Below the pieces are notes generated by a model. The model had not been told where the DNA came from, made no database searches, and saw only the letters and a list, made by a program, of their open reading frames with translations. Below, one piece after another: positions 1 to 57,734 of a stretch of DNA of 57,734 nucleotides. Each line of letters starts with the position of its first letter. The first letter of the stretch is position 1. Made by a program: the position numbers and the translations under genes. This DNA comes from a virus, in IMG/VR virus record IMGVR_UViG_3300030107_006967, positions 1 to 57,734 of that record, one strand, 5' to 3'.

Positions 1-698
1 TATCTCTCAGGTGACTTTGGGTAAGTTGGGTTTTTGCCGTTGCGTGGACCTCGGATTCCCATTTCGTGCATTAGAACCTTGGAGCGGATTCTTGCCATCG
101 TCTCACCGTAGTCAAAGATTTGTGTCTGGGCCTCTGTTAAATCTGAGATGACCAGCAAGTCATTATCCCCTTGCTTGGCTCCGTTTCTAAGCGAGGGATA
201 GAAAAACATTTCGGACACAAAGTTATCATCCGTCTTTACATATTCTAGGTGGTTGTCCCCGCAAGACCTAATGTCTACCCAGTCATAAACTTTATACTTG
301 TGGAAAGTATTTTTAATCTTTATGACCTCGCCAACTTCGTAGTAGTAGTTACGGGATTTGGTCTTAACTACAACCAGATCGTTCTCTTCCCTGATGGCTA
401 TATCTTTTAGCCCAAATGGAAGCAGACCAGAGCAAGACATCACAAACACTAGTCGGTTCCATAGTTCTAGTTTGGGTGTTCCAAACTTGGCGGTTCCGTC
501 TAGGCTGGTCATGTTTATCTCTATTTTCTCGTGGTTAAACAAGTGTAGTGGGAAATCAAGAGGAAGAAACTCAAATGGTGTTGGCTCAATAACTTCCTTG
601 AAAATAAATGTATAGTTGTTTAGGTAAGCGTAGATTAAGGCGGAAAGGTCTGAGCCTATTACAAGTTTGTTTACTTTGTAGTGGTGATTTTGCCGCAT
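1..698 (-). CDS. Unidentified protein, Rossmann-like N-terminus (3' end outside window)
   Basis: An open minus frame runs from an ATG at 698 to the window edge, so the C-terminus is missing (at least 232 residues). The start lies inside the 3' end of the preceding gene (27 bases of overlap) and no clear Shine-Dalgarno is seen, so the start is tentative. The N-terminus reads KLVIGSDLSALIYAYLNNY, a beta strand, GxD turn and Ala-rich helix reminiscent of a Rossmann nucleotide-binding fold, but the classical GxGxxG is not present. The rest is mixed alpha/beta with many aromatic residues and no motif I recognise. Function unknown. Confidence 0.7.
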   Translation of the reverse strand, partial: MRQNHHYKVNKLVIGSDLSALIYAYLNNYTFIFKEVIEPTPFEFLPLDFPLHLFNHEKIEINMTSLDGTAKFGTPKLELWNRLVFVMSCSGLLPFGLKDIAIREENDLVVVKTKSRNYYYEVGEVIKIKNTFHKYKVYDWVDIRSCGDNHLEYVKTDDNFVSEMFFYPSLRNGAKQGDNDLLVISDLTEAQTQIFDYGETMARIRSKVLMHEMGIRGPRNGKNPTYPKSPER

Positions 699-994
699 TT
701 AATGTAGTCAGTTTCTTCTTTATTCTCTTCTACATTATCATCAAACGATGGCTTTTTAAAGGATTCAGCAGCATCTTTTGGGATGTCGGATTGCTTCTTT
801 GTCCAGTTAGTAAACAAGTTTTTGTTATTCAACTGCTTGAGAAGCTCTTCATTCTCTTCAAGAAGTTGCTCAAAGTCTTCGTCCTTATCAATCTTAATCT
901 TGTATGTGATGTACTCACCTTCTTTTGGTTGTTCTGCAAACACAGGACCCGCTGTTGCCATAATACCAGCAATAACAATAATAGCAGCTTTCAT
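671..994 (-). CDS. Small exported protein with Sec signal peptide
   Basis: 107 residues. Residues 1-20 form a signal peptide with an AxA-type site (VFA before EQ), so the mature protein of about 87 residues should be periplasmic. The mature part is very hydrophilic and Glu/Lys-rich with a short predicted coiled coil around EDFEQLLEENEELLKQLNNK. There is no lipobox and no second membrane segment. AGAGGT about 10 bases before the ATG is a good ribosome site. The gene directly follows an intrinsic terminator (1012-1040) and a copy of the ACTATTTA motif, so it may have separate transcription from the GroES-like gene upstream. No family recognised. Confidence 0.75.
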   Translation of the reverse strand: MKAAIIVIAGIMATAGPVFAEQPKEGEYITYKIKIDKDEDFEQLLEENEELLKQLNNKNLFTNWTKKQSDIPKDAAESFKKPSFDDNVEENKEETDYIKCGKITTTK

Positions 995-1011
995 TAAAAT
1001 TTACCTCTTTA

Positions 1012-1040
1012 CAAAAAAATAAGGCACGGGGAGTGCCTTT
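1012..1040 (-). terminator. Intrinsic terminator after groES-like gene
   Basis: On the minus strand AAGGCAC pairs with GTGCCTT across a 5-base loop and is followed by a run of seven T. It lies about 60 bases after the GroES-like stop codon. Confidence 0.8.
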
Positions 1041-1064
1041 CTACCACTTGTGTGGTTTCGTTTG

Positions 1065-1072
1065 TAAATAGT
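1065..1072 (-). promoter_or_regulatory. ACTATTTA intergenic motif, copy 1
   Basis: Sits between the GroES-like stop codon and the terminator at 1012-1040, 70 bases upstream of the small exported protein. If it is a promoter element, the hairpin would be inside the new transcript's leader. Confidence 0.3.
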
Positions 1073-1097
1073 CCTTAAGTATAGAAAAAGACATTAT

Positions 1098-1400
1098 TTA
1101 TTCTTCTTCTACGAACATTCCTACGACATAGTTTTCAAGAACGATTTCGTGCTCTTTCCCCACCACGCTTACATTCTCGACCATAGACCCATCTACAACA
1201 ACTTTTGTTCCTTGTTGGTAAAGAAGTTTATTGTAAATGTCGTCTCGCTTGCAATCTGCTGCGGAAGCTAAAACCGTTGCCACAACATATTTGTCTTTGG
1301 GAATTACATAACCCTCTGGCAAGAGAACCCCGCTGTTGTCGGAGTCCTCTTGCTTTTGAGTTTCAATAAGTAAGTATCTATTTTGCGGATTGAATCTCAT
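1098..1400 (-). CDS. groES: GroES-like co-chaperonin (T4 gp31-type role)
   Basis: 100 residues, the usual length of a GroES subunit. The sequence follows the GroES beta-barrel pattern: RYLLIE near the start, GVLLPEG, VATVLASA, GTKVVVDG and a C-terminal IVLENYVVGMF. The mobile-loop region (about residues 17-30, EDSDNSGVLLPE) is where GroES contacts GroEL. T4-like phages use such a protein to make host GroEL fold the major capsid protein. The gene is 8 bases downstream of the GapR-like gene and both are served by the sigma70-type promoter at 1686-1713. Confidence 0.85.
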   Translation of the reverse strand: MRFNPQNRYLLIETQKQEDSDNSGVLLPEGYVIPKDKYVVATVLASAADCKRDDIYNKLLYQQGTKVVVDGSMVENVSVVGKEHEIVLENYVVGMFVEEE

Positions 1401-1408
1401 CTCACCCC

Positions 1409-1654
1409 CTAGTATGGTACCTTAGAAACTTTCTCGTACATATCAAGCAACTGTTCAATGTCTTCGTCGTTCTTCAACATACGATAGGCACGAATAGCAG
1501 AAGAGAGTTCTTCTTTACTAAGCCATCCGTTCTGGACATAGCTTTTCTTGAGATCTTTCCGATGCTCTTGGTAAGGCAACATCTCTGCCTCTACCTCGGC
1601 GAGGGCACGAATAAAGTTCCCAATGTACTCTTGTTTAGTTTTGTCGTCAGACAT
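1409..1654 (-). CDS. GapR/DUF2312-like small protein
   Basis: 81 residues, mostly helical. The order EVEAEMLPYQEHRKDLKKSY, a short loop, then SSAIRAYRMLKNDEDIEQLL and a final LDMYEKV helix resembles the GapR/DUF2312 fold (IEELEAEKK, IKDVYAEAK-G, KALRKVIRLRK, EALLDLYL). GapR binds overtwisted DNA ahead of replication forks in alphaproteobacteria. The resemblance is by eye and the DNA-contacting Lys/Arg pattern is only partly kept, so the call is moderate. A strong site (GGAGG, 7 bases) supports the ATG. First gene after the promoter at 1686-1713. Confidence 0.55.
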   Translation of the reverse strand: MSDDKTKQEYIGNFIRALAEVEAEMLPYQEHRKDLKKSYVQNGWLSKEELSSAIRAYRMLKNDEDIEQLLDMYEKVSKVPY

Positions 1655-1685
1655 TCTTTCCTCCGGTTGTCTAAGTTACATATAC

Positions 1686-1713
1686 ATAATATACATTTCT
1701 ACGAAAATGTCAA
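1686..1713 (-). promoter_or_regulatory. Sigma70-type promoter for gapR-like/groES-like genes
   Basis: TTGACA at 1713-1708, a 16-base spacer and TATTAT at 1691-1686, preceded by an A-rich tract AAAAAAGTGC. The spacer carries an inverted repeat (ACATTT, 6 bases, AAATGT) overlapping the -35 box, a possible operator. Confidence 0.75.
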
Positions 1714-1721
1714 GCACTTTT

Positions 1722-3590
1722 TTACTTAATTTCGCAAGCACCGCCAGCACAGGCGAGTTCCCCTGAGAGGTCTGTATTATCTTCTATCTCTACGACCTTT
1801 GTGAGGTCTACTTTTTCCAATGTGTTCAACATAGCCTCGTAGGTCTCTTTAGAGCAATCTTCGAATGGCGCTTGCTTGTAGGTTCCGCCGTCATGAGGAA
1901 GAACTGACAAGCCGTTATAAACATCTCTATTTTCCCACATCCACTCACCAACATCAGCCCATTCTGCATCCTTGATAGAAATGGTGGCGGATACATTATG
2001 TGTGTTTTGACCATTTCTGGTTCCCGGCTTAACCCACTCGCCACTAATCTTAGCTACTCTTTTTAACAGAGACAAGGCGCTCTCTGTTCTCATAATAGCG
2101 CCTTCGGGGGCTTTTTGTGGGACAGAAATCACTGCTGTGTCGTGCGGTCTAAAGTATTCATCCTCAACCATATCTGGATGGAAGATGGAGAGATAGGAGT
2201 AGATTGCCTCATTTTTACCAACGCGGAGGCGACGAATATAATAATCATTATGCCAAGCATGAATGCCACTAGAGGTTCCTACGGTCAAAGATGTCGTTCC
2301 CGCTGGTTTAACTGTGGTTGTTCTGGCAGCTTTTTTTATTCCGATGAGCTTGGCTACTCTTTCATTCTCCATCTTAACAACTTTACAAGCCTCACTTGTA
2401 TCAAGTGTAAGAATCTTTCCCGATGCTATCCCGGTCATACTTACACCAATAAGTGCCTCCCTCTCTGTTGTTCTTCTCCATATATCCCGAAGATAGTGAA
2501 AATCTGTATAACCAGCTTGAAGCGTACCAATAAGCGCTGCTGCCTTAACGCGACTATTTAACTCTCCCTGACTTTCCACATCGCTCACATTCACCTCTGT
2601 CAGATTGCAAAACTGGTATGGGCGGAGGGCGATTTCGCAGCAAGGGTTGGTCCCCCAGTCTTTATCATTAGAAAAATAAAAACCGGGCTCTCCGCTACCG
2701 GATTCTTTCACTCTCTCCCAAAGATCTTGGAAGTATTCTTTCGTAATGCGGTGTCGAAGGAGCACAACAGAATTGTTAGCTCTACCTCTCTGTGGGGCTG
2801 TCTCCCACCAGTTGCCTGTCTTTGCGGCGATCATTTCATTATCGTCTGCTGAAAATAAAGATATTAGTGCGGCTCTGCGGATGCCACCTGCCAAAACTGC
2901 ATCTGCGATGTGACAGATCATATCGTGGGCTTCAATAGTGGATAGCTTGTCTCCATTTTCTTTTGCTTCAAACATACCCTGCAATTTAACCAAGCACTCT
3001 TTTAGTGGCTGTGGTCCGGGGGCTTTTCCGCCAGATGTAACAAGGCGGGAGCCCTTGGGTCTAATGTCGGAGTAGTCAAATCTTAACTTTGAACCACCCT
3101 TAAAGTAAGACTGGACGAGAGCCTTTACAGCATCTGCCCACCCCTCTATCGAATCATTTACTAAAAATCGGCGAGTTCTTTTGGATGCTGGTTTTTGAAT
3201 CTCTGGTAGCTTTTCTACGTGGTGCTTTTGCACACTATAGCCTACCCCCGTACCCCCCAGCAGCAAAAACATAATCTCACTAAATACTCGCCAATCATCA
3301 ATTGGCGCAAAGGCGCAGTTGTAAATGCGATTGGGTGCCACCTCGATGGGCTTACCCCCAAACTGCATTGAGCGCATAGATGGTAATACTTTTTTTTCAT
3401 AAACCATCTTGTAAGCACTATAAATTTCCTCTTTTAATTCTGGATATTTTTTAACGTGCATAGCCCTATTTCTATTCACGATTTCTTTCCAAGTTTCTCT
3501 TCGCTCCTTCTTAGGGAGATAACGTGCGTATTTCATATGCACGGTGATATCTGACAAAATGTCTCTCGCTACCTTATCCTTATCTGTCAT
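1722..3590 (-). CDS. nrdJ: Class II adenosylcobalamin-dependent ribonucleotide reductase, monomeric type
   Basis: Converts ribonucleotides to deoxyribonucleotides with a B12-generated thiyl radical, needing no NrdB subunit. I choose the ATG at 3590 (622 residues) because AAAGGGG lies 8 bases upstream; an upstream in-frame ATG at 3620 has none and overlaps the helicase gene. In this numbering C92 (IYNCAF) and C328 (QFCNL) form the active-site redox pair; N315, C317 and E319 in NPCCEI are the radical Cys, Asn and Glu. The spacing of 11 between C317 and C328 equals that in Lactobacillus RTPR (C408, C419). The C-terminal CAGGAC is the re-reducing Cys pair. TVKPAGTTSL is the phosphate-binding loop. 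Separated by 13 bases from dnaB. Confidence 0.92.
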   Translation of the reverse strand: MTDKDKVARDILSDITVHMKYARYLPKKERRETWKEIVNRNRAMHVKKYPELKEEIYSAYKMVYEKKVLPSMRSMQFGGKPIEVAPNRIYNCAFAPIDDWRVFSEIMFLLLGGTGVGYSVQKHHVEKLPEIQKPASKRTRRFLVNDSIEGWADAVKALVQSYFKGGSKLRFDYSDIRPKGSRLVTSGGKAPGPQPLKECLVKLQGMFEAKENGDKLSTIEAHDMICHIADAVLAGGIRRAALISLFSADDNEMIAAKTGNWWETAPQRGRANNSVVLLRHRITKEYFQDLWERVKESGSGEPGFYFSNDKDWGTNPCCEIALRPYQFCNLTEVNVSDVESQGELNSRVKAAALIGTLQAGYTDFHYLRDIWRRTTEREALIGVSMTGIASGKILTLDTSEACKVVKMENERVAKLIGIKKAARTTTVKPAGTTSLTVGTSSGIHAWHNDYYIRRLRVGKNEAIYSYLSIFHPDMVEDEYFRPHDTAVISVPQKAPEGAIMRTESALSLLKRVAKISGEWVKPGTRNGQNTHNVSATISIKDAEWADVGEWMWENRDVYNGLSVLPHDGGTYKQAPFEDCSKETYEAMLNTLEKVDLTKVVEIEDNTDLSGELACAGGACEIK

Positions 3591-3603
3591 TCGCTTAACC
3601 CCT

Positions 3604-4956
3604 TTATTTCTTAAATTCATTGTATATTTTATTTATTTTTTCAGATTGAACTTTGGAATCTGGTTTTTGCACGTCGTCCAACTCACTCTCTAAAACCTCC
3701 AAACTGATATTTGAAGTATCCATTCGAATCGGAAATGGTATTCCGTCTTTGCCGTTTCTGTTTTTAGCTACAAAAAACCTACCTGTGTTGTTCTTCTTAT
3801 CGGTTATGGTACGAGATAAGGAGAAAATAAAGTCAGCCACAAAGCATTTGCTGAACGCCTCTGAAATTGACTCCATCGTAATTAATTCTGCATTAAGACC
3901 AGAACGATTTGTTTGAGATGCAGTCCAGACTGGGCATTCAAATATTTGAGCAATCGCTCTCAGTTCTTCATATATCGACTCCAGATCATGTCTCTTTTCG
4001 CTGCCACGAGGGGCAGATACTGGTTTTAGCAAATCCCCGTAATCAACTATGATCATATCGATTGGAACACCCTGTTGTTTAAGTTTGTCCAAATGCGCTC
4101 GTATGGTATTTGTACTAGCGGATTTCGTTGGATACTCTTTAATTATAACATTCCCATCAATATCTTTAACCTTTTCATAAATTTGTTCCTTAAGAGAAAA
4201 CAAATCCTGTAGCTGTACCCCAGTTAGACAACTGTCATATCTTTGACCGATTGTTGTATGACACAACTCCAAAGTGTAATGAATCACATTTAATCCTGCT
4301 TTTACCGCTTGTGCCCCAAGATGTACCAAAACCATAGATTTACCAGCCCCAGTTGGAGCAATGACAACACCAAGCTCTCCACTTCCCAAGCCTCCTTTGC
4401 AGATATCGTCAACCCTTTCCCACCCAGTCGAGACCGGGTTTCTGGCTCTTAAGACATACCTGTCTTCAAAATCTTTTTTGTAATCATATCCGTAATTGCT
4501 ATCTGCGCCCAACTTAAGGGCGTCATTAATTACTGTGCTGATTTCGTCAAAAGATGAATTGTTCAAAAGTTTTACCGATTTCATCATCGCTTCTTTTAGC
4601 TTTTGCTTCTTACAAAAGTCTAAGGAAGTTTCCCTGACATAATCCGCATCCCTAATTATCTCGACATCGGTTATAGACCTCTTAAAATATTCAACAACCT
4701 GTTCTTTAACAGCGCTGTCATCATCGGATATGTCAGATTTTATCAATGATCCCACAGCCTTCAGCGATGGATGGGCATCATATTTTTTTTTGTAATCATA
4801 AATTTTAGAAACTAAAACCTGTAGATATTTTAGCTCCAAGAAAGATATGTCTAGAACTTCTCCTATCTGATCGCAAAAAGGTCTTTCCGTTATAATCAGA
4901 TAAGCCAACTTTTCTTGAAAGTCTTTCCCATATTTTGAAAAACTTGCCTGCTCCAT
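3604..4956 (-). CDS. dnaB: Replicative DNA helicase, DnaB/gp41 family
   Basis: 450 residues. An N-terminal helical domain (1-150) precedes a RecA-like motor. Walker A is APTGAGKS at 200-207, followed by the DnaB-type HYTLEL segment; Walker B is MIIVDYGDLL near residue 295; the ASQTNR segment near 340 and FFVAKNRNGKDG near 400 match helicase motifs H3 and H4 with the arginine finger region. It should unwind the fork 5' to 3' as a hexamer with the primase at 51.9 kb. The ATG overlaps the exonuclease stop as TAATG, so translation is coupled. Confidence 0.9.
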   Translation of the reverse strand: MEQASFSKYGKDFQEKLAYLIITERPFCDQIGEVLDISFLELKYLQVLVSKIYDYKKKYDAHPSLKAVGSLIKSDISDDDSAVKEQVVEYFKRSITDVEIIRDADYVRETSLDFCKKQKLKEAMMKSVKLLNNSSFDEISTVINDALKLGADSNYGYDYKKDFEDRYVLRARNPVSTGWERVDDICKGGLGSGELGVVIAPTGAGKSMVLVHLGAQAVKAGLNVIHYTLELCHTTIGQRYDSCLTGVQLQDLFSLKEQIYEKVKDIDGNVIIKEYPTKSASTNTIRAHLDKLKQQGVPIDMIIVDYGDLLKPVSAPRGSEKRHDLESIYEELRAIAQIFECPVWTASQTNRSGLNAELITMESISEAFSKCFVADFIFSLSRTITDKKNNTGRFFVAKNRNGKDGIPFPIRMDTSNISLEVLESELDDVQKPDSKVQSEKINKIYNEFKK

Positions 4957-5927
4957 TAATTACCTTCCTTACTCTGCACTACCATTTTTCGAAACTGAGC
5001 AAATAAATCGGCTAAGTCATACGCGCCGAAACCATCAATCATCATCATAGTTTGGACACCCGTCTTGTTAAACATTAGCTTCGGGTCTCTTAACATACCC
5101 CTAATATACTGTGCGCTTTGGGCTGAGATATTGGGGGCATACAACTGCATCATCTTGTAGTTCTTTTCAATCAGTTCTCTTTTTTCTACCGTGTTCTTGA
5201 AGACTTTGAGTTTGCTATCAACACCCTCGGCATACTCAACTAGTTCTTGTATGGTGTATGATTTTTCCTCAGAAAGAAAAGGAAATCGCTTAGATACAGT
5301 CGCCAAACCCGCTCCGCCGATGCCGGGAAGGTTGTCACTCTTGTCACCTGCGATTGCTCTAGCAAGTGCGAAGTTTGTTGGATGAATCTCAAACTGCTCT
5401 AGAATTCTTTTCTTGTTAAGAATCTCTTTTTGGATTGGTCTATAAAGAATAGTTGAGTCGTCACATAGTTGGATAAAGTCTTTGTCTGAGCTTAGGATAA
5501 TTTTGTGATATTCGGACAGGGCTTGAGACTGAGAAACTAGAGCGATAATATCATCAGCCTCCACATTCTCAACATAGGATTGCATGATAGGCATCTCATT
5601 AAGATACTCAATGAGTCTTTCCTGTTGCCAGTTCTTGTTGTCTTCTTGTTCGCCAGCAGTCATATTGTGGATGTCTCTGTTAAGGCGAACAGGCTTACGA
5701 CCAGCCTTGTAGTTCTTGTCTATAGACTTGCGCTTTTGGGAGCCGCCATCCCAAGCAACAAAGATTAGATCTGGATTAATAGTTCTGCAAACAGATTGTA
5801 GTGATTTGATAAAGCCTTTGGTGCCCCCGATGGGTTGACCATTTGTAGACAAGCTGGGGTCTACAATATAGTTTCTCATAAAAAGATTAAGTGCGTCAAT
5901 AAGTAATACTCTTTTTTTACTCGTCAT
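4956..5927 (-). CDS. 5'-3' exonuclease / flap endonuclease (Pol I N-domain, T4 RNase H family)
   Basis: 323 residues. Metal-binding Asp residues appear in the family order: LLIDALN near residue 11, VAWDGG near 58, EADDIIAL near 123, SSDKDF near 147 and GDKSDNLPGIGG (H3TH loop) near 193. The arch region carries KSIDKNYKAGRK. This enzyme removes RNA primers and flaps on the lagging strand, a job not supplied by the family A polymerase of this phage, which has no such domain. Its first 11 bases overlap the preceding small gene. Confidence 0.9.
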   Translation of the reverse strand: MTSKKRVLLIDALNLFMRNYIVDPSLSTNGQPIGGTKGFIKSLQSVCRTINPDLIFVAWDGGSQKRKSIDKNYKAGRKPVRLNRDIHNMTAGEQEDNKNWQQERLIEYLNEMPIMQSYVENVEADDIIALVSQSQALSEYHKIILSSDKDFIQLCDDSTILYRPIQKEILNKKRILEQFEIHPTNFALARAIAGDKSDNLPGIGGAGLATVSKRFPFLSEEKSYTIQELVEYAEGVDSKLKVFKNTVEKRELIEKNYKMMQLYAPNISAQSAQYIRGMLRDPKLMFNKTGVQTMMMIDGFGAYDLADLFAQFRKMVVQSKEGN

Positions 5928-6093
5928 TATTAAGCTCGATGTTAAGTTCCTTTAAGATTTGTTCCAATTCTTCTTCGAGCTTTCCCTTATCCTCTTCGCT
6001 AGCGTAGTCTTCGTTTTCCAAAGCATTAACAAAATAAAGCGCCTCTTCGACCAATTCGAGGTAATGCTCTAAAATGTTCCTCAAACTTTCCAT
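5917..6093 (-). CDS. Small acidic helical protein
   Basis: 58 residues from the ATG at 6093, chosen because TAAGAGGAG lies about 9 bases upstream; the open frame extends further 5' but would run back into the terminator. The product is nearly all helix with Glu-rich heptads (DKGKLEEELEQILKELN). It is the first gene after the nested terminator/promoter at 6125-6174 and overlaps the exonuclease start, so it heads the exonuclease-helicase-RNR operon. No family recognised. Confidence 0.65.
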   Translation of the reverse strand: MESLRNILEHYLELVEEALYFVNALENEDYASEEDKGKLEEELEQILKELNIELNNDE

Positions 6094-6124
6094 ATAAAAT
6101 TCTCCTCTTATACATATAGGCACT

Positions 6125-6165
6125 AAAAAAGGAAAAGCCCCACTGACTATAAAGTAAGTGGGGCT
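6125..6165 (-). terminator. Intrinsic terminator containing a promoter -10 box in its loop
   Basis: AGCCCCACT (6165-6157) pairs perfectly with AGTGGGGCT (6144-6136) and is followed by TTTTCCTTTTTT. The 12-base loop (6156-6145) contains TATAGT, the -10 of the promoter listed next. It ends transcription of the lipoprotein gene. Confidence 0.8.
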
Positions 6166-6174
6166 AAAAGTCAA
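6146..6174 (-). promoter_or_regulatory. Sigma70-type promoter nested in terminator
   Basis: TTGACT at 6174-6169, 17-base spacer occupied by the left arm of the terminator stem, TATAGT at 6151-6146 in the loop. Preceded by AGTTC and an A/T tract identical in layout to the element at 49810-49838. Start of transcription would fall in the right arm, so the new RNA cannot form the terminator. Confidence 0.7.
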
Positions 6175-6186
6175 GAACTATTTTTA

Positions 6187-6426
6187 TTATCGATAATACC
6201 AGTGGGTTCTCGTTCTTATTACTTTTTTTACTCTACGGGGGTAGTGTTTTTTTATAACTACACGGTCGCGATAATAGCCCCTGTGTATATATTTAGGGGC
6301 ACTACGGTAGACCGTATAAGAAGGTGCAGTATATTCATATTCAACCACAGGGGCTGGGCGTGGGATGTATACCGCACAGCCAGATGCAAATGCTGCCAGA
6401 AACGAAATAATAATTATTTTCTTCAT
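6187..6426 (-). CDS. Small basic Tyr/Arg-rich lipoprotein
   Basis: 79 residues. A lipoprotein signal (MKKIIIISFLAAFASGC, Cys17 as lipidation site) is followed by a tail rich in Tyr, Pro, Arg and Lys (RGYYRDRVVIKKHYPRRVKK). It should be anchored in the inner or outer membrane of a Gram-negative host. It lies between uvsX and the nested terminator/promoter. Exact role unknown; a change to the host envelope is an inference from location only. Confidence 0.75.
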   Translation of the reverse strand: MKKIIIISFLAAFASGCAVYIPRPAPVVEYEYTAPSYTVYRSAPKYIHRGYYRDRVVIKKHYPRRVKKVIRTRTHWYYR

Positions 6427-6465
6427 CTTTTTCTCCGTTACAAATTAGACGAATTACTTATATAT

Positions 6466-7569
6466 TTATTCATCTTCTTGTTCATAAAAGTCCTCTGCTT
6501 TTCCAAGGCGCTTATCGAACTTCTGGATCACCTCTTCATCCATAACATCATAGACACGCTGTTTGAAGGCGGGGTCCTTCATCTTCTCATCCCACTTGGA
6601 TGGTTGGAACTTTACTGCTTTGCCGTCGCTCATCTCCAAGGAATACCAAGCGCCCGAACTCGTCATATAATTTGAACCCTTGATAGCCTCGAACAGACTC
6701 TGGTCGTCTTGGACTCCAATATCTTCGGTACCCCAGAGAATCTTGAAGTTGCATTGGCGACCCTGTGTTCCAAACCTACTCTTCTCCAGCTTGACCTTGA
6801 CCTCGGACCCAATGCGGAAGCCGCTTTCATCAAGAACAAAAGAAGCCTTAGCCTTGCGACCCGTAAGCCAGACACGCAAAGAATATGCGTAAATCATAGC
6901 CTTGCCACCGGGAGTGACATATGGAGTGGTCAGAGCCTCGCTTGGGCTTCTAGTAATATTGCTCTTCAACTGGTTCAGGACCAGAAAGGTTGATTGGCTG
7001 TTTGCAATCGGTACGGTCAGCTTTGACATTCCTTTAGCTAGAATTCTTGCCTTTACTGCCATGGAAGACTGTGGATTAAAGTCTCCTTCCACGTCGGAAA
7101 TAGCAGGTGTAAGAGCAAGAGAATCCCAAATGAAAAGCATACGATTTTCATTGTTAGCCAAAAGATCCTCGATAGTTTCAAGCACAAACTCAACAGACTG
7201 AGCTTGAACATATAATAAAGTACTAACATCGCATCCTGCCTTTTCCAAGAACGAAGGGTCAATAGCAGACTCGGAATCGAAATAGATAACGTCAATTCCC
7301 TTTTTCTGTGCATTTGCTGCGACTTGCGCTGCCATGTATGATTTACCTGTTGCTTCAAGACCTGCAATCTCCGTTACTTTGCCGACTGGAATACCAGCCA
7401 GCTTTCCTTTACAAATAATAGAATCTAGCCATCTAGACCCTGTGGGAATCCAATCCGTAACTTCGGTTGGGTTTTCCTCGTTTAGGTTATGTGCCACAGT
7501 CATACCCGCTCGCTTATTGATTAGCTTACGCATATCAGCCATAGATAATTTACCTGCTGCTTTTGCCAT
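6466..7569 (-). CDS. uvsX: RecA-like recombinase UvsX
   Basis: 367 residues, close to T4 UvsX. It forms filaments on ssDNA and drives strand invasion for recombination-dependent replication and repair. GSRWLDSIICKG precedes the Walker A GLEATGKS at 70-77; YFDSESAID is the following strand; LFIWDSLALTP is Walker B; LVLNQLKSN carries the conserved Gln switch. C-terminal residues are acidic (EDFYEQEDE), as in RecA/UvsX proteins that use the tail for regulation. AAGGAG supports the ATG. The terminator at 7581-7606 separates it from the SSB gene. Confidence 0.93.
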   Translation of the reverse strand: MAKAAGKLSMADMRKLINKRAGMTVAHNLNEENPTEVTDWIPTGSRWLDSIICKGKLAGIPVGKVTEIAGLEATGKSYMAAQVAANAQKKGIDVIYFDSESAIDPSFLEKAGCDVSTLLYVQAQSVEFVLETIEDLLANNENRMLFIWDSLALTPAISDVEGDFNPQSSMAVKARILAKGMSKLTVPIANSQSTFLVLNQLKSNITRSPSEALTTPYVTPGGKAMIYAYSLRVWLTGRKAKASFVLDESGFRIGSEVKVKLEKSRFGTQGRQCNFKILWGTEDIGVQDDQSLFEAIKGSNYMTSSGAWYSLEMSDGKAVKFQPSKWDEKMKDPAFKQRVYDVMDEEVIQKFDKRLGKAEDFYEQEDE

Positions 7570-7580
7570 AATATCTCCTT

Positions 7581-7606
7581 AAAAACAAGGGGGGCGTTAG
7601 CCCCCC
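7581..7606 (-). terminator. Intrinsic terminator after SSB gene
   Basis: A 7-bp GC-only stem (GGGGGGC on the minus strand as GGGGGGC/GCCCCCC around a 4-base loop) followed by TTGTTTTT, starting 7 bases after the gp32-like stop codon. Partial read-through to uvsX is likely, since I see no promoter in the 11 bases left before its ribosome site. Confidence 0.75.
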
Positions 7607-7612
7607 CCTCTG

Positions 7613-8356
7613 TCACCCAACAAGCTCTTGAAGTGCTGCTTCCACATCGTTTGATGGGGAGCTATACTTACTAGTCTCCTTGGAGTTCTCCTCCGCATCC
7701 AAGTCAGAATTCATCGCTTCGTCCAGAATAGCTGCCACATCTTCCGTGGTTTTTCTCTCAAAAAGAGTGTCAAAATCCGGGACGTTATCGATTAACTCCT
7801 GACAGTCTGTGTCGTCGGTTTCGCACAATGGCGATGACTTGCGACGGGGCGTCACAGAGGTGCGAGGATAAAGTTGACCGGGATCCTTGGCGTATTTCAA
7901 AACAAGGTCAACGCCTTCTTCAGAGTCCGTAATGTCTCCAAAGTCGGGATTTAAGACAAGGCTCAAGAGTTCTTGATAAACTGTCTTACTGTATCCCCAG
8001 ACACGGACACCTTCCTTTTCTTCGCCACGCACCATCACCGGAGAAAAGAAACGTTGTCGTGCGAAGAATTTCTTCGCCATATTGATGCTCTCTGTATCTC
8101 CCTGATTGAATAATTTTGTAGCGAAGTCGCACACAGGACACTCCTCTCCAAAATTTCTCTTTGGGCACAAGAAACCATTTTGCTTTCCCACATTGTAGTG
8201 GAAATGAAACTCTTTGAACGGGTCTCCGTCTTGAGATGGAAGAATTCGTACAGTATGTTCCCCCTCTGTGATTTTCCAAAAGTCAGATTTGCCACCTTTC
8301 CCATTGCCTTGGGCAGCAGCCAATTTTGCTTTCATTTTTTTAAGATCAATTGCCAT
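7613..8356 (-). CDS. 32: Single-stranded DNA-binding protein, T4 gp32-like
   Basis: 247 residues. Residues 1-25 are the basic cooperativity arm (LKKMKAKLAAAQGNGKGGKS). The zinc-binding OB-fold follows: FHFHYNVG, then C64, C73 and C76 in CPKRNFGEECPVCDF, matching the His-Cys3 zinc site of gp32. The C-terminal 50 residues are acidic (NSDLDAEENSKE) as in gp32, where they recruit replication and recombination partners. It has its own strong promoter at 8387-8415 and is followed at once by a terminator, fitting abundant expression. Confidence 0.88.
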   Translation of the reverse strand: MAIDLKKMKAKLAAAQGNGKGGKSDFWKITEGEHTVRILPSQDGDPFKEFHFHYNVGKQNGFLCPKRNFGEECPVCDFATKLFNQGDTESINMAKKFFARQRFFSPVMVRGEEKEGVRVWGYSKTVYQELLSLVLNPDFGDITDSEEGVDLVLKYAKDPGQLYPRTSVTPRRKSSPLCETDDTDCQELIDNVPDFDTLFERKTTEDVAAILDEAMNSDLDAEENSKETSKYSSPSNDVEAALQELVG

Positions 8357-8386
8357 TAGTTCTCCTTCATTAAAAGTTATGTGTGT

Positions 8387-8415
8387 ATTCTAAAACACTA
8401 TTTTTTGTTTGTCAA
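8387..8415 (-). promoter_or_regulatory. Strong sigma70-type promoter for the SSB gene
   Basis: TTGACA at 8415-8410, 17-base spacer, TAGAAT at 8392-8387, with an A-tract (AAAAAAAGTG) directly upstream of the -35 box. Confidence 0.8.
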
Positions 8416-8426
8416 CACTTTTTTTG

Positions 8427-9269
8427 TTATTGTATTTGGTTGCTTCTTGCTACGAAATAGGCATATTGCTGTTCATAATTGGTTGGGAAAACTCCATAAG
8501 ATATTCTGGCGTCCTCTGTTTGGGGCTTTTCTTTTATTTGATTTTTAATTTTACCAAGCAATTTTGTGTCCGTTTGCAATTGTTCTTCTGGAATTGCGTA
8601 ATAATAGGACTTTTCTTTCAAGTTATCCAGATTATAAAATGGGCTTTCTTCTCCCGTTGATGGATTTAGTATTCCAAAAGTTGCTATCCTAGAAGCCTCA
8701 TTTGGTTCAGAAAAAGTTCCGATAATCTTTTTCTGATTCTTGAACACGTTTATCATATGGATGGTAGAGACCATAACTTCATTCAAAAAATCATAATACC
8801 CCATAATGGGGGCTCCATCAATAATTTTTTCCAACATACCATTGTCAACAATATACATACTTTCAAAAACACCAGATCTGGAGTATTCTTGCAAAACATT
8901 AAAGCATATCCTTTCTTGCAAAGTTCTTATCTCAGATAAAGAGCTTAAATCAGGCTTTATGTAGAGAATGTTTATTTTTGTTTTTTTGTGCAAATATTCT
9001 AAAATCCTCAATGCTGCGCCTGACACAATCGATGCGCCGCAAACGACAAAAAGCGCCTCATCTTCTATATTATTGAGTCTTTTCGACAAGTCTGGAACTT
9101 TGTTTTCATATTCCTCCGGACTGCCGAACTCTGGCAACTCAATAAATCTGGAATTGTTGCCATTGGTGGGAATTTCGCAGTCGATTGTGTAGCCATTGTA
9201 TTGTGGGTATTTTAAAAATTCGCTGACTACATTATGCCCTGCGGATCCTAGTCCTATTATTGTGTACAT
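8427..9269 (-). CDS. Divergent tubulin/FtsZ-superfamily protein
   Basis: 280 residues. Features in FtsZ order: beta strand and glycine loop YTIIGLGSAGHN (residues 2-13); LFVVCGASIVSGAALRILEYL (73-93) in the place of the GGGTGTG signature strand and helix; INILYIKPD (99-107), like the V-T-K-P-F strand; MYIVDNGMLEKIID (138-151), like IVIPNDRLLEIVD; and a central-helix match YYDFLNEVMVSTIHMINVF (158-176). The GTP-binding GGGTGTG and the catalytic T7 loop are degenerate, so GTPase activity is doubtful. Phage tubulins (PhuZ, TubZ) move or centre DNA. Shorter than FtsZ. Its start overlaps the polymerase gene by 13 bases. By-eye fold call, not certain. Confidence 0.6.
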   Translation of the reverse strand: MYTIIGLGSAGHNVVSEFLKYPQYNGYTIDCEIPTNGNNSRFIELPEFGSPEEYENKVPDLSKRLNNIEDEALFVVCGASIVSGAALRILEYLHKKTKINILYIKPDLSSLSEIRTLQERICFNVLQEYSRSGVFESMYIVDNGMLEKIIDGAPIMGYYDFLNEVMVSTIHMINVFKNQKKIIGTFSEPNEASRIATFGILNPSTGEESPFYNLDNLKEKSYYYAIPEEQLQTDTKLLGKIKNQIKEKPQTEDARISYGVFPTNYEQQYAYFVARSNQIQ

Positions 9270-10447
9270 ATGCTTCTCATCTCCCCAAAGTTTTTCCCGA
9301 CGCTAACATTTGTCAAAAAAGTACCAAATGGCGTACTTGAAAACTCAGAAATAATATCGTTAATCATTCGCGTATCTCCCTTGCTAAAATCTATAACAAT
9401 ACTATCATGAATAACGAAAGCTATCCTAGATTCTGATTGTGAGAGAATTTTTTTAATTTTTGATGCGCGATCCATAATCAAATCACTACAAGTGCTTTGT
9501 ATTATATAATTCAAAGAATGGTACTCGTCGGATTGTATTTTTCTTTTATAAAAGTTTTTTACACACTTACCATCCCAGTAATTGCTTTTTACCTTTTCTC
9601 TATTATAGTGTTTGTCTAGAATTTTATCATAAGAATTAGGATTGTAAAGCCAAGAAAAAATATTCTTTTTTGCCTGATCGCGGGTAATAGAACTATTATA
9701 TAAATTCAGCACATTCCACGAATGTATATCTTGAGTTGGCTGTGGCATATCCAGCAATCCTATCAAAACCCTTAACTCCGCAGCATTATAATCTAATTCT
9801 AGAAAAAAATCATTATTCGGGTTAACAATAGATCTATATTTCTTGTCCATTGTCAAAATAGGAAATGAATATTTGTTTGTTGTTAATCGTCCGGTCTTTG
9901 TCCCGAAAGCGTTATAGCTTATGTAAGGATTTGATTTTTTGACTCTGCTGTGGAAGGCTCTTACCCTTGGATCTTCATAGTTCTTTTTAAGAAACTCCAT
10001 ATCTATATTCAATCTCTGGTGGGATATGTCTGTAGTTAAAGAAACTATACTTTTTAACAATTCATAATTTTCTGGCTTCTCATAAGTATCAAATACATGT
10101 TTTGTAATTTTGTTCTTTACATCGCAAAAGTCCCTAACAAATTGCTCTGGGAGTAGATCAAAAAAGCAATTTTGTTGCATATCTATTTTTGAAATATAAA
10201 ACGATTTATAAAAAGCCCTCATTTTGGACCAAACAAAGTCAAATTCTTCTTTGAATTGAGGAGGGCAAACTTCCTCTAGGCTTCTTCCAGAAACAAGTAT
10301 CTGCGCGTACTCCACTGGTCGGGGTTCCAAAAAGGAAGAATATGCCCAAGTTTTCGACAAATTATCGGGTATTTGATCATAAATAATGTGACCATCGATA
10401 TATATGCCCACACATTCTTTTTTTTCGTCTAACGCTTGGAATAACAT
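9257..10447 (-). CDS. Family A DNA polymerase lacking exonuclease domain
   Basis: 396 residues, far shorter than Pol I or T7 gp5. Palm and fingers motifs are present: TKTGRLTT (183-190), motif A LDYNAAELR (catalytic D219), motif B RDQAKKNIFSWLYN (256-269; Arg, Lys, Phe and Tyr aligned with R754, K758, F762 and Y766 of Pol I), SLNYIIQST and motif C IHDSIVI (H347, D348, with Ser in place of the usual Glu). About 140 N-terminal residues match no exonuclease motif, so proofreading must be absent or come from another protein. Phe at the 762 position is common in virulent phages. Ends overlapping the tubulin-like gene. Confidence 0.85.
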   Translation of the reverse strand: MLFQALDEKKECVGIYIDGHIIYDQIPDNLSKTWAYSSFLEPRPVEYAQILVSGRSLEEVCPPQFKEEFDFVWSKMRAFYKSFYISKIDMQQNCFFDLLPEQFVRDFCDVKNKITKHVFDTYEKPENYELLKSIVSLTTDISHQRLNIDMEFLKKNYEDPRVRAFHSRVKKSNPYISYNAFGTKTGRLTTNKYSFPILTMDKKYRSIVNPNNDFFLELDYNAAELRVLIGLLDMPQPTQDIHSWNVLNLYNSSITRDQAKKNIFSWLYNPNSYDKILDKHYNREKVKSNYWDGKCVKNFYKRKIQSDEYHSLNYIIQSTCSDLIMDRASKIKKILSQSESRIAFVIHDSIVIDFSKGDTRMINDIISEFSSTPFGTFLTNVSVGKNFGEMRSICTQ

Positions 10448-10448
10448 C

Positions 10449-11636
10449 CTAAACCCATGCTATTTGTTTTTTGACCTGATTGTTAATATACTCCAAAGTC
10501 ATATCAAAGTCAAGCTTTTCGTAAATCTCTTCGACTTTTAATATTTCTCTGTCAAGCATGCTGATTGGAGCGTTTACTTTCGTTTCTTTTAATTTTATTT
10601 TATAATACATTTTCAACCAAAACAAATCTTTAAATGCATTACAAAATTTATCGTAAGTTATCTTTGGGCGAGGTGATTCTCTGTACTTAGGCATCTTGTA
10701 AGGTGGACATTTTGAATATAGATCGTTATAGGTGATTTCTTGCAAAACAGTTGGGAAAGTGGAGGTGTATGCATCGTACATTTGGTACATATATCTTTTT
10801 AGGTTTTCTATATCAACCCTATAAGTTGGTATATAAGCTGTTTTAAAAACGTTGTCAACAGTGAGACCATACATAGACATATATTTTTCCATCGCTGGGG
10901 AGTTTAAGTTAGCTACGAGTCTCCAAGGAGCATTTTGATCAACTAAAAAGCCAAATTTCGCAGCAGACAACAAATAGAAATTGTAATTTGTACTCATTAC
11001 AATTTTTCGAAACGTCTCATCAACTTTTGAATAATCTTGTTTAAGCGTCTCCACACACAGCCCAGTGCTGGTCGGGTTGTAGTACTTCGACATTATCATT
11101 CCAGTTTTTGTAATAGGAATCACTCGATCTATATTCACATAAAAATCGTTAAAAAATATTTTAATGAAGTGCTTGGCATTAAAAAGTTCTTCCTCTTTGC
11201 CTCTAGCTAACAAAGTCTCTTTAACATAGATTTCATAAAGATCTTTAATGTTTTGATCGTAAAAAGTATGCGGACTAGACCATGCTTTTTTTGCATCCCA
11301 CCCAGAATTAATAAAGTCATCTGGTCTTACTTTTCTTGCTGCTTCGATTTTTATGTATCTTCGCATATCTTTAAATGCATCAGCTACAAAATTTAAACAC
11401 AAAATTGGCTCACCGTCTGGAGTTTGTATGTTTTTTAAAAAAGCCTCATCAACATTTACTACATTATTTTCGCCATCGATTTTTCCATAATATGCATTCT
11501 TGCCAGAATGAAAATTGTGATACATACTTTTTTTAGTAAAAATCCTATTATAGGCAGCGTCCAGCCTAAAAGCATTTTTAGGTCCTGCCGAATTGTCTTT
11601 ATCAAAAGTAATCTGTTTGTTTTTCTTGTATGCCAT
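10449..11636 (-). CDS. Unidentified 395-residue protein
   Basis: No family recognised. A soluble, Tyr/Phe/Lys-rich protein with no signal peptide, membrane segment or catalytic motif that I can see. Conserved-looking stretches are SGKNAYYGKIDGENN, DAPWRL-like NAPWRLVANLNSPAMEKYM and KFCNAFKDLFWLKMYYKIK. It lies 5 bases after the large baseplate-type gene and 1 base before the polymerase, so it is made from the same message as both; it could be a virion part or a replication accessory. The ribosome site (AGAG) is modest. Confidence 0.65.
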   Translation of the reverse strand: MAYKKNKQITFDKDNSAGPKNAFRLDAAYNRIFTKKSMYHNFHSGKNAYYGKIDGENNVVNVDEAFLKNIQTPDGEPILCLNFVADAFKDMRRYIKIEAARKVRPDDFINSGWDAKKAWSSPHTFYDQNIKDLYEIYVKETLLARGKEEELFNAKHFIKIFFNDFYVNIDRVIPITKTGMIMSKYYNPTSTGLCVETLKQDYSKVDETFRKIVMSTNYNFYLLSAAKFGFLVDQNAPWRLVANLNSPAMEKYMSMYGLTVDNVFKTAYIPTYRVDIENLKRYMYQMYDAYTSTFPTVLQEITYNDLYSKCPPYKMPKYRESPRPKITYDKFCNAFKDLFWLKMYYKIKLKETKVNAPISMLDREILKVEEIYEKLDFDMTLEYINNQVKKQIAWV

Positions 11637-11641
11637 AATCT

Positions 11642-14434
11642 CTATTCTCCATTTTGAGTGGGGAAATTGTGAATGGATGCCACGTCTGTTGAGGGCGTTC
11701 TAAATTCCAACTTTGTGCCTCTGCTAACCTGATCAGGTCTCGCTGAATCTATTATCTTTGCTGAAACAACCGTTTCCCAAGAGGGATAATAGCTATGGCT
11801 AACTTTCTCTATCATATAATAGCCGCCCAGCCCCATTAAGTTAGAAACACTCCCCTTGTCATACGGGGACCCAAGACCACTTATAGTTGGGTCCAAATAA
11901 AGACTCCTTCCAACAAACAATAGATTGTTCCCAACTAAATTTAAATTCACATTAAAAATCTGCCACAACTGCTGAAAGGGGTTGTTTTTGTCCACATTTC
12001 TTGCTACAGCTACAGATTGGTTAATTGATGCTTTTTCAAAAGAAAAAGACTTTAAAAGACCCCTATCCGCACCTATGAAGAAGTGCGGGATATGAGCCCG
12101 CAAATTCCTCTCATATCTGTTTCCATCAGTAGAGCCAATATGGACAAACTGATTCAACCTCTCTTCGTATAGCTTTTCATCGTAAACCACATAGTATTCA
12201 TAATGGTCCTTGGCGCTTTTGCCATAGAATGTACCACCACCTTTTCTCTCAAGTGTCGTTATGCCGCCAACGCCTTCCACATCGCTCAAGCCTCCGGGCA
12301 CTGCCACAAGCTGTTTGACCATCTGTGGCTTATAATCCTTGGCAACTTCTTCATTTCTCTTGACCCTAAGCATTGCGCTTAGAAATGATGTGACCAGATC
12401 TTTTAAAAAATCTATTAATGCTCGCATCTTTATATCTTTCTTTATGTAGTTGTTCTGAAAGAATTCAGAATACGACTCTAGCGAAATTGGCAAATGTGCT
12501 ATATTTAAAACATCTACGGGCATGCCTGCTGAAAACTGATAGCCCACTGTATCCAAAATAATCGCGAACTGATTAGCCGTAAGCTCTTCGTAAATGGTTG
12601 GATTTATTTCTATAATGGTCTCTATCAAGTCCCCAAAAAAGAAATATGATATGGTTCTCTGATGGGCAACTGGTACAGGTGGGACGGTGATATTCTTATC
12701 AGCCTCAGATGCTGCATCTTCTTTAAATGTTCCAAGCACAGCATCAACTTGATCTTGCGATAGCATAGGACCTTTATTGTTACCATTGCCAAGATCAAAA
12801 ACATCAGCTTGAATCTCGTGGATCATTTGGTTATCAGCCATATGTTGCATAATTGCGCCATACAAGGTGACCTTATCCAACAATCTAGTTGGGTACCCAA
12901 TTATAGTATCGGAGACTTCAGATCCCTCATCGGGTTCACTTTTCTCCATCTGCTTCCTCAGTCCAAATATATCGCTACTACCCGCAGTGAACCACTCGAC
13001 GTTAGCACTAGAATAGCTCATAGACGCATCTAATTTTCCTGTGGGGTCGAAAACTACATCATAGTCCACCAATTGTAGTCGAAACATCTCCTCCTGCTCT
13101 CGCAGAGCCGCCCTTAATTCGCTGTTAACCAACACACCGTTGCCGGACGGAACTTCGTATCCAACTTTTAAAACTATCTCATACGCTGACTTATCGTAAT
13201 CTTCTGAAGAGCTTGTATTGGCGAAGGCAAAAAGATCCACATATTTAAAGCCTTCCCTGTCCGTGACCAAGGTTTCTGCATTTTGAAACACAAACTCTAT
13301 TGTGCAGCCTATCAATGTCTCTGCGGTTGCCATATCCTGATTTTCGTAAACGAAACTAACATTCTTTATCCCAACATCATCACCCCTCTGGTGTCTATTG
13401 GCAAAAACATCCTTAATAAAATTAATAGAATCCGTGGTATATGGTATAAAAATTTCCTTTTCAATATTTCCCTTCTCATCTCTGTATATTTTAAAAAGCT
13501 GGATCTTGGGCATAAGGGATGAAACTTCCAACGTAGTCATTTCTAAAATTTTACGCAATGAAGTAGTTTTTATAGACTTCAGTCGATGCGGAGGCGTATG
13601 CAATGCCTCCGGGTCGGAGGTTCTGATGTAATTCTTTGGTGCGCCACGGAAAGAATAATAAGCGCCTGCCGCCAAGCTCATTTGACCTAAAGCACTCATC
13701 AATATCTGTTGGTCTGAGAATTTATAAGAAAATTTTCCCTCTAACTTGCCACCGATGATGACGGGAGTAAAATTCCCTATACCCCCTGTGCCTCCGGGGG
13801 TATCGCCAGCGGGGGTATCGCCTTCATTTATTGATCCTCTTCCTGCGCCGCCTTCTTCGCCTTCTCTTTCTCTTTCCTCTATTTCTTCTATTATTTCTGA
13901 TAATGGCTTTTCCTCATCTATTGGCAGGTCTGTCCCGAATGGATCGCCGGGAGGCAATAGGTCAATTATGGGAGCTTCGGTTCCCCCTGCTGGTACTGGC
14001 TCTTCGAATCCCAAGTCTTCTTCGCTAAAGCCACCTTCTGTCAGCAGCCATTGTTCAAAATCAGCCTGTAGGAGTTTAGCCTCCGGCTTTCTGGATGCGA
14101 GTGACGGAAAAGATCCTTTTATGGCTTGCCTATATGCAAAACCAAGAAATTCTTTTGGGGATGCGTTGGTTGTGAATTTTAACACACATATTCCATAATC
14201 ATACCCGAGATCGAGACCATCAATATCAAGTCTCCTGTCATCAATCATAGAGTATTGGTATTGCTCACCGTCTGGGAGTGTGACGATCCAGTTCATCGTG
14301 CGCATGTCTGGATGTCCACCTTCGACAACGTACTTGTTTTGCGATAAGGTTCCGAATTCTGTTTTTATAAGCTCAATAAGCTCCTGCTCAGTTAAGCCCT
14401 GTTGTGGCAAAGTCTCTTGGTCCTGTGTTGACAT
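11642..14434 (-). CDS. Large baseplate/tail structural protein (putative)
   Basis: 930 residues. Residues 1-110 form a mixed domain; 150-215 are a low-complexity Pro/Gly/Glu linker; from about 220 onward the sequence has beta-rich virion character, with SSLMPKIQLFKIYRDEKGN and a C-terminal YYMIEKVSHSYYPSWETVV segment like the last beta domain of gpD/gp27-type hub proteins (Y-x-V-x-x-V-x-H). Position after the gp53-like gene supports a baseplate role. Calling it the hub is an inference; a strand-rich C-terminus alone does not prove it. GGAG supports the start. Confidence 0.6.
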   Translation of the reverse strand: MSTQDQETLPQQGLTEQELIELIKTEFGTLSQNKYVVEGGHPDMRTMNWIVTLPDGEQYQYSMIDDRRLDIDGLDLGYDYGICVLKFTTNASPKEFLGFAYRQAIKGSFPSLASRKPEAKLLQADFEQWLLTEGGFSEEDLGFEEPVPAGGTEAPIIDLLPPGDPFGTDLPIDEEKPLSEIIEEIEEREREGEEGGAGRGSINEGDTPAGDTPGGTGGIGNFTPVIIGGKLEGKFSYKFSDQQILMSALGQMSLAAGAYYSFRGAPKNYIRTSDPEALHTPPHRLKSIKTTSLRKILEMTTLEVSSLMPKIQLFKIYRDEKGNIEKEIFIPYTTDSINFIKDVFANRHQRGDDVGIKNVSFVYENQDMATAETLIGCTIEFVFQNAETLVTDREGFKYVDLFAFANTSSSEDYDKSAYEIVLKVGYEVPSGNGVLVNSELRAALREQEEMFRLQLVDYDVVFDPTGKLDASMSYSSANVEWFTAGSSDIFGLRKQMEKSEPDEGSEVSDTIIGYPTRLLDKVTLYGAIMQHMADNQMIHEIQADVFDLGNGNNKGPMLSQDQVDAVLGTFKEDAASEADKNITVPPVPVAHQRTISYFFFGDLIETIIEINPTIYEELTANQFAIILDTVGYQFSAGMPVDVLNIAHLPISLESYSEFFQNNYIKKDIKMRALIDFLKDLVTSFLSAMLRVKRNEEVAKDYKPQMVKQLVAVPGGLSDVEGVGGITTLERKGGGTFYGKSAKDHYEYYVVYDEKLYEERLNQFVHIGSTDGNRYERNLRAHIPHFFIGADRGLLKSFSFEKASINQSVAVARNVDKNNPFQQLWQIFNVNLNLVGNNLLFVGRSLYLDPTISGLGSPYDKGSVSNLMGLGGYYMIEKVSHSYYPSWETVVSAKIIDSARPDQVSRGTKLEFRTPSTDVASIHNFPTQNGE

Positions 14435-14435
14435 T

Positions 14436-14774
14436 TTATACTCCGTAAAAACCCAAAACTCTCTCTATGGGGTGAGGTATATATATAATGCTACCAAACC
14501 TGACGTGTGCCTCTGTTGGGCGTTGATTAAAAAAAGCCACAACCCACCACAAAGAAGAGTCGCCATAGTTTTCAAATGCTAACTTATAATACATATCTCC
14601 ATAATGCCAGCGGTGTGCAACAATATCCAATTGAGACACTTGTGACTTAGTGGGATATCTTAAGTGTCTAGTGCCATATTGCTGTATTTGCTTGACGCCT
14701 CGATCCTCAAATATATATTCATACACCTGACTATTGTTTATAAATTTTTTTGTCCCTGCATATCTTGATGGCAT
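14436..14774 (-). CDS. 53: Baseplate wedge protein, T4 gp53-like (LysM-type)
   Basis: 112 residues. The C-terminal half reads DIVAHRWHYGDMYYKLAFEN, then YGDSSLWWVVAFFNQRP and GSIIYIPHP, the LysM-like pattern seen in T4 gp53 and related short baseplate proteins (D-x-x-A-x-R-x-Y-G-D, YGDPxLWW, G-x-x-I-x-IP). In T4 gp53 strengthens the wedge-hub ring. It is the first gene after a strong sigma70-type promoter (14793-14821). Confidence 0.75.
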   Translation of the reverse strand: MPSRYAGTKKFINNSQVYEYIFEDRGVKQIQQYGTRHLRYPTKSQVSQLDIVAHRWHYGDMYYKLAFENYGDSSLWWVVAFFNQRPTEAHVRFGSIIYIPHPIERVLGFYGV

Positions 14775-14792
14775 TTATTTATTCCTATATAG

Positions 14793-14821
14793 ATTATATC
14801 TAATTTTTATTTACTTGTTAA
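14793..14821 (-). promoter_or_regulatory. Sigma70-type promoter before gp53-like gene
   Basis: TTAACA at 14821-14816 (overlapping the stop codon of the upstream gene), 17-base spacer, TATAAT at 14798-14793. It could give early or middle transcription of the polymerase, tubulin-like and SSB genes downstream as well as the baseplate genes. Confidence 0.65.
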
Positions 14822-15903
14822 AAAGGCTCGACAGGAAACGTCTCCCTGTACTCTTCACCAGTCTCTGGGTCAATGCTTATGATTTCACCTTCTTCGAAGT
14901 CGTCATCGCCACCGCTGCCGCCGCCGCTATTTCCACCGCCAGAGCCGTCGCCGGGGACTAGAACATCTCCGGCTCCCGGATTTGGCTTAACCGAATCCTC
15001 TTCGCCGGGATCGATCCCATTGTCTGTTCCCCCGTCTTCAGTCTCTTCGTTTCCGTCTCCCGCCTGACCGTCGCCGGAGCCGCCAGAGCTTCCGGGAACG
15101 TCGCTTCCGGGTGGGGGAGTAGGAACAGGCATTGTGCTAAAGTCCCCATCTCCGCTACCGCCGGAACCGCCGCCGGTTCCGCCATCACCTCCGCCGCCAG
15201 CACCGCCACCGCCTCCAGTATCGGGTGCGGGGGTTTCTGGCTCGTCTGATGCTACGTTCCAACCCAAATCATAATCATGTAGAACGTGCAACGTGAATCC
15301 AACATTAATTATTTTAGGATATATATATTCTGTCGGTCCTCCCGTTCCAGCAAGTACTCCCTCATACGCTCCAAAATTAAAGTCTGGATTTATATTTAGT
15401 CCGTCCAACGAACCTATAAGATAATTTGAATAGTTGCCACCCAAAGCTTTACCGATACTCGATAATAATTGTACGTGTTGTATGGCAAAAAGAGGCGGAG
15501 ATGATATCACCCTATAGTTTTTTTGATGCTTTTTATAAGTCGGGTATAGCATTTGTGGAAAATGTTTTGTGACTATTCTATAGTTTGCTCTTGCTTCCTT
15601 AAAATCTGCCGCCACCACCTGAAGTTGCACAGTTAAAAGACGCGACGTATTAGCAAATACGTGTATTGGATCCATTCTTCCATACACTGGCTCTCGGGTC
15701 CAATTTGAACGATATACCTCGTTCAGCGACGTTAAGTAAGCAAAAAAACTTATATCTTTCTGACTTGGGATGTGAAAAATATTAAATAATTGTCCTTTCG
15801 ATTGTGCTATTTTTGCCGGATCAACATAGCTGCTTCGTTTAATATCGAACGTGTCAGGAGCCATTTTCCTGTCTGCTGGTTTTAGTCTTCTTTTTACTGC
15901 CAT
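14818..15903 (-). CDS. Tail/baseplate structural protein with Gly/Asp/Glu-rich C-terminal tail
   Basis: 361 residues. The first 210 residues form a folded domain with WTREPVYGRMDPI, LQVVAADFKEARANY, FPQMLYPTY and a final KIINVGFTLHVLHDYDLGW, a pattern I associate with myophage baseplate or tube-initiator proteins located after the tape measure. Residues 220-350 are low-complexity Gly/Ser/Asp/Glu/Pro and probably disordered. The tail is strongly acidic with repeats such as GGGGGAGGGGDGG. Good GGAGG site. Exact role not certain. Confidence 0.65.
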   Translation of the reverse strand: MAVKRRLKPADRKMAPDTFDIKRSSYVDPAKIAQSKGQLFNIFHIPSQKDISFFAYLTSLNEVYRSNWTREPVYGRMDPIHVFANTSRLLTVQLQVVAADFKEARANYRIVTKHFPQMLYPTYKKHQKNYRVISSPPLFAIQHVQLLSSIGKALGGNYSNYLIGSLDGLNINPDFNFGAYEGVLAGTGGPTEYIYPKIINVGFTLHVLHDYDLGWNVASDEPETPAPDTGGGGGAGGGGDGGTGGGSGGSGDGDFSTMPVPTPPPGSDVPGSSGGSGDGQAGDGNEETEDGGTDNGIDPGEEDSVKPNPGAGDVLVPGDGSGGGNSGGGSGGDDDFEEGEIISIDPETGEEYRETFPVEPF

Positions 15904-15920
15904 TTATTTTTCCTCCAACA

Positions 15921-18452
15921 TCACATCCCCGGATAGCCTATTCTTGAACCTATAGATTCACGTCGCGTGGCATCATTCTGAGGTAACTGCTTTCTACTAG
16001 GGTCGGTGCCTTTGTTGATTTTGTCTACTGCTGTTTTTTCCACAAAAGCCTTGACAGCTAAATTATCTGCCAATCTCAAAGTAACCTCGGGCGGAAGAGT
16101 TTCCCCGGATTCCTTTGTTTCTTTGACCATTTCAATAAAATTCTCAAGAGTATTGGAATCAAACACTGAAATGTTACCAGCGTCCTCTATCTCTTGAAAT
16201 GCCGTTTCGACAGGGAAGGCAAAATTCTCACCCCCTGCTGGTATCATTATTTTGTTGGTGAGTGGATCATACGAAGACCCAAATTCGCCAGCCAAAGCTT
16301 GCTCTAAAAGCATCTCCGTCTCTTCATAATTTATGGTATCTATATATGGCTCATCTTCAGGAAAACCCGATTTTTGCATTATCTGAGATACGACCACATC
16401 TGTTAACCCCAGAGCATCTGCGATGGGCTTTGCTGCTCCAAGAGTGTTCATAAACTCCATCCCCATCTGGGTTCCGATGCCCTTAAATCCGGATCGCATC
16501 GCACTTATAGTAGCTTCGTCGGATCGCGCTGCTTTTATAGCCTCCAGCATTCCCTCTGGGGAGGTGGGTAAGCCGATTTCCAATAACAGTTCATTTATAG
16601 ATTCTCGCATAACTTTGGCTTGTTCCGAAACCGGATCTCTTGCTACCTCTACACCCAATCTCATTAACTCATCTGCCAAATCTGACACCATGGGGAAATC
16701 AAGACCTGCGCCTTCAAAGGCAGTTAGTGTCAGGTCTTGAATCCCTGTTTTAAATTGCTGTTGCAAGGTGACAGTTGATTTCGACAATTCATCAAATTCT
16801 GCGTCTCGACCTTCAAGCTGCTTGGCTTCTATTCTTTCTATTTCCTGATCTGTAAGCACTCCCCTTCGCAATATCCTAACTGTTTCCTGAACGGTTTTAT
16901 TCAGCGTTCGAGAAAGCGCGAATAGTTGGGCTCTTCCTGCTGTCGTCTCTTGCAATTCATCAACATCAACTCTTCCTTGTATTCCCCTAACTAACTCATT
17001 TACGAGCCCCGCTGGTCCTTGTTCAAACCTTGCCCTAACCAGTGCTGCCGGGTCTCTGAATATTGGTTGTCCGAATATTGCATTGATTTCTTGTATTGTT
17101 TGCCCTGCGGTGCCATACTCTGTAAACTTGTCTGCTATGTCTACAATCCCTTGGGCGTCCACCCTTGCTTTTCTTCCCAAAAGGGAGACTTTTGCTATCT
17201 CTGTACTAGCGGAGGAGCCAAATAAAGCCAATGTTGGTATTAGCGCTTGAAAATCTTTTGAAAATTCCTTTGGCAACACTCCCAGATCTCTCATCTGCAT
17301 TGTTAAACCTTTGAAGGCAGCTGTGGCGATCTCTATCGATTCTATTCCCTCATCGGTTACCATAGATTCTATAATTTTTCCAACACCTTCTTGTGCCAAC
17401 TGCTTTGATTGAGCGATTAATGTAGCAAGGTTAACTATCGAACCTTCATGTTCCAAATTTAACATAGCAAAGCTCTCAGAAGCATCATCGACTTCTGCAT
17501 GCAGCTCACTTAATGGTATTCTTGTTCTCGCGGCTTCAAGTGCCAGTCCTTTGTGCACTTCATTGGTCTTTTCAACAGTGCCTATATAGGGAATCATTTT
17601 TCGGCGCGTTTCATCTAATTCTAAAACGAATAAGCCAACTTCCTTCATGACTGTGCCAAAAAGACTAAAAAGACCTTCCATAACTGGTACTAAAAGTTGC
17701 ATAAAGGCCGAAGACAATTGCTTAAGTGCCTCCATTCCTGCTTCACCAACAAACCCTAGTGCCTCACCAAGCTTGCCCAACGCAGTAGCAAGCCCACCAC
17801 CGAATATCCCACCGCCGATGCCGCCAGCGCCACCGCCTCCGCCGGTAAAAATTCCCCTTATCCTTCCGAAAAGACGAACAAGAAGAGGTCCAAGTCCGGC
17901 AAGTGGTGCCATAAGCCCTGCTTGTTGCAATTGTTGCTCTTGAAATGCCGGGGAATCTGCCATATTTATAAGTTCGGGATTGCCAGCCGCAAAAGCACCC
18001 TCTGGTGTTTTAGGTGTGTCTATTTGTCCCTGCGATCCAGAAATGGTTTGAAAGTTCTGTTCAACCATATTAGCCATATTGGCTGCCTGCTCTGAATTCA
18101 GCTGTTTAATGTTTGTAAAAAGCTCGACTGCTTTTTGGTTTGATTGAATTAAAAGATCTAGCTCTTCGCGAGGCAAAGCAGCGTTGGTCCCCCCCTCTTT
18201 CATTTCTTCAAAGGCTCTCAAGCTTCTTTGCGATTCAGCTATTTCCGATTCAATTGTTTTCTCTCTAACTTCCTGCCTTTGGTCTAGAATCTCATGAAGC
18301 TTTATTGTCTGAGATTCTAGCCGTCCGAGCATAGAATCCCCAAGCAAACCCTCCATTTCAGCGAGTTCTTTTATTTTCTGCATATACTCGTCCATTGCCT
18401 TCATAGAGGCTTGGATTTGTTCTGGGGTTTTTATTTCATTATCATCAGCCAT
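15921..18452 (-). CDS. Tail tape measure protein (putative)
   Basis: 843 residues. The N-terminal 150 residues are coiled coil (QTIKLHEILDQRQEVREKTIE). Residues 175-290 contain a Gly-rich hinge and hydrophobic helices (LLVRLFGRIRGIFTGGGG, LFSLFGTVMKEVGLFVLEL) typical of tape measure proteins, which line the tube and later reach the membrane. The rest is long amphipathic helix. Position after the tube and gp26-like/frameshift genes and before baseplate genes is standard. It is short for a myophage, so the tail may be short or the tape measure compact. Confidence 0.8.
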   Translation of the reverse strand: MADDNEIKTPEQIQASMKAMDEYMQKIKELAEMEGLLGDSMLGRLESQTIKLHEILDQRQEVREKTIESEIAESQRSLRAFEEMKEGGTNAALPREELDLLIQSNQKAVELFTNIKQLNSEQAANMANMVEQNFQTISGSQGQIDTPKTPEGAFAAGNPELINMADSPAFQEQQLQQAGLMAPLAGLGPLLVRLFGRIRGIFTGGGGGAGGIGGGIFGGGLATALGKLGEALGFVGEAGMEALKQLSSAFMQLLVPVMEGLFSLFGTVMKEVGLFVLELDETRRKMIPYIGTVEKTNEVHKGLALEAARTRIPLSELHAEVDDASESFAMLNLEHEGSIVNLATLIAQSKQLAQEGVGKIIESMVTDEGIESIEIATAAFKGLTMQMRDLGVLPKEFSKDFQALIPTLALFGSSASTEIAKVSLLGRKARVDAQGIVDIADKFTEYGTAGQTIQEINAIFGQPIFRDPAALVRARFEQGPAGLVNELVRGIQGRVDVDELQETTAGRAQLFALSRTLNKTVQETVRILRRGVLTDQEIERIEAKQLEGRDAEFDELSKSTVTLQQQFKTGIQDLTLTAFEGAGLDFPMVSDLADELMRLGVEVARDPVSEQAKVMRESINELLLEIGLPTSPEGMLEAIKAARSDEATISAMRSGFKGIGTQMGMEFMNTLGAAKPIADALGLTDVVVSQIMQKSGFPEDEPYIDTINYEETEMLLEQALAGEFGSSYDPLTNKIMIPAGGENFAFPVETAFQEIEDAGNISVFDSNTLENFIEMVKETKESGETLPPEVTLRLADNLAVKAFVEKTAVDKINKGTDPSRKQLPQNDATRRESIGSRIGYPGM

Positions 18453-18458
18453 ACTTTA

Positions 18459-18785
18459 TTACCTTACGGGCCATTTTATACCTGTCATTGATTCGAAATC
18501 GGACACAGAGGCTTCAAGCTTGTGGCGTTGAGCCATTGCCCTTGGGTCATCTATCTTTGTATCTCCCAAAACTTTAATATATTCAAGCTCATTTCCTAAA
18601 GCCTTCGCGAACGAGCGCACTTTTGATGCGTCTCCTTTGACAGAAATGGGTGCGCCCTTTCCTGTAACCATAGCTTTTAAAATTTCCTTAACACTGTAAG
18701 CAAAGTTTTTTAAGTATTCTTCATTTATCTCATTTTTAAACTCTATAACAGCGTTGCACATCTTGTCTTCGTTAATGTTATTCAT
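18459..18785 (-). CDS. Unidentified small protein between tail chaperone-type ORF and tape measure
   Basis: 108 residues, alpha/beta, no membrane segment. Ends in MTGIKWPVR. The sequence EYLKNFAYSVKEILKAMVTGKGAPISVKGDASKVRSFAKAL suggests a small two-domain helical protein. No family recognised. It has its own candidate control region: a terminator at 18820-18855 and an ACTATTTA motif 20 bases before its ATG. Given its place directly upstream of the tape measure gene it may take part in tail assembly; that is inference. Confidence 0.7.
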   Translation of the reverse strand: MNNINEDKMCNAVIEFKNEINEEYLKNFAYSVKEILKAMVTGKGAPISVKGDASKVRSFAKALGNELEYIKVLGDTKIDDPRAMAQRHKLEASVSDFESMTGIKWPVR

Positions 18786-18802
18786 ATTTTAGTCCCTCTT
18801 CT

Positions 18803-18810
18803 TAAATAGT
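18803..18810 (-). promoter_or_regulatory. ACTATTTA intergenic motif, copy 2
   Basis: Lies between the terminator at 18820-18855 and the ATG at 18785, the spot where a promoter is needed if the terminator is efficient. TATTAT (18819-18814) is next to it but has no -35 partner. Confidence 0.4.
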
Positions 18811-18819
18811 TGTATAATA

Positions 18820-18855
18820 CAAAAAAATAGGACCAAAAGCGGTTGCTTTTGGTCC
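18820..18855 (-). terminator. Intrinsic terminator after frameshift ORF
   Basis: GGACCAAAAGC pairs perfectly with GCTTTTGGTCC (11 bp, 4-base loop) and is followed by TATTTTTTTG. Begins 11 bases after the stop codon at 18867. Confidence 0.9.
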
Positions 18856-18866
18856 CATATTCATTA

Positions 18867-19109
18867 TCACCGTTTTTTGCTTTCTTGTGCAGACTTCTTT
18901 CTAGCTTCGGCTCTGGTTTTATAGTATTTTACCAATCTTTTTAAAAACCACTTTCTAATCCTGACTGGTAGGTTATACGCTTCTTGAAATGACCAATTAC
19001 CATGCATCTTTAAAGTGAAAATCTGCTCATAAACCTCTTCGATCTGTTCACTCGTTAGGCCAAAAAAAGTTAATGTTAATCGGTACCTCCAATTCCTGTT
19101 CATAGCCAC
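18867..19109 (-). CDS. Probable frameshift extension of the gp26-like protein (tail assembly)
   Basis: The 80-codon frame opens with GTG at 19109 but has no ribosome site there, and its first 62 bases lie inside the gp26-like gene. It is in the +1 frame relative to that gene. A run of seven T (19068-19062) just before the gp26-like stop would let ribosomes slip from TTT TTT TGG into TTT GGC, adding about 64 residues (from GLTSEQIEEVYEQIF to the basic KYYKTRAEARKKS end) and giving a fusion of about 362 residues. The conserved-looking core is FTLKMHGNWSFQEAYNLP. Tail assembly chaperones of many phages sit in this place and are made by frameshifting. A separate small protein is the alternative. 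Confidence 0.65.
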   Translation of the reverse strand: MAMNRNWRYRLTLTFFGLTSEQIEEVYEQIFTLKMHGNWSFQEAYNLPVRIRKWFLKRLVKYYKTRAEARKKSAQESKKR

Positions 19110-19956
19110 AATTAAGGCAGGAAAAATGACTCATAACACTAACTTTGGGAATTATGTTTTTGTATACCGTTCTTAGCTTTCTCGATTCCATAGCAGGCAT
19201 TGTATCAATATATTTATTTATGTAAGCACGATCTTCATTCCCGTTTACGGAAATAACATAACATTTGAGAGAATCAGTTATTAAAGAATCTTGTAATTTA
19301 TTTTTATTTTTAGATTTAATTACCGAGGCTAATTTTTTCTCGTCATGACCGTTCATAGCCTTAACTTCTATTTTGGAATTCATTTTTGTTAACTCAATTA
19401 AAAATGTTCCCCTTTCCGTCTCTGAATATGAGACTGTGCCATAAAAATCGTTATACTGTTCACTGCTGTCATTAACAAATCTGGAGTCGTTTAAATCAAA
19501 AGTAAATTCCGTTTTTTGTTTACAAGATGGACAAGTAATTTCTGTTTCATAATCTGGTCCATATCCTGTTACTCTAGCAGCAATCAAAATAGCATTTTTG
19601 TCCCCAATAAGGATGTCGTCTGGGTGCACCCTGTCCACCATTATTGACTGCAACAGCCTGTCAAACACCACGCCTCTTTTTATCAGAGATGTGGAAGCCA
19701 ATATATCTTCCTCTTTCGCTGTCATATACTTTATTTCTACAGACTGCTTATTGTGGAGGGGGTGACCATCTGGATAGTACTTGCCCTTTGATGGCAAGTC
19801 TACAAACTCTGTCGGAATCGTAAAACCCATCTGACCTATAGGTGCCGCCGGGGGCGGCACTTCGGGGTCTGTTGGAATTTGATAATCTTGTTTTGGAGGG
19901 GTCACTGGAGGGGGCGGACTTCCTAATCTGTCCTCATTATTTCTTTCTGTCATCAT
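19048..19956 (-). CDS. 26: Baseplate hub/assembly protein, T4 gp26-like
   Basis: 302 residues. An N-terminal Pro-rich leader (1-45) is followed by the T4_baseplate-type core: FVDLPSKGKYYPDGHPLHNK, IKYMTAKEEDILASTSLIKRG and DILIGDKNAILIAARVTGYG. Two Cys pairs (CPSC near residue 141 and CLNC near 282) could bind zinc. This family is needed for baseplate hub assembly in T4-like phages and occupies the place of the tail assembly chaperone. The last codons contain the slippery T7 run discussed for the overlapping ORF. A sigma70-type promoter lies upstream at 19990-20017. Confidence 0.82.
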   Translation of the reverse strand: MMTERNNEDRLGSPPPPVTPPKQDYQIPTDPEVPPPAAPIGQMGFTIPTEFVDLPSKGKYYPDGHPLHNKQSVEIKYMTAKEEDILASTSLIKRGVVFDRLLQSIMVDRVHPDDILIGDKNAILIAARVTGYGPDYETEITCPSCKQKTEFTFDLNDSRFVNDSSEQYNDFYGTVSYSETERGTFLIELTKMNSKIEVKAMNGHDEKKLASVIKSKNKNKLQDSLITDSLKCYVISVNGNEDRAYINKYIDTMPAMESRKLRTVYKNIIPKVSVMSHFSCLNCGYEQELEVPININFFWPNE

Positions 19957-19989
19957 AGCCTCTTTTAGATTTTATTATCGATTACTATA

Positions 19990-20017
19990 ACTATAACACA
20001 TTAGAAAAAAATGTAAA
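19990..20017 (-). promoter_or_regulatory. Candidate sigma70-type promoter for gp26-like gene
   Basis: TTTACA at 20017-20012, 16-base spacer and TATAGT at 19995-19990; a second TATAGT follows directly. Less close to consensus than the other promoters. Confidence 0.5.
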
Positions 20018-20029
20018 GAAATTTATTGA

Positions 20030-20638
20030 TTATGGTCCAACGTCTGAGTTTGGTATTTGCGTCCTCTGATTATTGTTGTAAGGTGCGCGGATACCCAAGT
20101 TTTCGATTGTTGCCCAGTCGTATCTCACTTCTATATCCATATTAACCATAGCATCGTCTTCATAAGAATATTCGCCCATATTGACATTTTTCAAAAATGC
20201 ATTTTTAAGAGTCCATATCTCAACAGGACTTCCTTGTCCATCGTATCCGGTAATGGTGACTGGACTAATAGCATCAGTCGAGTTTATCTTGTTGAGAGAT
20301 TGATATGAATATCCATCTCCTGCAAACTGTTTATCTGGGAATTCGTAACCAGAAGCAATTAACATTTTCATTAAAATACCCGTGGAATCCGGATTTATTG
20401 CATCCACAGTGGTGAACCTGAGTGTTTGCCACTCTACTCTTCCCGGATAATAAAAGGTGTGATTGTAAAAAGCATGCCTTGTTTCAGTAATGTTAAAGCT
20501 TGGTCGATTCACTCTGGTGATTGTCCAGATTGGTAAGCCTCCGACATCGAAGGTAAATCTATATTTTCTTTTAGGCTCACTCCGGGTATCGGACCAAAAG
20601 CTATCATTTGAATCAAAGTCGTCTGTGTATTTTGCCAT
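20030..20638 (-). CDS. 19: Tail tube protein, T4 gp19-like
   Basis: 202 residues. After a variable leader the sequence has the tube-protein order KYRFTFDVGGLPIWTITRVNRPSF, TFYYPGRVEWQTLRFTTVDAI, then a long loop and the closing EIWTLKNAFLKNVNMGEYSYEDDAMVNMDIEVRYDWA split over two strands. It polymerises into the inner tube of the contractile tail. Directly downstream of the sheath gene, as in T4. AAGGAA is its ribosome site. The gap upstream carries both an ACTATTTA motif and a T4-late-like TATAAATA. Confidence 0.88.
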   Translation of the reverse strand: MAKYTDDFDSNDSFWSDTRSEPKRKYRFTFDVGGLPIWTITRVNRPSFNITETRHAFYNHTFYYPGRVEWQTLRFTTVDAINPDSTGILMKMLIASGYEFPDKQFAGDGYSYQSLNKINSTDAISPVTITGYDGQGSPVEIWTLKNAFLKNVNMGEYSYEDDAMVNMDIEVRYDWATIENLGIRAPYNNNQRTQIPNSDVGP

Positions 20639-20655
20639 CTTGTTAGTTCCTTTTG

Positions 20656-20663
20656 TATTTATA
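20656..20663 (-). promoter_or_regulatory. T4-late-like TATAAATA box
   Basis: TATAAATA on the coding strand, ending 17 bases before the tube gene ATG, where a T4 late promoter would sit. It is the only such box I found in a suitable intergenic position, so it may be chance. Confidence 0.35.
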
Positions 20664-20673
20664 GCCTACAGTA

Positions 20674-20681
20674 TAAATAGT
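20674..20681 (-). promoter_or_regulatory. ACTATTTA intergenic motif, copy 3
   Basis: Between sheath and tube genes; reads ACTATTTATACT, so a -10-like TATACT overlaps its 3' end. Confidence 0.4.
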
Positions 20682-20696
20682 ATTCTTTTTAATTTT

Positions 20697-23600
20697 TTAG
20701 TCATCAAAACTAGCACCAGTGTTCGTAATGTTGAAATCAATTGCAATGTATTCAATTGCTCTAGCTGGCTTCAAGAAGATCTTTGCGTACATAATATTTC
20801 TATCAATCAACTCTGGGGTTGTTGTAGTTTCATCTAACACAACTTTAAAGTCAGTTAAACCGAACGCTGTTCGAATGTTGCTTAGAAACGGATCTACTTG
20901 CGCTTTAAATCTGTTCCAAGTTGTTTGTACATTTTGGTCGAAAAGAAGATCAGCAGCAATTCTAGAAACCTGCTTCTTCACATAAATCATCAACCTTCTT
21001 ACGTTAATTCTGTCCAGTGCGGATGGAGTAACTTGAAGGGTTTTTTGTCCAAAGATCACAATTCCCTCTTGTGGGAAAGATGCAATTGGATTGACGTTAT
21101 TTTCGTAAAGATCGTCTCTTTCTCCAGAAGTTAACTTAGAGCGAACGTTCGTAATTGGGAATCCTGCTGCGCCACGGCTCAATCCGCCTCTGTTGAAGCC
21201 AGCAGGTGCAAACCATAGAGCTTTTTGCTTGTCTGAGAATGCCATTGCTCCTATCGCTGCAATCGATGGGGGTGCCCATAGAGAACCTCCAGAAATGTCA
21301 TCAGTCATTCTAACCCAAGGATAATAAGTGCACCCATAGCTGGAGTTCATTCCTCTGCGTTGCATATTAGTAACAATTTCATCGACGTGATTCGTAGAAA
21401 TTCTTGATTGCTCAGTTCCTCCCGTCTCTGAAATTGGTAGATAGCCACCTTTAGGATCAATGATCGCCAATGCGTCAGCTCTGTCTTCACAGATATTTAC
21501 TGCATGTTGTGTCAGTGATTCGTTGGTAATTCCCGGAACAGCCAGCAAGTTCATTTCAACAAACTCTGGATCTGCTAAGATATCAAGTGCTTTTTTAACC
21601 GAATAGTACATAGCATATGTTTTTTCCGTTGCGTTATCGCGAATCGCTCTGCTATTATTAAGAGGCTCTGGCTCTGTAATATCAAAGCCATCAAACCCTC
21701 CGAACAGTGGAGATGTGAATCTGTCATAACCAGCGTCAAGAATATCCTTGTAAGATCCACTTCTAGCCGTTACTGATTGACCCGTTGCTCTAGAGCCGGA
21801 CGAGTATGAGTAAGCGCCATTTAAACTAGCACTTAAGTCGTCCAGAGTAAAGATAAACATTCTCTTTGTTTCAAAACCCTCTGCAAACTGTGCATAATCG
21901 GTTGGCAATGGTCTTAAGAGGTCTAAGTTGCTAGATTCGAAGTTTGTATTTAAACTTCCACTGTCTGTGCTATAACCAAAGTAAGCCAATGTTGGATCAG
22001 ACAAATTCCCATCTGATGCATTGTTTCTCAAGAAGACGGATGGGAATTCATAGGTGCACGTAAACTCTCCACCTCTCCGAGTCTTATATGCCACGTATTG
22101 GTCTGAAGTGTCAGAGGCGTGGAAGAAGTCCGCCGCGAGTGCACTAGCTGACATAACGTTATCAATTGAGCTGCTCATATATCCCGGATTAGCATAAATA
22201 ATGCCCGGTAATGAGGTGGATCCTGTCAGTGTGCTCTGAATTGCATTAAGCCTTGGACTGCCGTCAGCGCCGGTCCAGATTGGAAGTGCACCAAACTGCA
22301 CGGGGGTGGCGGCCCTTTTGAATGTATTCCCGAAAGCACTTCTAATGTTTATGAGACCGGAATCGTCGCCAGCGCTATATATCGAAGCAGTGTGTGTCAG
22401 AACGGAAGCTGTTGCCGCTGCTATCATATTAAGAGCACCTCCAGTAGATCCAGTCGTGAATTGTGCTTGGAAGTCTTGTCTCTTTAGTGGTCCTTGAACA
22501 CCAAATGGAAGCAACTCTGGGTTTGCTGTTCCCAACTCTACTGACTCTGCTACCTCAATTCTAATGAAGTTTGAATTATTTGGATAAGTCCCGTATTCAG
22601 TAATTCTTTTCTTTGTGTTATCCCACTCATAATAAGCATCACCAACCTTCCTAGCCACATAAGCATCAGAATTTGGATTTAGATTACAATTATCATATCT
22701 TTCTACAATCATTGGTCTAGAGTCATTATCTCTAAGTGACCTAATGACAATCGAGAAAGTTCCATATGGATCTACATCGACTCTGTTGGAATACTTAATA
22801 TTTTCAATGGATATTTTAAATTGCTTCTGTTCTGACTCGCCCGTACTCAAAGTATGGAACTTGAACAATCTAGGACATATTGCTGCGCTATCTGCGTCAA
22901 AAGCTGGAGTCAGTTGATTTTCGGTCACGTTTGAACTGGCTGCTGTTGTTCGCATGTCCTGAGACATAAACCAGCCGGTTTGTCCGGGGCGTGTTGCTGC
23001 TTTGAATACGTGACCACCCTGTGTGCTTGTTGCAAGTGGTGCGATAAATCCATAACACTGAGTTCCTGTTATCTTTGTGGCAACACTCTTTTCGAAAGTT
23101 TCTCCCAAAAAGTAATTCTTTACGGCTGCGGAATCTACTAGCGAACTGTTCACCAAAGTTGGATTAGTGTTGAAAACTTTGCGTATGTAATATTTTGAAT
23201 TTCTGTCAAAGTTAAACGTTAACACATCTGACGGTGTGCCTGCGTTATCAGACCCCGAAGTGAACAATTGTGCTGTAAACGTTTGAGCTGGGCTTGTTCC
23301 TACTGAGGATTTGATTAAGGTCATCGAGCCCGACACCGTTGGTGCATATGCTGAAGTTTCTGCTCCGGGTGCCAAGGTACCGGAGAGGATAATGCCTCCC
23401 GAATTAAAATACCAAGTGGCAGCTAAGACACCCTCGACGGAGCCGGTTGAGCCAAACGAGGCAGAAGGAAACGGGTTCTGAAGGAAAAGCCCGTAAGCTC
23501 CACCGGGGTTTTCTTGATTTGAGGGTGTAGACCCCATCAGCCAACCTGCTGCGGAGTTGTCTGTGGCTGATCCCACCTCCGGGTGCTGATCTCCCAAGAC

Positions 23601-23903
23601 TCTCACTACCGTTACAGGAGATCCGTTTTTAAGCCATGCAGCCGCTGCATATGCGCCATATGTTGGCGCTGTTGGAATTCCGCCTCTCCAGACGTCATTG
23701 CTCTCGTCGCCACGTATTGGCTCTCCAAAAATTTGTATAAGTTCTGATAAAGATTCTATTCTGGTTGGTAGGAATGCTGGTCCCCTTCTAAAACGACCAA
23801 TAACCACTGGTCCGACAGGGGGGGCTGTTTTTGTTAACTGTGAGTTGTCAATTTCCTTGACAAAAACTCCGGGGGAAACAAACTTAAAATTCTTAGCTGA
23901 CAT
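20697..23903 (-). CDS. 18: Tail sheath protein, T4 gp18-like, unusually long
   Basis: 1068 residues from the ATG at 23903, chosen for AAAGGAG 10 bases upstream; an in-frame ATG at 23972 has no such site. N-terminus FVSPGVFVKEIDNSQ is the standard sheath opening; IIGR-like VVIGRFRRGPAFLPT follows. The C-terminal domain (from about residue 780) contains GGTEQSRISTNH, NRGGLSRGA and INVRRLMIYVKKQVSRIA with FDQN, matching sheath proteins that contract to drive the tube. T4 gp18 has 659 residues, so about 400 extra residues (roughly 100-500) probably form added surface domains. Confidence 0.9.
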   Translation of the reverse strand: MSAKNFKFVSPGVFVKEIDNSQLTKTAPPVGPVVIGRFRRGPAFLPTRIESLSELIQIFGEPIRGDESNDVWRGGIPTAPTYGAYAAAAWLKNGSPVTVVRVLGDQHPEVGSATDNSAAGWLMGSTPSNQENPGGAYGLFLQNPFPSASFGSTGSVEGVLAATWYFNSGGIILSGTLAPGAETSAYAPTVSGSMTLIKSSVGTSPAQTFTAQLFTSGSDNAGTPSDVLTFNFDRNSKYYIRKVFNTNPTLVNSSLVDSAAVKNYFLGETFEKSVATKITGTQCYGFIAPLATSTQGGHVFKAATRPGQTGWFMSQDMRTTAASSNVTENQLTPAFDADSAAICPRLFKFHTLSTGESEQKQFKISIENIKYSNRVDVDPYGTFSIVIRSLRDNDSRPMIVERYDNCNLNPNSDAYVARKVGDAYYEWDNTKKRITEYGTYPNNSNFIRIEVAESVELGTANPELLPFGVQGPLKRQDFQAQFTTGSTGGALNMIAAATASVLTHTASIYSAGDDSGLINIRSAFGNTFKRAATPVQFGALPIWTGADGSPRLNAIQSTLTGSTSLPGIIYANPGYMSSSIDNVMSASALAADFFHASDTSDQYVAYKTRRGGEFTCTYEFPSVFLRNNASDGNLSDPTLAYFGYSTDSGSLNTNFESSNLDLLRPLPTDYAQFAEGFETKRMFIFTLDDLSASLNGAYSYSSGSRATGQSVTARSGSYKDILDAGYDRFTSPLFGGFDGFDITEPEPLNNSRAIRDNATEKTYAMYYSVKKALDILADPEFVEMNLLAVPGITNESLTQHAVNICEDRADALAIIDPKGGYLPISETGGTEQSRISTNHVDEIVTNMQRRGMNSSYGCTYYPWVRMTDDISGGSLWAPPSIAAIGAMAFSDKQKALWFAPAGFNRGGLSRGAAGFPITNVRSKLTSGERDDLYENNVNPIASFPQEGIVIFGQKTLQVTPSALDRINVRRLMIYVKKQVSRIAADLLFDQNVQTTWNRFKAQVDPFLSNIRTAFGLTDFKVVLDETTTTPELIDRNIMYAKIFLKPARAIEYIAIDFNITNTGASFDD

Positions 23904-23955
23904 TGTTGCGAGTCTCCTTTTATATTCTCTTGGAATAAAAACAATTTTTCTTAAG

Positions 23956-23963
23956 TAAATAGT
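23956..23963 (-). promoter_or_regulatory. ACTATTTA intergenic motif, copy 4
   Basis: In the 84-base gap before the sheath gene, 53 bases upstream of its ATG. Confidence 0.4.
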
Positions 23964-23987
23964 AAGGAGCAACTAGAAAGGACAAAA

Positions 23988-24935
23988 TTATTCAATATAT
24001 CCGGTTCTATCTGAGGAATATGGATTTTTGCCTCTGGCTTTACCGTCTCCAGAATACTCTGGTATGTCACCAAATACGGTTCTTTCTCTAGGTATTTTTA
24101 CTTCAACAGCGTTCTCTCTGACACTCACAAAAGGTCTTTTATCATTGGCTCCCTCGCCCACAAGATAACCTAAAACTTTTATATCTATAGAAGTTTCGAA
24201 TTTTCTCTCCTCGCCGTCCATTGAAGAAATGTTGTTATTTTGTGCAAAATTACCCTGCACAAAAGCTTCATACTTATGGTCATCCCTCTTCAGCATTAAG
24301 TGGTTAATGGTTCCGGGTCTGGTTGCAAACACCTGTATTAATTCATTCATCTGTTGCTGGTATTCTGTCCTCAATACCACCCTATAAGTGATATCGACAT
24401 ATACTATTGGCGGCACAGAAATTGTTTCATAGACCACTTTCTTGTTGTCTGATCGGCGTATAAACTTTGGTCCAGTCGTTGGGCTGTTGACTGGATACTT
24501 CCTTGCTTGATCTGCATTATTAAATTCCGAAGTCTTTTTTTGTTGAATTCTTCTTGCCACGACTAAGCCGCCGCCTTTTTCATCAGTATTGGCAAGTTGA
24601 TCACCATAGTATGCACCCCTCGTTGTTAGGTCTTTTACAACAGAAGCCCTCTCTATCGTTATAACAGGCATAATTATTGCGCCCTCATCATCTCTAAGCT
24701 CTTTTTTGTTTTTAATTTGATGTGACCTCTCAGCCGCAACCCAGATAACTGGTACCTTTTCGAACCCCTTGTTTGTGGTCACACTAAAGTTTATTTCTTC
24801 GTTCATATAATCATATATGGAATAATCTATTGTTTCCATCGTGGAAGGAGAAAAAGAAAAATCCTTCAGTCCGTGCGGGTATTTTTTAGAGATTGGCTCT
24901 GGTGGCAAATCTTTGTAGTCGTCGTTACGTTGCAT
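23988..24935 (-). CDS. 15: Tail terminator / sheath-completion protein, T4 gp15-like
   Basis: 315 residues. NKGFEKVPVIWVAAERSHQIK and PVITIERASV, then VPPIVYVDITYRVVLRTEYQQQMNELIQVFAT and ETSIDIKVLGYL follow the same order as T4 gp15 (VPITYAS, ILPRI, YELSIFTRYEDDMFQIVEQIL, RIEWSLTFEVNGW). gp15 caps the finished tail and binds the neck. Position between gp14-like and sheath genes agrees. The C-terminal 60 residues are charged and probably flexible. Start has a GGGGGG site and overlaps the upstream gene by 11 bases. Confidence 0.68.
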   Translation of the reverse strand: MQRNDDYKDLPPEPISKKYPHGLKDFSFSPSTMETIDYSIYDYMNEEINFSVTTNKGFEKVPVIWVAAERSHQIKNKKELRDDEGAIIMPVITIERASVVKDLTTRGAYYGDQLANTDEKGGGLVVARRIQQKKTSEFNNADQARKYPVNSPTTGPKFIRRSDNKKVVYETISVPPIVYVDITYRVVLRTEYQQQMNELIQVFATRPGTINHLMLKRDDHKYEAFVQGNFAQNNNISSMDGEERKFETSIDIKVLGYLVGEGANDKRPFVSVRENAVEVKIPRERTVFGDIPEYSGDGKARGKNPYSSDRTGYIE

Positions 24936-25416
24936 CGAATACCCCCCTTCTTGCTCTTGTACATCTAGCTAATATTTCCATTTTATGGTCCACTTGTCCA
25001 AATATTTGCTTTGGTTCATCCAAAGATAGAATCTCATACAGAAAAGTTCCATACAAAACAAAATCTCCCTCTCTAACGAAAAGATCTTGGTCTTCTGTTA
25101 GCCTCCTCTTGTGAAAAAACACATCAATTGAAGATTTTTTATCAATACCAATATTGGTATTTGTTGACTCAATACCTTGCCACTGCACTAATGCATGTAC
25201 TCTCACGGGAGGCAAAAAAGTCTTCTTTATAGCCTCACCGTACAAGGGATGAAAGTTTGTGTGCTCTAAACTTATTGGATAATAGAGGACAGTTTGACCT
25301 ATAACTCTTTCAATGATCTCATCATTAATCTTCTTAACGAGATCACGCTCCTTTTTCCCCGTAAACAGGGGCGGAGGAGGGTTATTAGGTTGTGTCCATT
25401 TGTTTTTTTTAGCCAC
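24925..25416 (-). CDS. 14: Neck protein, T4 gp14-like (head-tail connector)
   Basis: 163 residues, starting with GTG at 25416 after a GGGG site. The core FFHKRRLTEDQDLFVREGDFVLYGTFLYEILSL has the neck/head-closure pattern of a beta barrel with REGDxVxY. Its place between gp13-like and gp15-like genes supports the neck assignment; sequence likeness alone is modest. The N-terminal 20 residues are Pro/Lys-rich. Confidence 0.6.
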   Translation of the reverse strand: MAKKNKWTQPNNPPPPLFTGKKERDLVKKINDEIIERVIGQTVLYYPISLEHTNFHPLYGEAIKKTFLPPVRVHALVQWQGIESTNTNIGIDKKSSIDVFFHKRRLTEDQDLFVREGDFVLYGTFLYEILSLDEPKQIFGQVDHKMEILARCTRARRGVFDAT

Positions 25417-25422
25417 TGATTA

Positions 25423-26712
25423 TTACCCCACGAATACAGGCAACGGTACTCCCTGCATTGTTTTTGTCGTGTTTTCTATTTCTTGCGCTGTTTCTTCGGC
25501 CAACTTAGGATATTCCATAGATTCCAATATTTCTTTTAATTCATCTCGCAGAGCTGTCTGTTCTGCTTTTCCTTCCGAAACGAGTGTGGGACCGTTAAGG
25601 GTGACACTATCTCCGGGTATGGGCAAAGAAGCAAATTTGCTCCTTGTGTTCCCTAGCATCTCTTTACAAACTGCTAGCGCGAATCTCCTTATCCACTGTT
25701 TGCCAATAGAATTTATATTTAAATATTCTATGTTTTCAAAGGGGAGCGTGTTCATATTGTTGATTCCTCGAACACCATGCTTATCCTCGGCTACATCCCA
25801 CGCATCAGCCGTGACACCAAACTCAACCCACATCTTTGTTGGAGAGACACTAGTTGCGTCTGGGAACAGCCTTAATTTATTGTTTTTAATCTCATAGGAG
25901 TAGTGAGATAGTCTGGTATAGATAGCGTCTTCGAATGCCATAGCTTGTGACTTGTTCTGCCAGACTGGGATTACTTCAAATGTAGAATCATCGGCATATT
26001 GACCGTAATAGGACAAATTGCCCACTGTGTTTAGCCCTCCAAAATATCCAAAAAATCTCCACATAGCCTGTGGTGTTTTATAGAAAACTTTTCTAATGGT
26101 TACTTTTTTATTGCCAACCTTGTTGTAAAATGGACTATCTGAGTCACTGGTTGATGTGCTTTCAATGATTGATTGTAAATCATAATCTTGTTGACCCACT
26201 GTGGTATCAAAAGATGCAGAATATATTGGCACATCTCCACCAAATCCACCCTCTGTAGCTACAGTGCTAGCCACTCTTTTTGCGTATTCAAAATTAAATC
26301 TTGGATATCTAGTTTCAATATTAGAGCCACTTAAAACTTCTCCGCTAACAATTTCCCCGTCTTGATCAAAGGAGCCGGTTGTGTTCCCCAAAAGGTCTGA
26401 CATTGCGTTTCTTGCTTGGTGAACATTCACAAGGTATGAGTATTCTAAAACAGCCTCTTCATACGCAGCATACACCTGAAACTCAGTCAGTTCCAGATCA
26501 AGAATATCTCCGCCTAGTTTTTGATAAACATAAGATACTTGATCGGACGCACCCTCTTTGAAAGCGGTGGCGGCTGCGTCAGTTGGAGCCTTTGCTACAT
26601 ACACCCCATATGGCAGTGGGTTAGTTGCAATATTGACATTATCTGTGTTGCCAGTTATAGGCAGAATAGACACACTTGTGTTGCTAGATGGTGTCAAAGT
26701 TGGAAGAGCCAT
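25423..26712 (-). CDS. 13: Neck protein, T4 gp13-like
   Basis: 429 residues. The C-terminal segment INSIGKQWIRRFALAVCKEML, then GNTRSKFASLPIPGDSVTLNG and KAEQTALRDELKEILE, is characteristic of gp13-like neck proteins of T4-like phages. Together with the gp14-like protein it seals the filled head and receives the tail. It follows the capsid gene terminator (26790-26822) and an ACTAATTA motif, and has AAGGAG before the ATG. Confidence 0.8.
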   Translation of the reverse strand: MALPTLTPSSNTSVSILPITGNTDNVNIATNPLPYGVYVAKAPTDAAATAFKEGASDQVSYVYQKLGGDILDLELTEFQVYAAYEEAVLEYSYLVNVHQARNAMSDLLGNTTGSFDQDGEIVSGEVLSGSNIETRYPRFNFEYAKRVASTVATEGGFGGDVPIYSASFDTTVGQQDYDLQSIIESTSTSDSDSPFYNKVGNKKVTIRKVFYKTPQAMWRFFGYFGGLNTVGNLSYYGQYADDSTFEVIPVWQNKSQAMAFEDAIYTRLSHYSYEIKNNKLRLFPDATSVSPTKMWVEFGVTADAWDVAEDKHGVRGINNMNTLPFENIEYLNINSIGKQWIRRFALAVCKEMLGNTRSKFASLPIPGDSVTLNGPTLVSEGKAEQTALRDELKEILESMEYPKLAEETAQEIENTTKTMQGVPLPVFVG

Positions 26713-26752
26713 ATTTTAGATCTCCTTATTTTAAAATACATTTCACTAGTAG

Positions 26753-26760
26753 TAATTAGT
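26753..26760 (-). promoter_or_regulatory. ACTAATTA variant motif, copy 8
   Basis: Between the capsid terminator and the gp13-like gene. Flanks match the copy at 29766-29773: both continue as ACTAATTA, (C/T)TACT, (A/G)G. Confidence 0.4.
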
Positions 26761-26789
26761 TTTGAACTCCTGTTATGGATATAATCAAA

Positions 26790-26822
26790 TAAAAAAAGCC
26801 CCGCCAAATAAATGGCGAGGCT
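26790..26822 (-). terminator. Intrinsic terminator after major capsid gene
   Basis: AGCCTCGCCA pairs with TGGCGGGGCT (one G-T wobble, 6-base loop) and is followed by TTTTTTTATTT. Starts 27 bases after the capsid stop codon. Confidence 0.9.
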
Positions 26823-26848
26823 CTTAATGTGTTGAAAATCTAATCGAT

Positions 26849-28672
26849 TTAACCGTTCAGATCGCGCACAATGACAAGACCGTACATATCAGGTCTAACC
26901 ATCTTCTTGGCATAACGGGTCATAACACCCTTACGAGGTACGAAGTCCTCTACACCGAAGATAGTTGGTGTCACCTGTAATGGTACATATGGTGCGTACA
27001 CATATCCGCTCTCAAGGAACGATCCACCCTTGCGTCCAACAAGAACAGCGTTTCTTGGGAAATAAGGATCAACGTATACATCCCACTTCTTGCTCAACGA
27101 CCCAACGTTAACAGCACCAACTGTTCCCTTGTCGGAATCAGCAGTTACATTAGCGCGGAATCCAGCAGTAAACTCAAGAACATTCGCAACTTCTGGTGAA
27201 CAAACAACAAAGTTTGCTCCGCCGCGAAGAGTTTTTCTGTGGATTTGAGCCGATACATCGTTAATGGATTCGATGAGAGTCTCATACCATTCAGAAACAG
27301 TACCGGTGAAGTCTGCACCCATCAAAGATTCGTTATCTAGAGTTCCACCAATTTGTGCACCAGTTTCTCTGTTTAGGAATCTACCCGGACGACGTGACCA
27401 GTAAATGGTCCCAGCAGTTGCGCCTGCGATGAGGTCCTTAAGGATCTCTCTATCAATCTCAAGAGCAATTTGCTCAGAAAGAATGCTTGTAAGCTCAACT
27501 TCTGCATCAAGGTTGTGGTAAGCATTGAGATCTTGTCCCAATTCTGGTGTCCACTTAGCCTTGAGCTTCTTGGTCAACGCAGTGACACTCACGGAATCAA
27601 CTTTGATGTTAATTTCTGGAATGTTTTCGTTGTTTTCGAGTCCCCAGTCAGCAGCACCCGCTACAACGCCAATGCTGTCTGCTGCTGCTGCAACCGGATT
27701 GCCATTGAAGTTGTCTTCGATTACGAAGGTAGCACTGACTTCAGAACCAGTGACGGCGGCTGCGAGGTTGTTCGCAAGAGTGTTGCCGTCAGCCTCAGTA
27801 CCAGTAGCTCCAGTATTGGAACCAGTAGATACAAATACCAGATTGAGTGTAGCTTTGTTAGACCCAGTGGCGTATGATGTAAGTCTTCTTACGTGTCTAC
27901 CTCTATGGTAGTTAGTACCGTTTGCTGCTACAGCGCCCGGAATTGTGACTTGCAATCCAATGAGATTGTCTTTATTAAGCCTAGTGCCATTGGATCCAGT
28001 AAGATTGTTTGCCCAATCCGCAAAAGAGGCAACAACCACAGCCGAACCAGAAGGAATGTCTGCATCATATGCAGCTAATTTTGCCGCATCGGAAACATCG
28101 TCACCCGGCCATGCGTTGATCTGAGCCACAACTTGTAGGTGAGCATCATCAAGGTCAACCGACTGAGTTGGTGATGAGTATCCGTTGTTAAGAGCATAAA
28201 AGCCTTTCTCTGGACTCTGATCATCCGTATTAAGTGTCATCCCAAGGTCAACACCGCCTGTCAATGCTTGACCGACAACATCTCCACCGTAAAGTGATTC
28301 ACCTTGAACTGCACCTGCTGCACCTTTGCCTTCACCATAAGTAAAGTCAAGGAAGAAGATGAGTCCGGATGGGAGGCTCATTGGCTGAACGCTGACAAGA
28401 TCATTAGCAATTAGGCTACCGAATACACGTCGAACGATTGGGAATGCAACTGCTGCAAAACCCTCGACATCTCCACCAGCCATGGTGGATGCCGCTTCTC
28501 TCAAAAGCTCTTTCGCTTGGTTTTCAAGCAAACGAGCCATACTGTTCTTAGACTGATCGTTATTCAATCCTTCAAGAAGTCCAGTGTTTTCCCACTTCGC
28601 AAGTAGGGCAGCACCTTCCTTCTGGAGATCACGATTAACGATGCCTTCAGTTAATTTATTTAAAACTGACAT
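26849..28672 (-). CDS. 23: Major capsid protein, T4 gp23-like
   Basis: 607 residues. The first 65 residues are helical (LAKWENTGLLEGLNNDQSK, MARLLENQAKELLREAAS) and correspond to the gp23 propeptide removed by the prohead protease; LLE or LRE near residues 50-60 fit an (L/I)-x-E site. The HK97-like fold follows: LVSVQPMSLPSGLIFFLDF, ADVELTSILSEQIALEIDREIL, WDVYVDPYFPRNAVLVGRKG and the closing GVMTRYAKKMVRPDMYGLVI. Preceded by AAAGGAG, followed by a terminator. Confidence 0.93.
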   Translation of the reverse strand: MSVLNKLTEGIVNRDLQKEGAALLAKWENTGLLEGLNNDQSKNSMARLLENQAKELLREAASTMAGGDVEGFAAVAFPIVRRVFGSLIANDLVSVQPMSLPSGLIFFLDFTYGEGKGAAGAVQGESLYGGDVVGQALTGGVDLGMTLNTDDQSPEKGFYALNNGYSSPTQSVDLDDAHLQVVAQINAWPGDDVSDAAKLAAYDADIPSGSAVVVASFADWANNLTGSNGTRLNKDNLIGLQVTIPGAVAANGTNYHRGRHVRRLTSYATGSNKATLNLVFVSTGSNTGATGTEADGNTLANNLAAAVTGSEVSATFVIEDNFNGNPVAAAADSIGVVAGAADWGLENNENIPEINIKVDSVSVTALTKKLKAKWTPELGQDLNAYHNLDAEVELTSILSEQIALEIDREILKDLIAGATAGTIYWSRRPGRFLNRETGAQIGGTLDNESLMGADFTGTVSEWYETLIESINDVSAQIHRKTLRGGANFVVCSPEVANVLEFTAGFRANVTADSDKGTVGAVNVGSLSKKWDVYVDPYFPRNAVLVGRKGGSFLESGYVYAPYVPLQVTPTIFGVEDFVPRKGVMTRYAKKMVRPDMYGLVIVRDLNG

Positions 28673-28694
28673 AGTTTTATTTCTCCTTTTTAGT

Positions 28695-29717
28695 TTAATT
28701 AATACCAGCCAAACGTTTCATACGATCCAGTTTTGGATCGGCTTCCTGTTTAGCCTCGCTGCCTTTAAGCAAAGCTGAAGAACGCTTTGTTACCGCCTCG
28801 CTAAGTGATTTCGGAGCGTGTTTTTGTTTAACTCGCTCTCCCACTGCGCCTTGAAGGGTCTCGTAAATTACTTTTGCCTCTTCAACTGTTTTAGAATTTG
28901 AAATAGCTTCGACAATTTTATCTTTTTGTCGCCCATTCAACGAGTCACTATTCAAAGTCTTGTTTGTATAAAGCAACCTAGCATTTTGCAGGTTAACTTC
29001 ACTTAAAGTATCTTTTACCTTGTCGGCGAAGGCTCTCATCTCTTCAACCCCTTCGCTCATTGTTTTTAGTTTTTTCTCAAGGATTTTGTTTTGTTTTTGC
29101 GAAAGCACTAGCGCTTCCTTAAGCTTGTCCATTTCCTCATCATCACTATCATCATGGGCAGCAAGAGCCTCTGCTTCAAGCTCTGCTTGGCGAGTCTCAT
29201 ATTGTGGCTTTTCTAGCCAGCCTGTTTTTTCTGGATGAAAGTCAAGGGTGAGTTTTTCTGCAATATCTTTTAGTTTCTCTTCTGAAATTTCAATTTCATC
29301 ACTATTCTCAAAAAGATTTGCCAAATCAATTTCTTCATCTATATTACCAACATCTTGGCTCACTTCAGAAGAGTGCTCGGCGGCTTCTAGTTCTGTTGAA
29401 ATTTCTTCGTGCTCCATCATATCTTCAGGGTCAGTCTCTTCTCCTAGAGTTGCTTTTACCAATTCTTCCAATTGGTCTAGATTTAACTCCAAAGGCTTGT
29501 CTCCAGACATCTCTAAGTCATCTTCAACCGATTGTGATGGTACGGGTTGCACGGCGGCATATTCCATTTCGTCTTCTGGTGCTTCGTTTAGCATAGCATC
29601 AACCGCTTCTCGTATCTCTGTTGAATATTTTTCGATTATTTCTGATTCGGCATTTTTTATAGCCGCATCCTTAAGGGCTGCTGCGTCCACAATTGCTTGT
29701 TCTAACATAGATGACAT
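28695..29717 (-). CDS. 22: Prohead core/scaffolding protein, T4 gp22-like
   Basis: 340 residues from the ATG at 29717, chosen for GGGAGATC upstream; the frame continues 5' only to a TTG. Highly acidic and helical, with Ala/Glu-rich coiled coils (EEMDKLKEALVLSQKQNKILEKK) and a C-terminal SSALLKGSEA...LDRMKRLAGI segment usual in gp22-like scaffolds. It should guide capsid assembly and be cut up by the protease before packaging. Lies directly upstream of the capsid gene. Confidence 0.8.
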   Translation of the reverse strand: MSSMLEQAIVDAAALKDAAIKNAESEIIEKYSTEIREAVDAMLNEAPEDEMEYAAVQPVPSQSVEDDLEMSGDKPLELNLDQLEELVKATLGEETDPEDMMEHEEISTELEAAEHSSEVSQDVGNIDEEIDLANLFENSDEIEISEEKLKDIAEKLTLDFHPEKTGWLEKPQYETRQAELEAEALAAHDDSDDEEMDKLKEALVLSQKQNKILEKKLKTMSEGVEEMRAFADKVKDTLSEVNLQNARLLYTNKTLNSDSLNGRQKDKIVEAISNSKTVEEAKVIYETLQGAVGERVKQKHAPKSLSEAVTKRSSALLKGSEAKQEADPKLDRMKRLAGIN

Positions 29718-29765
29718 TTTTTGATCTCCCAAATTTTATAAATAAAAAGAATAATTTTCCAGTAA

Positions 29766-29773
29766 TAATTAGT
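29766..29773 (-). promoter_or_regulatory. ACTAATTA variant motif, copy 9
   Basis: In the gap before the scaffold gene, about 50 bases upstream of its ATG. Confidence 0.4.
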
Positions 29774-29812
29774 CTCTTTATATTCAAAAGATCCAAAAAA
29801 ACACACTTTGTC

Positions 29813-30067
29813 CTAAGAAATCACAAGGTTATCATTTTTATCCCAATAAATATTGGTATTCCCCTCTATAAATGAAGATATTGCTTGCAAATAAAATTCC
29901 ATTTCTCCGGGGCTCATTTTCTTTATGTTGACTTGATATATACACCATTGAATAACGGTGTTAACTAGGAAGGCTTTTTTCGCATATACAACGTTATCTT
30001 CAACACGATAATCTTTATCGTATGCCCTTATGTACTCCAAAATATCTTTTCTAGATGCGATTTTCAT
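29813..30067 (-). CDS. Unidentified small protein upstream of scaffold gene
   Basis: 84 residues, helical in the first part with a buried-looking AFLVNTVIQWCIYQVN helix and a C-terminal NTNIYWDKNDNLVIS strand pair. No signal peptide. No ribosome site is obvious before the ATG; a stable hairpin (30085-30106) ends 18 bases upstream. Position in the head cassette suggests a virion or assembly role; family not recognised. Confidence 0.65.
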   Translation of the reverse strand: MKIASRKDILEYIRAYDKDYRVEDNVVYAKKAFLVNTVIQWCIYQVNIKKMSPGEMEFYLQAISSFIEGNTNIYWDKNDNLVIS

Positions 30068-30084
30068 AATATATAAAGATGAAC

Positions 30085-30106
30085 TCGGGGGTCCTTAGAC
30101 CCCCGA
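30085..30106 (-). terminator. Hairpin after tail fibre gene, possible terminator
   Basis: TCGGGGGTC pairs with GACCCCCGA around a 4-base loop. The following bases are only loosely T-rich (TTCATCTTTATATATT), so it may instead protect the fibre mRNA end. Confidence 0.55.
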
Positions 30107-30120
30107 ATCCAAATTAAGAA

Positions 30121-32970
30121 TTACTTCTTAAGGTTTGTGATAACTTTTTTCAAGTCGTCGATTTGAACTTGTTGAGCCTTTACAGCCTCTACGAGAACAG
30201 AAGTAAGCCTTGAATAGTCAACACCGTGGATTCCGTCATTACCTACGGACACGGCTTGTGGGAGAACGCTCTTTACGTCCTGAGCGAGGAAACCGAAGTC
30301 TCTTTCGCCAGAACCTTTCCAAGTGAACTCAACACCATTAAGGCTCATAACTGCATCGAGAGCATTGTCCATAGCAGTTATTTCTTCCTTGAGGCTTTCA
30401 TCCGAGTAGGTTACGAAAGCAGTTGCCTGAATTTTACCAGCATCGCCAGCAAGATTCGCAACTTCAATAGCGTATCCACTTGTTGTTGTGCCCAGTTCGA
30501 GAATTTGAGCAGTTCCATTGTGCATGACCGCCTTGTCATCAGAAGCGTCATACATGAAGTATGCGCCAGCAGTGTCACCGAAAACTTTGAAGTCATTGGA
30601 CATAGATCCATCATTCTTGTTAATAGTAACATCAGTAGCGAATTGGGTTCCGCCAGAAGCCGCTTTAGCAAAGGTAACCCCGCCTCCGCCGCCGAAGCCA
30701 CCAAGAGTGGAGAAACCAGCTTGAGAAGCATCACTGTCCATTTGAATAGCAGCTACACCTTGACTGTTAGCGATATTTTCTCCGATAATTTGGACATTTC
30801 CGTGGAAACCAACATTACGACTTGCAGACTCAAGTGTCATATTTGGCGTAGTTCCAACAGTAGAGCCAAGACCAATCAACAACTTATCTGCGGAATCGTC
30901 AAGACCCATATAGAAGTCTTGTGCGTTACCGTCAAAAACAAGCTTGCTATCTTCTGCGTCAGCATCACCGATAACAAGTGTCGGAGTAGTACCAGCGATT
31001 ACAACACCTGCTGCTGGAGCAGCAATGCGAAGCTGATCTGCTCCATCTTCGTCATACTCAATGGAAGCATCTTGATCATTACCGAAGTAAATTTTCTTAT
31101 CATCAGCGATGTAAACATCGCCAAATTCTGCACCGGTAGAACCAATGTCAGCACCGCCAGCGGCGTCTGGAAGGAGTGAAGTGTTAACGGTGACAGTTGT
31201 GAATGTTGCAGCAGCAGCAGATTCTCCACCGATTACTACTCCATCGATTTCACCAGAGCTGATATATGCAGCAACTGGGTCTGCATCTGTACCAAGTTGA
31301 TCGATGTAACCAATACCATTAACATAGAGATCTTTCCACTGAAGACTTGCAGCACCTAAGTCATAAGTGTTATCAGTTTTAGGATCAATATCAGCAGCAA
31401 TGCGACCAGTAATAACAACATCATCACCAGTGGCATCACCAAGAGTTACTGCGCCGTCAAAAGAAACAGCCTGTTCGAATGTTACAGCATTGCCAGCGAA
31501 ACGAAGTTCACTTGTGCCGTTTGCATCATATTCGATGGATGCGTCTTGATCGCTACCGAAGTAGATTTTCTTGTCATCAGCAAGGTAAACGTCGCCAAGC
31601 TCTAAAGTTGCAGAACCAAGGTTTGTTCCACCAGCGGTTACTGGTAAGAGGTTGGAAGCGAGATTTACCGCTCCAGTTACATTAAGGGTTCCACCCAAGA
31701 ATGCATTGCCTTGGAAAAGAACTTCACTTGACCCGGACATCTTTCCTGATGTAGAGACAGCGCCTACTAATTCAGAAGATCCTGAAACAGCAAGGTTGCT
31801 CGTGAATGTAGCACCGTGCGCTTGAACCTTAGAAGAGCCCGAGATGCTTGTTGCTGTGAACGCCTTTGAAGAAAGTGGACCAGAGAAAGTCACTGTGTCG
31901 TTGGATTGGTTACCAAAGGTAACATTCCCACCCAAATCAACATTGAAGTCTAACTTGTTTGCAGCAATTGCAGCATCAGACTTGACATTGGCGTTTACAA
32001 CAGAGTTGTCAGCCAATTTTGCCTCAGTAATAGCGTCGTTGGCAATAGTCAAAGCACCGCCAGCAGCAACAGTTGCGTCACTGGAGATTGTTACGTAAGA
32101 CGGATCAGTTCCATCAGATTGAAGGAATTGTGCAGCAGTACCTTTTGCAAGAAGTGAAGGATCACCAGATGCATCACCTAAGATGATAGAACCTCTAGTA
32201 ATGCCTGCCATCTTAGCCAAAGTAACTGCGTTGTCAACAATGCTTGCTTCAACGACAGCGTTAGCAGCCAGCTGATCAGCGCCAACTGCGTCATCAGCAA
32301 TCATTGCTTGCTCAACAGCGTCGTTAGCGATTGTTACTGCACCATTTGCAGCGAGAGCAATGTCACCAGATACTGCAACAGAATTAACATCTGTTCCGTC
32401 ACCGACAAGGATTTGACCGGATGTCTTCGCATCTAAGTCAGTTGGAGCATTAGCAGCACCACCAACCTTGACAGACCCACGAGTGATGTTTGCCAACTTA
32501 GCGTTGGTTACTTGATCATCAGCGATGTGCACTGTGTCGATTGCGCCATCAGCGATTTCATCAGAGTTAACAGCGTCATCAGCAAGCATGCTGTTTTCAA
32601 CTGCTTGAGCAGCAATTGTAAGCGCTCCGGCAGAGTTGATTGTGGCGTCACCGCCAGTAACCAAGGCGAAAACACCTTTGGCGAGATTTGTCATACTAAC
32701 ACGCTTTTCAGTTCCGTTGTCAGAGACAAGGAACTCATCTTGAGTGGCGTGAGGGGCGTCATCCAATTCAGTAAATGAATCGATATCAACAGATTTTTCG
32801 AGATCAATTGGGTTTCCGTCCTCAAGTTGCATATAAAGTTTAGCATTGGTCATCGTACCACTAGCAAAGAGGTAGACACCACCCTTTGGGGCGGATGCAG
32901 GGTCTCCAGAACCTGAAACGTTCTGAAGTTGAATATATTTACCATATTCTGATTCTGTAAAATAAGCCAT
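30121..32970 (-). CDS. Tail fibre protein with C-terminal S74 chaperone domain
   Basis: 949 residues. Residues 85-330 hold degenerate repeats built on ALTIANDAV, AKMAGITRGSI and a D-x-A-V-x-x-x-x-IADDA ladder, typical of trimeric fibre shafts. Two later repeats share GDVYLADDKKIYFGSDQDASIEYD and its near copy about 135 residues downstream. The last 100 residues are an intramolecular chaperone (peptidase S74): YSDESLKEEI with the cleavage Ser, DFGFLAQDV, GVDYSRLTSVLVEAVK and a coiled coil. It helps trimerise and then cuts itself off. Likely the receptor-binding fibre. AGGAGG precedes the ATG. Confidence 0.85.
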   Translation of the reverse strand: MAYFTESEYGKYIQLQNVSGSGDPASAPKGGVYLFASGTMTNAKLYMQLEDGNPIDLEKSVDIDSFTELDDAPHATQDEFLVSDNGTEKRVSMTNLAKGVFALVTGGDATINSAGALTIAAQAVENSMLADDAVNSDEIADGAIDTVHIADDQVTNAKLANITRGSVKVGGAANAPTDLDAKTSGQILVGDGTDVNSVAVSGDIALAANGAVTIANDAVEQAMIADDAVGADQLAANAVVEASIVDNAVTLAKMAGITRGSIILGDASGDPSLLAKGTAAQFLQSDGTDPSYVTISSDATVAAGGALTIANDAITEAKLADNSVVNANVKSDAAIAANKLDFNVDLGGNVTFGNQSNDTVTFSGPLSSKAFTATSISGSSKVQAHGATFTSNLAVSGSSELVGAVSTSGKMSGSSEVLFQGNAFLGGTLNVTGAVNLASNLLPVTAGGTNLGSATLELGDVYLADDKKIYFGSDQDASIEYDANGTSELRFAGNAVTFEQAVSFDGAVTLGDATGDDVVITGRIAADIDPKTDNTYDLGAASLQWKDLYVNGIGYIDQLGTDADPVAAYISSGEIDGVVIGGESAAAATFTTVTVNTSLLPDAAGGADIGSTGAEFGDVYIADDKKIYFGNDQDASIEYDEDGADQLRIAAPAAGVVIAGTTPTLVIGDADAEDSKLVFDGNAQDFYMGLDDSADKLLIGLGSTVGTTPNMTLESASRNVGFHGNVQIIGENIANSQGVAAIQMDSDASQAGFSTLGGFGGGGGVTFAKAASGGTQFATDVTINKNDGSMSNDFKVFGDTAGAYFMYDASDDKAVMHNGTAQILELGTTTSGYAIEVANLAGDAGKIQATAFVTYSDESLKEEITAMDNALDAVMSLNGVEFTWKGSGERDFGFLAQDVKSVLPQAVSVGNDGIHGVDYSRLTSVLVEAVKAQQVQIDDLKKVITNLKK

Positions 32971-33019
32971 ACATAAATCCTCCTATTAGGTTTAATTATT
33001 TGTTAAAAAGATTGAGATT

Positions 33020-33044
33020 AAAGAAAAGACGCTACAAGAGCGCC
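33020..33044 (-). terminator. Short hairpin, possible terminator
   Basis: GGCGCT pairs with AGCGTC (one wobble, 5-base loop), then TTTTCTTT. It follows an ACTATTTATAAT motif directly, so it could also be the 5' end structure of the fibre message. Confidence 0.5.
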
Positions 33045-33049
33045 TATTA

Positions 33050-33057
33050 TAAATAGT
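33050..33057 (-). promoter_or_regulatory. ACTATTTA intergenic motif, copy 5
   Basis: In the 185-base gap before the tail fibre gene; reads ACTATTTATAATAG, so a perfect TATAAT overlaps the motif. No -35 box is found 15-19 bases upstream. Confidence 0.45.
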
Positions 33058-33155
33058 TTTGAAGGGGGGATTTAGTTCCTAAAGAATGCTTATTTTATTC
33101 GTAGTATAATTAAACACCAGAAAAGACTGCAATTTTATGCACAAAAATCTGATTA

Positions 33156-33623
33156 TTAATGATGATGAATACCTGATCCAGTTAAAACATACATGTCTCC
33201 GCTTGGAATATGAGTTAACTCTGCTGCTAGCTGAAAACCGCTTTGTCCCTCGCCAGCGCTGGATATGTACACCTCTTTGCACTTAATGTTAAATACAGTT
33301 GGCTGATTCCTAAAAGATCCGGTGATGTAATTGTCCAGACTCCCAGAGGTATGCTTTGTCATATCTGGCGGTACTACATAATAATTTCTAGCTGGTATGA
33401 TGCCTTGGTTTGCGACGACATCAACAAAATGAAACTTTATCGAAGCGGATCCTGTATTCAAGATTTGGATTGATCTTGTGACATAGGGAAAATCAAGTCT
33501 CAATTGAGAACCAGCTTGACTACCATCTCCATTTTCTATAACAGACCCTGTTATGTATGGACGCCCTGCGACCTGATATGCGCCTGTGCTCCCTAGCCCA
33601 CTTGCTCTTGGTTGATATGCCAT
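33156..33623 (-). CDS. Unidentified virion-type protein
   Basis: 155 residues with many Gly/Ser and beta-prone stretches: SIQILNTGSASIKFHFVDV, NYYVVPPDM, FNIKCKEVYISSAG. This looks like a beta-sandwich decoration or tail protein. It ends in a natural GSGIHHH. Between the S21 homologue and the tail fibre in the head cassette. AGGAG before the ATG. Family not recognised. Confidence 0.7.
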   Translation of the reverse strand: MAYQPRASGLGSTGAYQVAGRPYITGSVIENGDGSQAGSQLRLDFPYVTRSIQILNTGSASIKFHFVDVVANQGIIPARNYYVVPPDMTKHTSGSLDNYITGSFRNQPTVFNIKCKEVYISSAGEGQSGFQLAAELTHIPSGDMYVLTGSGIHHH

Positions 33624-33634
33624 TTTATTTTCTC

Positions 33635-33871
33635 CTAGTCCTTATATTTAGCATCATATTCTCTTTGAAGCCTTTTTAATATTCTGTTGCGTTCTTTTCT
33701 TTTGCGGCGGCGCTTATCCGTTGGTTTTTCAAAAAACATATGTTTTTCTCGCCATTCATCTTGAATGCCTTCTTTTTTAACCTTTTTTATAAATCTCTTG
33801 ATCATCCTTTCGGGAGATTCATTTTTTCTTGGTGTAACCTCAACATTAACTGGTTTTGCTCTCTTTCTCAT
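33635..33871 (-). CDS. rpsU: Ribosomal protein bS21 homologue
   Basis: 78 residues, highly basic. NESPERMIKRFIKKVKKEGI, then REKHMFFEKPTDKRRRKRKE follow bS21 from end to end (E. coli: FDVALRRFKRSCEKAGV, RRREFYEKPTTERKRAK). bS21 sits on the 30S platform near the mRNA Shine-Dalgarno duplex. Phage copies are known in aquatic phages and are thought to favour phage mRNAs on host ribosomes. An N-terminal extension (MRKRAKPVNVEVTPRK) is extra. Lies inside the head cassette, AGGT 7 bases before the ATG. Confidence 0.85.
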   Translation of the reverse strand: MRKRAKPVNVEVTPRKNESPERMIKRFIKKVKKEGIQDEWREKHMFFEKPTDKRRRKRKERNRILKRLQREYDAKYKD

Positions 33872-33878
33872 TGTGTAC

Positions 33879-34310
33879 CTATTTAATCATTTGTTTCCAC
33901 GCGGAGGAAGCGCCCAGAATTCCAGAAATATCTACTCCGGGATCACTTGGGTCAACATCGCCCAGCGGAGATGTGGGTGCGGCTGATGCTCCGGGAGCGC
34001 CACCTTTTTTTACCGGTGTAGTGCCCTCAAAAACATTAACTCCTCCATATGCGTCCTTACCAATCGCATCAAGCATTCTTTGCTTTGTTTCTTGAAGTTG
34101 CTTTTTCTTTTCTTGTGTTCGCATCTCTTGAAACTTTACTTTTTCCTGTGATTCTTGTTGCGAGGGCTTCTTTTCAACAACTCTTTCGGTCACAACATTT
34201 GTACCAATGCCCTTTACAACTTCTGATACAATTGTTGAGAGAAAACCCTCGGTCACAAGAACTTCCCTTACGCTTTCCTTAATAAGTTGTTTAAATTCTG
34301 ATTTTTTCAT
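33879..34310 (-). CDS. Probable prohead core protein with capsid-targeting-like N-terminus
   Basis: 143 residues. It opens with an amphipathic helix MKKSEFKQLIKESVREVLV resembling phage capsid-targeting leaders, then a Gln/Lys/Glu-rich coiled coil (KKQLQETKQRMLDAIGK) and a Gly/Pro/Ser-rich end. Being 4 bases after the prohead protease gene it may be an inner-core protein like T4 gp67/gp68 and a substrate of that protease. This is inferred from place and leader; no clear family match. Confidence 0.6.
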   Translation of the reverse strand: MKKSEFKQLIKESVREVLVTEGFLSTIVSEVVKGIGTNVVTERVVEKKPSQQESQEKVKFQEMRTQEKKKQLQETKQRMLDAIGKDAYGGVNVFEGTTPVKKGGAPGASAAPTSPLGDVDPSDPGVDISGILGASSAWKQMIK

Positions 34311-34314
34311 ATTA

Positions 34315-34911
34315 CTAACTTAAAATATCCTGTATTAGCCTGTTTAATTTATCTGCCTTGGTAAAGACGTTGTTGTCTTTATTTTCCTTCATCATAAAAG
34401 CACCAGCCGTAGAAGGTTCCGAAACCATATCAAAGCAAATTAGCTGAAAGTCGTCGTTTACCAGTGATCCTTTCGGGCTTTCTGATAGAGTGCCTGTCCC
34501 TCTAGAGGAGATACCAATTTTGCACCCCCCTTCAACTAAAGCCCTCAATATTTGACCAGATGGCGTATTAAGGACTTGTAATTTACCATAAACATCATTG
34601 CCTTCCATCCAGACGGCTGTCATCTTGTGAGAAACATTGGCAAGATTAACAATATTGGACTCCGGATGGTCTAGTTCTCCCAAGGCTCTGTTTTCTTCCA
34701 CTAGCTTTTCGTATAAACCTATCTCTCTTTTCAACACACCCTCTGTGTATATCCTACCGTTTCCATTGGGAACACCACAGCGTTGAATTACTCCGGATAA
34801 TATCATACCCCCATCTGCCACAAATCTTTTTTCGGATTCAGTAAGCAAATCTTGACAGATACCTCCGTCGCAAAGCTCATAATACTCTCTAATTACCATT
34901 TTTTCAGTCAT
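34315..34911 (-). CDS. 21: Prohead core protease, T4 gp21-like
   Basis: 198 residues. Herpesvirus-assemblin-like serine protease fold: NGNGRIYTEGVL, ELDHPES (catalytic His), VYGKLQVLNTPSG and KIGISSRGTG (nucleophile Ser in GISSRG), closing with CFDMVSEPSTAGAF. In T4 gp21 cuts scaffold, capsid propeptides and internal proteins after (L/I)-x-E. Its presence makes the leader peptides noted at 42.5-45.3 kb meaningful. AGAGG site, just after a GC hairpin. Confidence 0.88.
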   Translation of the reverse strand: MTEKMVIREYYELCDGGICQDLLTESEKRFVADGGMILSGVIQRCGVPNGNGRIYTEGVLKREIGLYEKLVEENRALGELDHPESNIVNLANVSHKMTAVWMEGNDVYGKLQVLNTPSGQILRALVEGGCKIGISSRGTGTLSESPKGSLVNDDFQLICFDMVSEPSTAGAFMMKENKDNNVFTKADKLNRLIQDILS

Positions 34912-34945
34912 ATTTTTTTCCTCTGACGGGCGTTACCCGTGCGAG

Positions 34946-34999
34946 CTACGATCCTTTGCAGCATCTTCTAACTGGTTGTAAAATCCATTTTGCCGTCAT
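34946..34999 (-). CDS. Possible 17-residue leader ORF
   Basis: ATG at 34999 with AGGAG 9 bases upstream encodes MTAKWILQPVRRCCKGS. It ends 35 bases before the protease ATG, and a small hairpin (ACGGG/CCCGT) lies between its stop and the protease ribosome site. It may be a real microprotein or a translated leader; the good ribosome site is the only support. Confidence 0.3.
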   Translation of the reverse strand: MTAKWILQPVRRCCKGS

Positions 35000-35010
35000 A
35001 TCGTACTCTC

Positions 35011-35328
35011 CTATTCATGAATATGGTTTATTTTTATTCCACTATCGCCAATAACGGTATTTAAAGCATAAGATGTAGCAGATGATACACAACTTAAAAT
35101 TATCAAATTAGCGATATTATACTCAAAATTAAATAGTTCTGTTAAACCATTTATTCCAAACAAAAATACGCCCACCCAAAAACCCGTACACATTGGGCAA
35201 TGAATAAGTGTCCCAAGCCAATTGGATTTTTCCATAATCCATTCTCTTTGATTTTCAAAAATTGTTCCGTAAACTAAGATTTGAGTCATACCCCAAGAGG
35301 CTAAAACAAAATATATTAAATCCATCAT
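35011..35328 (-). CDS. Membrane protein with CPMCxGFW motif (DUF1360-like)
   Basis: 105 residues with three hydrophobic stretches: LIYFVLASWGMTQILVYGTIF (split by Gly), HCPMCTGFWVGVFLFGI and IANLIILSCVSSATSYAL. The CPMCxGFW signature in a membrane helix is typical of the DUF1360 family of small phage and bacterial membrane proteins, function unknown. Translation-coupled to the preceding gene through an ATGA overlap. Confidence 0.7.
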   Translation of the reverse strand: MMDLIYFVLASWGMTQILVYGTIFENQREWIMEKSNWLGTLIHCPMCTGFWVGVFLFGINGLTELFNFEYNIANLIILSCVSSATSYALNTVIGDSGIKINHIHE

Positions 35329-35873
35329 TCATACCTATAAACGCCTGCCAGACCGTAAGAGTATCCGGGATAATATGGCTGCATTGAGCCCTTCGATGTT
35401 TCTTGAGGAACTTCTCCAAGTTCTGTAGAATTCTTTTTAGATGGGTCCAGCAAATCTTCTTCTCTTTCGATCTCCATTTTCTTAACTGAGTTCATATATT
35501 CGTTTTCTGCTACCATAAAGGTTGCTATATTATACAATATGACTTCAGATAAATTTCCTATTTCGTCGCTCTCCGGGTATGTGCCCCCTAGTGAACCAAA
35601 TACATTTGTTCCCTTTACTGTTTCAGGGTCTATCACGCCATGTTCAACAAGGTGGTTAAAAAATCTGTTTTGAGTATTGTAAATTATATCACTAAAATTT
35701 CCTTTACTGTAAGCCACGATCTTTCTCTCGCTTAATTTTACAACTACATTCATATCCCTATGATTAAAAATCATTATATGACCGCCGAGAGACTTTTTCA
35801 TATCTAAAGTCTCGATAAATTCCTGCAAATACTCGGTATTCTCTTTATCTCCTTTCAACTCTATTTTAATCAT
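35325..35873 (-). CDS. Unidentified protein in packaging/head cassette
   Basis: 182 residues from the ATG at 35873; the open frame begins earlier only with a TTG. The ATG lies within ATGATTAA overlapping the previous stop. The first 100 residues are alpha/beta (MIKIELKGDKENTEYLQEFIET, IMIFNHRDMNVVVKL); the remainder is polar and ends in a Tyr/Gly/Pro-rich tail PYYPGYSYGLAGVYRYE. No motif recognised. Confidence 0.7.
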   Translation of the reverse strand: MIKIELKGDKENTEYLQEFIETLDMKKSLGGHIMIFNHRDMNVVVKLSERKIVAYSKGNFSDIIYNTQNRFFNHLVEHGVIDPETVKGTNVFGSLGGTYPESDEIGNLSEVILYNIATFMVAENEYMNSVKKMEIEREEDLLDPSKKNSTELGEVPQETSKGSMQPYYPGYSYGLAGVYRYE

Positions 35874-36684
35874 CTTTTTTTGATTCCTCAATAAGTTCTT
35901 GAATCTTTATAATGCTTTTAAGAAGACTGACATCGATTTCCTTATTAGAAAAAGACTCAATTAAATCCAAAATTTCAGTTTTTTGCTCCGGAAATATTTC
36001 CAATACCTCTGAAGAAGTTATTTCTTTTTTTAAGCTTCCCAATTCTTCGTCTAAATAAATTTTCATTTCCAAATCATCATTTGTTGTTGAATTTAAATAA
36101 ACTCCCAAAAGTTTTCTTTGCCTCTCGTTCAACCCACTATAAGATTCGTTGAATTTATTAACAAAAGTTTTATATACAACATTATCTATATGCTGCATTC
36201 CGCTATCGCTTAATACACCATCCCCTAAGAGCATCTTTTCGATTATACCCTCTTCCAAAAGCACTCTGTTCTTTGCTTCAATTTTTGGATTATTAAATAT
36301 TTGATGAAGTGTTGCTAAATCTTTATAATTTGGTACAAAATTTGAGTATATATCTTGCGAAACTTCCTTGTTTATTTTAGATATTAAATTACTTTGCTCG
36401 TTAAACAAAGCCTTGTTATCTATGGCGCTTCTCTCCAGCCTAGATTCAAAAAATATTTTTTCCGCTACTCTTTTTTCTTCTACATTCGTATTCAAAATAT
36501 TTTGATATAATTTTAAATCTTTACGAAGAATTGAATTTGGTCTAAAAAACTCTTTTAATATAGACACAATCTTATCGCGCTGCACTTGGTCTTTTGCTAA
36601 GGATGCTTTTGTTAATTGTCTTATCAGTGCTTCATAAAGAAAAGCGGTGTTTCTTTTCTTATTGTGTTTGAATTTACTTGACAT
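35866..36684 (-). CDS. Conserved-type helical protein next to portal gene
   Basis: 272 residues, almost wholly helical and charged. The N-terminal KFKHNKKRNTAFLYEALIRQL looks conserved, with repeated short helices after it (NERQRKLLGVYLNSTTNDD). No membrane segment. Overlaps the portal gene by 11 bases. Possibly a head assembly or internal protein; I do not recognise the family. Confidence 0.7.
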   Translation of the reverse strand: MSSKFKHNKKRNTAFLYEALIRQLTKASLAKDQVQRDKIVSILKEFFRPNSILRKDLKLYQNILNTNVEEKRVAEKIFFESRLERSAIDNKALFNEQSNLISKINKEVSQDIYSNFVPNYKDLATLHQIFNNPKIEAKNRVLLEEGIIEKMLLGDGVLSDSGMQHIDNVVYKTFVNKFNESYSGLNERQRKLLGVYLNSTTNDDLEMKIYLDEELGSLKKEITSSEVLEIFPEQKTEILDLIESFSNKEIDVSLLKSIIKIQELIEESKKDD

Positions 36685-38617
36685 CTTTTTTGGTCTCCAT
36701 CTCTGTTATTAAGTTCTTAATCTCGTTATTAGCCTCTAGGATATCTCTTTCTTGCTCATCATAATTAGATTGCTGTTCAGTGTAAACACCCCTTGCAAGC
36801 CTATCCATTTTTTTATACCCTTTCGGGACGCCGCTTATATCCCTCATAGACGCCTGAGATTTCATTGACCTCTTCATAGCACCTTTTTTGGATAAATCAT
36901 CCCTTGGCTCATACCAATTTCCTTTAGATTTATTAGTAGTTGTGTACACCTTTCCTGCCGAGCCTCTTTTAGCCATCTTGACGATATTGTCGTCTCTATT
37001 TCCCGGAACCGCCAAGAGATTTGTGTCCGGCTCTTCAGTCTCTGCGTCGCCCGCTTCGTCGCCCGCTTCGTCGCCTGCTTCATCGCCCAATTCTGGCGTG
37101 TCAAGCTCATCCCCAGCGTCGTCGCCTCCAAGAAGACCGCCGATGCCTCCTCCGCCGCCCACATCTTCTCCCTCAGAAGCCATATCAAGCTCGCTTTGAT
37201 ACAACCTGTCATACACTATTTCTCTTTGATTTCTCAAAAACTCTTCTTCAGAAATATTAAACAAGTTAGTTGCAAGCCATCTTTTGCTGAAAAATCCCTC
37301 TGCGGCTCCGGAAGCTACATCGAACTTTACTCTCCACTGCTCCAACTCTTGCAATTCCGCTATTTTTGATGGATTGTTCAAAGACATTTTAAAAGAAATG
37401 AGATCGTTTCCCCTATATCCCAACGTATACAAATGAATAATTGCTATTTTTTCCAATTCTGTTATAACAACTCTCTGCAAGCGTTGAATTGTTCTTGCGA
37501 AGCGGATATCCTTTTGTGCCAAAGTTGTTTGGTCTTCGTTCGCCCCCTCACCCCTGAAAAGATATGACTGTGGAATTTTTAATGCTGAAAACAATTTGTC
37601 TTTTAAGTATTTAACATCTTCGATGTCTCCAGTGTAGGTTCCGCCGGGAAGTGTTTCTATTTTGGTTGATTGACCACCCCGAACTGGAATAAAGTAGTCC
37701 TCATCAACCGACATTGGATTATAGCGAAGATCTACTCTACCCGTGGTTGAGTCAACAACTTGGTTTCGCTTCATTTGCGTAACAACCTTCTGCATATATT
37801 GCTCTATTTCATTTGGATTTATTGCCCCGACATCAACATAAAACACGCGGCGTTCTGGGGATCTGACAATCCTGTACGACATCATAGCGTCTTCTAGCAA
37901 CGTTAGTTGTCTCCATATTCTCCTTGCTGGATCCAGAACTGATGTTCCATATGGGGCATGCTTGTCGTTGCCCAAGATTCTAAAATGTGCCAATTGCCAA
38001 TTCTCAAATGTCATTCCGGCGGAGTTCCACTGGTACTGAATGTAATTTGGGTTTGTTTTATCTTCGCCCTCCAACCTCTCTACTTCTCTGGTGGGTAAGC
38101 CAATAGCATTGACCACGCCCCTGTTTTCCTCTATGTCCAAGTAAAGCATGAAATCTCCAAACTTGCACATTGTCCTACACCATCCAAAAAGATTGTGCTC
38201 AACATTCAGAATATTGTGAAAAAGAGAGTTTAAGATAATTTTTATTTCTTCGTTAGGACAGCTAATCTTCAATAAAGGGTGCAAATGAGATGATGTAGTC
38301 ATTTCATCCGCATAAATATCCAAGGCAGAGGCTATGATTGGCTCATATTCCATTTGATCAAAGTCAATGTATCTTTGACTTCTGGAGACGTTTGCCATTG
38401 TTGCCGTAGTTAGGTTGGAGAAAGGATTATAACTAGTTTTTTTAAATTGCTGACCACTTGCAGACTTAAATCTAGATGAAAATTTATCAGCGTCTGTCCT
38501 GCTGTTTCTAACAACCATCTGGGCGTCGTAATTTACCAAAGGTCCCGAAAAGAGCCTTGTAAGCCTTTTAAATAGGGGCGATGCTTCATTTCTAGGGTTT
38601 CTGTTTCTATCAGCCAT
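36674..38617 (-). CDS. 20: Portal vertex protein, T4 gp20-like
   Basis: 647 residues. Signature parts: RYIDFDQMEYEPIIASALDIYADE, GWCRTMCKFGDFMLYLDI, RRIWRQLTLLEDAMMSYRIV, RSPERRVFYVDVG and DQTTLAQKDIRFARTIQRLQ, as in gp20. Twelve copies form the channel for DNA entry and exit. The C-terminal 150 residues are acidic with an exact short repeat GDEAGDEAGDEAGD, probably a flexible tail. AAAGGAT before the ATG; 3 bases after the terminase stop. Confidence 0.92.
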   Translation of the reverse strand: MADRNRNPRNEASPLFKRLTRLFSGPLVNYDAQMVVRNSRTDADKFSSRFKSASGQQFKKTSYNPFSNLTTATMANVSRSQRYIDFDQMEYEPIIASALDIYADEMTTSSHLHPLLKISCPNEEIKIILNSLFHNILNVEHNLFGWCRTMCKFGDFMLYLDIEENRGVVNAIGLPTREVERLEGEDKTNPNYIQYQWNSAGMTFENWQLAHFRILGNDKHAPYGTSVLDPARRIWRQLTLLEDAMMSYRIVRSPERRVFYVDVGAINPNEIEQYMQKVVTQMKRNQVVDSTTGRVDLRYNPMSVDEDYFIPVRGGQSTKIETLPGGTYTGDIEDVKYLKDKLFSALKIPQSYLFRGEGANEDQTTLAQKDIRFARTIQRLQRVVITELEKIAIIHLYTLGYRGNDLISFKMSLNNPSKIAELQELEQWRVKFDVASGAAEGFFSKRWLATNLFNISEEEFLRNQREIVYDRLYQSELDMASEGEDVGGGGGIGGLLGGDDAGDELDTPELGDEAGDEAGDEAGDAETEEPDTNLLAVPGNRDDNIVKMAKRGSAGKVYTTTNKSKGNWYEPRDDLSKKGAMKRSMKSQASMRDISGVPKGYKKMDRLARGVYTEQQSNYDEQERDILEANNEIKNLITEMETKKDVK

Positions 38618-38620
38618 TTT

Positions 38621-40195
38621 TTATCCTTTTAAAATCCAAGCAAATTGCTGCTGTTCTTTTATCTTATCACTTTTTGCAATTGGTTTATAGCCCTGTTGAC
38701 CCGGAATTGATGTATTTAATTGCGTTTTTGATTTAGTCATCGTGCTTAAAAATGCTTTTGTGTATTCTATATCCCTCTGGTTAACTTCCAATGCTGTGTC
38801 CCTGACCCAACAGCCTATTGCGAAAGCCATAACTAAATCATCATTGTACATCCTCATTGCTTGAGGGCGACCATTATGCCAAACAAAAGTTTCTAACTCA
38901 CTAAATAGTCTAGCAGAATATATAGTAACTAGTTTATTTCTAATGAACTCTTCCATTTTCGCGACAATCAGCGGTCTTGTTTTTGAAGTAGTAGAAAAAC
39001 CGGCAACAGCATTGCTCATATTTTCTCCCGCATACTGTTCTACATATTCGTGGGTTGATTTAATAGAATAATAAAGGTTGGGATAACATAATTCTTTTAA
39101 TTTTTCCAAAACAGCAAACCCAACAGAATTGTTTTCTACCACCATTAGGCAATTCCCAAATTCTCTACCAACATCATTAATCATACTTGCAAACAAGTCA
39201 GGAGTTATCTTTGATTTGTACTCTGCTACAATTTCCATTGTTTCTAGCTTAAAAATATGAAATACAGAAAAATCTTTATCATCACCTCGGGAAACATCAG
39301 CGACCAATAAATATTTGCACTCTGGATTGTATTTTTCCCATATCCAGAAGTTTCTATCAAAGCCTGTTCTGTAAATTGGGTCGGAAAGATTTTGTTTTAT
39401 CCTCTCCATGTCATCCGAGTGTATAACTGTCTCACCAGACATATTAAAGTTGCACTCATATTCTTGAGCGATTTGCCTTTTTGACATATTCTTTGTTTCT
39501 TCTGCAAACCATTCTTCGTCTCTTTCGGGGTGCACATCCCAAGGCAAAATAGTGTATCGAAAATCGTTGTTGCCTAATTCTGAATCGATATATGTTTGAT
39601 GAAACCAATTACCCACACCATTTGGAGTGGATAAAGCGATGCAGCGACCCCCCGTTGATAGCGTGGGGTAAAGACCGGTCCACAGTTCATCAAGCCCTTC
39701 TACGTGCGCTGCCTCATCAATAACAAGCAGGGACAACGCTTCGGAGCGACCTGCATCTCCAGAAGTTGTTGAAGCTTTAATCTGAGAGCCATTGTTCAAT
39801 TCAAACGATGTCCTATTGTCAATGGATATGCTAGCAATTTGCATCCAGTCTGGAAGGTTTTTCATAATTGCTTTGACTTTTTTAACTAAGTTGGCTGCCG
39901 TCTGGAACTTAGTAGCCATAACAAGGATATTCTTGTCCTTATGAAACAACATCATCCAAGCAACATATCCAGCGGTAATGGTTGAGATGCCTAGCTGCCT
40001 AGCTTTTAAAATAATATTAAAACGATAATCGTTGAAGTCTTCCAGCAATTGATCTTGAAAGTCGTAAGTTTTAAATGGAATTTGTCCCTTAATGGGGTGT
40101 GATATTTTTGTGTAGTTGTTTATGAAATAAGAAGGGTTTTTTCCACACTTAACAATTTCTTTGAGTTTCTCTTTTTTTGTTAATTGATATGACAT
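38621..40195 (-). CDS. 17: Terminase large subunit, T4 gp17-like
   Basis: 524 residues. ATPase domain: FNIILKARQLGISTITAGY carries the deviant Walker A, LLVIDEAAHVEG the Walker B with catalytic Glu, CIALSTPNG the coupling motif. Nuclease domain: LLVADVSRGDDKDFSVF (first Asp), MVVENNSVG and NDDLVMAFAIG (third acidic site). It packages DNA into the prohead and cuts the concatemer. Small terminase is not certain; the two genes before it are candidates. Confidence 0.93.
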   Translation of the reverse strand: MSYQLTKKEKLKEIVKCGKNPSYFINNYTKISHPIKGQIPFKTYDFQDQLLEDFNDYRFNIILKARQLGISTITAGYVAWMMLFHKDKNILVMATKFQTAANLVKKVKAIMKNLPDWMQIASISIDNRTSFELNNGSQIKASTTSGDAGRSEALSLLVIDEAAHVEGLDELWTGLYPTLSTGGRCIALSTPNGVGNWFHQTYIDSELGNNDFRYTILPWDVHPERDEEWFAEETKNMSKRQIAQEYECNFNMSGETVIHSDDMERIKQNLSDPIYRTGFDRNFWIWEKYNPECKYLLVADVSRGDDKDFSVFHIFKLETMEIVAEYKSKITPDLFASMINDVGREFGNCLMVVENNSVGFAVLEKLKELCYPNLYYSIKSTHEYVEQYAGENMSNAVAGFSTTSKTRPLIVAKMEEFIRNKLVTIYSARLFSELETFVWHNGRPQAMRMYNDDLVMAFAIGCWVRDTALEVNQRDIEYTKAFLSTMTKSKTQLNTSIPGQQGYKPIAKSDKIKEQQQFAWILKG

Positions 40196-40204
40196 TTATC
40201 TTCA

Positions 40205-40705
40205 CTATCTTGAAGCCTTAATCCAATTTTTAATGCTTTCTTCTAACCTCTGGGATGGAGGGATTGTCTCTTCCTCGCCTAGACCAGCGACACCGCCCAA
40301 CCTGTAGATCGAAGTTGTCTGATACCAAGTCCTTATGTTAGACATCTTTTGTACATGTATATCTGTTTCTCCCTCTTGCACCAAAGATAAGTTTTTTCCA
40401 GCGGCAGATCGATATTCTTTTTTAAGGAACGAAACAATATCAGCTATTTTCTGCTCAACTTTAGACTCAAACTTATGATCCGCAACGCTTTTAATATTGC
40501 ACTCCGAAGAGTAACTCAAGACCATTTTGTTTCCCTGAAACCTAACCTTGAATCCGTCAACAAGTCTTGGGTCTGTTACAATATTGTCAACTTCTCTTCT
40601 GAGCCCGATGGTTACTGGCTTTCCTTCTTCATCAAGCGCTCCGTCGTATCCTTTTGTAGCAACGATGTTTTGAATTGTCTGTACAACATCTAAAATATTA
40701 GCCAT
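40205..40705 (-). CDS. Unidentified protein before terminase
   Basis: 166 residues. LDVVQTIQNIVATKGYDGALDEEGKPVTIGLRRE followed by a beta region (GFKVRFQGNKMVLSYSSE) and a helical part (KVEQKIADIVSFLKKEYRSA). No zinc site or membrane segment. The pair of genes before the large terminase often includes the small terminase, but I see no helix-turn-helix that would prove it here. Overlaps the preceding gene by 8 bases. Confidence 0.7.
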   Translation of the reverse strand: MANILDVVQTIQNIVATKGYDGALDEEGKPVTIGLRREVDNIVTDPRLVDGFKVRFQGNKMVLSYSSECNIKSVADHKFESKVEQKIADIVSFLKKEYRSAAGKNLSLVQEGETDIHVQKMSNIRTWYQTTSIYRLGGVAGLGEEETIPPSQRLEESIKNWIKASR

Positions 40706-41114
40706 TATCTTTCCCCTTATAAAAGTTTCCTAAAAACTCCACTCTTTGGTCTATGTCTGCCCAGCGCTCTTCCCTGTTGACAACAAAATGCACATAACAC
40801 TTGTAACAGCAGTCATATTTGCTCATATATAAATCGTCTTTCAAATTAAACGAATATTCAAAGCAAGCAGGACAAACACGGTCTTCGTCTCTAGTAAGTA
40901 GTTTTTTTGAAAGGAAAAAACCATCTTTGTTAATCTTTTCGGCGCTTTCCTTTTGCTTGTTATCTTTTTTGTATCTTTGTTTTATTTGCTCAAGGTAGCT
41001 AGCCTCTTTTTCTTCATTCCAAAAAGAACGTGGGTTTTGTATTGCAATATCGCCATATTTTTCCGCTATTGCCCGTTCTACTTTTACTATCCAACTAGAA
41101 TCTTTCTTGTTCAT
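40698..41114 (-). CDS. Small zinc-finger protein
   Basis: 138 residues. N-terminal 75 residues are charged helix (WNEEKEASYLEQIKQRYKK). A Cys4 site follows: CPACFEYSF near residue 82 and CCYKCYVHFV near 103, fitting a zinc ribbon. Ends in REERWADIDQRVEFLGNFY. Could be a DNA-recognition partner for packaging; that is inferred from its place two genes before terL. Overlaps the next gene. Confidence 0.7.
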   Translation of the reverse strand: MNKKDSSWIVKVERAIAEKYGDIAIQNPRSFWNEEKEASYLEQIKQRYKKDNKQKESAEKINKDGFFLSKKLLTRDEDRVCPACFEYSFNLKDDLYMSKYDCCYKCYVHFVVNREERWADIDQRVEFLGNFYKGKDNG

Positions 41115-41123
41115 ATCTCACCA

Positions 41124-42050
41124 TTATACATCTAATTTATCTAGTTTTTCAGCCAAAAGGTCTATTTTCTTTTGCTGCTCTTTTATTGCTTCTACTAAAA
41201 ACGAAATTATCCTAGTGTAATCCATTGTGTTGGCATATTGAGGATCTGCGCTCCACTCAACAATTTCGGGGATTACCTTTCCTACTTCCTCGGCAATAAA
41301 GCCAAAATCTTTTTTCCCCGTATCTTTCCAGCTATATGATACACCCTGAAGCTTGCTAATTGTTTTAACGGCGGACTCAAGGGGCTCAACATCTTTCTTG
41401 TACCTTATGGAAGAATATGATACGAAAGCATTTGCCTTCACCTTACCTGCTGGATCGCTAGTATCTGGTAAAGTTATCCCATGGCTTGCATTTCCCTCTC
41501 CGACGCCGACACCCAAATAATTTTCTATATTTACGGCGGAGCCAGATATTGTAACGCCTCCCGGATTGGTAGAACCAGAAATGACTAATGCATTGCTAGG
41601 GTCGGTTTGAAAAAATATTCTTGCTTCGTTGTTTGGTCCAAAGTTAAAGGCGGAGGCTGCGCCTTCTGAGGCGACAAACTGGATTGCGCCGCCAATCTTC
41701 AGGGGGGATGCACCCTCCAGTGTTCCGTCTATCTGAATTGTCGAGCCAGACAGAACGATGCCCTCAGATGATCCGGATATTACTAAAAAGTCATCCCCAT
41801 TTTCGTTGTACTCTATATGACCTTCTTGCGTGTCTCCAAAGTGAAGTTTTTTGTCATCAGGAATGGTTATCTCATTTCCATCAAAAACAACAGTGGTCAC
41901 AGCCCCAAATGATCCACCGTCATTAAACTGAAGCTGCCTGTTGCTCCCGGCTGGATTTCCTGCAACTTCACCAGTTGGTATTCTGTCATGAGTTTGCTTT
42001 ATTATCGATACTAATTTTGCGTGACTATACTTGCCAATACCTGCTGCCAT
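41124..42050 (-). CDS. Second fibre-type protein with S74 chaperone domain
   Basis: 308 residues. A short shaft (residues 30-190) uses the same building unit as the long fibre: IPDDKKLHFGDTQEGHIEYNENG compares with IADDKKIYFGNDQDASIEYDEDG there. The C-terminal S74 domain has YSSIRYKKDVEPL with the cleavage Ser, DFGFIAEEVGKVIPEIVEW and a coiled coil. The N-terminus KYSHAKLVSIIKQTHDRIP may attach to the virion. Starts inside TAATG of the upstream gene. Confidence 0.82.
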   Translation of the reverse strand: MAAGIGKYSHAKLVSIIKQTHDRIPTGEVAGNPAGSNRQLQFNDGGSFGAVTTVVFDGNEITIPDDKKLHFGDTQEGHIEYNENGDDFLVISGSSEGIVLSGSTIQIDGTLEGASPLKIGGAIQFVASEGAASAFNFGPNNEARIFFQTDPSNALVISGSTNPGGVTISGSAVNIENYLGVGVGEGNASHGITLPDTSDPAGKVKANAFVSYSSIRYKKDVEPLESAVKTISKLQGVSYSWKDTGKKDFGFIAEEVGKVIPEIVEWSADPQYANTMDYTRIISFLVEAIKEQQKKIDLLAEKLDKLDV

Positions 42051-42487
42051 TAGTCCTTAATCTCCACGGCGACTGCAAAGACTGCTATGGAAAGAACTAT
42101 GCCACCAAGCACACCACCGGCAAGCCACCAATGGCTGTTATCATTTGGTCTTTCTAGTGCTAGTTCTTGTAGTCGCTTGTTCTCCTCGTCTTTTATATTG
42201 AGAAGATTTGTGTATTTGTCGGTTGCCGAGGTTAGTTTGATCTCGCTGATTTTGAGATCTAGTTCTAACTTGGCTTTTAATATTTCTATCTCTCTATCCA
42301 TTTCCAGCCTACACTCTTCTGCGGTGTATTTCTGCTCTGTTAGAACTTTGGCTGCTGCTTTGGCATCCATTAGGACACCAGTAAAGGGTGCTTGTTGCCC
42401 TTTCTGTATTTCAGTTATAACTCCCTCTTGCGCCCAAGCAGGGAAAGCAAAGAGTATAACTAAAAATATGGATAGTAGTTGTTTCAT
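42050..42487 (-). CDS. Exported coiled-coil protein with C-terminal membrane anchor
   Basis: 145 residues. Signal peptide 1-19 (FAFPAWA before QE), then QQAPFTGVLMDAKAAAKVL, a coiled coil (residues 60-105, many Glu/Lys/Leu heptads) and one C-terminal membrane helix WLAGGVLGGIVLSIAVFAVAV. The APFTGVLM segment recurs in small phage and bacterial envelope proteins. This topology, periplasmic coiled coil tied to the inner membrane, is compatible with a spanin-like or envelope role at lysis. ATGA overlap with the upstream gene. Confidence 0.7.
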   Translation of the reverse strand: MKQLLSIFLVILFAFPAWAQEGVITEIQKGQQAPFTGVLMDAKAAAKVLTEQKYTAEECRLEMDREIEILKAKLELDLKISEIKLTSATDKYTNLLNIKDEENKRLQELALERPNDNSHWWLAGGVLGGIVLSIAVFAVAVEIKD

Positions 42488-42879
42488 ATGATTGAGTGCG
42501 CCTCTTCTTCAGCATATTCGTATTCTTCATCACTATATGTGCCAAATGTATCCTCAATTTCTTGTTGTGTTATTTCTCGGTAAGTTAAGCCGTCTCCACT
42601 AATGTTTTGGGTTATATCTCTAACTGGCATTCTTCCACGACAATCTATAGCTTCATCTGTATCAGGATCATAGACAAAAACATGCTGTATGTCGCCTGAT
42701 TTATCAAAAATGCCGTAAGTCGGCAGTTCTAACATATCTGCCACTACATTAGCCAAGAGAGAGCAGTCACCTCTTTTAAAATCAATATACTCGGAGGGCT
42801 GTGTTTCTTCTTCCCCACCCAACTCAATATCTATACCTTCATTTAAATACTGTCGCCAGTTTTCAAGTAGTTGTTTCAT
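42484..42879 (-). CDS. Protein with capsid-targeting-like leader and Cys/His/Asp domain
   Basis: 131 residues. Residues 1-14 MKQLLENWRQYLNE form an amphipathic helix ending in L-N-E, which matches the (L/I)-x-E rule of T4-type prohead proteases, and closely resemble the leader at 43346-43963. The body has GDCSLLANVVADML, IQHVFVYDP and AIDCRG, the order Cys-His-Asp of a papain/NlpC-like fold, suggesting a small cysteine hydrolase or a relic of one. C-terminus is very acidic. Its ATG overlaps the stop of the poly-Cys ORF (TAATG). Confidence 0.65.
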   Translation of the reverse strand: MKQLLENWRQYLNEGIDIELGGEEETQPSEYIDFKRGDCSLLANVVADMLELPTYGIFDKSGDIQHVFVYDPDTDEAIDCRGRMPVRDITQNISGDGLTYREITQQEIEDTFGTYSDEEYEYAEEEAHSII

Positions 42880-42974
42880 TACTTTTCCTTACAACAGCAA
42901 GTACAGCAGCCGCAACAGCAGCAGCAGTGTGCGTCGTTAAATAAGTTTGCTAATCTGTGTAGTATCTTTTTCAT
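42879..42974 (-). CDS. 31-residue poly-cysteine microprotein
   Basis: ATG at 42974 with a strong GGAGG site 8 bases upstream; stop TAA at 42881-42879 overlaps the next ATG as TAATG, the same coupling used by its neighbours, which supports a real gene. Residues 1-16 are a basic amphipathic helix (MKKILHRLANLFNDAH); residues 17-28 are CCCCCGCCTCCC, ten Cys in twelve positions; it ends KEK. It could bind metal ions or clusters, be lipid-modified, or lie on the membrane. No family known to me. Confidence 0.65.
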   Translation of the reverse strand: MKKILHRLANLFNDAHCCCCCGCCTCCCKEK

Positions 42975-42977
42975 TTT

Positions 42978-43349
42978 TTATTCCTCCGCTTTTACGCAGT
43001 TTCTGTATGTCTTACCATACATCTTTTTTGTTTTTGTAGTTGGATGAGTCTTGTAGCCTTTTTGGCAGCGTTCTTCCATACCAAACTCTTGTTCATCTAT
43101 AACATCCCTGAACTCTACGCCCAACTCTTCTGCCCTATCGTAATCTCCGTCCTCAATCGCTTCTTGCTGTTCTGGTGTTTCTACAACCGCCAACATAAAA
43201 TCTCTTGGATCATACACGGCTGGCTCGCCAGACATATTGACCATAACAATATCTCGTAAAGCTTCTTTTTCTTTTTGAGCCCTGTATTTTTGGAAGTCAA
43301 TAACTTCTTCCTTGATTATCTGGATTAGTTGTTTTTTTGTAAGTTTCAT
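42978..43349 (-). CDS. Unidentified small protein with basic Cys C-terminus
   Basis: 123 residues. The first 19 residues (KKQLIQIIKEEVIDF core) are an amphipathic helix containing I-K-E, another possible prohead-protease leader. The middle is acidic (QQEAIEDGDYDRAEELG). The last 35 residues, with ERCQKGYKTHPTTKTKKMYG and YRNCVKAEE, form a compact Cys/His/Lys-rich module like those seen at the ends of other phage proteins. Overlaps its upstream neighbour by an ATGA. Confidence 0.65.
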   Translation of the reverse strand: MKLTKKQLIQIIKEEVIDFQKYRAQKEKEALRDIVMVNMSGEPAVYDPRDFMLAVVETPEQQEAIEDGDYDRAEELGVEFRDVIDEQEFGMEERCQKGYKTHPTTKTKKMYGKTYRNCVKAEE

Positions 43350-43963
43350 CTCTTTACTAACTCCTTATTTACGATATCGTAGCCTTCCACAACTCCTACC
43401 TTTTCGTAGTCAAAGCCGGGGAGTAGGGCAATCTTCTGCTCTGGGAACTTACCATTCACAATAAACGAGCAAGCCTGACCTACCACTTCTGTAAAGAGGG
43501 CTGGGTGTGATGCTGGCGGCATAGTTTGTATGTGTGCGTTGTAAGAAGCAATCTCGCCCTTAGCATCAAACTGTGTGCCTCGCTGAATGTGAGACATAAA
43601 ATCGTGGACTGCCCTAAACTTTGCGTTTGTTTGTGGATCAAAGATGTCGTGTTCTGCGTCAAGGGTGGAGATTTTTAGAACACCATTTCTATCAACATCT
43701 TGTTTTAGTTCTTCTGCGTTGGCATATGGGTGCTCTTCAACAAACTCAATGTCTACAACGCCCTCAATCCTTTTGAACATCTTGTCAACAAAAGGCTTCA
43801 TAGCTTCAAAAGAAGATACAGCACTCTCATCAAACTTGGGTGCTCTTGCGTATGCTTCGGCAACCAACTGACAATATTTATCCCAACCATTTGGTCCGGG
43901 TTTGAGCATTAGTTTTTCATTTAGGGCGATGAACTTTCGCCATTCTGTTAAGATCTCTTTCAT
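43346..43963 (-). CDS. Conserved-type protein with capsid-targeting-like leader
   Basis: 205 residues from the ATG at 43963, chosen over one at 43981 because it sits in TAATG with the upstream stop and has AGGA 9 bases before it. The leader MKEILTEWRKFIALNE parallels MKQLLENWRQYLNE of the neighbour and ends L-N-E. The body has LKISTLDAEHDIFDP, KFRAVHDFMSHIQRG, YNAHIQTMPPASHPALFTEVVGQA and KIALLPGFDY, with several conserved-looking His and Asp that could bind a metal. Function unknown. Confidence 0.7.
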   Translation of the reverse strand: MKEILTEWRKFIALNEKLMLKPGPNGWDKYCQLVAEAYARAPKFDESAVSSFEAMKPFVDKMFKRIEGVVDIEFVEEHPYANAEELKQDVDRNGVLKISTLDAEHDIFDPQTNAKFRAVHDFMSHIQRGTQFDAKGEIASYNAHIQTMPPASHPALFTEVVGQACSFIVNGKFPEQKIALLPGFDYEKVGVVEGYDIVNKELVKR

Positions 43964-44382
43964 TAGTTCTTTTCCTGCCATTGATAAGATACTTTATCTT
44001 CATCTATCGGTCCACCAGCAGCCCAAGTGTAACAAGTTCTAGCAGAGTGGCATTTAAATTTATGCATCCAGCAATATCCTAGCATGCCTTCCTCATCTTC
44101 TATGGGCTGTGATACAGGTCCGGGTAAACACTCTAACATCCTTGGGGATATATCAAAGGCAGTGCAGTTGGAACATTTTGATTTTTTTGCAACATCTACG
44201 CTAGTATTCCAATGCTTTGCTATTCTTTCATAGTATCCCTCGTCTGATAGATTAAGTGGACCATACTGAATATGTTCAGCCTTTATAGAAGCATTTCTGT
44301 TCTTGGTATTGAGTTCCAAGTCTTGTGTAGCTTCTGGGCAAGACCCTTTTTGTTTTTTAGATTTGATCTTTATTTTAATCAT
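43963..44382 (-). CDS. Cys-rich, probably metal-binding protein
   Basis: 139 residues from the ATG at 44382 (TAATG overlap with the upstream stop; AGGAAG site). Residues 60-130 contain KCSNCTAFDI, MLECLPG, LGYCWMHKFKCHSARTCYTW and AAGGPID: seven Cys with His in a pattern that would suit an iron-sulfur or zinc site. The N-terminus is Lys-rich. I do not know its function; the neighbours are also Cys-rich, so they may share a metal or redox role. Confidence 0.7.
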   Translation of the reverse strand: MIKIKIKSKKQKGSCPEATQDLELNTKNRNASIKAEHIQYGPLNLSDEGYYERIAKHWNTSVDVAKKSKCSNCTAFDISPRMLECLPGPVSQPIEDEEGMLGYCWMHKFKCHSARTCYTWAAGGPIDEDKVSYQWQEKN

Positions 44383-45284
44383 TACCACTTCCTACAAGAC
44401 CAATACCTTGCTTTTGTCTTTGGACCCGGATTATCACAATTGTGTCTAGCTCTGAATGATTTACGTCTTTTTGGATTAGACTTTTTAATTCTCATATTTG
44501 GATCACCGAAGTTTACTTTTTTAACATTGCCTGTCTTTGGATCTTTTACATAAACCTTGAACTTTTTAACATCGCCTCGTGTCGGCTTATTCAAAGTAAC
44601 TTTTCTACCTTGGTATTCTGCTTCAACAACAACATCATCCCAAAACTCAAGCATAAAGTCAATAGCATTGCCATCGTCATATGTTGCGTCGGAGGCAGCA
44701 ATGTAGTTGTACTCAATCTCTTCTATCTGCTCTTTCTTTTGAAGGTTAGAACCTCTGCGTTTGTAGCCTTTGCATTGTGCTGGGGTAGGTCTACATCTGG
44801 GATACTTTGATCTCTTTTCTCCCTTTTGTCTTCCGCAGGATTTCTTTTTTCCGCCTTTGTCTTTGCGACAGGTATTACAATCAACCCACCCACCCTTCTT
44901 GCCGGGGGCACCTTGGCGATCAAACCACTTCTTAAGGTCTTCTACAATATCCTTTGCTTTCAATCCCATTTTCGCACTGTCTCTATCTCTATCTTTTTTA
45001 TTTCTTTTTACAACCTCATCATTATAAGTGTCCCTAATTTCCTCTTCTATCGCATTTTCATACTCTTGATTTTCAGCTAACTGCTCATCAGTCATATCCT
45101 CTGATAAGCCTTTCCATATTTTACCTGCACGGCACCTTACAACAGCACCAGATGCATATGCAGACGGCCAAGCATCGTACTTACGCTTTGCAATACGAGT
45201 ACAGCGGTCATCTTTCTTTTCTTTTTCTTTTAAGGACTCATCAGAATATTTTTCTCTAATGCTTTTCATAAATTCTTTAATCAT
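44382..45284 (-). CDS. Basic multi-module Cys-rich protein (DUF5872-like parts)
   Basis: 300 residues, very rich in Lys/Arg. Three modules: CTRIAKRKYDAWPSAYASGA and VVRCRAGKIWKG (27-59); KKWFDRQGAPGKKGGWVDC with NTCRKDKGGKKKSC and KYPRCRPTPAQC (117-168), resembling DUF5872; and a C-terminal module VNFGDPNMRIKKSNPKRRKS, RARHNCDNPGPKTKARYWSC (from about 255). These modules recur in phage proteins and probably bind nucleic acid or zinc. A leader MIKEFMKSIREKYSDE with I-R-E may allow head targeting. Overlaps the upstream gene by 8 bases. Confidence 0.7.
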   Translation of the reverse strand: MIKEFMKSIREKYSDESLKEKEKKDDRCTRIAKRKYDAWPSAYASGAVVRCRAGKIWKGLSEDMTDEQLAENQEYENAIEEEIRDTYNDEVVKRNKKDRDRDSAKMGLKAKDIVEDLKKWFDRQGAPGKKGGWVDCNTCRKDKGGKKKSCGRQKGEKRSKYPRCRPTPAQCKGYKRRGSNLQKKEQIEEIEYNYIAASDATYDDGNAIDFMLEFWDDVVVEAEYQGRKVTLNKPTRGDVKKFKVYVKDPKTGNVKKVNFGDPNMRIKKSNPKRRKSFRARHNCDNPGPKTKARYWSCRKW

Positions 45285-45702
45285 CTTTTAATACCTCAAT
45301 GTGTACGATATCGAATCTTTCCGATAACAATTTAGACAGAGTGGCTGGATCTTCACTATTTTCTGCTACGAGCTTCTTAACCTCTGCTCTCTTTTTATCG
45401 GAAAGTGTCTTTTTCTTTTCCTTATATTTTTTTTCTATTTTATCAATAATCTGCTGATATTTGTCCAAAGCCTCATCTCGTGAAGCGATCTCCTTCGCGT
45501 GACTACTGTTAAGCGTATCTACCTCTTTTTTATGAGCATCTTCTTCTACGCTAAGGACCTCCTTGATATTGTCAACCTTGCCCTTAAAGTATATCCATAC
45601 AGCGACTGTGTAGATCGCTCCGGCAAATATCTGCCAATACTTTTTTATAAAAGCCCAAATCTTCGCGGACCAGACTTTAGCTACTAACCAAAACTCCATC
45701 AT
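45277..45702 (-). CDS. Inner-membrane coiled-coil protein, i-spanin-like
   Basis: 141 residues from the ATG at 45702 (GGAGA upstream; frame opens earlier only with GTG). One N-terminal membrane helix (WQIFAGAIYTVAVWIYF, about 23-39) followed by a long coiled coil (NIKEVLSVEEDAHKKEV to KKTLSDKKRAEVKKL). This is the layout of Rz-type inner-membrane spanins, but no partner o-spanin is evident beside it. It directly follows a holin-like gene with overlapping stop/start. Confidence 0.65.
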   Translation of the reverse strand: MMEFWLVAKVWSAKIWAFIKKYWQIFAGAIYTVAVWIYFKGKVDNIKEVLSVEEDAHKKEVDTLNSSHAKEIASRDEALDKYQQIIDKIEKKYKEKKKTLSDKKRAEVKKLVAENSEDPATLSKLLSERFDIVHIEVLKDD

Positions 45703-45911
45703 TTCCCGTGTCTCCACTGCGTGGCGATATCAGCCAGTCCCTGAATTCCGATATATGCCAAGGAAATAGCAACCCAATCACTAGAATCTAGCGGAGTTCT
45801 CTCAGAAAGCATAAGCCCTGTGGCTGTAATCCATACCATAAGTTTCCTAGAAACTAATTTTGTCAACAATTTATCTAATGCGTGTCTGACCGCCATCATA
45901 TTATCCTCCAT
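45699..45911 (-). CDS. Holin-like small membrane protein (candidate)
   Basis: 70 residues with two hydrophobic stretches, KLMVWITATGLML and DWVAISLAYIGIQGLADIA, joined by SERTPLDSS. Size, N-terminal basic helix (LDKLLTKLVSRK) and topology resemble small two-helix holins. The adjacent spanin-like gene supports a lysis module, yet no endolysin is visible in the window, so this remains a candidate. Confidence 0.55.
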   Translation of the reverse strand: MEDNMMAVRHALDKLLTKLVSRKLMVWITATGLMLSERTPLDSSDWVAISLAYIGIQGLADIATQWRHGK

Positions 45912-46095
45912 CCGGTGTCTTAAATTTTAGGTTCTCAGCAGGAGTTGCAGTTATGTTTTCCCAATCTGGATGTAATTCTTGGAATATTTTTACTATCTTG
46001 TCGTTGTCATACCATTTGAGACTAGCTTCAATGTGAAATATATACTTCGTATTATTTAAATAGTACCTTATTACCCAGTAATCTCGGGACTTCAT
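45901..46095 (-). CDS. Unidentified small soluble protein
   Basis: 64 residues, with alternating beta and helix: DYWVIRYYLNNTKYIFHIEA, KWYDNDKIVKIFQELHPDW, ITATPAENLKF. Strong AGGAGG site before the ATG. It overlaps the holin-like gene by 11 bases. No family recognised. An in-frame copy of the ACTATTTA motif at 46057-46064 is coding and probably fortuitous. Confidence 0.65.
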   Translation of the reverse strand: MKSRDYWVIRYYLNNTKYIFHIEASLKWYDNDKIVKIFQELHPDWENITATPAENLKFKTPDGG

Positions 46096-46103
46096 TCAGC
46101 CTC

Positions 46104-46262
46104 CTAGCCTAAAAAATCTGTCTTTTCAAAAAAAGCCAATGAAATAAACACACCTGAAAGTATCCAAAGTGCTGTATCCATTGGCTCTAACACTACGAAA
46201 CCAAAACAAAAGAAGATCAGCGCTTTTAGTAAATTAGACTGAAAAAAGCTTTTTGGTTCCAT
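46104..46262 (-). CDS. 52-residue membrane protein
   Basis: ATG at 46262 and TAG at 46104. Two hydrophobic helices, LLKALIFFCFGFVVLE and TALWILSGVFISLAFF, with a short PMD turn and a charged end EKTDFLG. Its stop is 9 bases before the ATG of the next gene, inside that gene's ribosome site region, as expected of neighbours in one operon. No Shine-Dalgarno before its own ATG; an ACTATTTAGAAT motif lies immediately upstream. Could be an antiholin/holin partner. Confidence 0.55.
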   Translation of the reverse strand: MEPKSFFQSNLLKALIFFCFGFVVLEPMDTALWILSGVFISLAFFEKTDFLG

Positions 46263-46266
46263 ATTC

Positions 46267-46274
46267 TAAATAGT
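46267..46274 (-). promoter_or_regulatory. ACTATTTA intergenic motif, copy 6
   Basis: In the 17-base gap between the SbcDC-like stop and the ATG of the 52-residue membrane protein; reads ACTATTTAGAAT, overlapping a -10-like TAGAAT. Confidence 0.35.
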
Positions 46275-46279
46275 ATCAA

Positions 46280-49200
46280 TTATTGGTTTACACAAGCAAA
46301 TCCATTTACTTTATCAATCTCGATTGTCATATCGGCAATATCTTTAAGGTGATCTACGTGTGAGATAAGTAAAACAGTTTGGTAATATGACTTTATCATA
46401 TCCAATATTCGAATAAAGCCCTCCATATTTTCGGCATCTAGGGCTGTTGCTGGCTCATCTAGGATGAAAACTGAGCCTTTTGGCAAGGAAGACACCGAAA
46501 GAAGTGCGAGGCGAATTGCCATGGCAGCAATAGTCTTCTCCGCTCCCGAGCCCATCTCAATTGGTCTTGCTTCATATTTTGGGTGCTTGATATAAACATC
46601 CAACTTGTTGCCCTCGCTCTCGAAAAAAACTTCAAAATCAACTACATTAGCCAACACTTTGCTTATTTCATCATTGATTACGGGCAACTTTTTCTTAATA
46701 ACATCAAGCGAGATACCATTAGTGTGCATACATCGCATAAACAAATCATAAGCAGCAAAATTATCACGCAAAGCTTCCATTTCCGCCTTTTGTGCGATGA
46801 GATTTTCTAATCTCTGCTCTAGAGACCCGCGCTCTTTAATTAAGACAACAATTTCTTTATTGCAATCGCCCAAAACACTCTGCTGACCTTTGAGGTTATT
46901 TTGTTGCTCTACCTTTTGGGAAAGGAGTTGTTCCAAATTTTCAATAGCTTCACGATTTTCTTCATATTCTTCTATTTTCACCTGTAGCTTTTCTATCTCA
47001 AGATTCAAAACGGATACATTACTCTCGTTCTTCTCAATAACAAGCTCATTTTGGTTGATAGTATTATAAATATCATCACGCATTTCTAATACTTCTTCGT
47101 ATTTATCTATTTTCTTGTCTATCAACTTGGGATTTAAACTTTGTATATCCTCATACAGGGTTTCAGACTCTTCACGAAGCTCTCTGATGTTTTTTTCAAT
47201 AACAGTTACATTACCTTGAGCCTTGTAAGCGTCTTTAATAAACTTACAAGACCTGTATTCATTTCCACATGGCACCTCAAGAAGAAGTTTAACTTTATTC
47301 TTGTTTTGAGTTAGTCGATATTCCTGTTGTTCGATAGAATGGTTTGTTGCCTTTAAAAGAACTTGATTATCTTCTATTTCATTCCTATGGCTTCGAAGAG
47401 CTTCAATATCAAAGCTATCCAAAACCTGACTTATTTTCTTGTGATCTATTCTTTTTGACCGATTCTCTTCTTTCAGAAATTTTATTTGTTCAACCAAATT
47501 ACCAACTTCGTTGTTTTTTGTAATTTGTTCCTCTTTTACCTCAACAATATTTATAATCTCTGTGGGTATTGAATCTATTTTCCCGATGATTTCGGAAATA
47601 ATTGTTTCGGTTTTTTCGATTGCAGAAGAGTATTTCCTGCATCTATTCTCTTGTTTTCTCTTTGCGGTAGTGTTTTCTTCAAGCGATTGTTTGACATTTT
47701 CGATGTCGGTATCATATTCTTTACCCTCTAGTAGTTTTAATGCACCCTTCATATCAGAGGCATCTTCTTTGGCTTTCTTAAATTTCTTGTCGAAGATTTC
47801 TAGGTCAAGGAATTTTCCTAGTATTTCTTTGCGTTTAGTTGATCCTTCGTTGATAAAAGATAGGCTATCAACCTGAGAAGCCATCGAAGTAAGTAGGAAG
47901 TCTTCGACTGTTCCGAACATTTTTCTTATGTTTTTGTCAGTTCCGTTTCGGCTATCGCCGTTCAGTTCGTTTTCTTCCTGCATAACGTTGTCGTAGCAAG
48001 AGAAGTTGAGGTCTGTTTTAGCCTCTAAAGTTTCAGTCCCCTTGAGTTTCTTCAAATACTTGTAGGAACTTCTTTCAATGGTATAGTCTCGATCACCGAT
48101 TCTGATCTCAAGCCTACCCTTCCCCTCTTCTTTATTTTGGTTAATAACATTGAGGTTCTTTCTCTCATTCTTGCTTGTGGAGTTGAATAGGGTATAGAGC
48201 AAGGCATCAATGATTGAGGACTTTCCTGAATAGTTCTTCCCGAAAATACCGACAATCCCGTGGAGCCTCTCAAAGTTAACCCTGTTGTTTTCCCCATAGT
48301 TAAAGAGATTGTCCCACTCAAAAGATTTAAGGGACCAGTTAACATTTCTGGATACCTCTTCCTCTTCTTCAGCCATCGTATTGTACTTTCGGTTAAGAGA
48401 AAATACTTTTTCAAGAGTCTCTGGTGTGGCTTCATAGTCCTTGAGATACTCGTCGATGAGTTCTTCTTGGACTTTGGGATCTCGCAGATCTTCAATGTTA
48501 ATGCCGTCAGTCAGGTCTTGAACGGACCCCCGCTCTCCACTAGACCTGTTGAGAAAGGTTACACTCTCAGGCTTAAATCTACCCTTAGCAATGTCTAAGG
48601 CTCTCCGCATAACATCAAGTGGTAGGTTGTTCTGGGATACTAGGCGTAACCGAGCACCATTTGGAACCTCTAGGTTCTTAGGCATCTTGCCCTTTGGCGT
48701 CAACTCAATAGTAACAAAGGGCTTGGGATTGGCGAGTGGGTAGTGTTCGCAGGTAAAATTTTCTTTACCTTTAATGTCCCAAAGTAAAAATCCCTTGTCT
48801 TCGCTCTCACCAAAATTCTGTTGCACCAGAGACCCCGGATACGCTACTTTGCCTTTTTCATCAAGCCGCTGGTATGTCTTGTGGATATCTCCCAACAAAG
48901 CATAGTCAAAAGGGGCGAAATTCTTAATGTCTATATCCCCATGTTCCATAACCCAACCAGTATCAGTTGTGACACCAGCGACAGATCCGTGGAAGAGGGC
49001 AATATTTACCTTACTTTCGTCTGTTGGGTCTATCCATTTGTCCTCATCAATAATAGAAAGGACGTTGAGGACAAAGCCATTGCCCAAGTCTACTTCCTGC
49101 GAGAACTTATGAAAGTGAATATTTTTGTGGTCTAGTGCCTCAACAATAGGAGTTACAGCGTCAATTTTGCCCGGATTGCGAAGGTTTAGGTCGTGGTTCC

Positions 49201-49432
49201 CAAGTATAACGTGTAAAGGCGCTATGTCTGCTAAGTTCTCAAAAAACTTGGCAGTCATATGAAAATATGCAGGACTTAGCTGCAATTTGGTATGTGCTGT
49301 GTCGCCCGTGTTCACAATAATGTCTGGTTTAAGTTCTCGTAGTTTTTCATAGAGATCCTCAAATACAGCCTTGTACTCTTCATGATACCTATGGTTCCTG
49401 ATATGAACGTCTGAAATGTGTGCAATTTTCAT
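46280..49432 (-). CDS. Fused SbcD-SbcC (Mre11-Rad50; T4 gp47-gp46) nuclease-ATPase
   Basis: 1050 residues. N-terminal Mre11/SbcD phosphoesterase: ISDVHIR (D8, H10), VNTGD (40-44), LGNHD (77-81), FHGS, LLGDIH. A linker (300-365) leads into a Rad50/SbcC ATPase: Walker A GKNYSGKSSIID from 398, coiled coils from about 570 to 880, a zinc-hook-like turn PCGNEYRSCKF (C722, C729; six residues between Cys, not two), signature MGSGAEKTIAAMAIRLALL and Walker B VFILDEPATALD. In T4 and bacteria these are two genes. Role: end resection and recombination with UvsX. ATGA overlap with upstream gene. Confidence 0.92.
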   Translation of the reverse strand: MKIAHISDVHIRNHRYHEEYKAVFEDLYEKLRELKPDIIVNTGDTAHTKLQLSPAYFHMTAKFFENLADIAPLHVILGNHDLNLRNPGKIDAVTPIVEALDHKNIHFHKFSQEVDLGNGFVLNVLSIIDEDKWIDPTDESKVNIALFHGSVAGVTTDTGWVMEHGDIDIKNFAPFDYALLGDIHKTYQRLDEKGKVAYPGSLVQQNFGESEDKGFLLWDIKGKENFTCEHYPLANPKPFVTIELTPKGKMPKNLEVPNGARLRLVSQNNLPLDVMRRALDIAKGRFKPESVTFLNRSSGERGSVQDLTDGINIEDLRDPKVQEELIDEYLKDYEATPETLEKVFSLNRKYNTMAEEEEEVSRNVNWSLKSFEWDNLFNYGENNRVNFERLHGIVGIFGKNYSGKSSIIDALLYTLFNSTSKNERKNLNVINQNKEEGKGRLEIRIGDRDYTIERSSYKYLKKLKGTETLEAKTDLNFSCYDNVMQEENELNGDSRNGTDKNIRKMFGTVEDFLLTSMASQVDSLSFINEGSTKRKEILGKFLDLEIFDKKFKKAKEDASDMKGALKLLEGKEYDTDIENVKQSLEENTTAKRKQENRCRKYSSAIEKTETIISEIIGKIDSIPTEIINIVEVKEEQITKNNEVGNLVEQIKFLKEENRSKRIDHKKISQVLDSFDIEALRSHRNEIEDNQVLLKATNHSIEQQEYRLTQNKNKVKLLLEVPCGNEYRSCKFIKDAYKAQGNVTVIEKNIRELREESETLYEDIQSLNPKLIDKKIDKYEEVLEMRDDIYNTINQNELVIEKNESNVSVLNLEIEKLQVKIEEYEENREAIENLEQLLSQKVEQQNNLKGQQSVLGDCNKEIVVLIKERGSLEQRLENLIAQKAEMEALRDNFAAYDLFMRCMHTNGISLDVIKKKLPVINDEISKVLANVVDFEVFFESEGNKLDVYIKHPKYEARPIEMGSGAEKTIAAMAIRLALLSVSSLPKGSVFILDEPATALDAENMEGFIRILDMIKSYYQTVLLISHVDHLKDIADMTIEIDKVNGFACVNQ

Positions 49433-49680
49433 TTCGCCTTCCTTACTAATTCTAGCTCTTCATTCCACACGGGCATCGGATGTGATGCCCCTGCTGGTAT
49501 TACCATATAATAATACTTGTTCCAATCGTGATTGGCACCTTGTACTTTTCCCTTTACTTCTGATATCACTCCAAGCATTTGCAGTGAGTTCTTGATCAAC
49601 ACTAGATCTCCGACCTCAAAGGACTTATAACTTCTAACCACTTTATCGGCATCGGATCTGCCTTGTTGTTTGATACCCAT
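49429..49680 (-). CDS. Small SH3-like protein
   Basis: 83 residues. A basic leader (GIKQQGRSDADKVVRSYKS) precedes a beta-barrel pattern VGDLVLIKNSLQMLGVISEV, NKYYYMVIPAG, PVWNEELELV. AGAGGT before ATG. Its first 111 bases overlap the preceding gene in another frame. The barrel pattern is shared with the preceding protein, suggesting duplication. Function unknown. Confidence 0.65.
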   Translation of the reverse strand: MGIKQQGRSDADKVVRSYKSFEVGDLVLIKNSLQMLGVISEVKGKVQGANHDWNKYYYMVIPAGASHPMPVWNEELELVRKAK

Positions 49681-49790
49681 GTTACCTCTGCCACTCCTAA
49701 CTCTTCGCTCATGTCCGTAACAATACCCAAAGGCGAATTATTTGGTAAGCCTATGGGCGTTTTATAGTATACTAAATCACCGATCTTCAT
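49602..49790 (-). CDS. Small SH3-like protein
   Basis: 62 residues from the ATG at 49790 (MKIGDLVYYKTPIG); the open frame extends into the terminator upstream but that part reads as non-coding. Pattern IGDLVYYK, LGIVTDMSEELGVAEVTWV, IKWLEVISP is an SH3-like barrel and parallels the next gene. It is the first gene after the nested terminator/promoter, with a predicted leader of only about 14 bases and no clear Shine-Dalgarno. Confidence 0.6.
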   Translation of the reverse strand: MKIGDLVYYKTPIGLPNNSPLGIVTDMSEELGVAEVTWVSNNKADPMPIKWLEVISPLRSEI

Positions 49791-49792
49791 AA

Positions 49793-49827
49793 TAAAAAAG
49801 CACCCTTGCATTTTAACAAGGGTGCTT
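49793..49827 (-). terminator. Intrinsic terminator containing a promoter -10 box in its loop
   Basis: AAGCACCCTTG pairs with CAAGGGTGCTT (11 bp) and runs on into T's. The loop (49816-49809) is TTAAAATG, which contains the TAAAAT of the promoter listed next. Starts 20 bases after the large lipoprotein stop codon. Confidence 0.85.
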
Positions 49828-49838
49828 AATAAAGTCAA
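49810..49838 (-). promoter_or_regulatory. Sigma70-type promoter nested in terminator
   Basis: TTGACT at 49838-49833, 17-base spacer formed by the left stem arm, TAAAAT at 49815-49810 in the loop. The upstream sequence AAAAAAAGTTC is shared with the element at 6146-6174. Confidence 0.7.
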
Positions 49839-49847
49839 GAACTTTTT

Positions 49848-51545
49848 TTATTTTTGGAGTTTAGGATAAATGCCTGAGCGCAGATCTACATCTCCAAAAA
49901 GAATAACGCGATTATCTCCAGTAGAAACTCTAACTGAACTTTTAACGCGATTGCCATTTACCCTAGTGGAAACCTTCTGATACTGGTTTACATCTAAGGG
50001 AATAGAAGTGACTCTTGTCTCAGCTAGGGGTGTGACCTCTTCCGTGGTGCATTTACCATCGTAGTTTGTGTCTGCCCACACATAAAGATTTCCGAATCCT
50101 TTGTCTTTTACACTAACTACTCCATCTTTGTTTGTGTCCATAGTAGCTAGATGGGCGAATCCTCCCGAAAACTCTGGTGAGGTTCCAAAGAACTCTGTTC
50201 CGTCGTCGGCAATACCATTAGAGTTTTTATCAACAAAGAGGAATCCATCTCCACTAAGCCAACTAACCGCCGTGGTTCGTTTGCCAAACATAGAAAAGTT
50301 AACCCCATTCTCTACAGATGTGATATCAAAGCGTCCATTATTGTTTAAATCAATAATAATGGGGTCTGACACATTGCAAGGCACAACTTTAAAGATCTTT
50401 ACAGCAGCCAAAGCAAACTCATCTGCAATTCCTACCTGAAGCGCATTACTATAATCGCTTTGTGCCTGTGCAAACATAATCTCATCATCGCTGCTAGTTG
50501 GAACATAGTCATCACAAAGTGGATTCTGTTCCATAGCTTGACTGATAGTGTTCATTGCTTCGTTAAAAACTGGGTCTAGCAAGGACTCATTAGCCTGACA
50601 AACTTCGATAGGGTCTGACATAATTGGATAATCTGCTGAATAACCATTTGTGGCGAGCCAATTATTCATAGAGTTAATAAAATGTTGCCGACCAACTACC
50701 TGTCCTTTTTCCTCAGAACTTTTAACAGGAGAAGGGTTCACGTTACAAAGCTGTTTTGCTTTTAGGTCCACACGCACAAGCACACGAGCTTCCTCCAAAC
50801 CGCTGACAGCACCTTGTTCGAACCAAAAATCTTCTTCGCTAAGATCCGGATCATAACTTTCTCGGTTAGCTTTAAGAGTTCCGTAGAGTTTAGAATATGC
50901 CTCCGAACGGGCTTTGTCTACGAGATATTCGCATGCATAACCAGTCATAACAGCTTGATTATTATAAAACTCTACATAAGGACAATCCGATACCTCTGGT
51001 AGATCACTGCTTTCGTCTAGGATCTGATAACCGTTATCAATCCCAAAGCCTTCCAGTGCCAATGAGACTTGAGCCAAATAAAGTTCCTTGCCGACATCAA
51101 GACCCCCAAAAATATTGTCTCGCAAGATTTCAATTTCAGCAAGATCTTCTGCCGTCAAGTCCTCTAGGCTAACTTCGTCTTCAACCGGATCTACTTCGGT
51201 TGTCTCCTCCTCGATTGGCTGCTCTTCAGCAGGGTCAGCCTCTACGGGATCCGAAGGATCAGACCCCTGTTCGGGGGTCGTCTCCTCGGTTTCCGTTGGA
51301 ACCGTGTTGGTTTCATTGTTTTCATCTACTTCAGTAGGCTCAACTGTCCCAGTGTTTTCTGGGGTGGTTGTGGTCTCGTCCGTAGTAGTTGTGGTGGTGG
51401 TAGTAGTGGTAGTTCCACTATTATCATCAGCACCAATGAAGGTTGTACCTTTAGTGTTTTCAGTTGTCTCGGTTGCTGTTTCAGTTGTATCTTCACAGGC
51501 AATCAAGGCAAATGCCAACATTACTCCAATAATAAAGTTTCTCAT
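49848..51545 (-). CDS. Large lipoprotein with Thr-rich stalk and calcium-binding-type repeats
   Basis: 565 residues. Lipobox LIAC (Cys17). Residues 18-140 are a Thr/Glu/Pro-rich stalk with a run of eleven Thr. Residues 140-370 are a globular helical part with six or more Cys. The C-terminal 180 residues carry DxNxxG-type loops: DLNNNGRFD, DKNSNGIADDG, DTNKDGVVSVKD and DTNYDGKC, as in Ca-binding surface proteins. A phage gene for a large exposed lipoprotein suggests modification of the infected cell surface (for example blocking superinfection) but this is inference. AAAGGAG before ATG. Confidence 0.75.
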   Translation of the reverse strand: MRNFIIGVMLAFALIACEDTTETATETTENTKGTTFIGADDNSGTTTTTTTTTTTDETTTTPENTGTVEPTEVDENNETNTVPTETEETTPEQGSDPSDPVEADPAEEQPIEEETTEVDPVEDEVSLEDLTAEDLAEIEILRDNIFGGLDVGKELYLAQVSLALEGFGIDNGYQILDESSDLPEVSDCPYVEFYNNQAVMTGYACEYLVDKARSEAYSKLYGTLKANRESYDPDLSEEDFWFEQGAVSGLEEARVLVRVDLKAKQLCNVNPSPVKSSEEKGQVVGRQHFINSMNNWLATNGYSADYPIMSDPIEVCQANESLLDPVFNEAMNTISQAMEQNPLCDDYVPTSSDDEIMFAQAQSDYSNALQVGIADEFALAAVKIFKVVPCNVSDPIIIDLNNNGRFDITSVENGVNFSMFGKRTTAVSWLSGDGFLFVDKNSNGIADDGTEFFGTSPEFSGGFAHLATMDTNKDGVVSVKDKGFGNLYVWADTNYDGKCTTEEVTPLAETRVTSIPLDVNQYQKVSTRVNGNRVKSSVRVSTGDNRVILFGDVDLRSGIYPKLQK

Positions 51546-51568
51546 TTATTCTCCTTTGTTAAAATGAT

Positions 51569-51916
51569 TTACTCTTCTTCTTCTTCGTCTTCGTCGTCTT
51601 CTTCCTCTAGCTCTTCGCCTTCCTCGTCAGATTCTTCGGACTCTTCCTCCTCTTCTTCTTCAGCTTCTTCTTCTTCTTCTTCTTCTTCTTCTTCAGCTTC
51701 TTCTTCTTCAGCTTCTTCTTCTTCAGCTTCTTCTTCGGCTTCTTCTTCAGCTTCTTCTTCGGCTTCTTCTTCAGCTTCTTCTTCGGCGGCATCAGATTCC
51801 TCTTCAGCAGCCTCTTCTTCAGCCACTACTGCTTCGGCACAGTCTGCGGCTTCTTCTTCTTCGTGGCATCCAATAATGCTAAACACTAGCATGGATGCAA
51901 TAATCAAGTTTTTCAT
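51569..51916 (-). CDS. Poly-glutamate lipoprotein
   Basis: 115 residues from the ATG at 51916 (AAGGAG upstream). Lipobox SIIGC (Cys17) followed by HEEEEAADCAEAVV and then about 85 residues almost only Glu, Ala, Asp and Ser, including repeated AEEE units and a run of ten Glu. The mature protein would be a strongly acidic lipid-anchored chain in the periplasm or on the surface. It might bind divalent cations or coat the cell. Directly upstream of the large lipoprotein and probably coexpressed with it. Confidence 0.7.
   Translation of the reverse strand: MKNLIIASMLVFSIIGCHEEEEAADCAEAVVAEEEAAEEESDAAEEEAEEEAEEEAEEEAEEEAEEEEAEEEEAEEEEEEEEEEAEEEEEEESEESDEEGEELEEEDDEDEEEEE
51570..51790 (-). repeat. 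GAA-rich trinucleotide tract with 12-base AEEE units
   Basis: On the coding strand nearly every codon is GAA or GAG with GCT/GCC at regular steps (GAAGAAGAAGCT, GAAGAAGAAGCC). In-frame gain or loss of units by slippage would change the length of the acidic chain without breaking the frame. Confidence 0.8.
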
Positions 51917-51932
51917 AAAATAAATTCTCCTT

Positions 51933-52892
51933 TTAAAAATCAAAACTATTGATAAACTTTTGTAAATATGCGTCTTCCGACGACACACGCCTTGCGGCTT
52001 TTTTCCTCTTCAGGAATTCCTTTTTCGGCATTTCGCCGACATCACTATACGGCAATATATCTATTTTGTATACCTCCGCACCATATTTTATTAAATTTTG
52101 TATAAGAAACGAAGCTTTCTCCTCGGCATCAGAGTCTAGTGCAACATAAACTGGCGTTTCATTCATAATAATACTTTTAAACAACTTTGATTGTTCCTTA
52201 AGCGAAGAACCCAATATGGGTACCGAATTCTTGCCAGCTACTATAGCATCAAATACACCCTCTGTCAAGGTTAAATCTTCGCACCAGTCAATATATAGTT
52301 CATTAAAGATTATCTTACTCTTAGAAGTGCGAGGATTCATATATTTTCTCCAATCATCCCGGTATGTTCTAGCAATAAAGAAGTTGCAGTCACCGCTTTC
52401 ACTAAAAGAGGGAATTATTACTCTTCCTGCATATTCCCCACTAGAACAATACCCTATTTTCCAAAATAAAATGTCTTTATCTGATATATTTCTCTTGTTT
52501 AGGTAGTTTTTGGCTATTTTAGCCTCGATTGAATTGTTTTTGTTAGCCAAAGAAACAAATTCTCTAGGCAAATCTATAACAATCTCTTCTTCTGGCTCAT
52601 TTTGCGGAAATATGCTCTCTAAAATGTTTTCAAAGTCTAAAAGATTTAGTTTTCCTGATAGTTCTTGCCATTTTGACCTTTTTTCATATGAAGCGTACTT
52701 CCTAACCAGACGATATATGCTATTTCCTCTATAATCGCAGATCCAACACTTAAAAACATCCTTATCGATATTAACACTCATCTTTTTCTTGTGATGATTG
52801 CATTTGGGACACGCAAACAGGTGCTCTTGTCCTGTTTTATTGTATCCTCCAAGAAAATCTTTAAGAATTTTTACTTTTTCGTTCTTCGACAA
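51933..52892 (-). CDS. DNA primase, DnaG/gp61-like
   Basis: About 319 residues. I favour a TTG start at 52892 (AGG 8 bases upstream, giving SKNEKVKILKDFLGGY, the usual primase opening); an ATG at 52937 has no ribosome site and would overlap ruvC further. Zinc domain CPKCNHHKKK and FKCWICDYRG; YLNKRNISDKDILFWKIGY; TOPRIM with LTEGVFDAIVAG (Glu), PILGSSL and VYVALDSDAEEKA (DxD). It makes RNA primers for lagging-strand synthesis with the DnaB-like helicase. C-terminus basic, as helicase-binding tails are. Confidence 0.85.
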   Translation of the reverse strand: MSKNEKVKILKDFLGGYNKTGQEHLFACPKCNHHKKKMSVNIDKDVFKCWICDYRGNSIYRLVRKYASYEKRSKWQELSGKLNLLDFENILESIFPQNEPEEEIVIDLPREFVSLANKNNSIEAKIAKNYLNKRNISDKDILFWKIGYCSSGEYAGRVIIPSFSESGDCNFFIARTYRDDWRKYMNPRTSKSKIIFNELYIDWCEDLTLTEGVFDAIVAGKNSVPILGSSLKEQSKLFKSIIMNETPVYVALDSDAEEKASFLIQNLIKYGAEVYKIDILPYSDVGEMPKKEFLKRKKAARRVSSEDAYLQKFINSFDF

Positions 52893-53400
52893 GTGTGTAT
52901 CCTGCTTTTGCAATAACGATGCTATCGGCAATATCATAATACTTGGGCTTCAAGTTCCCAGATTTTGTGTACTCTACAACAAAACAGGGTTCGTTGTCAA
53001 GTAAAAACTTAACAACTTGTTCTTTTGCCTTAGTCCCCTTCTTGATAGTTATGCCGCAAGCCTTACGAGCAGAGGAGGCTGGGATATGTTCTGGTTTAAT
53101 GCTTAGTTCTCTGTAGCAAAGGTAAGTTATGACTCCGTTAAACGAGGATAGGGTTGATAATGTCTTGGCTGATGAAAAGCCAGAGCGGAACATCTGGAGG
53201 CTTTGCTCAATAAAAATATGTTCTATCTTGTATTCTCGCTGAATATCAAGCAGTTCTCCTTGGATGTGGTTGTATTTTGAATAGATGTCTGGGAATTTGT
53301 TCTTGTTTCTTAGATCTACTGCGAATGTCTTTGCTATTTCGCCCTGATCTATAATGGTGAAACCAACAATGCTTGTTGAAATGTCTAAACCTAAAATCAT
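52861..53400 (-). CDS. ruvC: RuvC-like Holliday junction resolvase
   Basis: 179 residues. RNase H fold acidic residues in order: ILGLDISTS (D5), IFIEQSLQMFRSG (E near 67) and YYDIADSIVIAKAG (DxxD near 155). K-rich KACGITIKKGTKAKEQV is the region contacting junction DNA in RuvC. It should resolve branched DNA before packaging. There is no Shine-Dalgarno; a strong -10 (TATAAT) ends 4 bases before the ATG, so the message may be leaderless. Confidence 0.85.
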   Translation of the reverse strand: MILGLDISTSIVGFTIIDQGEIAKTFAVDLRNKNKFPDIYSKYNHIQGELLDIQREYKIEHIFIEQSLQMFRSGFSSAKTLSTLSSFNGVITYLCYRELSIKPEHIPASSARKACGITIKKGTKAKEQVVKFLLDNEPCFVVEYTKSGNLKPKYYDIADSIVIAKAGYTLVEERKSKNS

Positions 53401-53404
53401 AGAT

Positions 53405-53435
53405 ATTATATATCAAGTTTTAGCTTAAATGTCAA
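53405..53435 (-). promoter_or_regulatory. Sigma70-type promoter for ruvC, within the preceding gene
   Basis: TTGACA at 53435-53430, TATATA at 53412-53407 (17-base spacer) overlapping TATAAT at 53410-53405 (19-base spacer). Start of transcription falls at or next to the ruvC ATG. Confidence 0.7.
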
Positions 53436-54590
53436 GTCTCTTTCTTCAGTCTTTTTTACTGGGGTTGCTAGTTTGGCGACGGCAATTAGCCTCATGTCGT
53501 CATCATAAATCCCAATCTTGGAAATGTATGTTTGTTTTTTGAACTCTGCTGGCAAATCTGAATATGCGCCACTAACAGTATTGTGTGCTTGCATTCTTTG
53601 ATCTTGGATGTATTTGTTCTCGGTAGTTGTAGTTCCATCAAAAATATCTCGGGCGCTTGATGCTGAAAAGAAGGTTGGATTTTGTGAATAATTTAATCTA
53701 TTTCTTTCAGCATGGGCAAACATTGTTAATCTTGGAATAGTTGTAGAGCCAGAGAATTTTAACTCAAAACTACTATTAGGGATATTATAGCCCAAACTTG
53801 TTATTTCTGCCCCGACTCCATAGTATATCCATTTAGGATTAACACCAGATCCAATGTAGTTTTCTGAGTGTGCAGGGTCTAATGTCCACGAGCCTGTCAA
53901 CACTATTAACCCCTCGTTATAAAGTACAACACCTGCAACAGAACCCGAACCAAAGTCGGCTCCTAATTCATTGGCTGCTCCAGCTACCTGCCTAAGTTCG
54001 CCATTACCTCTTTCATCTTTCAGTCTAGCAACCAAGGTTCCTGTAACATAAAAATTTAACTCAACATTTGTTTTTTGCAGACTATCGCCATAGAATATCG
54101 AAGGAATAGATATTAGGTTAATGTCTTGGTCGGACTTGTCCCCTAAACTTGAGTTATAAGCGTAGTGATTACTTCGTGTTTTGTAATAATTTAAAGTGTT
54201 TTGCAGGGCTTCAATTTTATCCCTGCTTTGCCCTTGTGCGTAATAATTTCTAGATATGCTGGCAGAGAGGGGGTAGCTACCTGTCAAAGTATCGCCATAC
54301 TGAAAGTCTGCATTATATTCGGATGTTGATATTGTTTTGAATGCTGTGAGGCTGCCGTTCTTTGACACAAAAGGGTATATAAGCTCTGCCGTTGGTCTGT
54401 CAACGTTTATTTCGTACAAGCTTGTATATCCAACCGGGACACCATCGACTGTAGTTGGTCCCCTGTCAGCTAACAACTCAGGCTTGTTGTTATAATAAAT
54501 TGCACCTTGGTATATAAAAAAGTTCTCCCTTGGGTGAACTTTTACCGTATTATATATTAAGTCATCTTGTCCAAACTTGTAGTAAGGCAC
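53406..54590 (-). CDS. Virion structural protein, paralogue of next gene upstream
   Basis: 394 residues, beta-rich. Contains LTGSYPLSASISRNYYAQ, SIFYGDSL, GVVLYNEGLIVLTGSW, HAERNRLNYSQNPTFFS and a C-terminal YISKIGIYDDDMRLIAVAKLA. The same ordered elements occur in the 389-residue neighbour, so the two arose by duplication. Such proteins are found in tail/baseplate regions of T4-related marine phages. Its 3' end contains the ruvC promoter. Confidence 0.7.
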   Translation of the reverse strand: MPYYKFGQDDLIYNTVKVHPRENFFIYQGAIYYNNKPELLADRGPTTVDGVPVGYTSLYEINVDRPTAELIYPFVSKNGSLTAFKTISTSEYNADFQYGDTLTGSYPLSASISRNYYAQGQSRDKIEALQNTLNYYKTRSNHYAYNSSLGDKSDQDINLISIPSIFYGDSLQKTNVELNFYVTGTLVARLKDERGNGELRQVAGAANELGADFGSGSVAGVVLYNEGLIVLTGSWTLDPAHSENYIGSGVNPKWIYYGVGAEITSLGYNIPNSSFELKFSGSTTIPRLTMFAHAERNRLNYSQNPTFFSASSARDIFDGTTTTENKYIQDQRMQAHNTVSGAYSDLPAEFKKQTYISKIGIYDDDMRLIAVAKLATPVKKTEERDLTFKLKLDI

Positions 54591-54605
54591 AATTCACTAT
54601 ACCTC

Positions 54606-55775
54606 CTAGTAATCAAGCCTTACTCTTAAAGTAAGCTCTGTGTCTGGTGATTTCTTGAGTGGCTCTGACACCTTTGCAACTGCCAGTAATTCGTTTGTAG
54701 CACTATACAAACCAACGCTTGTTATGTAAGAGACAGGTTGTTCGAGCGTGTTTGTCTTAACTCTTATTTGGCTGTCCTTGAGATAGGTTGGGTTCGAGCT
54801 ATAATTAAATTCGTTATGTGCTGCTCTACAGAAATAAATTGTAGAATTTAATTCAGTCGTATTGTTAAAACTAAGATTGTAAATTCTGTTTCTAATGGCA
54901 TCACAGGAGCCAGAAATAGAAGACCCCGTGATGAAAGCAAATCCGGTTGCTCCTGCTGTTTTGTTAAATGGGTTTCCTAAAGCCATTGAGCCAATTGCGT
55001 TTTTTAGGAGACCCGGCCCTCCGGGATTGGTGACTGTAGCGACATCACTAAACAAAGACCCAGTGATGACAGCAACACCTGCTTGATAATAGATTAAGCC
55101 AACAGGTACCTGTTCATTTTCTAGGGTCGCATTCGCTACAACGTCATTGGATGAAGTAGCATAAAGAATACCATATTCTCCAGCAGGAGAATTTACATGA
55201 TACTGAGATGATCCGCTAAGATCTTTTACAGAAAGTAGTTTGCCGAAATTTCTTCCCGTGAAGTCTGCTGTATTGCTAAGGGTTCCATCGTTAGAGCCCG
55301 ACATTCCAAACACAACCTCAAAAGTACCTTTCTTAACTTCGTCTTTTTGCAACAATCTAGCAAAATTAATGAAGACTACTTCTGTCATTTTTTCGCCGCC
55401 AGTAAGGTTACCGTCCTTATCAAATGGTCGAATGTTTCCATTAACATCATGCCCAACAAGCATTTGAGCCATTTGCTGGTAAACATTAATCTTATCTTCT
55501 TGTTGTACTCTGTCGGAGGAGGCTGACATTCCAGACCCAGTACCATATCCTACAGTAATATCCAAGATATGATTTGCCGACGAGCTAAGGTAAGGATAAT
55601 CATAAACCGACTGGAACAAGCCATGCGAGTAGTTTTTAATGTTCGTCTCTGTAGTGGTGTATCCTTGGTTATACGTACCAGACAAAATCGACCCTGTTAC
55701 CGGGATTGCTTCGTGGAGCAATGTTCTGGTTGATGTTACATCATTGTTTAAAAGTTGTTTAAAAGTTGTTGCCAT
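54606..55775 (-). CDS. Virion structural protein, paralogue of next gene downstream
   Basis: 389 residues. Shared elements with the neighbour: LSGSSQYHVNSPAGEYGILY, PVGLIYYQAGVAVITGSLF, HNEFNYSSNPTYL and the end YITSVGLYSATNELLAVAKVSEPLKK. N-terminus MATTFKQLLNNDVTSTRTLLHEAIP is typical of phage tail proteins. Probably part of the baseplate or tail, exact place unknown. 15 bases separate it from each neighbour. Confidence 0.7.
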   Translation of the reverse strand: MATTFKQLLNNDVTSTRTLLHEAIPVTGSILSGTYNQGYTTTETNIKNYSHGLFQSVYDYPYLSSSANHILDITVGYGTGSGMSASSDRVQQEDKINVYQQMAQMLVGHDVNGNIRPFDKDGNLTGGEKMTEVVFINFARLLQKDEVKKGTFEVVFGMSGSNDGTLSNTADFTGRNFGKLLSVKDLSGSSQYHVNSPAGEYGILYATSSNDVVANATLENEQVPVGLIYYQAGVAVITGSLFSDVATVTNPGGPGLLKNAIGSMALGNPFNKTAGATGFAFITGSSISGSCDAIRNRIYNLSFNNTTELNSTIYFCRAAHNEFNYSSNPTYLKDSQIRVKTNTLEQPVSYITSVGLYSATNELLAVAKVSEPLKKSPDTELTLRVRLDY

Positions 55776-55790
55776 TTTTAGTCCTGCCTA

Positions 55791-56750
55791 TTAATCTTTC
55801 TTTAGAAATCTAATTGGAATATCTATTCTATATCCTGTTGTAGCGCCAGTAATTCTTACAGTTGTATCAATGTGGGAAAAAGTGGTATCTGCTACACTGC
55901 CCCATGTAACACCAGTTGTGCCTAGCCTTTGGAAGAGGAATGTGCTTGTTTGTAGCTCCAAGCTTGGCGTTACTTGAAACCTGAAGAATGTTCCTCGTGG
56001 ACCCTGAATTGGAGAAGACTGTGTGGCAGTCCTGTTTCCAATCATATTGGCACCCACACCAGATGTTGTTACATTATATGTAGCAATATTATCATCGTCT
56101 AAGAAATTATATGATACGGCTTGACCATTGGGTGTTGCCAAGGTTCCCAGCCTGTTGTCAAGCTCTACTATGTATTGCGTTTCTCTAAGTGTGGAGTCTA
56201 ATACTTGGTTGCTAGAAATTGATAATGTATTTAGTCCCTGATCGACTATGATTCCAGTATCTTGTTCAGGATCAAACCCCCTAAAGAGTCCGACCCTATT
56301 TGCTTCGGCTACCGGGGCGTCTCCCCCAGTGCCAAAGAATGCTTCATCGGTATTTTTATCACATGTAATCGCATAAGAACCATTTGCTTGAGTTGCGGTT
56401 GCATTTAGCGCTTTTGCATTGTTCAACGTTTGATTTAATATCATAACTGGAAGGAATAAAAGATTGGCTCTTGGGATGGAAACCAGCTTGCTTTTCATCG
56501 AGGAGGCGTTATTTGTAAAAGACTCCAAAACAGGGGTCCTTAAAATTTCTATATCATAATAAGCAGATCCACTTGGGTGTGCCCCATTAGCATGATTTGC
56601 ATTTTGATATTTAGAGTAATCTATTTCATCATCTGCAAAAGCATATTTTACAATTTTAAAAGATCCGTCGCCCTGAGCTAATCGTGCTCGTCCCGCATCT
56701 GTAAGTACGGCATCTAGGATGATGTCTCCACTGTTGTCTAAGAAAGCCAT
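55791..56750 (-). CDS. Virion structural protein
   Basis: 319 residues. The opening MAFLDNSGDIILDAVLTDAG, then RARLAQGDGSFKIVKYAFADDEIDYS, is one I associate with structural proteins of large T4-related phages. The rest is beta-rich with many Thr and Asn. C-terminus FRFQVTPSLELQTSTFLFQ and a short basic end FLKKD. GGAG before ATG; an ACTATTTA motif lies 60 bases upstream. Confidence 0.7.
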   Translation of the reverse strand: MAFLDNSGDIILDAVLTDAGRARLAQGDGSFKIVKYAFADDEIDYSKYQNANHANGAHPSGSAYYDIEILRTPVLESFTNNASSMKSKLVSIPRANLLFLPVMILNQTLNNAKALNATATQANGSYAITCDKNTDEAFFGTGGDAPVAEANRVGLFRGFDPEQDTGIIVDQGLNTLSISSNQVLDSTLRETQYIVELDNRLGTLATPNGQAVSYNFLDDDNIATYNVTTSGVGANMIGNRTATQSSPIQGPRGTFFRFQVTPSLELQTSTFLFQRLGTTGVTWGSVADTTFSHIDTTVRITGATTGYRIDIPIRFLKKD

Positions 56751-56808
56751 TTATTTATCTCCATGTAATAAAATTTGTATATATTCTTAATAATTAGCAA
56801 GTTACTTG

Positions 56809-56816
56809 TAAATAGT
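56809..56816 (-). promoter_or_regulatory. ACTATTTA intergenic motif, copy 7
   Basis: In the 79-base gap between the FN3-containing gene and the 319-residue structural gene. Confidence 0.4.
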
Positions 56817-56829
56817 GCAAATTTACAAA

Positions 56830-57734
56830 TCAATCGCATAAATTTACTTTTTCATCTTCAGTTGTAACATGTTCTGTCTTAAAACTTAAATTTAAGTCTA
56901 AAGCTCTGCCAGTGTCTCTTGACCTTATTCTAAATTTAAATCTTTTGCCATTCCATATTGATTTTGTCGCTGTCCCAAGCACAGGATTTTTTCCTGTTAC
57001 TGCGGTTGACCCGTCTATTTCGGACTCTTCTTCATTTAAAAATACTTGTTGATCAGCCGCATCAACCATTAGAAATCTTCTAAATCTTTTGGTGTCAGAA
57101 TATTCTTTTTCGTCTTCAAACTCACACAATTTGATTATAGGGTACGCGACATCTGAATTTTCGACCATCTCAACTTCATAAACAGGAGACGGATTGGATA
57201 TGTTATTGTGCCTGTCTATGGTTCTAAAAGTATAATAATACTTAACATTTGTTTCAATCGTATCTTCTAAAGAAGTTTCATAATTTTGCAAATCCAAGGT
57301 TGTGTGTAGCGAGTCTACAAAATCATTGTAGCTTTTGGGCTTTTTTCCTTTTACCCTATAAATTTCGTATGACAATGGTGCATCATCAGAACTAAACGTT
57401 AGAGAGGGGTTAAAAAAGTCTCCACTAGGAAGTGTAAAAGTTCTCTTTTGGTTTTTTCTAGCTGCGTCAAAGTAAGCAACGTCTTGACTCGTGAGAGGTA
57501 TTGGCTCCATGTCTCTTTCGCCAGATTGATTTTCTAAAGTTAACAATATTTTATTTTTCTTTCCCGATATTGGATAAACGTTGCTTAAAGGGGGCAACGG
57601 AGGCTTATCTACAATAACCACTTCTGCCTCTCTATACAGGGGAGTTTTCATAATTCTTATGTCTGGTCTGTATTCTATTTGCATTATCATTAATCTATAA
57701 TTGCTTAAATCAACTCCCGTTGCAGTGTCTATGG
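56830..57734 (-). CDS. Virion-type protein with FN3-like domain (5' end outside window)
   Basis: The frame stays open to the window edge; codons upstream of the first ATG (57690) read DTATGVDLSNYRLMIMQIEY, which looks coding, so the true start lies beyond the window. At least 301 residues are present. A fibronectin type III-like domain is visible: SFEIYR-like LSYEIYRVKGKKP, YYYTFRTIDRHNNISNPSPVYEVEMVEN split by a turn. The C-terminal part is beta-rich (KRFKFRIRSRDTGRALDLNLS). Likely a tail or decoration protein. Confidence 0.75.
   Translation of the reverse strand, partial: IDTATGVDLSNYRLMIMQIEYRPDIRIMKTPLYREAEVVIVDKPPLPPLSNVYPISGKKNKILLTLENQSGERDMEPIPLTSQDVAYFDAARKNQKRTFTLPSGDFFNPSLTFSSDDAPLSYEIYRVKGKKPKSYNDFVDSLHTTLDLQNYETSLEDTIETNVKYYYTFRTIDRHNNISNPSPVYEVEMVENSDVAYPIIKLCEFEDEKEYSDTKRFRRFLMVDAADQQVFLNEEESEIDGSTAVTGKNPVLGTATKSIWNGKRFKFRIRSRDTGRALDLNLSFKTEHVTTEDEKVNLCD

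Follow-up and report, generated by a model that had tools for sequence, protein, structure and literature searches.

Nested within a terminator-like hairpin of an uncultured T4-like phage contig, we found a promoter whose layout suggests that the composite probably acts as a compact transcriptional insulator-and-restart of the PeSL (promoter-early stem-loop) type, ending one early unit and starting the next. This contig, a 57,734-base virus record that was analyzed whole and is called the window here, carries portal, major head, terminase, DnaB-like helicase and ribonucleotide reductase families. The element, termed site 2, was located on the minus strand at 49838-49794 by direct reading and a scan, and consists of the following parts:

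49855-49843, minus: A-tract before the -35, overlapping the stop codon of the upstream gene
49833..49838, minus: -35 hexamer TTGACT (direct reading, scan)
49817..49827, minus: stem 5′ arm AAGCACCCTTG, within the 17-nt spacer, covarying with the 3′ arm
49816-49809, minus: loop TTAAAATG, 8 nt, containing the full -10
49810..49815, minus: -10 hexamer TAAAAT, entirely in the hairpin loop
49798..49808, minus: stem 3′ arm CAAGGGTGCTT (fold and covariation)
49794..49799, minus: T-run (U-tract) of six T's, completing an intrinsic-terminator-like site

An earlier note on this DNA had described TTGACT-17-TAAAAT with its -10 wholly inside the 8-base loop of an 11-bp terminator; that reading was confirmed for a terminator-like hairpin, and the strand, which the note had not given, is minus. 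As judged from sequence, the promoter matches 10 of 12 consensus positions and combines a 17-nt spacer with the A-tract; TAAAAT and TTGACT each depart from consensus at one position and are weaker than the TATAAT boxes of distant copies. The hairpin (49827-49798) forms 11 bp in an RNA fold of -20.4 kcal/mol (z -6.6), and a GC-rich hairpin with a U-tract, the hallmark of intrinsic terminators, is thus present at site 2. No T-run was found on the opposite side of this hairpin, making the terminator-like site one-directional. The RNA fragment beginning at the predicted nested start, within the 3′ arm, scored -3.5 (z 0.2) and had no such fold.

Intrinsic termination needs a hairpin followed by a U-tract, and transcription starts 6-8 nt past the -10. 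Promoter boxes, geometry, stem covariation, recurrence and the cassette border were all read from the sequence. In the model that we propose, for which we infer promoter activity, termination, start point and timing, transcription arriving from the upstream lipoprotein gene would yield the full hairpin and U-tract and terminate, and host sigma70-type RNA polymerase would read TTGACT-17-TAAAAT in the same DNA. Spacing to the -10 places the predicted start of the nested RNA at ~49804-49802 (~6-8 nt past the -10). This RNA would lack the 5′ arm because the predicted start falls inside the 3′ arm; unable to form the hairpin, it would continue into the small genes and the SbcCD-like gene. The element would insulate and restart because incoming RNA carries both arms and the U-tract, and nested RNA cannot pair. 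An intergenic stretch of ~50 bp would in this way close one early unit and open the next, with its 3′ edge serving as a border for gene cassette gain and loss. The logic, in which the same bases would be a promoter as DNA and a terminator as RNA, is testable and would make a compact insulator design.

The genes flanking site 2 are:

49848..51545, minus: upstream lipoprotein-like gene, 565 aa, N-terminus MRNFIIGVMLAFALIAC (lipobox judged by eye)
49602..49790, minus: first gene past site 2, 62 aa, MKIGDLVYYK... (orthologues 53-72% identical)
49429..49680, minus: second small gene, 83 aa, overlapping the first (ORF reading)
46280..49432, minus: fusion of an SbcD-like phosphoesterase and an SbcC-like ATPase, 1050 aa (Pfam, phrog_77)

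The ATG of the 62-aa ORF lies 3 nt past the T-run, and a search for its Shine-Dalgarno sequence gave no clear match, only GGUG in the 3′ arm. Pfam and PHROG searches returned no match for the 83-aa gene. Close to their starts, both overlapping ORFs (49429-49790, minus) carry a [VI]GDLV motif, which may reflect an old duplication. The SbcCD-like fusion comprises Pfam Metallophos (residues 1-184) and SMC_N/AAA_23 (from 368) and belongs to phrog_77; its domains are fused in the window versus separate genes 47 and 46 in RB49, and Microcystis phage Mel-JY01 provided a full-length match at 30%.

A second nested element, site 1, occupies the other end of the window:

6136..6174, minus: site 1 element (direct reading, fold)
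6174-6169, minus: -35 TTGACT, 17 nt before the -10
6165-6136, minus: stem AGCCCCACT/AGTGGGGCT, then a T-run (sequence and fold)
6151-6146, minus: -10 TATAGT, in the 12-nt loop of a 9-bp stem
4956..5927, minus: 5′-3′ exonuclease (FEN-like) served by site 1 (Pfam 5_3_exonuc_N)

Geometry is alike at the two sites and the stems are unrelated. As previously noted, the sites share sequence: the 57.7 kb contain exactly two copies of the 13-mer AGTTCTTGACTTT, on the minus strand at 49843-49831 and 6179-6167. Its context (an A-tract, then g-t-n-c before TTGAC) also appears at hairpin-less promoters in the window and in relatives, and we therefore regard the shared 13-mer as general early-promoter context. 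Also borne out were the placement of both sites behind lipoprotein-like genes, since the ORF upstream of site 1 (79 aa, MKKIIIISFLAAFASGC...) resembles a lipoprotein by inspection, as does that upstream of site 2, and the presence downstream of replication and recombination genes, namely the SbcD+SbcC-like protein, the 5′-3′ exonuclease and a DnaB-like helicase. None of the window's four other strong terminator-like hairpins (30111, 26825, 18858 and 7610, all minus) holds a promoter in its loop, and an Rfam search of the window matched no known RNA family. With fixed thresholds, the two nested elements observed compare with a mean of 0.003 in 300 whole-window dinucleotide shuffles and 0.007 in 300 local shuffles (120-nt blocks); no shuffle of either kind reached two. 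Promoter-like matches alone were no commoner than in shuffles.

We then compared site 2 across relatives, using an ungapped alignment of seven sequences including the window, a small sample of related sequences. SbcCD homology alone retrieved the close relatives L004-L007, which include the upstream region, and all four carry the nested element; a stem pattern scan yielded L173 and L179, and lipoprotein homology also led to L191, which is the L173 contig. All seven orthologues retain TTGAC[T/A], the 17-nt spacer, a -10 (TA...T) and the T-run. Changes on both sides occurred at 4 of 13 stem pairs, and 97.8% of alignment cells still pair, as against 34-64% when partners were slid as a control. 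These data support the view that, where the site 2 stem is kept, it is maintained by pairing rather than by sequence. The earlier note had claimed a stem kept by structure and had proposed looking for compensatory stem changes with the -35 and -10 retained; at site 2 both expectations held, with the hexamers retained in seven of seven orthologues.

The window and L004 align through the entire element; homology breaks exactly at its 3′ edge and resumes at the 62-aa ORF. The intervening insert in L004 (~471 bp) holds a 155-aa ORF with the motif GGFDPMHVGH, nucleotidyltransferase-like by that motif. The corresponding gene between the element and the 62-aa ORF lies at:

L004 5179-5646, plus: nucleotidyltransferase-like gene
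L005 5204-5656, plus: nucleotidyltransferase-like gene
L007 5179-5646, plus: nucleotidyltransferase-like gene

The cassette is present in these three relatives, each with its own AGGAG outside the hairpin, and absent from the window and L006. By protein closeness the window is nearest L004, and L006 nearest L007; because cassette presence disagrees with this closeness, the cassette was gained or lost more than once. Site 2 thus lies at a border of gene gain, loss or exchange, a PeSL feature, and elements of this kind may serve as markers for gene cassette exchange sites.

At site 1 the two halves come apart. Of the 25 close uvsX-FEN junction orthologues, the window included, 4 are nested (the window, L192, L085 and, weakly, L194); the other 21 show a promoter and no terminator hairpin. 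On the FEN tree the nested state requires six changes over all 55 rows. In L215 a lipoprotein gene ends 6 nt before the -35, yet no terminator hairpin is found there, and the lipoprotein homologues L188 and L189, where SbcCD is not next, have a plain terminator behind them, one that encloses no promoter. Most of the distant nested copies sit at the uvsX-FEN junction, directly after uvsX. The promoter travels with the downstream operon, and the hairpin is gained and lost. A lipoprotein link as a general rule was rejected on the evidence of L215, L188/L189 and the distant copies after uvsX. Of the earlier proposal of a deliberate switch module, the nested unit itself stands, on covariation and shuffles; an obligatory module tied to lipoprotein genes does not, given the separable halves, L215 and L188/L189, and no sequence feature here shows regulated switching. 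The note had taken separation of hairpin and hexamers in related phages as grounds for refutation: separation was found at site 1, in the 21 promoter-only orthologues, and both halves are kept at site 2.

To gauge how widespread the design is, we took 71 distinct strong terminator-like hairpins in relatives: where TTGAC[AT] lay within 70 nt, it fell 21-28 nt before the loop centre in 14 of 17 cases, an interval 8 nt wide. A relaxed fold-based scan of homology-fetched loci gave ~20 clear nested copies, nearly all with a 17-nt spacer. Viral contigs were further scanned for TTGACWT, CCTCC, GGAGG and TTTT, with the -10 not required. This pattern, which by construction selects GGAGG in the 3′ arm and so biases stem sequence, matched 54 contigs; a -10-like box stood at exactly 17 nt in 46 of them, as TATAAT in 28. 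Homologues of the window's uvsX and/or FEN occur in 38 of the 46 (table count), and where the flank was readable the element adjoins uvsX or a small gene beside it. The start codon usually lies 5-9 nt past the GGAGG arm, a spacing that was not selected for. In bacterial genomes, a strong fold with a -10 at 17 nt was seen in 5 among the 80 matches listed for the same pattern; the design is therefore not phage-exclusive, as comparable cases occur there. The promoter/terminator/GGAGG/ATG layout was noticed in a few bacterial contigs (L394 3478, L387, L433, L432, L435 and L455; Oscillospiraceae, Clostridia and others).

Nested promoters were also seen 54-65 bp before SbcCD-like genes in L052 (5940), L047 (324) and L073 (1448), all on the plus strand; their hairpins have GGAG(G) in the 3′ arm and no T-run and are perhaps purely translational. 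Where promoters had a ribosome site nearby, CTCC, the anti-Shine-Dalgarno sequence, exceeded GGAG in the spacer (10 vs 3 of 82), a modest enrichment. We tentatively raise the possibility, which we hold to be somewhat less than even, of a widespread ~55-bp T4-like phage element in which the same bases are promoter, terminator and, in many copies, ribosome site. Were this so, the gene would be expressed only from locally begun RNA, with read-through terminated and any escaping transcripts untranslatable, and site 2 would count among its copies, with weak function as a ribosome site.

Several other explanations of the nested layout were weighed. A translational role, in which read-through RNA hides the next gene's ribosome site in the hairpin and nested RNA exposes it, has a precedent in T4 e, soc, 49 and I-TevI (PMC3014915), and is in keeping with the GGAGG arm found 5-9 nt before the start codon in many relatives and with the T-run-free hairpins upstream of SbcCD in L052, L047 and L073. 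The site 2 arm, however, offers only GGUG, the site 1 ribosome site AGGAG lies beyond the hairpin, and the cassette of L004, L005 and L007 uses an AGGAG of its own outside it, so that we consider this role unlikely as the explanation. We judge it distinctly unlikely that the dyad is instead a DNA operator, bound over the -10 by a regulator (a MerR-like or repressor site) with an incidental T-run. A dyad centred on the -10 is a natural repressor position, and in RB49 and phi1 T-run-free dyads cover or precede the -10; yet an operator would keep its sequence, whereas here sequence varies, pairing stays and the stems of the two sites are unrelated, and the T-run is present in all seven site 2 orthologues. 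A strand-asymmetry comparison meant to tell an RNA hairpin from a DNA dyad, in which selection on RNA would favor G-T over A-C in the stems, gave 67 vs 54 (p = 0.28), no significant excess either way.

Mere adjacency in a compact genome, with an ordinary terminator and promoter overlapping in an unselected geometry, would account for promoters standing alone at site 1, for terminators standing alone after the L188/L189 lipoproteins, and for the mostly tandem U-tract terminators that precede promoters in RB49. It is nevertheless very improbable in our estimation, since 46 of the 54 contigs from the scan that set no -10 criterion repeat the exact 17-nt, -10-in-loop register, which survives complete stem replacement. 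Chance overlap without function has in its favor that promoter-like matches alone are as common in shuffled sequence; it is contradicted by shuffles, covariation, conservation and recurrence, was rejected by the shuffle test (2 vs 0.003-0.007), and seems next to impossible. The insulator-and-restart reading faces its own difficulty in the 21 close orthologues that are promoter-only, from which the hairpin looks dispensable at site 1.

Among known systems the closest are the PeSLs of the T4-type phages RB49, phi1, PST and nt-1, in which a sigma70-like early promoter is fused with a stem-loop (background in PMC4503421 and PMC3950731); in RB49 and phi1, gene cassettes are claimed to change at the element (PMC4503421). 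Site 2 likewise has a stem-loop overlapping its promoter. Whereas PeSLs are many alike copies in hypervariable regions, the window, itself incomplete, has two copies with unrelated stems beside core replication and recombination genes, 13 bp being common at the -35 side, rather than many similar recombining copies; the longer relatives G002 and G003 have one nested copy each. On its layout we regard the element as a PeSL variant, having the structural and cassette-border features and lacking the many similar copies. PeSL cassettes in T4-type phages were reportedly described by Arbiol et al. 2010 and Comeau et al. 2014.

Our scans identified early-type promoters that place the -10 in a hairpin loop and lack a T-run in RB49 (12), phi1 (13) and Aeh1 (5), and a hairpin within the -35/-10 spacer at 7 early promoters in RB49 and 9 in phi1; we take this promoter/stem-loop material to be PeSL. 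Spacer hairpins in RB49 (L163-L165) and phi1 (L269-L276) are of a GGGGATC...GATCCCC type. Unlike most nested RB49 copies, which have no T-run, site 2 has one, and in RB49 the usual tandem order is a U-tract terminator and then the promoter. RB49 3201 (minus) has TTGACA-16-TATAAT nested in a hairpin loop closed by a 13-bp stem, and a T-run; phi1 has the same element at 3202 (minus) and a second at 113776 (minus), between alt and ORF183. Scans of Mel-JY01, S-PM2, KVP40, nt-1 and SPO1 revealed no convincing nested terminator.

In T4 e, soc, 49 and I-TevI, a late promoter lies at a hairpin in which the ribosome site of read-through RNA is masked (PMC3014915). As there, locally started RNA would lack the 5′ arm of an inhibitory hairpin; where those genes combine a translation block with a late promoter, site 2 combines a terminator-like hairpin with a host-type early promoter. 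A sequestered Shine-Dalgarno or start codon is found neither at site 2 (GGUG) nor at site 1 and is found in many distant relatives. Our scan also uncovered, independently of any publication, a similar arrangement upstream of T4 alc (AF158101, 136335, minus): TTTACA-17-TATAGT in a predicted fold of 16 pairs whose 3′ arm contains GAGG, differing from site 2 in its T4-type -35 and its lack of a strong T-run.

A similarity search of named phages with the element found one real kin group, Staphylococcus 6ec/Twillingate; Klebsiella matches, covering only 24 nt of the query, were dismissed. The Staphylococcus phages Twillingate, 6ec and phiIPLA-RODI (kayvirus) share the nested layout of site 2, having TTGACA-17-TACAAT or TATACT with the -10 in the loop, then a T-run and an ATG, directly after phoH (L462 701-767, L463 701-767, L502), with hairpins ending in GGGAGG or GGAGG; unlike site 2, these copies belong to unrelated phages of Gram-positive hosts, and their 3′ arm doubles as ribosome site. 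Promoter/stem-loop cassettes, known from a few Straboviridae phages, thus extend to uncultured T4-like and unrelated phages in a tightly nested form, with a fixed 17-nt geometry, at conserved core-gene junctions and cassette borders.
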